Shown piece after piece: positions 1-20,531 of a stretch of 20,531 nucleotides of DNA; positions within the stretch are counted from its first letter, which is position 1, and every line of letters begins with the position of its first letter. The position numbers and the translations under genes are program-made. The notes beneath the pieces were generated by a model. It searched no databases and had not been told where the DNA came from. It saw only the letters and a list, made by a program, of their open reading frames with translations. This DNA comes from a virus: IMG/VR virus record IMGVR_UViG_3300034375_005763, positions 1-20,531 of that record; one strand, given 5' to 3'.

Positions 1-630
1 AGCATATCTTGATTTAAATATCCAATAAGAATCATGACCTAATAACCATGGATCAAGAAAAGCACATTGAGAAAATAAATCTAATGGTGATTTAGTTACA
101 GGAGAACCTGTTAATATTCTTCTATACTTAGCATGTTCTCTTAGTTCAAAAATGTTTTTTGTTCTATTAGATGTTGGAGTTTTAATTGTAGTAGACTCAT
201 CAATTGCTATCATTGCTTTGTGGCAAGATAAAAATTTTTGTGCAAACTCTGTACCATTACCAGATGAAAAAGCTTCAACATTCATAATTAAAATATGAAA
301 ATCAGTTCCTGTTTCAAATAAAGTATTAAGTAATTGTTTTTGTTTTGAAGATTTATCTGATGTTTTCCATAGCACCATTTTTTTTTCGATATGATCAGGT
401 AAATGCACAGGCACCTCCTGATCATACCAGTTCTTATAAACACCTTTAGGTGCAATAAGAAGGAGGCCATTTATCTGGCCTTTATCATATAATATTGCAG
501 CATTATCTAGTAATACCTTTGATTTACCTGTACCCATTTCCATAAAGTACGCAAAATTTTCTTTATCCCAAGATGCTTTTAATGCATCTAATTGATGGCC
601 ATAAGGCTTAGTTTTAAATTTATAATTCAT
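1..630 (-). CDS. SNF2-type DEAD-like helicase, N-terminal part (runs off left edge)
   Basis: The first 210 codons of a superfamily 2 ATPase are read on the minus strand, with ATG at 630-628 and an open frame through base 1. Visible motifs: a Q-like start (KPYGHQLDAL, 8-17), Walker A MGTGKSK (32-38), a Walker B/motif II box DEST (144-147) and motif III LTGSP (173-177). This order and the TGSP(V)xxSPLDLFSQ stretch are typical of SNF2/Rad54-like phage helicases, which use ATP to translocate on duplex DNA; the helicase C domain lies outside the window. No strong Shine-Dalgarno precedes the ATG. It is transcribed away from the replication block, so 631-674 must hold promoters for both directions. 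The fold assignment is firm; the exact role (replication, recombination or anti-host) is open. Confidence 0.88.
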   Translation of the reverse strand, partial: MNYKFKTKPYGHQLDALKASWDKENFAYFMEMGTGKSKVLLDNAAILYDKGQINGLLLIAPKGVYKNWYDQEVPVHLPDHIEKKMVLWKTSDKSSKQKQLLNTLFETGTDFHILIMNVEAFSSGNGTEFAQKFLSCHKAMIAIDESTTIKTPTSNRTKNIFELREHAKYRRILTGSPVTKSPLDLFSQCAFLDPWLLGHDSYWIFKSRYA

Positions 631-640
631 AATATATACT

Positions 641-670
641 CTGTTTACTTTTCTTTCTAATTACTATAAT
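641..670 (+). promoter_or_regulatory. Candidate promoter upstream of the first plus-strand gene
   Basis: The spacer between the divergent genes holds a perfect -10 hexamer TATAAT at 665-670 with a TTTACT/TGTTTA-like stretch about 15-17 bp upstream. A start site near 677 would fall at or just inside the first ATG (675), so either the message is leaderless or the next in-frame ATG (693) is used. Only the -10 is convincing. Confidence 0.4.
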
Positions 671-674
671 AGTT

Positions 675-1028
675 ATGAAAAAGAAAAAGTCAATGAGCAA
701 AGTTTATTTAACACAAGATATACCAGGCAGTTCAATTGGACAGCCAAAATACAATGTTGTAGGAGCACAAAAGTTCGGACATATTGTCACACTTTTGCCA
801 GAAAAAAGTCAAATTATTTTATCACCTGGCCCACTAATTCAAAAATTAAGAACACTATTAAAAGATTATACAACGGATGATTACTTATTATTATCAGGAG
901 ATCCTGCAATTATTGGCGTAGTTTGTTCTGTTGTATCTGATATTACAAATGGAAAATACAATTTATTAAAATGGGATAGGCAAGAAAAAACTTACTACCC
1001 AATTGAAGTAAATATTTTTCACAAATAG
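675..1028 (+). CDS. Conserved-looking phage protein of unknown function (117 aa)
   Basis: A 117-residue soluble protein with a Lys-rich N-terminus, then a mixed alpha/beta-looking sequence including LLLSGDPAIIGVVCSVVSD (about 71-89). No catalytic motif or membrane segment is visible and I do not recognise the family. Start choice is uncertain: ATG 675 sits only 4 bases after a TATAAT and has no Shine-Dalgarno, whereas the in-frame ATG at 693 (MSKVYLTQ) would begin just before the folded-looking part. It opens the plus-strand replication block and is divergent from the SNF2 helicase. A consensus TTGACA box follows its stop, so the next gene may be transcribed separately. Confidence 0.75.
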   Translation: MKKKKSMSKVYLTQDIPGSSIGQPKYNVVGAQKFGHIVTLLPEKSQIILSPGPLIQKLRTLLKDYTTDDYLLLSGDPAIIGVVCSVVSDITNGKYNLLKWDRQEKTYYPIEVNIFHK

Positions 1029-1030
1029 TC

Positions 1031-1060
1031 TTGACAAAAGATATAATCGATCTTATTTAT
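1031..1060 (+). promoter_or_regulatory. Candidate sigma-70-type promoter before the coiled-coil/replication operon
   Basis: A perfect -35 TTGACA (1031-1036) lies directly after the preceding stop. A weak -10 (TATTTA, 1054-1059) is at 17-bp spacing. The downstream leader carries AAAGGAG before the ATG at 1105. The -35 is exact and the -10 poor, so this is a moderate call. Confidence 0.4.
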
Positions 1061-1104
1061 ATCACTATGAAAGTTAAACAGAAAATACTTAAAGGAGTTA
1101 AATT

Positions 1105-1653
1105 ATGTTAATAGACCTACGAAAAGATGCACCTGATCAAATGAAATCTGTTGAGACAGAAACATTATCAGAAGAAATAGAAAAGTTATTATCAATACAA
1201 AAAAAAATAAAACTTTTAGAAGATCAAGCAAAAGATTTAAAAGAAGATGAACGACATTACAGTTGTGTTATTATTCCAAAAATAATGGCAGATCAAAATT
1301 TAGAGTCTTTAAATTTAAAGGATGGTTCATTTTTAAAAGTTAAAAAAATTTATAGTGCCACATTAAAAGCTGATAAAAAAGCTGAAGGCATACACTGGCT
1401 TCGAGACAATGGCTTAGGTGATATAGTAAAAAATAATATTACTGTATCATTTGGTCAAGGCGAAGATAACAAGGCTGTCGATTATGCTAGCCTTGCGAGG
1501 TCGAATGGGTATGAACCAACTCAAGAAGAGAAGGTTCACCCATCGACACTCAAAAAAGTTTTAGAGGAACAAAAAGACAAAGGTCTAGAAATTCCCGAGG
1601 AACTTTTCAATACGTTCGATGGAAATCAAACGTATATTAAAAATAAAAAATAA
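1105..1653 (+). CDS. Coiled-coil phage protein, unknown function (182 aa)
   Basis: A 182-residue hydrophilic protein. Residues about 20-50 (SEEIEKLLSIQKKIKLLEDQ...) form a likely coiled coil, followed by a compact middle part (SLNLKDGSFLKVKKIYSATLKADK) and a charged C-terminus. Shine-Dalgarno AAAGGAG lies at good spacing upstream. No enzyme motif is seen. It sits 29 bases before the putative ssDNA-binding protein gene and in the same run as primase, helicase and polymerase, so an accessory role in replication or recombination is the natural guess from context only. I do not recognise the family. Confidence 0.85.
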   Translation: MLIDLRKDAPDQMKSVETETLSEEIEKLLSIQKKIKLLEDQAKDLKEDERHYSCVIIPKIMADQNLESLNLKDGSFLKVKKIYSATLKADKKAEGIHWLRDNGLGDIVKNNITVSFGQGEDNKAVDYASLARSNGYEPTQEEKVHPSTLKKVLEEQKDKGLEIPEELFNTFDGNQTYIKNKK

Positions 1654-1682
1654 ACTAATAACTAAATATAAGGAGTTATATT

Positions 1683-2459
1683 ATGGCTAATACAGCTATT
1701 GAGAAGAAGAACAGTGCAGGCGCACTGGCAACTATCAGTCTTAGAAATGATTCTGGGAAAGGTAGTGAAGAAATAAAATCGGATGATGTATCTACACCGA
1801 TTTTAAAAATCCTACATCAACTATCGCCTGAATGTAATCAGAGCAATGCAAAGTACGTAGAAGGTTCTAAACCTGGTATGATCTATGCAAAAGGTCTTGG
1901 TACATTAATAGATGGTGACAAAGGTGTGGATATATTAGTTGCACACGTGCAGACAAGATATCCAGAATGGCAAGAAATGGGAGATACAGCAGCTCCGCCT
2001 GTTGCAACTCATATGTCAGTACCTTCAGATGCCGTTGAGGAAAGAAATGGTAAGTGGAGATTATCAAATGGTAACTATTTAGAAAAGACTGCATATTTTT
2101 ATGTAGTTGTTTTAGGTGATGAACCTAGACCTGCTGTAATTACTATGAGATCATCTAACTTAACACCTGCTAGAGAAATTAATCAAATGATTAAGAATCT
2201 CAGGTTCCAAGATGAAAAAGGTAAATACAATCCGGCAGCATATGCAGCAGTTTATACTTTAAAAACTGCAGGTAAAGTTGCAGGTAGTAAGAGTTGGCAT
2301 GTCTATAAACCTTCAATGAACAGAGCATTAGATATTTCTGTTGAAGCTGACACTCAATTATACTTAATGGCACAAGAACTTCAAAAGACTGTGTCTAAAG
2401 GTCAAGCAAAACCTAAGTATGAAGAAAAAATTGCTAAACCAACTGAAGAGATTATCTAA
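1683..2459 (+). CDS. Possible ssDNA-binding / replication accessory protein (258 aa)
   Basis: A 258-residue soluble protein with a low-complexity N-terminus (1-35), a beta-rich-looking core with conserved-looking patches (GDKGVDILVAHVQTRYPEW, about 78-96; YFYVVVLGDEPRPAVITMRSS) and a charged tail ending KPTEEII. Single-stranded DNA-binding proteins of phage often have a beta-rich core and acidic tail, and this gene sits directly upstream of the primase, so an SSB-like role is plausible; no diagnostic motif proves it. Shine-Dalgarno AAGGAG precedes the start. A stem-loop follows the stop, so its transcript level may be set apart from that of the primase. Confidence 0.8.
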   Translation: MANTAIEKKNSAGALATISLRNDSGKGSEEIKSDDVSTPILKILHQLSPECNQSNAKYVEGSKPGMIYAKGLGTLIDGDKGVDILVAHVQTRYPEWQEMGDTAAPPVATHMSVPSDAVEERNGKWRLSNGNYLEKTAYFYVVVLGDEPRPAVITMRSSNLTPAREINQMIKNLRFQDEKGKYNPAAYAAVYTLKTAGKVAGSKSWHVYKPSMNRALDISVEADTQLYLMAQELQKTVSKGQAKPKYEEKIAKPTEEII

Positions 2460-2517
2460 TTCACTAAGTGAATACTCTAGAGGAGAGGCGATGGCGCGAG
2501 AGTGGTGTCGCCTCTTT
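2460..2517 (+). terminator. Palindrome plus stem-loop between SSB-like and primase genes
   Basis: Directly after the stop is a 13-bp dyad, TTCAC-TAA-GTGAA (2460-2472). It is followed by a hairpin with an 8-bp arm AGAGGCGA (2484-2491) pairing with TCGCCTCT (2508-2515) over a 16-base loop, ending in a short T run (2515-2517). The T tract is short, so this may be a weak intrinsic terminator, an attenuator or an mRNA processing/stabilising hairpin. Confidence 0.5.
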
Positions 2518-2533
2518 CATAACATAGGAAATT

Positions 2534-4177
2534 ATGAAAGACTTTATAAAATATTTTACAGGTTTAAAAAGAAACTTTGGTTTTTGTAACATTAAAAATG
2601 GTTACAAAGATCCAGATACAGGTAAATTAAAATTTAATCCTGGTGACTATGGTTGGTCAGGAAAATTAATTACTGAAGAAGATTATACTCAACATTTAAA
2701 TGGAACTAAATCTATTGGTATACAACCATGTGATGATAATGGTTTAGCAAGATTTGGTGCAATAGATATTGATCCTAAAGTATATAAGAATTTAGATATA
2801 AAATTTTATTTAGATACAATCCAAGAAAAAAAATTACCATTAATACCTATTAAATCTAAAAGTGGTGGACTTCATTTATATGTATTTACAGAAGAATTAG
2901 TCAAAGCAAAAGTAGTAAAAGATTTTTTAGAACAAGTATTATTTTTATTTAAACTACCTATTACAACAGAGATATTTCCTAAACAAACTAAACTAGGAAC
3001 AAATACAGATGATCAAAAAGTAAATGGTAATTTTATTAATCTTCCATACTTTAATAAAAATGAAAGAGTTGCATTAGATCCATCTGGTCAAGAAATGACA
3101 TTAGATTTATTTTTAAAAGTTGTTGGAATGAATTTAATGACATCAACTAAACTAAAAGATATATCTGAAAACATAGTTAAAATAGAACTTACAGGTGGTG
3201 CAGAAGAGTTTAAAGATGGTCCACCATGTCTGGAAATTTTATCTAAAGAAAAAATGGATGATGGTAGAGATAGATTTTTATATAACTACATGGTGTTTGC
3301 TAAAAAGAAATATGCTGACGATTGGGCTAAGAAAGTATTACAAGCAGGTAGAAATTATTTTGAGTTCAATGAAACTTGGACTGATGATTATATTAAAAAG
3401 AAAATAAAAAACTGGGAGAAAGATACCAAAGGTCATACTTGTAATGATCAATTACTTGCACCGGTTTGTGTTAAATCTGAATGTGTTAAAAGAAGATTTG
3501 GTGTTATCTCTGATAAAAAAATTGATTGGCCAATGATGACTAATTTAATCAAAGTAGATTTTAAACCAGATCCTGAATATTATTTTACAGTAGAAAATAA
3601 AACTGGGGAGTCTGTAGTAGTGCATGCAAAAAATGTAATACAACTCAGAGATCAAAAAGAATTAGGAAGTTTAATAATGGCACAGGTAAATGTGTTACCT
3701 CCTCCTATAAAACCTTTAGACTTTCATGTAATGATTAATGGATTACTAGATACTCTTGATACAGTGCAACCGGCTCCAGGAACCAGACCAATGGAAATAT
3801 TAAAAAAACATTTAAAAGAATATATAAATGGTACACAAGCAAAAACATATGCATCATTTGAAAGTGGTAATGTTTTAAAAGATGAAGTGTATTCTTATTT
3901 TGTTTATGACGAATTTTACAATGAACTAAAAGAAAATGGTTGGAGAAAAGACTCATCAAGAACTTCTCACATGATTCAAAAAATGTTTGATACAAAAGAT
4001 GATTCATTACCTCAACCAGAGTTTGGTAAAAAGAAAAGATTCCCTGGTAAACATAAGAAGACCGGTAAACCATATCCAGGTGTTAATGGATGTGTATCCA
4101 TACCTTTATATTTATTTGATAAAGAAGAAGAGGACGTAGAAGAGACTGCTGACTTTACAGAAGAGGAAATTGTATAA
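2534..4177 (+). CDS. Archaeo-eukaryotic primase (AEP)-type replicative primase
   Basis: A 547-residue protein with the AEP (TOTE/PrimPol-like) catalytic pattern: GAIDIDPK with the metal-binding DxD (D78, D80), SKSGGLHLYVF with the motif II Ser/His (S110, H114), then EIFPKQ (146-151) and GNFINLPYF (165-173), hallmarks of phage and TOTE-element primase-polymerases. Residues about 225-310 look like a helical PriCT-type accessory region, and the C-terminus (about 425-530) carries basic patches and may be a DNA-binding extension. It should make primers for, or help initiate, phage DNA synthesis. It overlaps the following helicase gene by one base (TAATG), implying coupled translation. No replicative helicase domain is fused to it; the SF1 helicase next door may serve with it. 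Confidence 0.82.
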   Translation: MKDFIKYFTGLKRNFGFCNIKNGYKDPDTGKLKFNPGDYGWSGKLITEEDYTQHLNGTKSIGIQPCDDNGLARFGAIDIDPKVYKNLDIKFYLDTIQEKKLPLIPIKSKSGGLHLYVFTEELVKAKVVKDFLEQVLFLFKLPITTEIFPKQTKLGTNTDDQKVNGNFINLPYFNKNERVALDPSGQEMTLDLFLKVVGMNLMTSTKLKDISENIVKIELTGGAEEFKDGPPCLEILSKEKMDDGRDRFLYNYMVFAKKKYADDWAKKVLQAGRNYFEFNETWTDDYIKKKIKNWEKDTKGHTCNDQLLAPVCVKSECVKRRFGVISDKKIDWPMMTNLIKVDFKPDPEYYFTVENKTGESVVVHAKNVIQLRDQKELGSLIMAQVNVLPPPIKPLDFHVMINGLLDTLDTVQPAPGTRPMEILKKHLKEYINGTQAKTYASFESGNVLKDEVYSYFVYDEFYNELKENGWRKDSSRTSHMIQKMFDTKDDSLPQPEFGKKKRFPGKHKKTGKPYPGVNGCVSIPLYLFDKEEEDVEETADFTEEEIV

Positions 4178-5610
4178 TGATATATAAGTTTTATGGACCA
4201 CCAGGTACAGGTAAGACATACAGACTAATTAGTAGAGCTAAAGCTTATGTTAGAATAGGTACACCTTTAGATAACATTGCATACTTTGCATTTACTAAAA
4301 AAGCTGCAGGTGAAGCAAGAGATAGAATGCCTGCAGACAATGATAAACTATCATACTTTAGAACAATACATTCATTTGCATACGATCAATTAGAATTAAA
4401 TGATGGAAAAGTTATGCAACCATCAGACTATGAAGCAATAGGTAAAGAGATAGGTGTTAAAGTAAAATATTACGACAAGTATAATAAGGAAGATATTAAT
4501 TATCTAAACTGCGACAGTCCATATTTTCAAATGATTGGTAGAGCAATTAATAGAGATATTAGTATTAGAGATGAATATGATAGAGGAGAACACAATAAAA
4601 AAGAAATTAAATGGAAAATACTAAAAACAATTGATGACAATTTGAAAGAATACAAAAGAGTAAAAAAGAAATTAGATTTCAATGACATGATAAAACAATT
4701 AATTGAAAAAGAATCTTTACCTAAATTTAAAGTTATATTTATTGATGAAGCTCAAGATTTATCACCATTACAATGGAAATTATTTGATAAACTAAAAGAA
4801 CATACTGATGATATTTATTTAGCAGGTGATGATGATCAAGCTATTTTTGCTTGGGCTGGTGCTGATGTAGATAGATTTATAAGTCAAAAATCTGATAAAG
4901 AAAAAGTTTTAAAGTATTCAAAAAGAATATCTAGATCAGTTCAGGAACAATCAGAAATACCTATTGAAAAAATAGAAGGATTAAGAAAACAAAAAGATTA
5001 TTACCCAAGAGACTATGAAGGTGAATGTGAGTATATAAATAATCTAGATCACGTAGATTTAACAAAAGAAAGATGGGTTATATTAACTAGAACCATTAGT
5101 AGATTAGTTAGTATGAAAAAAGAATTAAGAGAAAGAAATTTATATTATCAGACAAAGAAAGAAAAATCTTTTAAAGTTAGGGTATACAATGCACATATTA
5201 ATTATAACTCCTGGTGTAGAGGAAAGATATTAGATGAAAAAGAATGGAAAGATATTGAAGAATACATTGGAAAAAAAATGGAAGATTGGGAACCAGATTT
5301 AGATTGGTTTGATGCATTCAAAGAGGTTGAATATGAAGATAAGGAATACATTAAAGAGATGATGGAAAATGGAGAAGATTTAGATTTACCTGCTAGAATA
5401 TTTATATCAACTATACATGCATTTAAAGGTGGTGAACAAGACAATGTAATACTTTGTTTAGACCAACCAAACAAAATTAAAAAAGCAGTTCGTAAGAGTA
5501 AAAACAAAAGTGATGAAGAACATAGAGTTTGGTACGTAGGAATCACACGTGCTAGAAATAATTTATATAAATTAAAAGCTAAGAAAAAAGTTAATGCATA
5601 CAAATTATAG
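4177..5610 (+). CDS. UvrD/Rep-like superfamily 1 DNA helicase
   Basis: A 477-residue SF1 helicase with a full set of motifs: I GPPGTGKT (7-14), Ia AFTKKAAGEAR (38-48), a TIHSF segment (63-67), II FIDEAQDLSP (188-197), III LAGDDDQAIFAWAGA (215-229), V STIHAFKGGEQ (411-421) and VI VGITRAR (454-460). It is shorter than UvrD or PcrA, lacking large 1B/2B insertions, as is common for phage Dda-like helicases. It would unwind DNA with 3'-5' or 5'-3' polarity (not decidable here) during replication or recombination. The start codon overlaps the primase stop (TAATG). A structured RNA region follows before the polymerase genes. Confidence 0.92.
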   Translation: MIYKFYGPPGTGKTYRLISRAKAYVRIGTPLDNIAYFAFTKKAAGEARDRMPADNDKLSYFRTIHSFAYDQLELNDGKVMQPSDYEAIGKEIGVKVKYYDKYNKEDINYLNCDSPYFQMIGRAINRDISIRDEYDRGEHNKKEIKWKILKTIDDNLKEYKRVKKKLDFNDMIKQLIEKESLPKFKVIFIDEAQDLSPLQWKLFDKLKEHTDDIYLAGDDDQAIFAWAGADVDRFISQKSDKEKVLKYSKRISRSVQEQSEIPIEKIEGLRKQKDYYPRDYEGECEYINNLDHVDLTKERWVILTRTISRLVSMKKELRERNLYYQTKKEKSFKVRVYNAHINYNSWCRGKILDEKEWKDIEEYIGKKMEDWEPDLDWFDAFKEVEYEDKEYIKEMMENGEDLDLPARIFISTIHAFKGGEQDNVILCLDQPNKIKKAVRKSKNKSDEEHRVWYVGITRARNNLYKLKAKKKVNAYKL

Positions 5611-5612
5611 AA

Positions 5613-5628
5613 TTACACAACAGTGTAA
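5613..5628. repeat. Short perfect dyad after helicase gene
   Basis: TTACAC-AACA-GTGTAA, a 6-bp inverted repeat with a 4-base loop, begins 3 bases after the helicase stop. It could be an operator half of the leader that follows or a small hairpin; no T tract follows. Confidence 0.4.
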
Positions 5629-5653
5629 ACAGAACGGGGTAGCGACATTTCCT

Positions 5654-5747
5654 ATGGGGTGGGTGGCAGCATCTTGCTCTAGCGGGCGACGTTGGTTCGG
5701 TTCGCGGACCCCATTTGTTTTTAAGCCGTTAAACCAACTACTGCCAC
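5654..5747 (+). ncRNA. Candidate pseudoknotted leader RNA upstream of DUF3310/polymerase genes
   Basis: This GC-rich island lies in AT-rich surroundings, in the 159-base gap before the ATG at 5770. Three perfect 7-bp pairings exist: ATGGGGT (5654-5660) with ACCCCAT (5708-5714), GTGGCAG (5663-5669) with CTGCCAC (5741-5747), and GTTGGTT (5691-5697) with AACCAAC (5732-5738). The last two nest; the first crosses both, which would make a pseudoknot or a choice between two folds. A T-rich stretch (TTTGTTTTT, 5714-5722) follows the first helix, so fold 1 resembles a terminator and fold 2 an antiterminator. A riboswitch-like attenuator or a stable phage ncRNA is inferred; no known class was recognised. 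Too short and wrongly built for a tRNA. Confidence 0.5.
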
Positions 5748-5769
5748 AAATAACTTAAAGGAGAAAAAT

Positions 5770-6018
5770 ATGAGTAATAAAGATATGTTTGATAAATCAT
5801 TTCCACAAGATAAGCAGATAGGTGGGAGTCACTATAAAGACTTTCATATTCAACCCTATGAATTTATTTCTAAAAATGATCTCTCATTTTTTCAAGGGAA
5901 CGTTGTGAAGTACGTTTGTAGATACTTGAATAAAAATGGAATACAAGATATAGAGAAGATAATTCATTACTGTGAATTAGAAATTAAAAAGATGAAAGAT
6001 ACAGGTAAGAAAAAATAA
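5770..6018 (+). CDS. DUF3310 family protein (82 aa)
   Basis: An 82-residue protein with the DUF3310 signature: GGSHYKDFHIQPYEFI (19-34), then LSFFQGNVVKYVCRY and a C-terminal DIEKIIHYCELEI helix. This family is widespread in phages and includes the region related to T7 gp1.7, a nucleotide kinase, so a role in nucleotide metabolism is possible; the activity of the short form is not established. A good Shine-Dalgarno (AAAGGAG) lies 22 bases after the structured leader, so the leader may control this gene and the polymerase, whose ATG overlaps this stop (TAATG). Confidence 0.88.
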   Translation: MSNKDMFDKSFPQDKQIGGSHYKDFHIQPYEFISKNDLSFFQGNVVKYVCRYLNKNGIQDIEKIIHYCELEIKKMKDTGKKK

Positions 6019-7955
6019 TGTTGATGCCAACTACAGAATGGGTAGCACCTACGGAGTTTCCTGATTTAAGAAAAGCAGAAGAAATTGCAATTGATTTGGA
6101 GACAAGAGATCCAGAATTAAAGAAACTGGGTTCAGGGGCCATTAAAGGTAGTGGCGAAGTTGTAGGTATAGCTGTAGCTGTAGATGGTTATAAAGCATAC
6201 TTTCCTATTGCACATGGTGAAGGTCCAAACATGGATCGTAAAAAAGTTTTAGATTGGTTTACAGACGTATGTGAATCACCTGCTACAAAAATATTTCACA
6301 ATGCTATGTATGATGTGTGTTGGATTAAGAATTTAGGAATTAAAATTAATGGTTTAATTATAGATACAATGATTGCAGCATCTATTATTGATGAAAATAG
6401 ATTTCAATATTCATTAAACTCTTTGTCTTGGGTTTATTTAAAACAAGGTAAGAATGAGTCTTTACTAACTAAAGCAGCTAAAGAAAGAGGTTTAGATCCT
6501 AAAGCAGAAATGTGGAAACTACCTGCAAGTGAAGTAGGTGGATACGCAGAAAAAGATGCTGAATTAACTTTATTATTATGGCATCACTTAAAAAAAATTA
6601 TTATTGAAGATGATCTTCAAGATATATTTAATCTCGAGACTGATCTGTTTCCTTGTTTAGTTGATATGCGCCACCTAGGTGTTCGGGTAGATATCGAGAA
6701 AGCCAGTCAATTGAAAACAGTAATGGCAGTAAAAGAACAAAACCTATTACAACAAATAAAAATAGAAACAGGAATAGATACTCAAATATGGGCTGCAAGA
6801 TCGATTGCAGAAGTTTTTGAAAAACTGAAGCTACCTTATAGCCGAACTGAAAAGACTGACTCTCCTTCATTTACTAAAAATTTTATTTCTACACATAGTC
6901 ATCCTGTGGTTCGTATGATAGCAGAAGCTAGAAAAATAAACAAGGTTAGTACAACTTTTATAGATACTATTTTAAATCATTCACATTTAGGTAGGATACA
7001 CGCAGACATTAATCAAATTAGATCTGATGATGGGGGAACAGTTACGGGAAGATTCTCATATGCAAATCCTAATTTACAACAGATTCCGGCGCGTGATCCA
7101 GATACAGGCCCATTAATTAGAAGTTTATTTATACCTGAAGAAGGTTGTAAGTGGGGTACATTTGACTACTCACAACAAGAACCACGTTTAGTTGCACACT
7201 ATGCTTTAAGATTTGGTTTAGATTCAGCAACTCCAATATCAGAAGCATATCAAGAAGATCCTAAAACAGACTTTCATCAAATCGTAGCTGACATGGCAGA
7301 GATAGATAGAAAAGAAGCTAAGACAATTAACTTAGGTTTGTTTTATGGAATGGGTAAAGCAAAACTTCAAAACGAATTAAATGTTTCAAAAGATAAAGCA
7401 GATGAATTATTTAATACTTATCATGGTAGAGTTCCATTCGTAAAACAGCTAATGAATGAAGTTATGTCTGCGGCTCAATCAAAAGGACAAATAAAAACTT
7501 TACTAGGTAGACGTTGTAGATTTCCTAAGTATGAACCAATACTTAGAGGTTCTGATTGGGGACATTTTGTTCCTGCTCAAGATCATGACACTATGTTAGA
7601 ATTAAAAGAAATGGGTCCATATATAAAAAATGAAGATGGAGAATTTATTAAAGACAAAGATGGTAATAAACAAAAAAACTATTGGCATAATAATTCATCA
7701 CGTAGAGCTTTTACTTACAAAGCATTAAATAAATTAATCCAAGGTAGTGCAGCTGATATGACTAAAAGAGCTATGATTAATTTATATAAAGAAGGTTTAA
7801 TAGGTCATATACAAATACATGATGAATTAGATTTCTCTATTGAATCAGAGAGTCAAGCTAAAAAAATAAAAGATATAATGGAAAATGCAGTTGACTTAAA
7901 GGTACCTAATAAAGTAGATTATGAATCTGGACCTAACTGGGGTGAAATAAAATAA
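6018..7955 (+). CDS. polA: Family A DNA polymerase with 3'-5' exonuclease domain
   Basis: A 645-residue replicative polymerase. Exonuclease motifs are intact: ExoI DLE (26-28), ExoII HNAMYD (94-99), ExoIII YAEKD (176-180). Polymerase motifs: TGRFSYANPNLQQIP (343-357); motif A DYSQQEPR (383-390, catalytic D383); motif B RKEAKTINLGLFYG (431-444; R431, K435, Y443); motif C HDE (601-603). No 5' nuclease domain, as in T7-like phage enzymes. The residue equivalent to E. coli Phe762 is Leu439, and motif A reads QQEP where QIEL is usual. An insertion of about 60 residues (about 505-565) lies between motif B and the QGSAAD helix. The start at 6018 overlaps the DUF3310 stop; a second ATG at 6024 is possible. 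Confidence 0.96.
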   Translation: MLMPTTEWVAPTEFPDLRKAEEIAIDLETRDPELKKLGSGAIKGSGEVVGIAVAVDGYKAYFPIAHGEGPNMDRKKVLDWFTDVCESPATKIFHNAMYDVCWIKNLGIKINGLIIDTMIAASIIDENRFQYSLNSLSWVYLKQGKNESLLTKAAKERGLDPKAEMWKLPASEVGGYAEKDAELTLLLWHHLKKIIIEDDLQDIFNLETDLFPCLVDMRHLGVRVDIEKASQLKTVMAVKEQNLLQQIKIETGIDTQIWAARSIAEVFEKLKLPYSRTEKTDSPSFTKNFISTHSHPVVRMIAEARKINKVSTTFIDTILNHSHLGRIHADINQIRSDDGGTVTGRFSYANPNLQQIPARDPDTGPLIRSLFIPEEGCKWGTFDYSQQEPRLVAHYALRFGLDSATPISEAYQEDPKTDFHQIVADMAEIDRKEAKTINLGLFYGMGKAKLQNELNVSKDKADELFNTYHGRVPFVKQLMNEVMSAAQSKGQIKTLLGRRCRFPKYEPILRGSDWGHFVPAQDHDTMLELKEMGPYIKNEDGEFIKDKDGNKQKNYWHNNSSRRAFTYKALNKLIQGSAADMTKRAMINLYKEGLIGHIQIHDELDFSIESESQAKKIKDIMENAVDLKVPNKVDYESGPNWGEIK

Positions 7956-7961
7956 TGTACT

Positions 7962-8603
7962 ATGTCTTATTTAAATGCTAATATACCGCCAATTTATTGT
8001 AAAATAAGGAAGGAATATCTTTATGATCTTAAGAAAAATAAAGGACAATTTAGTGAATGTGTTATCTTTGGTATTAGCTCTATCTCAGGTCGTGCACTCT
8101 TATTTAATATTATGTTACCCAACGGTGCGTGCTTTTGGAGATTACCTATCTCGGCTTTTTTTCAAAAAGAATATGAAAGAGATCAAGTGCCAGATATGCG
8201 ATTGGATGAACTCCAATTGTGGAATAGTTTTAGTTACTATCCTAGTGTGCATTGTTTTGATTGGCTGGCTGGTATAAATGGTAAATATCTAGGAAAAGAC
8301 AAAAAATTTTATCCAGGTCAATATCTTTTTACAGTTGACTGGGCTCATCCAGAGACTAATATACTAAATACGGAACATTCTGAAATTCCACAAGAACACA
8401 AGTGTGCACACATACTTGCATTAGAAAACGGTAATTATGCCGCTCAGCCAAATAACAGAATCATTTGGCATGTTAATAGTTATACTACAGATAATGATTG
8501 GCCCGACTATAGTGTACAAAATACATACTGGGACTGTGAAGGATCTGATTGGATAACAGAAGATTCTGATAAAATGTTTTATAATATTGAGGAGAAAAAA
8601 TGA
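7962..8603 (+). CDS. Unknown phage protein (213 aa), Trp/Tyr-rich
   Basis: A 213-residue soluble protein rich in aromatic residues and acidic toward its C-terminus (DCEGSDWITEDSDKMFYNIEEKK). Stretches such as FSYYPSVHCFDWLAG (92-106) and GQYLFTVDWAHPETN look like a compact beta-rich domain. I do not recognise a family or an active site. It starts 6 bases after the polymerase stop with no clear Shine-Dalgarno, so it is likely co-translated from the same message, and its stop overlaps the ATG of the next small gene (ATGA). Position suggests a replication-linked or early role, without further support. Confidence 0.82.
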   Translation: MSYLNANIPPIYCKIRKEYLYDLKKNKGQFSECVIFGISSISGRALLFNIMLPNGACFWRLPISAFFQKEYERDQVPDMRLDELQLWNSFSYYPSVHCFDWLAGINGKYLGKDKKFYPGQYLFTVDWAHPETNILNTEHSEIPQEHKCAHILALENGNYAAQPNNRIIWHVNSYTTDNDWPDYSVQNTYWDCEGSDWITEDSDKMFYNIEEKK

Positions 8604-8746
8604 TTTGTATAATTTGTGAACACGATTGTCATTGTAATGACATATGCCAAGCAGGTAATGGTTGTGGTTGCTCTACATGTGAACATCAAGAAGAAGTAGA
8701 TGCATTAAAAAAAATTTGGAAAAGAATTTTAAACTGGTTTAAATAA
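8600..8746 (+). CDS. Cys/His-rich microprotein (48 aa), probable zinc binder
   Basis: A 48-codon frame starts in the ATGA overlap with the preceding gene, behind GAGGAG, and ends in a TAATG overlap with the next. The N-terminal 29 residues hold eight cysteines (3, 6, 10, 12, 16, 22, 24, 27) and histidines (8, 11, 29), enough for one or two zinc sites; the C-terminus (VDALKKIWKRILNWFK) is a basic, Trp-containing amphipathic helix. The tight overlaps on both sides and the strong Shine-Dalgarno argue that it is real. Function unknown; such a fold could bind nucleic acid, a host protein or the membrane. Confidence 0.75.
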   Translation: MICIICEHDCHCNDICQAGNGCGCSTCEHQEEVDALKKIWKRILNWFK

Positions 8747-9096
8747 TGAACTTAGTGGATCTGTTAAAGAAAAATATAGTCATGGTTCCTGTAGTTGCGT
8801 CAGTTATTGTCGGAACTTTTACAGGTGTTAGGTATATTGTATCTTTAACAGAAACTATCAATCAAAATAAAGCAGCAATTGAGAAAATACAAAAAACAGA
8901 TTTAAAAAATCAAATCGGATACATCGCTAGAATACAGGAAAATCAAAGTCATTTATTGTTAAATATTGAAACCAACAAAGGTAATACTATTGTTACAAAC
9001 GATAAACTTAAAACAATGGAAGAAAAAATAAAACAAATGGAACAAGATTTTAAAAATTTTTTAATTATGCGTAGTAATTTAAGTGAAGATAATTAA
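8746..9096 (+). CDS. N-terminal TM plus coiled-coil protein (116 aa), lysis-module candidate
   Basis: Residues about 10-32 (NIVMVPVVASVIVGTFTGVRYIV) form one membrane span near the N-terminus, followed by a long helical, Lys/Glu/Gln-rich region (33-110) that looks like a coiled coil. The short Lys-containing N-terminus suggests N-in, C-out topology. This is the plan of inner-membrane spanins (Rz-like) and of some holin-associated proteins. It is the first of four small membrane-type genes leading to the M15 peptidase. Start overlaps the previous stop (TAATG). Spanin is inference from topology and position only. Confidence 0.8.
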   Translation: MNLVDLLKKNIVMVPVVASVIVGTFTGVRYIVSLTETINQNKAAIEKIQKTDLKNQIGYIARIQENQSHLLLNIETNKGNTIVTNDKLKTMEEKIKQMEQDFKNFLIMRSNLSEDN

Positions 9097-9112
9097 TATG
9101 GAGTGTGCTAAT

Positions 9113-9184
9113 ATGAACTATTATTTTACAGGAAGTATCATTATTGCATTTATTTTATTAACAATTTTAATAGCACCATTATGA
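9113..9184 (+). CDS. Tiny single-span membrane protein (23 aa), possible holin/antiholin-like peptide
   Basis: A 23-residue frame, MNYYFTGS then a solid hydrophobic run (IIIAFILLTILIAPL), covers most of one membrane span. A Shine-Dalgarno-like GGAGTG sits 6 bases before the ATG at 9113, and the TGA overlaps the ATG of the next gene (ATGA), which has no Shine-Dalgarno of its own and probably depends on coupling. An upstream in-frame ATG at 9098 would give 28 residues but lacks a ribosome site. Its size is extreme, so it may act as a translation-coupling leader peptide or as a membrane peptide. Confidence 0.55.
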   Translation: MNYYFTGSIIIAFILLTILIAPL

Positions 9185-9546
9185 AAATATCTGAAAACAC
9201 ATCAGTGAGTATGCCAATGAAAAATATGATTGGTATCGTTGTAGCTGTTGCTATGGGTGTCTTTGCGTATACAGAAGTAACTGCTAGGCTTACATCGTTA
9301 GAGACATCAAGAGAATTGTTTCAAGCAGACTTACTCAAGAAGTCAGAACAGTTACCAACAGACCAGGAACAATATATGTTAATAGAAGATTTATATAAGA
9401 CAACAGAAAAACTTGAAATAACTCAAGAGCAAAATATGACTAACAAAGTTAATATAGAATTTTTAAAAGCACAATTAGAAAAAGCATTAAACGATGTTGA
9501 AGAACTAAAAGATAAGGTAAGACAAAATGGAAACGGTCATCAGTAG
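9181..9546 (+). CDS. TM plus coiled-coil protein (121 aa), spanin-like
   Basis: A membrane span at about 15-31 (NMIGIVVAVAMGVFAYT) is followed by a long charged helical region with heptad-like spacing (36-115), ending in a polar tail. This is again the Rz-type inner-membrane spanin layout, and the next gene begins inside its 3' end (20-base overlap), reminiscent of overlapping Rz/Rz1 pairs. Start at 9181 is fixed by the ATGA overlap with the 23-aa gene. The parallel build of this protein and the product of 8746-9096 is notable; one may be a spanin and the other a holin partner. No experimental homologue is recalled. Confidence 0.8.
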   Translation: MKISENTSVSMPMKNMIGIVVAVAMGVFAYTEVTARLTSLETSRELFQADLLKKSEQLPTDQEQYMLIEDLYKTTEKLEITQEQNMTNKVNIEFLKAQLEKALNDVEELKDKVRQNGNGHQ

Positions 9547-9751
9547 TGTAGTAGCTCTTTGTATGTTTGTAGCAGGAGAACTTACAGAGCATAGAATACA
9601 GCCTGCAATGAGTGATTGTCTTAAAGGAAAGAGGGTTGCAGAACGTGATGCAAGTGATAATATTGAATACAAATGCGGAAAAGTAAAAGCAGAACTAGAA
9701 GAAAATATAGATGGATCTAAAGCTATTAAAAAAATTGTAAATGAATCTTAG
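9527..9751 (+). CDS. Small exported protein (74 aa) overlapping the spanin-like gene
   Basis: The N-terminus (METVISSVVALCMFVAGELTE) is hydrophobic like a short signal or anchor; the rest is charged, with two further cysteines (31 and 50) that could form a disulfide in the periplasm. Cys12 follows V-A-L, not a proper lipobox, so an Rz1-type lipoprotein is not supported. The gene overlaps the end of the spanin-like gene by 20 bases and the start of the M15 peptidase by 11, which puts it inside the lysis block. Likely a periplasmic lysis accessory; function unproven. Confidence 0.75.
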   Translation: METVISSVVALCMFVAGELTEHRIQPAMSDCLKGKRVAERDASDNIEYKCGKVKAELEENIDGSKAIKKIVNES

Positions 9752-10217
9752 TCGAAATTTTTCCCTTCAAGAATTAACCAAATCAGATACAGCTATACGT
9801 AGGGGTATTGATAACGAACCTAACGCTGATCAAATAGATAAATTAAAAATGCTGTGTGAAAATATTTTACAGCCGGTACGAGATCAATTTGGTAGAGTTA
9901 AGGTGACGTCAGGATACCGTTCACCAGAACTTTGTATTGCAATTGGCAGCTCAATTAATTCGCAGCACTGCAAAGCTGAGGCGGTTGATTTTGAATGTCT
10001 TGGAGTTGACAATGCTGAAGTTGCTGATTGGATAAAACAAAACCTTGAGACGGATCAGCTGATTCTCGAGTATTACACACCTGGACAACCCAACAGCGGA
10101 TGGATTCATGCAAGTTATGTACCATTTCATCCTAGACATCAATACATTAGAGCCTACAGAGAAGAGAAGAAAACTAAATACAAACCAATTATAGGAAAAG
10201 CAGTAGATTTGATATGA
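9741..10217 (+). CDS. M15-family zinc peptidase (endolysin, D-Ala-type peptidoglycan peptidase)
   Basis: A 158-residue protein with the M15 layout: FSLQELTKSDTA at the N-terminus, VTSGYRSPELC (55-65), SQHCKAEAVDFE (74-85) giving zinc ligands H76 and D83, and GWIHASY (120-126) giving the third ligand H123. Related phage enzymes cut peptide cross-links in peptidoglycan and act as lysins. The usual Gly in HxxGxAxD is Ala79 here, a mild change. No signal peptide is seen, so release would need a holin, which fits the membrane-protein genes just upstream. It overlaps the upstream gene and the downstream zinc-ribbon gene by a few bases. Confidence 0.9.
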   Translation: MNLSRNFSLQELTKSDTAIRRGIDNEPNADQIDKLKMLCENILQPVRDQFGRVKVTSGYRSPELCIAIGSSINSQHCKAEAVDFECLGVDNAEVADWIKQNLETDQLILEYYTPGQPNSGWIHASYVPFHPRHQYIRAYREEKKTKYKPIIGKAVDLI

Positions 10218-10441
10218 GTATAATAGATAAGAAAACGATAAAATTATTTCAAAAAATAGATACAGTACATGGTGTATGTGAAGAGTGTGAAGAAGAAACT
10301 ATTTTAGTTGCGATTGTTTCAGAATTTTACAGATGTACTAATTGTGGTCATGATACTAAACAACATATCAATGGTAGAATTAGATATCTAAGATTAGATG
10401 CTTCTGATAAAAAATGGATTAAAGAAAATTATATTAAATAA
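10214..10441 (+). CDS. Zinc-ribbon protein (75 aa)
   Basis: A CxxC pair at 22 and 25 (VCEECEEE) and a second at 41 and 44 (RCTNCGHD) form a classic four-Cys zinc ribbon, with a basic, aromatic C-terminus (RIRYLRLDASDKKWIKENYIK). Such small phage ribbons often bind nucleic acid or RNA polymerase, but no partner can be told from sequence. It overlaps the end of the M15 gene (ATGA) and its stop overlaps the next ATG (TAATG), so all three are one translational run. Confidence 0.82.
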   Translation: MSIIDKKTIKLFQKIDTVHGVCEECEEETILVAIVSEFYRCTNCGHDTKQHINGRIRYLRLDASDKKWIKENYIK

Positions 10442-10578
10442 TGGCTAAAAAATTTAAATCATTTGAAACTAGAGATCAGCCTAAAAAAAGAGGACCTCGA
10501 AAACATAAAAAATCATTAAATAAAAACGAAAAAAGACAGAAGCGTACTAAGCGTTATAAAGGCCAAGGTAAAGGCTAA
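10441..10578 (+). CDS. Very basic small protein (45 aa)
   Basis: A 45-codon frame begins at the TAATG overlap with the zinc-ribbon gene. Of its 45 residues, about 20 are Lys or Arg (for example PKKRGPRKHKK and KRQKRTKRYKG), with no acidic cluster to balance them, so it should bind DNA or RNA or coat packaged DNA. Its end faces the minus-strand gene that stops at 10584 with only 5 bases between. Codon use matches its neighbours. Function unknown. Confidence 0.72.
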   Translation: MAKKFKSFETRDQPKKRGPRKHKKSLNKNEKRQKRTKRYKGQGKG

Positions 10579-10583
10579 AAGAA

Positions 10584-10850
10584 TCAGGCCTCAGGCTTCT
10601 GTTCATTGTCTGTCTTCTGCTTATTATCTGTTTTTTCACACATAAATTTAGGATATAATTCTAAAGACTCTACTTGATCTGCTGCAAATAAATCGCCATC
10701 AAATAATATACCATAAGACTCACCGAGTCCTTTTTGAACACAGGCATAATGTGTACCATAAAACCTTTTGTATTCATGTTTTTCAAATGGAACTTCAGCA
10801 CATTGTTGCGACACAACTGAACATATATATAATGTTAAAAAAAACTTCAT
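10584..10850 (-). CDS. Small exported Cys-containing protein (88 aa)
   Basis: Minus-strand gene with a signal-peptide-like start (MKFFLTLYICSVVSQQC) and three further apart cysteines (10, 17, 37, 70 in all), then a polar repeat-like tail (TDNKQKTDNEQKPEA). AAGGG lies about 8 bases before the ATG. Small periplasmic proteins of this kind in phages may act in superinfection exclusion or lysis control, but nothing in the sequence decides. It is the only minus-strand gene between the left-edge helicase and the terminase region; 10851-10923 serves as a divergent promoter region with several TATATT/TATTAT-like hexamers. Confidence 0.78.
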   Translation of the reverse strand: MKFFLTLYICSVVSQQCAEVPFEKHEYKRFYGTHYACVQKGLGESYGILFDGDLFAADQVESLELYPKFMCEKTDNKQKTDNEQKPEA

Positions 10851-10923
10851 TGACTAACCCTTGTAATTAAATATAACTATCTTATATTATTATTTATAAA
10901 ATACAAACGAAAGTAACATAAAA

Positions 10924-11103
10924 ATGGATATAAGAAAATATAAATCTGTAGCACTGTCACATGATAGTTGCGACAAGTTAGACAGCATTAGGAAAATTAT
11001 TGTTCCTGAAGTATCAGTGTCTAGAGCAAAAGCTTTAGATATATTAATAAATGAGAAAGCGAGAAAACTAAATGGTAAACTTAGAAAGACTGAAAACAGT
11101 TAA
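10924..11103 (+). CDS. Ribbon-helix-helix-like small protein (59 aa), candidate regulator
   Basis: A 59-residue frame with the RHH pattern: a polar strand (YKSVALS, 6-12), helix 1 (HDSCDKLDSIRKII, 13-26), a turn, then helix 2 beginning at a Ser-Arg-Ala cap (SRAKALDILINEKARKL, 33-49). Arc/MetJ-like proteins of this build bind palindromic operators as dimers. The gene stands first after a divergent spacer, as phage regulators often do. It overlaps the next gene by 32 bases. It is one candidate for the protein reading the TGCGACA palindromes further right, but that link is inference. Confidence 0.7.
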   Translation: MDIRKYKSVALSHDSCDKLDSIRKIIVPEVSVSRAKALDILINEKARKLNGKLRKTENS

Positions 11104-11449
11104 TCTCTACGAAAAAAAAGATCCTGTTAGAGATTTATGGCGTAATGTTTTAATTGTAGGTATTGAAGATCTTATTAAAAAAAAGAAACTTCAATATCAA
11201 TGGAATAGAAAAGCATATTGTTTAGAAGAAATGTGGTTTCACCATGAAGATTTTAAATTAATATGTGAGTTTGCTCAGTTAGAACATTCGATAGTTAAAA
11301 AGAAAGTATTTAAAGCAATAGAAAAACTAAAGGAGAAATATGAAAAAAGGGAAACGAGTATGCCCGCGATGTCAGGGGAATGGCTACATAAAGATAAAGA
11401 GATCAGTGGAAGATCAAAGAGATGGAATAGTTCAATGTCCAATGTGTAA
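11072..11449 (+). CDS. Unknown helical phage protein (125 aa)
   Basis: A 125-residue basic, mostly helical protein; LYEKKDPVRDLWRNVLIVGIEDLIKKK (12-38) and HHEDFKLICEFAQLEHSIVKKKVF (57-80) look like conserved segments, and the second may be a helix-turn-helix. The last 36 residues are encoded in DNA that is also the 5' end of the next gene (110-base overlap), and they look like out-of-frame text (MPAMSGEWLHKDKEISGRSKRW), so the ancestral protein probably ended near KEKYEK. A transcriptional role is possible but unsupported. The start overlaps the RHH-like gene. Confidence 0.75.
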   Translation: MVNLERLKTVNLYEKKDPVRDLWRNVLIVGIEDLIKKKKLQYQWNRKAYCLEEMWFHHEDFKLICEFAQLEHSIVKKKVFKAIEKLKEKYEKRETSMPAMSGEWLHKDKEISGRSKRWNSSMSNV

Positions 11450-11648
11450 TAGTGAAGGAGCAATACCTATGGAACTAGATAAAGTAAAAGAACAAAATAA
11501 AATTCAAAGAATATTATATAAAAAATCTTCTTTATTAACTAGAGATTTAGTTAAAAGTCTTATTAGTAAAATTAGAATGCTTCAAAAACAAAAAGTATTC
11601 TTACAAAAGAAACTAAGAGAATCTACGAAAGATAATAATGCCTGCTAA
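11340..11648 (+). CDS. DnaJ-like zinc-finger protein (102 aa)
   Basis: AGGAG at 11331-11335 sets this start. The N-terminus has VCPRCQGNGYI (C8, C11; CxxCxGxG as in DnaJ repeats) and VQCPMCNSEG (C33, C36), forming one DnaJ-type zinc centre. The remainder (45-98) is basic and helical (KSLISKIRMLQKQKVFLQKKLRES), a likely coiled coil. No J domain is present. Such DnaJ-like zinc modules occur in small phage proteins of unknown role and may bind unfolded protein or nucleic acid. It overlaps its upstream neighbour by 110 bases and the downstream gene by 11. Confidence 0.8.
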   Translation: MKKGKRVCPRCQGNGYIKIKRSVEDQRDGIVQCPMCNSEGAIPMELDKVKEQNKIQRILYKKSSLLTRDLVKSLISKIRMLQKQKVFLQKKLRESTKDNNAC

Positions 11649-11877
11649 AAAATATTCAGATTATCATTTTAGAAAATTACAATATGATTTTGTAAATATA
11701 CCAAGAGAAGCTTCTGATAAGTTAAAAACTTTATCAAAAAATTTTAAGTACGGTAAAGAATTAAAACGAGGTAAAATTATTGAAGCTATGTCTTGGCAAT
11801 ATAATATAATTAAAAATACTAATCATGCTATTGTTTGGAGAGATGGAAAATTTGAAGTTATAGAAAATGAAATATAA
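11638..11877 (+). CDS. Small basic protein (79 aa), unknown
   Basis: A 79-residue Lys-rich protein. The stretch YDFVNIPREASDKLKTLSKNFKYGKELKRGKIIEAMSWQYN (about 15-55) has a strand-helix-helix look similar to a ribbon-helix-helix domain, with a basic loop between helices, followed by a short C-terminal hairpin (HAIVWRDGKFEVIENEI). DNA binding is possible. It overlaps the zinc-finger gene before it and the HNH gene after it by 11 bases each, so it belongs to the same translational run. Confidence 0.72.
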   Translation: MPAKKYSDYHFRKLQYDFVNIPREASDKLKTLSKNFKYGKELKRGKIIEAMSWQYNIIKNTNHAIVWRDGKFEVIENEI

Positions 11878-12496
11878 ACATTGTAAAAAACATAATATAA
11901 ATTCTGAAAATAATAGTGAATTATTTGTTATAAAAACAGAGTATAAAAAAAAAAATGGTAAAAAATTTGGTCCTTATAATTATAAAATATGTGTATTATG
12001 TAAAAGAGAGCACTCTAAAAAATACGCAAAGAAAAATCCAGAAAAAATAAAAGAATTACACAGAAAATATTTAGAAAAACCAGGAAATAAAGCAAAAGCA
12101 AGAATAAGAAAATTAAAATTTATAGAAAATAATAGGGAACATATTAGAAAATATTTAAATAATTGGGAAAAAAATAAAAGAAAAATTGATCCTACGTATG
12201 GTTTAATTAAAAATTTAAGAAGTAGATTATGGACTGTTTTGAAAAAACACAAAAAATCAAATTCAACATTAAAATTAACAGGATGTACTTTAGAACAGTT
12301 AAAAAAACATTTAGAAAATAAATTTGAAGACGGAATGAATTGGGATAATTACGGAGTTTGGCATGTAGATCATATAATAGCTTGTGCTAATTTTGATTTT
12401 TCTGATCCTAAACAACAGGAAATTTGTTTTCATTACACTAACCTTCAACCCATGTGGGGAGAAGAAAATGCCAAGAAAGGATCGCGGTTAATATAA
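11867..12496 (+). CDS. HNH endonuclease (209 aa)
   Basis: The C-terminal third has a clear HNH core: WHVDHIIACANFDF (H-x-DH catalytic pair, about 164-177) and YTNLQPMWGEENAKKGSRLI (about 190-209), the Asn and final basic part completing the fold. The N-terminus has CxxH and CVLC pairs for a zinc ribbon, and the middle is a long Lys/Arg-rich helix that should contact DNA. This matches free-standing phage HNH homing-type nucleases, which move by cutting unmarked alleles. It is more Lys- and A-rich than its neighbours, consistent with a mobile gene, though the surroundings are AT-rich too. Confidence 0.88.
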   Translation: MKYKHCKKHNINSENNSELFVIKTEYKKKNGKKFGPYNYKICVLCKREHSKKYAKKNPEKIKELHRKYLEKPGNKAKARIRKLKFIENNREHIRKYLNNWEKNKRKIDPTYGLIKNLRSRLWTVLKKHKKSNSTLKLTGCTLEQLKKHLENKFEDGMNWDNYGVWHVDHIIACANFDFSDPKQQEICFHYTNLQPMWGEENAKKGSRLI

Positions 12497-12497
12497 T

Positions 12498-12887
12498 ATG
12501 ACAATAGACTTATCCAAAATTAAACTAGATTTAATTGTAAAAAATAGAAAAGCTGAATTATATTTAGATGAAGTTAGAGAAGACTACTACCTTCCACTAA
12601 CAAAAGATTATCAAGATTGTGTAAGACATGTAAAAAAATTTATTAAAATTAGAAAATTTCCATGGTATGTACATATTGGAGCACAAACTGCAGCTTTTAT
12701 AATAGATCCAATAGGTTTTATAAAATTAAAATGGCAAGGTTATAACTTTTTAATAGAATCATATTGGGAACTAAAAAGATTAGTTAAAGAATGTGAAATG
12801 GAGTTTGAAGCAACAGAAAAAGCTATAGAAAAATCTGAAAAAATTATTAACAACATACAGAAAGCAATCGATGATAAAGTGGAATAA
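12498..12887 (+). CDS. Unknown protein (129 aa) with helical C-terminus
   Basis: A 129-residue protein. The middle has an aromatic and hydrophobic stretch (WYVHIGAQTAAFIIDPIGFIKLKW, about 56-79), broken by Asp-Pro so not a proper membrane span, and the C-terminal 45 residues are a charged helix (EMEFEATEKAIEKSEKIINNIQKAIDDK) with coiled-coil character. It starts one base after the HNH stop without a clear Shine-Dalgarno and overlaps the nuclease gene after it by 17 bases. I do not recognise a family. Confidence 0.75.
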   Translation: MTIDLSKIKLDLIVKNRKAELYLDEVREDYYLPLTKDYQDCVRHVKKFIKIRKFPWYVHIGAQTAAFIIDPIGFIKLKWQGYNFLIESYWELKRLVKECEMEFEATEKAIEKSEKIINNIQKAIDDKVE

Positions 12888-13578
12888 AAAGTTTAAGTAT
12901 CCTAAGACAATAAGAGAAGCTATAGAAGGCCAACGTCATTATATTATTAATGAAGAGAAACTACCATCTGTGACTACAATCTTACAGGCTACACAGTCTG
13001 AAGAAAAGAAAGCTAGTTTACAGAATTGGATGAAAAGAGTTGGATCTGACAACGCTGAACACATTAAAAACACTGCAGCTAATCGTGGATCAATTATGCA
13101 CCATATAATTGAGTCTTATCTATTAGAGGCAAGACACGCTGATTTAAGCGATATTGGGGTTCAAGCAGGTGCAATGGCCGAAATTATTTACAATGAGGGT
13201 CTAGAGGGCTGTATGGACGAAATATGGGGGTCTGAAGTGGCTTTGTACTATCCTGGACTGTACGCCGGGGCTACTGACCTAGTTGGGGTGTATGAAGGCT
13301 CTGAAGCTATAGTAGATTTTAAACAATCTAACAAATTTAAAAAACGTGAGTGGGTTGAAGATTATTTTGTACAACTTGTGGCATATGCCATGGCTCATAA
13401 CACTGTATATGGTAGTAAAATTAACAAAGGTGTTGTTTTAATGTGTACTAAAGACAAACAATTTCAAAAATTTGTAATTGAAGGTCGTGAGTTTAATAGA
13501 TATGTTTGGCAATGGCTTAGAAGAGTTGATGAATATTATGGCCAAAAAGTGTCCAAAGTGGGGCAAGAAGCTAGTTAA
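12871..13578 (+). CDS. PD-(D/E)XK nuclease of RecB/Cas4 type (235 aa)
   Basis: The conserved series of RecB-type nucleases is visible in order: NRGSIMHHIIE with RGxxxH (R72, H77), SEVALYYP (E122), AGATDLVG (catalytic D136), IVDFKQSNK (D149 and K151, the D-x-K form) and FVQLVAYAMA (motif III Gln168). No four-Cys Fe-S cluster of Cas4/AddB is present. It is probably a phage exonuclease in recombination or host DNA breakdown, working with the SSB-like and helicase products. Local base composition is a little richer in G than its neighbours. It overlaps the preceding gene by 17 bases and is the last gene before a 333-base spacer. Confidence 0.87.
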   Translation: MIKWNKKFKYPKTIREAIEGQRHYIINEEKLPSVTTILQATQSEEKKASLQNWMKRVGSDNAEHIKNTAANRGSIMHHIIESYLLEARHADLSDIGVQAGAMAEIIYNEGLEGCMDEIWGSEVALYYPGLYAGATDLVGVYEGSEAIVDFKQSNKFKKREWVEDYFVQLVAYAMAHNTVYGSKINKGVVLMCTKDKQFQKFVIEGREFNRYVWQWLRRVDEYYGQKVSKVGQEAS

Positions 13579-13685
13579 TATATGTTTACTACTTTGTATC
13601 AGGCATCCGGCTCCAGGGTTCATGTTCCACCCATAGGTATATTTTTAGCAAATGATATTTTATTTTTTTTAAATTTTATAAACAC

Positions 13686-13709
13686 TGGAACATTGGAACA
13701 ATGGAACAA
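13686..13709 (+). repeat. Three tandem TGGAACA(T/A) octamers
   Basis: Three abutting octamers, TGGAACAT, TGGAACAA and TGGAACAA, with further AGAACAT motifs in the same direction near 13749, 13757 and 13782, and an inverted ATGTTCCA at 13622-13629. They occupy the non-coding stretch after the nuclease gene and look like binding sites for a regulator or replication protein. They are not the alphaproteobacterial LexA box (GTTC-N7-GTTC) because the spacing is 4-5 bases. Confidence 0.6.
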
Positions 13710-13744
13710 ACTATTGAAATTATTGAATAAAATGCAGTTTACAG

Positions 13745-13880
13745 CTCAGAACATCTAGAACATAAGTGTATCAACACTTTTAGAACATACACTTTTTAAA
13801 AAGTGTTATATATCAACGTTTATTTCTGTTCTGAGAGACCCAATTTAGAGATAGTATTTTATCTTTTTTTATAAAAAAAG
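13745..13880. promoter_or_regulatory. Nested palindromes in the 333-base spacer before 13912
   Basis: An inverted repeat CTCAGAACA (13745-13753) / TGTTCTGAG (13827-13835) encloses a hairpin AAGTGT-ATCA-ACACTT (13764-13779) and a perfect 18-bp palindrome ACACTTTTTAAAAAGTGT (13789-13806). A second perfect 18-bp palindrome, C-T7-AT-A7-G, lies at 13863-13880, just before the Shine-Dalgarno of the next gene. The A/T-rich palindromes could be bidirectional terminators or operator/promoter DNA. The rest of 13579-13744 has T-rich tracts and no gene that I can support. Confidence 0.5.
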
Positions 13881-13911
13881 TATGCTAAAAAATAGTATAA
13901 GGAGAAAACAA

Positions 13912-14229
13912 ATGAGACGTAAGAAAAAAAATAGAAAAACTATTCCTCTCAATACAAAATCTTTAGGAAATAAAATTGAAGCATATCCATTTGTAGAAAT
14001 AGAATGGCTTGATATCGAAGGTGATGCGGGCTGGTCAGATACTAAATCTTTAAATAAAGAAAAATTACCAACATGTGTATCAAAAGGTTATCTTGTAAGT
14101 CAAAAAAATGGTGTTACTAGAATATTCACAGATTATATAAAAACAAAAGACAAGCCTACCTTTGATAGTATTGGTAATACAACTATTATTCCAACTGCTG
14201 TAATTGAATCTATTAAAAAATTAAAATAA
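13912..14229 (+). CDS. Unknown basic-to-mixed protein (105 aa)
   Basis: The start at 13912 is chosen over an in-frame ATG at 13882 because AAGGAG lies 8 bases upstream of 13912 while 13882 lies directly against a palindrome with no ribosome site. The product begins MRRKKKNRKT and continues with a mixed domain containing FVEIEWLDIEGDAGWSD (26-42) and TRIFTDYIKTKDKPTFDS. That part resembles small beta-barrel phage proteins, but I cannot name a family. It is a single-gene unit facing the terminase gene, with stops one base apart and no visible terminator between. Confidence 0.78.
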   Translation: MRRKKKNRKTIPLNTKSLGNKIEAYPFVEIEWLDIEGDAGWSDTKSLNKEKLPTCVSKGYLVSQKNGVTRIFTDYIKTKDKPTFDSIGNTTIIPTAVIESIKKLK

Positions 14230-14230
14230 A

Positions 14231-14749
14231 TTAATTTAATGAATCTGTTTTTTTTCTTTTTGGTGTTTCTTTTACTTTTTCTTTCAACTCTTCAAATTCT
14301 ACACCTTCTAGTATTGGACTATAATCATCAATTATTTGTTTCATTCTTAATTCTAGTTCTTCTGTTGACAGGTCTTCTAGTTTCCCAGTTCGAATTATCT
14401 TTTGCTCAATATAAAGCCCTGCAGCTTTCCCTCTTGCTACCTCTGCATTAACTGCAGCTGACCATGCTTTTTTATCTCTAGCTTCATTTCTTAATTTAGC
14501 TAATTCTGCAATATGATTTCCAAAAGTAACTTCAAATTGTTTTTGCCATTCAGTCCTAAGTTCACCAATATATTGAACAACTAATGGATAATGTTTAGGA
14601 TTTTGTAATACACTAGCTGAGTGTCTTGCTGATTCTTTTGAATAACCTGCTTCTATTGCACATTGAGTAGCAGTTTTTCTACCCTCTTCAGATATTAATA
14701 AATTAGCAAATCTAATCTGTTGTTCTGTCAGTTTTTTAGGTAATCCCAT
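14231..14749 (-). CDS. terS: Phage terminase small subunit
   Basis: A 172-residue minus-strand protein with the Terminase_2 pattern: KLTEQQIRFANLLISEEGRKTATQCAIEAGYSKESARHSASVLQNP (5-51), a helix-turn-helix that recognises the packaging site, followed by long helices for oligomer assembly (EWQKQFEVTFGNHIAELAKLRNEARDKKAW...) and a Lys-rich tail. It should select viral DNA and deliver it to the large subunit. The start overlaps the stop of the upstream partner gene (TAATG). No large-subunit gene follows: the next gene downstream is on the other strand, so terS is split from terL in this genome. Confidence 0.85.
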   Translation of the reverse strand: MGLPKKLTEQQIRFANLLISEEGRKTATQCAIEAGYSKESARHSASVLQNPKHYPLVVQYIGELRTEWQKQFEVTFGNHIAELAKLRNEARDKKAWSAAVNAEVARGKAAGLYIEQKIIRTGKLEDLSTEELELRMKQIIDDYSPILEGVEFEELKEKVKETPKRKKTDSLN

Positions 14750-14985
14750 TATTCCTCATACATTTTTTTTTCTGATTCATAACCTTCCATAGCCATTTCA
14801 TGAAAAGTTTTTTCTTTTTTTCTATTATACTTAGTTTTATCTTCTATTACTTTTGATTTAAATTTTGGTGTTCTAACTTCTTTTGCTACAGGATTTTTAA
14901 ATATTCTATCAAAGTTTTTTCTGTAATTATCACTTGAAGGTCTTGAAATACCATCAAATGTTCTACCTTTTTCACGTTGTGTCAT
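14749..14985 (-). CDS. Small basic protein (78 aa) upstream of the terminase gene
   Basis: Minus-strand gene; ATG at 14985 is preferred over the upstream one at 15012 because GAGGAAC sits 7 bases before it. The product MTQREKGRTFDGISRPSSDNYRKNFDRIFK... is basic and apparently unstructured in its first half, with an acidic-to-mixed tail (FHEMAMEGYESEKKMYEE). It is translationally coupled to terS by a one-base overlap, suggesting a packaging or head-assembly accessory role by context. Family not recognised. Confidence 0.75.
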   Translation of the reverse strand: MTQREKGRTFDGISRPSSDNYRKNFDRIFKNPVAKEVRTPKFKSKVIEDKTKYNRKKEKTFHEMAMEGYESEKKMYEE

Positions 14986-15034
14986 AGTTGTTCCTCTATT
15001 GACTTTTAGCACAACAATAATAATATATCAACTG

Positions 15035-15082
15035 TTGTTAGGGTAAAATATTATAACAATAGTATTCTGGTTAACCTAACAA
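15035..15082. repeat. Inverted repeat in divergent spacer
   Basis: TTGTTAGG (15035-15042) pairs with CCTAACAA (15075-15082) across 32 bases of AT-rich DNA. It lies between the minus-strand terminase operon and the plus-strand gene at 15175, where both need promoters, so it may be a looped operator pair. It may also fold as the stem of a leader RNA. Confidence 0.45.
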
Positions 15083-15100
15083 TGTTTTGTTTTTACCGTT

Positions 15101-15160
15101 ATATGGGGTTCGGCTTACGACCTTGAGATTTACTCCCTCAACTGATACTGGGGCCCCATA
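15101..15160 (+). ncRNA. Candidate structured RNA leader before 15175
   Basis: ATATGGGG (15101-15108) pairs perfectly with CCCCATAT (starting at 15154), with a 5-bp hairpin TTGAG...CTCAA (9-base loop) inside. The closing helix resembles that of the 5654-5714 element (ATGGGGT/ACCCCAT), and both contain GGTTCGG(C/T)T. At about 60 bases it is too short for a tRNA and lacks D- and T-arms. It ends about 14 bases before the ATG of the next gene. The GGGGCCCC at the 3' side could also pair with itself. A cis-regulatory leader is inferred. Confidence 0.4.
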
Positions 15161-15174
15161 TTAAAAAAGAAATT

Positions 15175-15399
15175 ATGCAAGGAAAATTACTTAGACAAGT
15201 CCTAGATAAAATGTTGAAACAGGAAACAGCACAGGGTGCTCGTGTTCAAGTTTGTTTACCCGATGGTAAATATTATGATATTAATTCTTTACAACTTCTT
15301 GAAAATAAACTATTGGGATCTAGAGAGTCACATCGATTAGTCTTCACAGTTCAAGCTGAAACATGGAATATGGGTAAGGTTTTGAAAAAAATTGGTTAA
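15175..15399 (+). CDS. Unknown small protein (74 aa)
   Basis: A 74-residue protein with a basic N-terminal helix (MQGKLLRQVLDKMLKQE) and a likely small beta domain (ARVQVCLPDGKYYDINSLQLLENKLLGSRESHRLVFTVQ, about 22-60). No catalytic residues stand out. Its ribosome site is weak (AAAAAAGAAA). It follows the structured 15101-15160 leader closely and precedes the VRR-NUC gene by about 20 bases, so the two probably share a message. Confidence 0.72.
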   Translation: MQGKLLRQVLDKMLKQETAQGARVQVCLPDGKYYDINSLQLLENKLLGSRESHRLVFTVQAETWNMGKVLKKIG

Positions 15400-15420
15400 G
15401 CATGTTTGTGTGAAAAACCA

Positions 15421-15783
15421 ATGAAACCTGAGACTAAATTTTATGCACAAGTTAAAAGAAATCTTACTGAAATATCCTGGATTAGGATTGAAAACCTTAG
15501 TGTTCCTGGTACTCCCGACTTATTGGGCTATAATAATAGCGGCCACTTTTTCACTGTTGAATTAAAGTATACAAAAACAAATAAAATTAAATTTTCCCCA
15601 CACCAAATAGCCTTCCATGTGAAGCATCCTGAGAATACATTTATCATGGTTTTGGATGCCTCTTGCATGCTTCCAAAACTTTATGAGGGCAAAAGAATCC
15701 GGAATCTTGTAGCCGGAGGCCTGACTCAGGCCCCCTGTGCCACCGGTTACGACGCTTGTCGCTTGACGCTTGACGCTTTGTAA
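15421..15783 (+). CDS. VRR-NUC domain nuclease (PD-(D/E)XK type)
   Basis: The core is a minimal VRR-NUC fold: E4 in the first helix (MKPETKFYAQ), VPGTPDLLGY with the catalytic P-D (D33), FTVELKY with E47-L-K49, and SPHQIAFH with Q62. Small phage VRR-NUC proteins are thought to act as Holliday-junction or flap nucleases. ATG 15421 is used; a TTG at 15406 would add five residues, and neither has a good ribosome site. The C-terminal tail (about ATGYDACRLTLDAL) is encoded by the heptamer repeat at 15752-15778, so the repeat has extended or replaced the original end. Confidence 0.84.
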   Translation: MKPETKFYAQVKRNLTEISWIRIENLSVPGTPDLLGYNNSGHFFTVELKYTKTNKIKFSPHQIAFHVKHPENTFIMVLDASCMLPKLYEGKRIRNLVAGGLTQAPCATGYDACRLTLDAL

Positions 15784-15850
15784 TCCGAACTTTTGTAAAC
15801 AGGCAAATTGTCCTGCGTCAAAATGTCGCAGCTTGTCGCTTGACGCTTGT
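15752..15850. repeat. Heptamer cluster plus palindromic site, copy 1 of the ~80-bp repeat
   Basis: GCTTG-NN heptamers (GCTTGTC, GCTTGAC, GCTTGAC) at 15753-15778 lead, after a spacer ending AAATTGTCC, to a palindrome TGCGTCA-AAA-TGTCGCA (15814-15830; one mismatch), then more heptamers (GCTTGTC, GCTTGAC) to about 15850. The order heptamers, spacer with AATTG, palindrome recurs at 16717-16793 and 17417-17493. The first part codes the tail of the VRR-NUC protein. Confidence 0.75.
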
Positions 15851-15882
15851 AGCCGTTTGCTACGCACCAGGCTTCATGGATC

Positions 15883-16050
15883 TTAATCGCTGTCTTGCTC
15901 AGGCGCTTGTCGCTTGACGCTTGTTGCTTGCTGCTTGTCGCTTGTTGCTTCATCCTTCATCGCTTTCTCTCCTAATTTTTGTTGTCTTTGAAATTCTTTG
16001 CGCTTTTTGCGCAGCTCATCATAAAATTTTGGGTGTTTGAATACGAACAT
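15883..16050 (-). CDS. Small basic protein (55 aa) after the GP88-family gene
   Basis: ATG at 16050 follows the GP88-family stop by one base (TAATATG), so coupled translation is likely. The first 34 residues (MFVFKHPKFYDELRKKRKEFQRQQKLGEKAMKDE) look like a genuine helical basic protein; the rest (ATSDKQQATSVKRQAPEQDSD) is the translation of the heptamer repeats at 15903-15950 and is low-complexity. Repeat-coded tails on both this gene and the VRR-NUC gene on the opposite strand suggest that repeat growth between converging genes altered both ends. Function unknown. Confidence 0.5.
   Translation of the reverse strand: MFVFKHPKFYDELRKKRKEFQRQQKLGEKAMKDEATSDKQQATSVKRQAPEQDSD
15903..15951. repeat. 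Heptamer tandem repeat cluster
   Basis: About six consecutive 7-base units of the form GCTTG-NN (GCTTGTC, GCTTGAC, GCTTGTT, GCTTGCT, GCTTGTC, GCTTGTT) end in GCTTCATCC. No full TGCGACA palindrome is attached to this cluster. The units overlap the 3' end of a minus-strand frame. Confidence 0.75.
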
Positions 16051-16051
16051 A

Positions 16052-16651
16052 TTAGTGCTGTCCGTATTCAATGTTTTTAACTTCAGGATCCCAGCACGCT
16101 CTACAATCACCGCAGGCGTTGTCTTGGTCAGGTGCAGGACATGTTCGACTCTTCGTTGAAACTGTCGACGTATTGGGCCAGCTCATGACTGGCCCCTGGT
16201 CAACCATTGGAGAAGAAAAACGTATTACAAGATTGTCAGGCTTGTTGTCTAGATGGTCCTTGATCCAGGCTTCTCTAGTTGGCATCCAGTGTCGCTTGCT
16301 TGGCGTTGCCTTACAGACTTCATATATCTTGTTCAGGTGGTCCAGGTCTTGGACGTCCCCGCTGTCGTGCCATCTAAAGACATCGGGCTTTTTTGAATTA
16401 ATTAAAGTTGTCATTGCTTCAACCCAGTATGGATTCTTTAAAGCGTCCAGCCTTTTATATTGGGCCTTCTGTACAGTGCTAAATCTATACATACCTTTTA
16501 AAGCATAGCAATTGAAACAAACTGAGTCTTTAATTAGTCTTAACTTTGCGCCGGTCTTGCACTCTTTGGCAGGTATACCAATTGACCAGCCCGGCATTTT
16601 TGAGGGCTTACTTAGTCCACCGACTAGGGCCCAGGCTTCTTTAGTATTCAT
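16052..16651 (-). CDS. GP88-family phage protein (199 aa), probable Fe-S or zinc protein
   Basis: The sequence matches my memory of the phage GP88 (mycobacteriophage gene 88-like) family: NTKEAWALVGGLSKPSKMPGW at the start, SVCFNCYALKGMYRF (43-57), FRWHDSGDVQ (92-101), HWMPTREAW and a C-terminal CPAPDQDNACGDCRACW. Eight cysteines (31, 45, 48, 113, 171, 180, 183, 186) could bind a [4Fe-4S] cluster or zinc. Biochemical function is unknown. Strong AAGGAG 8 bases before the ATG, with the same leader style as the right-hand gene array (CCAAGGAGTAAAAA). A plus-strand frame over the same region (16071-16508) is a shadow. Confidence 0.82.
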   Translation of the reverse strand: MNTKEAWALVGGLSKPSKMPGWSIGIPAKECKTGAKLRLIKDSVCFNCYALKGMYRFSTVQKAQYKRLDALKNPYWVEAMTTLINSKKPDVFRWHDSGDVQDLDHLNKIYEVCKATPSKRHWMPTREAWIKDHLDNKPDNLVIRFSSPMVDQGPVMSWPNTSTVSTKSRTCPAPDQDNACGDCRACWDPEVKNIEYGQH

Positions 16652-16675
16652 TTTTTTTACTCCTTGGTTTTTTTT

Positions 16676-16723
16676 ATTATATTAAACTAATTATTTTTTT
16701 ATTCACCTTACATAATTGTCACA
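16676..16723 (-). promoter_or_regulatory. Degenerate box/-10 promoter of the GP88-family gene
   Basis: Read on the minus strand: TGTGACA (16723-16717; one change from TGCGACA), then TAATAT (16684-16679) 39 bases later, overlapping a TATAAT (16681-16676). The spacing equals that of the right-hand promoter modules (39-40), and the leader has the same CCAAGGAGTAAAA form. No TG of an extended -10 and no dyad. The match is weaker than for the other copies. Confidence 0.45.
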
Positions 16724-16812
16724 GCTTGTCGCTTGATGCTTGATGCTTGACGCTTGAGTCAAGAAACAAATTGACGCGCGACAATTTGTCGCAGCTTGTC
16801 GCTTGATGCTTA
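16717..16812. repeat. Heptamer cluster plus palindromic site, copy 2 of the ~80-bp repeat
   Basis: TTGTCACA followed by GCTTGTC, GCTTGAT, GCTTGAT, GCTTGAC and GCTTGAG heptamers (16724-16758), a spacer GTCAAGAAACAAATTGAC (itself an inverted repeat), then CGCGACA-ATT-TGTCGCA (16777-16793) and two more heptamers to 16811. It aligns unit by unit with 17417-17493 and with 15752-15830. It sits directly upstream of the GP88-family promoter. Confidence 0.78.
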
Positions 16813-16849
16813 ATTATGGACCAGCTGGCGCTCATTGCGTCTTCCAGCC

Positions 16850-16947
16850 GATCCCAGGTCACTGCAAGCAAGATGCATCTTCTATTTATAACCACCATTT
16901 AAGGTGATGTCTCGCAAGTGAGAACAATCTCACAGTGACCAGGGATC
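16850..16947 (+). ncRNA. Large branched hairpin A in non-coding stretch
   Basis: A 15-position closing stem, GATCCCAGGTCACTG (16850-16864) with CAGTGACCAGGGATC (16933-16947), perfectly paired but for one A-A mismatch. The enclosed 68 bases hold AGATGCATCT, CACC-ATTTAA-GGTG, and two alternative helices: TCTC/GAGA around GCAAGT, or GTGAGA-ACAA-TCTCAC. A multibranch RNA with a possible switch is suggested. The strand is undetermined. The upstream GCTGG...CCAGC (16824-16848) may add a further hairpin. No coding frame is convincing here. Confidence 0.55.
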
Positions 16948-17024
16948 AGTTCAGGGCAAGTGCGGGTAGCGTTAGCATCCTCGTGTTATCCTGCTTTTGA
17001 TATCTAATTTTTCAATCAACTTAC

Positions 17025-17104
17025 CTGATCCCAGGTCCATCGATATTAGCCGAAACACGTCTAGAACTTCGGGAGCTGTTACCGCTCAATGGACCAGGGA
17101 TCAG
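17025..17104 (+). ncRNA. Large hairpin B, related to hairpin A
   Basis: CTGATCCCAGGTCCAT (17025-17040) pairs with ATGGACCAGGGATCAG (17089-17104), a 16-position stem with the same central A-A mismatch between GATCCC and GGTC as in hairpin A. The distal parts differ between A and B (CACTG versus CAT) yet pair in each, so the stem, not only the sequence, is kept. Both are followed by a CAGGG-containing segment. Its 48-base loop is unlike that of A. Confidence 0.55.
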
Positions 17105-17105
17105 T

Positions 17106-17147
17106 ACTCAGGGAAGACGGCCTGCAGTAGGCGGTGTGACCCTGAGT
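17106..17147 (+). ncRNA. Third hairpin following hairpin B
   Basis: ACTCAGGG (17106-17113) pairs with CCCTGAGT (17140-17147), and inside it GCCT-GCAGT-AGGC (17120-17132) forms a second helix. It lies one base after hairpin B, so the two could stack. No T tract follows directly, so it is not a standard terminator. The following 17148-17200 includes CTAG-rich inverted pieces (TTGCTAG / CTAGCAA). Confidence 0.45.
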
Positions 17148-17200
17148 CTGTCCTTGCTAGTTTGAGTTTTTAATTTCGGATACTAGCAAACGGAAATTCT

Positions 17201-17371
17201 TTAATTATATTTAAACATTTTTTCTAATTCCTCCATGTCTTTATTACTTGGTTTGTTATACCAAAATCTAGGAAATAAACCGTGGTAGTTTTTAGTATCT
17301 TCTACTTCATCTATTAAAGATGGCTCCTCCCAAATTTCTTTTTGTGTGTCAAATTTATTTAAATTAAACAT
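17201..17371 (-). CDS. Small acidic/aromatic protein (56 aa), probably leaderless mRNA
   Basis: A 56-codon minus-strand frame starting MFNLNKFDTQKEIWEE and ending KDMEELEKMFKYN. It has no Shine-Dalgarno, but a TGCGACA box and an extended -10 (TG-C-CATAAT) lie upstream at exactly the spacing of the right-hand promoter modules, and the predicted +1 (12 bases after the start of the -10) is the A of this ATG. That promoter is the main evidence that the frame is real. The product has no membrane span and several Trp/Tyr/Phe. Function unknown. Confidence 0.6.
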   Translation of the reverse strand: MFNLNKFDTQKEIWEEPSLIDEVEDTKNYHGLFPRFWYNKPSNKDMEELEKMFKYN

Positions 17372-17377
17372 ATTCGA

Positions 17378-17423
17378 ATTATGGCATGAATAAATTTTTT
17401 AATACATTCACATTATTGTCGCA
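17378..17423 (-). promoter_or_regulatory. Promoter module on the minus strand for the 56-aa gene
   Basis: TGCGACA (17423-17417) and, 40 bases on, CATAAT (17383-17378) preceded by TG-C (17386-17384), an extended -10. A short dyad TGAAT...ATTCA occupies the spacer where the plus-strand modules have CAATGGC...GCCATTG. The predicted start coincides with the ATG at 17371. The box is also the left end of ~80-bp repeat copy 3. Confidence 0.65.
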
Positions 17424-17515
17424 CCTTGGAGCTTGAGGCTTGAGGCTTGAAACTCTGTCAACATGACAGATTGCCCTGCGACATTTTGTCGCAGCCACTT
17501 TAGAATTATTCTAAA
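17417..17515. repeat. Heptamer cluster with palindromes, copy 3 of the ~80-bp repeat
   Basis: TTGTCGCA, then diverged heptamers (CTTGGA, GCTTGAG, GCTTGAG, GCTTGAA), a dyad TCTGTCA-ACA-TGACAGA (17454-17470), a full palindrome TGCGACA-TTT-TGTCGCA (17477-17493), and a separate 17-bp dyad TTTAGAAT-T-ATTCTAAA (17499-17515). Four inverted-repeat sites within 100 bases make this a dense protein-binding region between divergent promoters. Confidence 0.75.
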
Positions 17516-17520
17516 CTAGG

Positions 17521-17565
17521 TGCGTCAATCTGCCGATAGATAATTTTTTCTAGTCGTGCTATTAT
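17521..17565 (+). promoter_or_regulatory. Promoter module 0 (before 17592)
   Basis: TGCGTCA (17521-17527; one change from TGCGACA), then an extended -10 TG-C-TATTAT (hexamer 17560-17565) 39 bases downstream. The CAATGGC dyad is absent. Leader ...CTTAACCAAAAAGGAGTAAAT, like the leaders of the next units. Predicted start about 17572. Confidence 0.65.
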
Positions 17566-17591
17566 TTCAACTTAACCAAAAAGGAGTAAAT

Positions 17592-18554
17592 ATGACTAAA
17601 GAAAAACGACAAACACTAAATACTGAAAAACGTAAAGTTATTGGTGGTGTGTTTCAAGATCATTTTGAGAGTAAATCAAAATACAAAGCACAACATACTG
17701 ACGCAATAAAAACTTACAATGATATGCGTTCAGTTGCTAAAACAAAGATTGAACAACTTGTAAGATTTCATCAACCACAAGAAGATGTAGATACAGTTAG
17801 AACCATGATGAATAAATATGGAGAAAACAATGGTGGTCAATTACACCATGATAATTGTTTTTATGTTCAAAACTCAACACCTCGTATGGATACCGATTAC
17901 AATGGCAATCCAAAAGAAGTTTTAGATGATGTTCATATTGAGTTCAAAGCTAGTAAAGATTTTCTAACTTCTTATTATAGAGATGAGATAAGATCAAATG
18001 GTCTTGACCCAGATTATTCAGTTAGACTTGATAACAACTATGATAAAAGAAGTCCTAGTTATTATAATGCTGAAAGTGATATTAATAAATATCTAGGTTG
18101 GACAAATGACAATAACTCAAGCACAAATCAAACTATTAAGCATAAAAATAGTTGGGAAAATGATTTCAGAATTTGGGTCATTGGGAGTTCTTATTGTCAT
18201 AATAGAATGTTTCAAACTGATACTCAAGAGTATGAATGGTTTAGATCATTTGACATTGCAAAAGAAAATGTTGTTTTAGCACATAAAAAACTGTTTGATC
18301 ATATCAATGATAAAATGGATAAATTAAAACTTGGTTTAAAATCTTACCGATACTTTGATCAAGCTAAATCGTTAGCCGATAAACTTGGAGTTCCTTTAAA
18401 TGAAAGTGTACTTGACGCACATAGTTCAATGGCACTTTCAATTTATAGTCCAGAAAATTTAGCTGATCTTTTAACTGATGAAGTGGAGTTGACTAAAGAT
18501 GAAAAAATAGCAATAGCAAAAGCACAACTACAACAAGACGTTAGAGCGAACTAA
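17592..18554 (+). CDS. Unknown protein (320 aa), first gene of the accessory array
   Basis: The start at 17592 (MTKEKRQTLN) is chosen because AAGGAG lies 6 bases before it and the promoter predicts transcription from about 17572; an in-frame ATG at 17556 lies upstream of that start. The 320-residue product is hydrophilic, Asn/Asp/Tyr-rich (YDKRSPSYYNAESDINKYLGWTNDNNSS), without membrane spans or a known motif; YCHNRMFQTDTQEYEWFRSFDIAKENVVLAHKKLFDHIND looks helical. It is the largest gene in the array and ends just before promoter module 1. Function not recognised. Confidence 0.85.
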   Translation: MTKEKRQTLNTEKRKVIGGVFQDHFESKSKYKAQHTDAIKTYNDMRSVAKTKIEQLVRFHQPQEDVDTVRTMMNKYGENNGGQLHHDNCFYVQNSTPRMDTDYNGNPKEVLDDVHIEFKASKDFLTSYYRDEIRSNGLDPDYSVRLDNNYDKRSPSYYNAESDINKYLGWTNDNNSSTNQTIKHKNSWENDFRIWVIGSSYCHNRMFQTDTQEYEWFRSFDIAKENVVLAHKKLFDHINDKMDKLKLGLKSYRYFDQAKSLADKLGVPLNESVLDAHSSMALSIYSPENLADLLTDEVELTKDEKIAIAKAQLQQDVRAN

Positions 18555-18555
18555 C

Positions 18556-18601
18556 TGCGACAATCTACACAATGGCGATAACTTCGCCATTGTGTTATAC
18601 T
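18556..18601 (+). promoter_or_regulatory. Promoter module 1 (before 18630)
   Basis: TGCGACA box (18556-18562), a 12-bp hairpin/dyad ACACAATGGCGA (18567-18578) with TCGCCATTGTGT (18584-18595), and the -10 TATACT (18596-18601) 40 bases from the box, with TG before it (TGT-TATACT). No T tract, so it is not an ordinary terminator. Leader: AGGAAATTAAC...AAAGGAGTAAAA. Confidence 0.75.
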
Positions 18602-18629
18602 AAGGAAATTAACAAAAGGAGTAAAACTA

Positions 18630-18992
18630 ATGGCTGAAGAATATATATATTGTCATGGTACAAAATGCCATACCAATCACACTCAAGACAGAATAAGAGG
18701 TGTCAAGGGTTCAAAGGTTCTAAGAACCAAAAGAATAAAACAAGATGTTAATAGTAGTTGGTACAATCCTAATAATTTATATAATTATTTTTGTAGTATG
18801 AGTTGCTATAACGATTATGCAAACGCAAACATTCAGCAAATTATTGCGATTGCACCCAGACCCGAGCCACTTGAAACACCTATCGAGGTTCAAAAAATCA
18901 AGCACCCAGAATCTAATAATGGGTACTATACACAACGAGCATGGACTGAAACTAGAATTGTACCATGCGACAATATGGACAATGGCTCTTAA
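18630..18992 (+). CDS. Zinc-finger-like protein (120 aa)
   Basis: Cysteines at 8 and 13 with nearby histidines (YCHGTKCHTNHT) and a second pair at 55 and 59 (FCSMSCYNDY) resemble MYM/TRASH-type treble-clef zinc fingers, with a basic linker (RTKRIKQDV) between. The C-terminal half is Pro- and polar-rich. The last eight residues (CDNMDNGS) are encoded by the promoter module of the next gene: the TAA stop (18990-18992) is the loop of that hairpin. AAAGGAG precedes the start. The likely role is nucleic-acid or protein binding; no family was confirmed. Confidence 0.8.
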   Translation: MAEEYIYCHGTKCHTNHTQDRIRGVKGSKVLRTKRIKQDVNSSWYNPNNLYNYFCSMSCYNDYANANIQQIIAIAPRPEPLETPIEVQKIKHPESNNGYYTQRAWTETRIVPCDNMDNGS

Positions 18993-19011
18993 AGAGCCAT
19001 TGTGGTAAGAT
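18966..19011 (+). promoter_or_regulatory. Promoter module 2 (before 19038)
   Basis: TGCGACA (18966-18972), dyad CAATGGCTCT-TAA-AGAGCCATTG (18980-19002) and TG-G-TAAGAT -10 (19006-19011), box to -10 distance 40. It lies partly inside the coding end of the preceding gene. Confidence 0.75.
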
Positions 19012-19037
19012 TAGGAAATTAACCAAAGGAGTAAAAA

Positions 19038-19220
19038 ATGTACTTAATAATCGAAGAAACAACATATCAACACGTGTCAAGTTTTTATACAGTTAAAAAT
19101 CAAGACGAAAGTTTCAGCAAGGCACAAGATAAAAAAAGTGCGTTGGAATTGTTAAACGAAAAAGAAAACGTAAATTATTACGTAACAGCATTACCAGTTA
19201 AATTACAAAAGACTGGCTAG
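19038..19220 (+). CDS. Unknown small protein (60 aa)
   Basis: A 60-residue protein, MYLIIEETTYQHVSSFYTV..., probably a small alpha/beta fold: strand (YLIIEE), strand (SSFYTVK), helix (KKSALELLNEKEN), strand (NYYVTALPVKL). Strong AAAGGAGTAAAA ribosome site. It has its own promoter module upstream and another right after its stop, so it is an independent transcription unit, as expected for early accessory or anti-host genes. No family recognised. Confidence 0.78.
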   Translation: MYLIIEETTYQHVSSFYTVKNQDESFSKAQDKKSALELLNEKENVNYYVTALPVKLQKTG

Positions 19221-19266
19221 TGCGACACAATGCACAATGGCGCCTAACGGCGCCATGTGTTAAGAT
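19221..19266 (+). promoter_or_regulatory. Promoter module 3 (before 19293)
   Basis: TGCGACA (19221-19227) abuts the preceding stop; dyad ATGGCGCC-TAAC-GGCGCCAT (19237-19256), the most GC-rich of the set and missing one T in the right flank; -10 TAAGAT (19261-19266), distance 40, preceded by TG-T. Confidence 0.75.
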
Positions 19267-19292
19267 TAGGAAATTAACAAAAGGAGTAAAAA

Positions 19293-19505
19293 ATGCCAAT
19301 GCCAACATCAGTACTAAAAACTTTAATTAAATTAAGACACATGAGTGGAGAAGAAATCAGAGAATATTTCCAAAAAAGAGCAGACTTCCACAGCAAATAT
19401 CCAAATAATCCAAAATCTAAATTCACTGCAAAAGAGTGGGCTATAGATCAAGAGAAGTGGCACGGATTAAAAAACGAAAAAACCTATTCAAAACATTTTG
19501 AGTAG
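19293..19505 (+). CDS. Unknown small basic protein (70 aa)
   Basis: A 70-residue helical, basic protein (MPMPTSVLKTLIKLRHMSGEEIREYFQKRADFHSKYP...). The segment SGEEIREYFQKRADFH looks like a surface helix, and WAIDQEKWHGLKNEK a second. No cysteines or membrane span. Preceded by AAAGGAG and promoter module 3, and followed within 1-2 bases by the box of module 4. Function unknown. Confidence 0.78.
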   Translation: MPMPTSVLKTLIKLRHMSGEEIREYFQKRADFHSKYPNNPKSKFTAKEWAIDQEKWHGLKNEKTYSKHFE

Positions 19506-19506
19506 G

Positions 19507-19551
19507 TGCGACACTATGTGCAATGGCTTTAATTAGCCATTGTGCTAATAT
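19507..19551 (+). promoter_or_regulatory. Promoter module 4 (before 19578)
   Basis: TGCGACA (19507-19513), dyad CAATGGCT-TTAATT-AGCCATTG (19521-19542), TG-C-TAATAT -10 (19546-19551), distance 39. The loss of one base falls in the dyad loop. Confidence 0.75.
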
Positions 19552-19577
19552 AGGTTATTAACTTATAGGAGAAAAAA

Positions 19578-19673
19578 ATGGATTACGAAAATGATTACAA
19601 CTTACTTGAAGATGTTTCAGAAGAAATAGATGTATGGGAAGATTTAGAAGATGAAGATGAAGAACAGTTTTAA
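19578..19673 (+). CDS. Very acidic microprotein (31 aa)
   Basis: A 31-codon frame with TAGGAG 7 bases before the ATG. Sixteen residues are Asp or Glu (DLEDEDEEQF at the end) and none is basic, the opposite of most phage small proteins here, which suggests a DNA-mimic or an inhibitor of a basic protein; that is inference. Having its own promoter module, ribosome site and following module, it is most likely a true gene despite its size. Confidence 0.68.
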   Translation: MDYENDYNLLEDVSEEIDVWEDLEDEDEEQF

Positions 19674-19674
19674 C

Positions 19675-19720
19675 TGCGACACTATGTGCAATGGTGTTAA
19701 CTGCACCATTGTGCTATTAT
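19675..19720 (+). promoter_or_regulatory. Promoter module 5 (before 19746)
   Basis: TGCGACA (19675-19681), dyad CAATGGTG (19689-19696) / CACCATTG (19704-19711), TG-C-TATTAT -10 (19715-19720), distance 40. The C-to-T and G-to-A changes in the arms relative to the other copies pair with each other. Confidence 0.75.
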
Positions 19721-19745
19721 ACGTTTATTAACTAGGAGAAAGAAA

Positions 19746-20153
19746 ATGAAAACAAAACAAATAAAAAACTTTAAAATGAACGACGTTACATACAAGATGA
19801 GAAGATCAGTTATTGAAATTCTTTACACAGCAAAAAGTAAAGGAATCATACTTCCAAGAATCAATGTTAGAATAGGTGAGTCAACTCACAATTACCCAAA
19901 TGTTTTGGGTGTTGGTGGCAATCTTAATATTTGGATAACTAAAACTGCAATTGACAGAAGTTCAGATTACTTATTACACGTTGTATTACATGAGTTATGT
20001 CATGCAATTTTTAATTTACCTCATAACGAATCTTGCCCTCTAATGGCATCTGTATTAGATAAGCCTTGCACAAATGCTCAAGCATGGAAAATCTTTGAAA
20101 GTTATTATTATGAAAATGTTAAACATGCGACACAATGCGCAATGGCAAGTTAA
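19746..20153 (+). CDS. Zinc metallopeptidase-like protein (135 aa)
   Basis: HELCH (82-86) in VVLHELCHAIFNLPHNESCPLMAS is a metallopeptidase HExxH site; H93 and the following SCPLM could act as third ligand and Met-turn, a metzincin-like layout with one extra residue before the third His. A SprT-like or minigluzincin fold is the alternative. Upstream strands (INVRIGESTHNYPN, GGNLNIWITK) fit the N-terminal sheet of such enzymes. It may cut a host or phage protein. AGGAG precedes the start. The tail (ATQCAMAS) is encoded by promoter module 6, with the stop TAA inside its loop. Confidence 0.78.
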   Translation: MKTKQIKNFKMNDVTYKMRRSVIEILYTAKSKGIILPRINVRIGESTHNYPNVLGVGGNLNIWITKTAIDRSSDYLLHVVLHELCHAIFNLPHNESCPLMASVLDKPCTNAQAWKIFESYYYENVKHATQCAMAS

Positions 20154-20171
20154 TCTCCATTGTGCTATTAT
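20126..20171 (+). promoter_or_regulatory. Promoter module 6 (before 20178)
   Basis: TGCGACA (20126-20132), imperfect dyad CAATGG (20140-20145) / CCATTG (20157-20162), TG-C-TATTAT -10 (20166-20171), distance 40. Predicted +1 is the A of the ATG at 20178. The left part lies within the coding end of the metallopeptidase-like gene. Confidence 0.72.
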
Positions 20172-20177
20172 ACTAAT

Positions 20178-20309
20178 ATGAATAAAAAAGATAAAAAAGA
20201 TGATTCAAAACCAAGTGATGAATTTACCAACTGTAGATGTTGTGGCGAATACATCAGAGGAGATAACAGGTCAACAAGTGACAAAAGATATTGTGGAGAC
20301 TGTGCATAA
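20178..20309 (+). CDS. Small zinc-finger protein (43 aa), predicted leaderless
   Basis: A 43-codon frame with a charged N-terminus (MNKKDKKDDSKPSDE), then CRCC (19-22) and YCGDC (38-42), two Cys pairs that can bind one zinc ion. There is no Shine-Dalgarno; the -10 of module 6 puts transcription start on the ATG itself, the same geometry as the 56-aa minus-strand gene. Last gene before the right-end palindromes. Confidence 0.65.
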   Translation: MNKKDKKDDSKPSDEFTNCRCCGEYIRGDNRSTSDKRYCGDCA

Positions 20310-20338
20310 AAATTAACTACCTCCTAGTGTTAATATAT

Positions 20339-20427
20339 CGCGCGACAAAATGTCGCGCGGTAATAAATTTAACATGGGACAAAATGTCGCGGGCGCGACT
20401 GCATAACAGGTGCGACAAAATGTCGCA
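20339..20427. repeat. Three operator-like palindromes at the right end
   Basis: CGCGCGACA-AAA-TGTCGCGCG (20339-20359), TGGGACA-AAA-TGTCGCG (20375-20391, imperfect) and TGCGACA-AAA-TGTCGCA (20411-20427, perfect). A GC dyad GTCGCG-GG-CGCGAC lies between the second and third. No -10 follows at 40 bases, so these are not copies of the promoter module but full two-sided sites spaced 36 bases apart. Confidence 0.8.
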
Positions 20428-20430
20428 GGG

Positions 20431-20531
<101 letters not shown>

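Follow-up and report, generated by a model that had tools for sequence, protein, structure and literature searches.

The block of small genes at positions 17378–20171 of the window, by which we mean the whole 20,531-nt stretch of viral DNA that was analysed, is best explained as an array of single-gene cassettes in which each border is a composite element with two jobs, a promoter in the DNA and a stem-loop in the RNA, a reading to which we give a probability of roughly 60%. Next to nearly every small gene there seems to be one element made up of a predicted protein-binding site, an RNA hairpin and a promoter; the hairpin would close the preceding gene and the promoter would serve the following one. 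Each of these small unknown genes would then form a separate unit, for which a start site, a site for the shared regulator and a 3′ end are predicted. The block is the variable region between the small and large terminase genes in one clade related to pelagiphage HTVC027P, the closest isolate to the window phage. The ocean virus group carrying the modules is related to phages of SAR11 bacteria.

Promoter-like modules of fixed geometry

The initial annotation had listed eight pairs of a TGCGACA-type box and a -10 hexamer, 39 or 40 nt apart and with TG one base before the hexamer; a relaxed count likewise gives eight modules in the window, all eight pairs are present, and the TG is found in 8/8. 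Module 1 (17521–17565, plus strand), the lead promoter, has the box TGCGTCA at 17521–17527, a TG and the -10 TATTAT at 17560–17565 with 39-nt spacing, lacks the usual stem, and precedes the family E gene at 17592–18554. On the same strand, module 2 (18556–18601; box 18556–18562, -10 TATACT 18596–18601, hairpin arms 18567–18578/18584–18595) precedes the gene at 18630–18992, module 3 (18966–19011; box 18966–18972, -10 TAAGAT 19006–19011, arms 18979–18989/18993–19003) that at 19038–19220, and module 4 (19221–19266; -10 TAAGAT 19261–19266, arms 19232–19244/19249–19260 with one bulge) that at 19293–19505. Module 5 (19507–19551; -10 TAATAT 19546–19551), which also has 39-nt spacing (19507/19546), carries the hairpin CAATGGCT/AGCCATTG at 19521–19528/19535–19542, identified by eye, and is followed by a 31-codon gene (19578–19673). 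Module 6 (19675–19720; -10 TATTAT 19715–19720, arms 19686–19697/19703–19714) precedes the gene for a HELCH motif protein of family C (19746–20153), within whose 3′ end lies module 7 (20126–20171; -10 TATTAT 20166–20171), with a weaker hairpin and a gene (20178–20309) whose ATG coincides with the predicted +1. On the minus strand, module 8 (17378–17423; box 17423–17417, -10 CATAAT 17383–17378) is the predicted divergent promoter of the family G gene at 17201–17371 and has no stem of at least 6 pairs. The copy noted earlier before the GP88-family gene (16052–16651) is indeed weak in the window (16679–16723, minus strand; TGTGACA at 16723 and TAATAT at 16684, 39 nt off, no TG), and a clean module stands there in relatives (L125 at 17256, and L024). 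Tandem TCAAGCN heptads (16724–16752, minus strand, limits by eye) lie directly upstream of this weak promoter, and a similar set is seen at about 17424–17452, before module 8.

TGCGACA occurs 16 times in the window as compared to 0.76 expected, and the spaced box/-10 pattern gives 6 matches as compared to a mean of 0.00 in 100 shuffles. The pattern was recovered in 68 public viral contigs, and many related contigs carry it upstream of orthologous genes. The 236 distinct modules collected have box-to--10 distances of 40 nt (209), 39 nt (23) or 41 nt (4), the range of 39–41 being imposed by the search itself; an open reading frame follows 216 of them, with a Shine-Dalgarno-like sequence in 192. 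Spacing was also scored in loci fetched by protein similarity only, where TGN[TC]ANNNT lies exactly 40 nt from TGCGACAAT in 66 of 92 distinct contexts and at 39 nt in 2. For the bare heptamer in these loci the figures are 80 of 205 at 40 nt and 10 at 39 nt, and for the control TGTCGCA 0 of 220 at 40 nt. Some bare heptamers sit within palindromes. Secondary peaks in the box-to-TGNTANNNT distance are found at 28 nt (26/558 contexts) and 36 nt (24/558).

The box is part of a putative operator of about 18 bp, TGCGACAAT-NWKG-NN-AAT, which is not a palindrome. Taking the start of the -10 as -12, it spans about -52 to -35 of the predicted starts, the site expected for a -35 hexamer, and its computed centre near -43.5 agrees with the earlier estimate of a two-sided site near -44. 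Its second half is retained in 16 representative modules lacking the usual stem, for which the search imposed the 7-mer and -10 only: AAT (positions 15–17) is found in 13, 14 and 15 of the 16, and G at position 12 in 12. The earlier statement that no good -35 is present holds for a consensus -35, with the qualification that a simple promoter scan finds weak -35-like hexamers with 9/12 matches at 17537 (module 1) and 20142 (module 7). That scan gives 20 promoter-like sites in the window as compared to 15.9±4.2 in shuffles, and TTGACA-N16-18-TANNNT is found 0 times in the window and 0 to 2 times in 20-kb pieces of four related records. The geometry fits an activator-dependent extended -10 promoter.

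Gene content around the modules forms a presence/absence mosaic of 37 gene clusters. Family A is preceded by 10 different families and family C by 7, and the pairs A/B, B/C and C/M occur in both orders, while the usual order is largely kept across the block. Of the earlier claim of one regulon, what stands is a single promoter-like type of fixed geometry common to separate small-gene units, orthologous genes and many contigs; the units may also be turned on together, as that annotation supposed. Missing from that annotation were a hairpin whose arms covary, the operator's second half, palindromes around the block and the absence of the box from HTVC027P and HTVC023P.

A hairpin nested in the predicted promoter

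In most modules a hairpin occupies one of two positions relative to the -10, either in the spacer that follows the box or across the -10 itself. Stems of at least 8 pairs were found in 142 of 208 modules as compared to 20 of 1040 base-composition shuffles; 6 pairs were reached by 176 of the 1040 (17%). The inner arms covary, with 232 of 276 inner pairs as compared to 173±5 when shuffled (0 of 10000 shuffles as high) and double changes at 7 of 11 pairs (0 of 500 in shuffles) in rows chosen for pairing, although these counts are not independent events because many of the sequences are related. The outer arms ACAATGGC/GCCATTGT are conserved in sequence in most rows of A1; very different stems also exist, such as ACTAGCCC/GGGCTAGT, as do stems over the -10. 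Features typical of RNA are a cUNCGg loop, present in 4 of the 50 distinct cores, and an excess of G:T (11) over A:C (3). Some modules appear to hold the 40-nt spacing by tolerating a bulged stem.

The hairpin depends on the end of an upstream gene, being found in 133 of 144 modules with such an end and in 20 of 47 without (Fisher p 5.5e-12). In 6 of the 11 stem-less modules with an upstream end, that end lies 34 nt inside the module, so that the stem region is coding. Of the 20 stems of at least 6 pairs in modules without an upstream end, 9 are a parS palindrome, and of the remaining 11 about 7 are AT-rich by eye and 4 are not; the other 27 of the 47 have box and -10 and no stem of at least 6 pairs. 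The longest downstream T run is 2 in 116 of 118 hairpins and 1 in the other 2, and a terminator scan of the window picks up no module hairpin, which makes intrinsic termination doubtful; the classical terminator pattern of GC stem plus T tract is not seen, T runs being at most 2 in all 118 examined. Probably the hairpin serves the upstream gene as a 3′-end or insulating element in its RNA, and lies within the promoter of the next gene.

Each cassette border would be one composite element of about 75 nt. At the DNA level, a host-type RNA polymerase would read the extended -10 (TGNTANNNT), and a DNA-binding protein on TGCGACAAT-NWKG-NN-AAT, at about -52 to -35, would replace the missing -35. Extended -10 promoters can function without an activator, which counts against this last step. 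At the RNA level, the spacer in transcripts arriving from the preceding gene would fold into the stem-loop, which would start about a dozen nt past the upstream stop codon or contain it, and would close the upstream unit by ending, stalling or protecting the RNA 3′ end. A transcript initiated at the module would carry at most part of the stem, because the hairpin lies upstream of, or overlaps, the start site.

Palindromes TGCGACA-W3-TGTCGCA flank the block. One, TGCGACA-TTT-TGTCGCA (17477–17493), lies between the two divergent promoters, and three of GCGACA-AAA-TGTCGC type (20341–20427, the middle one imperfect) lie in the stretch separating the block from the terminase large gene. In relatives, the lead promoter holds the 16-mer TGTTTCACGTGAAACA of parS, the site known for ParB binding, exactly in 10 promoter contexts and with one mismatch in 5, judged by the consensus in Table 1 of PMC7022226. 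This points to a possible coupling of phage gene control to chromosome segregation in the host. We hold only tentatively, as possible but on balance doubtful, a block-wide dual code in which the same 46-bp stretch would be under selection for two roles together, in DNA as a promoter that needs an activator and in RNA as the stem-loop that closes the preceding gene, with the relatives' lead promoter also wired to host ParB through a perfect parS.

The regulator and alternative explanations

The 59-aa protein at 10924–11103, earlier put forward as a ribbon-helix-helix (RHH)-like candidate regulator, is 81% identical in the related contig L213, which retains the block, small to large terminase gene, and has no TGCGACA at all, arguing against that role. 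Its RHH fold could not be confirmed, with no significant PDB or RHH Pfam match, and its predicted structure (pLDDT 75.7) has two long helices and no strand in the monomer. No phage activator was named among the window proteins scanned, which would suit ordinary host-type extended -10 promoters placed after weak terminators, with the box bound by a host regulator. PMC12753301 points the same way for HTVC027P: an RNAP gene is treated there as specific to the other phage studied, which makes use of the host polymerase likely in HTVC027P. We nevertheless consider this reading unlikely. TGCGACA is absent from the searched sequence of HTVC027P and HTVC023P and from searched parts of two other Pelagibacter phages, where a shared host regulator predicts otherwise, and a search of the genome_contigs collection for the strict full module, defined by 28 fixed bases and restricted to the usual stem, gave 1 contig.

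Quite unlikely, in our estimate, is a pure promoter regulon of the kind put forward in the initial annotation. Only box and -10 would then count, and the palindromic spacer would have arisen incidentally through cassette duplication or would be the dyad operator of a second protein. Box and -10 are common to modules with and without the usual stem, a sharing partly imposed by the search, and the conserved outer arms would be expected of it; the inner arms, however, covary rather than stay constant, the divergent stems and those over the -10 fit it poorly, and the hairpin tracks gene ends and also lies over another promoter type in relatives of HTVC027P. Slightly less probable again is that the borders serve mainly for the exchange of small genes, as stretches of homology or as structured sites. 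Integron attC hairpins offer an analogy for structured recombination sites, and a shuffling role has been proposed for the promoter-early stem-loops (PeSLs) of T4-type phages. The gene mosaic favours such a role, but most of the usual gene order is retained, the window proteins scanned include none named as an integrase or recombinase, and the 40-nt spacing and extended -10 are left unexplained; shuffling at the borders may well be a consequence and not a competing explanation. Phage N4 virion RNA polymerase uses an extruded hairpin as promoter, and hairpins adjoin the predicted start in most modules here. That the extruded hairpin is itself the promoter is still extremely improbable, given its two positions relative to the -10, the 27 of 47 modules lacking a stem, and no such polymerase named among the window proteins scanned.

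Comparison with known systems

Related phages offer a divided answer to the earlier suggestion that absence of the pattern upstream of orthologous genes would speak against it: the box is missing in the searched sequence of HTVC027P and HTVC023P, which have TTGACA-type promoters in the corresponding region, and is present in many contigs. HTVC027P (MN698241) has one clear hairpin over a TTGACA-N17-TAGGAT promoter, its other two TTGACA-type promoters having no comparable stem in the fold, and in L213 and L170 one hairpin each was noted over TTGAC(A/T)-N17-TAGGAT; the arms in all three differ from those of the modules. Like the window, these three lay a hairpin over a promoter in the inter-terminase region, and the gene behind it resembles family D by eye; unlike the window, they use TTGACA (TTGACT in L170)-N17-TAGGAT and not the TGCGACA operator.

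Among phage activators, Mor of phage Mu is described in PMC4390567 as a dimer at -43.5 of Pm that replaces the -35. The window shares the site centre of -43.5 in place of the -35, on predicted starts, and a presumed sigma-70-type polymerase, but Mor recognises 16 bp containing inverted repeats whereas the window operator is not palindromic. The window also differs in its extended -10, its many promoters with the site, and in that none of the window proteins scanned was named as Mor-like. T4 middle promoters under MotA/AsiA likewise place a phage box where the -35 would be, across a large regulon, and PMC2988021 gives an extended -10 for about half of them. Their MotA box has its centre at -30 and lies 12±1 bp from the -10, a geometry not shared by the window operator, whose end is 22 bp short of the -10.

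Of the known kinds, the PeSL cassette comes closest, reportedly described in T4-type phages by Arbiol et al. 2010 and Comeau et al. 2014. Both systems join a promoter and a stem-loop between small variable genes with mosaic content, and PeSLs, which PMC4503421 also covers, are said to mediate gene shuffling. Promoter and stem-loop do occur jointly between small genes in our modules as judged from sequence, and gene order around them is mosaic, with three pairs in either order. Of a PeSL one would also expect early expression, a stem-loop acting as terminator, and a strong sigma-70 promoter with a -35; the last is absent from the window by the TTGACA-N16-18-TANNNT search. The modules further differ in belonging to an unrelated phage group, in nesting the stem-loop between an upstream operator and the -10, and in having no consensus -35, no T tract, a near-fixed 40-nt geometry and an operator common to all units. 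The module joins phage activator regulons with PeSL-like shuffling cassettes, two ideas that are usually treated apart.

Modules in the window and its relatives

Along its whole length, the DNA polymerase encoded in the 20.5-kb window is 74% identical to that of Pelagibacter phage HTVC027P, whose gene order the window shares; PMC12753301 assigns this phage to the HTVC023P type. Minus-strand genes for the terminase small subunit (PF03592 and phrog_51) and a GP88-family protein (PF17338) are followed by small plus-strand genes and then by terminase large, visible in contig L003, for which both proteins compared were 100% identical. From the shared gene order and the type assignment of HTVC027P, the block studied here is thus the small-gene region between the terminase genes of an HTVC023P-type phage.

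The initial annotation had placed a TGCGACA-type box and, 39 or 40 nt downstream, an extended -10 before seven plus-strand genes and one minus-strand gene, an observation that was confirmed and extended. All eight modules are present, with box and -10 starts at 17521/17560, 18556/18596, 18966/19006, 19221/19261, 19507/19546, 19675/19715 and 20126/20166 on the plus strand and at 17423/17383 on the minus strand, spaced by 40 nt in six and 39 nt in two. TGCGACA occurs 16 times in the window as compared to 0.76 expected, and the spaced box/-10 pattern matches six times, where 100 shuffles average 0.00 matches. Ahead of the GP88-family gene, the weaker copy that had been described makes a poor module in the window but a good one in relatives. 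That no good -35 accompanies the modules holds for TTGACA-N16-18-TANNNT, which is absent from the window and occurs 0 to 2 times in 20-kb pieces of four related records, but a simple promoter scan found weak -35-like hexamers (9/12 matches) for modules 1 (17521) and 7 only. Promoter-like sites in that scan were not in excess in the region (20 vs 15.9±4.2).

The window has no Rfam match at gathering score, a tRNA search found none, and family searches with the single minus-strand cassette protein and with five of those on the plus strand returned no family. The protein at 19746-20153 contains a HELCH motif and is metallopeptidase-like by eye, with no match in Pfam or PHROGs. The predicted +1 coincides with the start codon of the last small gene, of family B (20166-20178), which may therefore have a leaderless mRNA; some relatives appear similar. 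Tandem heptads GCTTGAN / TCAAGCN at 15746-15960, 16716-16821 and about 17424-17452 lie in and around minus-strand genes, directly 5' of both minus-strand promoters and partly in frame in small ORFs, and similar heptads precede TTGACA in HTVC027P. The run of 53 C at 20458-20510 has a length that is a contig-end artefact or variable, because the closely identical contig L003 has only about 13 C at that place.

Searched as a fixed pattern, the module turned up in 69 stretches of 68 viral contigs. From 75 loci, 236 distinct modules were collected (distinct 60-mers, as opposed to the 360 counted in overlapping loci; both counts tolerate a single mismatch to TGCGACAAT, or two when TGCG is the start), with a spacing of 40 in 209, 39 in 23 and 41 in four. 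An ORF follows 216 of the 236, and 192 of these ORFs have a Shine-Dalgarno-like sequence. Because the pattern used to fetch loci L051-L112 fixes the spacing and part of the operator, statistics on both come from protein-fetched loci only. There, the extended -10 (TGN[TC]ANNNT) begins at exactly 40 nt in 66 of 92 TGCGACAAT contexts and at 39 in two; the bare heptamer has it at 40 in 80/205 and at 39 in 10, and the control TGTCGCA at 40 in 0/220. Small secondary peaks at 28 nt (26/558) and 36 nt (24/558) were seen over the whole set and both strands. Nine module-bearing records were searched over their whole length; in eight of them the modules cluster within a single stretch of 0.4 to 4 kb, and the ninth has just one module. 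These nine were reached via loci with known modules or block genes, so that "9 of 11" is not a frequency. HTVC023P and 023Pt_psg01, searched whole, contain no module, and TGCGACA itself is absent from HTVC027P (whole) and from HTVC023P (all but the first 609 bases). The strict full module was found in genome_contigs once, on a 3.3-kb contig of a Saprospiraceae MAG that is perhaps a stray phage contig. No description of the module was found in the passages searched of papers on HTVC023P-type phages (PMC9599517, PMC12753301, PMC11066056) or of other literature, including PMC10504331, PMC4503421, PMC4177764, PMC7022226, PMC2988021 and PMC4390567.

The hairpin and the end of the upstream gene

Most modules carry CAATGGC-loop-GCCATTG or a variant between box and -10. 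Stems of at least 8 pairs were present in 142/208 modules as compared to 20/1040 shuffles keeping base composition only. In a set chosen by the outer arms alone (ATTG on the right in 92 of the 130 distinct modules that have CAAT on the left; 46 distinct inner sequences), 232 of 276 inner positions pair as compared to 173±5 in shuffles, with 0/10000 as high. An alignment of hairpin modules (A1) showed double changes in 7 of 11 pairs and pairing in 95.2% of cells, with 0/500 shuffles as high, although its rows were chosen for pairing at no fewer than 9 of 11 positions (minus one parS row and one further row) and its statistics thus lean towards structure. Twenty-eight modules have their best stem over or around the -10, eight of them with 12 to 14 perfect pairs; some short AT-rich stems at the -10 may be chance, because 176/1040 shuffles reach 6 pairs. 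Loops of the cUNCGg type, found in 4 of 50 distinct cores, point to RNA on the sense strand, as does, weakly, the excess of G:T over A:C mismatches (11 vs 3). A loop length unlike the rest marks several of the modules spaced at 39 or 41. Among modules with the core GGCGCC-TAAC-GGCGCC, several have ATGTG in place of the ATTGTG of others, keeping the spacing of 40 and leaving a bulge in the stem, while the four with spacing 41 retain the complete arm. These patterns are suggestive of separate selection on spacing and stem.

A hairpin that was part of the promoter would be expected in all promoters. The test of this covered 191 distinct modules, those spaced at 40 that have a box with no more than one mismatch of nine and 150 available bases upstream; 45/236 were left out. 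Stems of at least 6 pairs were found in 133 of 144 with a co-directional gene ending at or near the box and in 20 of 47 lacking such a gene end (Fisher p 5.5e-12), which argues that the stem goes with the upstream gene end. In 63 of these modules with a gene end, the upstream stop codon closes 1 nt ahead of the box; in 29 it is found inside the module, at 27 to 29 nt. The 20 stems that do not follow a gene end comprise nine parS palindromes, about seven that are AT-rich by eye and four that are not, and in six of the 11 gene-end modules lacking a stem, coding sequence of the upstream gene runs across the stem position, reaching 34 nt into the module. That the stem might be a canonical terminator was rejected, since no T run longer than 2 follows it (2 in 116/118 cases, 1 in the other two), and a terminator scan of the window did not list the module hairpins. 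In a pelagiphage of another type, terminators were described as not identifiable (PMC10504331).

Most likely, the module is a border element in which two functions are superposed, a putative promoter and a stem that would act for the end of the upstream gene, whether by stopping polymerase, by stabilising the RNA end or as a cleavage site. The earlier interpretation of the modules as a regulon is partly supported; promoter activity and the regulator are, like the action of the stem, what we infer from these patterns. Modules with a strong -10 and no ORF found behind them occur at L006 757-866, L012 3274, L018 3392, L024 3064 and L035 821. They read into AGGGGTGGGTTGGTCGGG..., and in L006 a stretch rich in T and the palindrome TTTAGAATNATTCTAAA also come immediately ahead of the parS module; their transcripts would perhaps be a short RNA or leader.

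A putative operator, parS and the search for a regulator

Operator letters were read from 34 modules lacking the usual stem, an unbiased set (16 representatives) in which only the heptamer and -10 were imposed. The AT after the heptamer is kept in 14 and 15 of the 16, G at position 12 in 12, and AAT at positions 15-17 in 13, 14 and 15. These conserved letters define a putative operator of about 18 bp, TGCGACAAT-NWKG-NN-AAT. With -12 as the first base of the -10, the operator spans -52 to -35 with its centre at -43.5, in agreement with the predicted site centre near -44. Palindromes of the form TGCGACA-W3-TGTCGCA, with arms fixed by the search, occur in 129 distinct contexts in these loci. Their flanking pairs exceed shuffles only at the second flanking position (69 vs a null maximum of 67), and since the flanks covary so little, the palindromes are tentatively taken for protein sites and not for hairpins, which suggests, short of proof, that a protein may read the box as a half-site.

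In the lead promoter of the block, relatives (families H and N) carry TGTTTCACGTGAAACA in the place of the hairpin, in 15 distinct contexts (10 exact, five with one mismatch): L006 888-903, L008 3441-3456, L009 1142-1157 and 12 further contexts. TGTTTCACGTGAAACA is the common parS sequence, which PMC7022226 lists (Table 1) for the alphaproteobacterium Hyphomonas. The distance from parS to the -10 varies (L006 vs L008), marking parS as a separate motif, and the lead promoter of the window (17521) lacks it. A link to host ParB is possible. Another six parS-like sites, differing at one or two positions, fall outside promoters of this kind. Near-parS sites, also with one or two mismatches, at L114 16412-16427 (HTVC027P), L012 1438, L024 1239 and L066 2341 are seemingly in frame in a gene like that at 15421-15783 of the window (HVKHP codons), which may be coincidence.

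The 59-residue protein encoded at 10924-11103, named in the initial annotation as a candidate regulator, was followed by homology (the best 80 of 108 relatives), co-occurrence and fold, and was not supported. Of its 80 loci, 24 reach GP88, terminase large, or gene family E or C, and 15 of these 24 have no module. L213 is the only one of the 15 to reach terminase large, so that its whole block is free of modules; the other loci that reach it, L141, L170, L189 and L196, have 5, 1, 2 and 1 modules. A fold search with the protein gave nothing significant. Comparing gene content between module-bearing records and HTVC027P, HTVC023P and half of 023Pt_psg01 revealed no clear clade-specific DNA-binding protein, and no regulator was identified by these comparisons.

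Relatives lacking the box and known systems

The same region of HTVC027P has three TTGACA-N17-TAGGAT promoters, one of them under a 15-pair stem (L114 19224); the other two had no comparable stem in the fold. For HTVC027P, with promoters analogous to the modules at 19224 and 19774, PMC12753301 reports RNA-seq of the infection. L213 and L170 have this kind of promoter with other arms, e.g. TTAGGACTATC/GATAGTCCTAA in L213 (by eye), before a gene resembling family D by eye, and L170 combines both promoter types within one block. A border joining promoter and stem thus probably predates the TGCGACA operator, which has the look of a -35 substitute acquired in one clade.

Genes behind the modules fall into 37 clusters. 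Their usual order is partly kept, with members present or absent; family A is preceded by 10 different families and family C by seven, and A/B, B/C and C/M were each seen in both orders. With its promoter-plus-stem-loop borders and mosaic gene order, the block resembles the promoter-early stem-loop (PeSL) cassettes of T4-type phages, composite elements said to mediate shuffling (partly as set out in PMC4503421). Because the modules lack a consensus -35 and a T tract and belong to a different phage group, membership in PeSL is not claimed. As for the operator, the MotA box of T4 middle promoters lies further downstream, centred at -30 (PMC2988021), whereas in Mu Pm the activator Mor sits at the same position as the operator here, in place of the -35 (PMC4390567).
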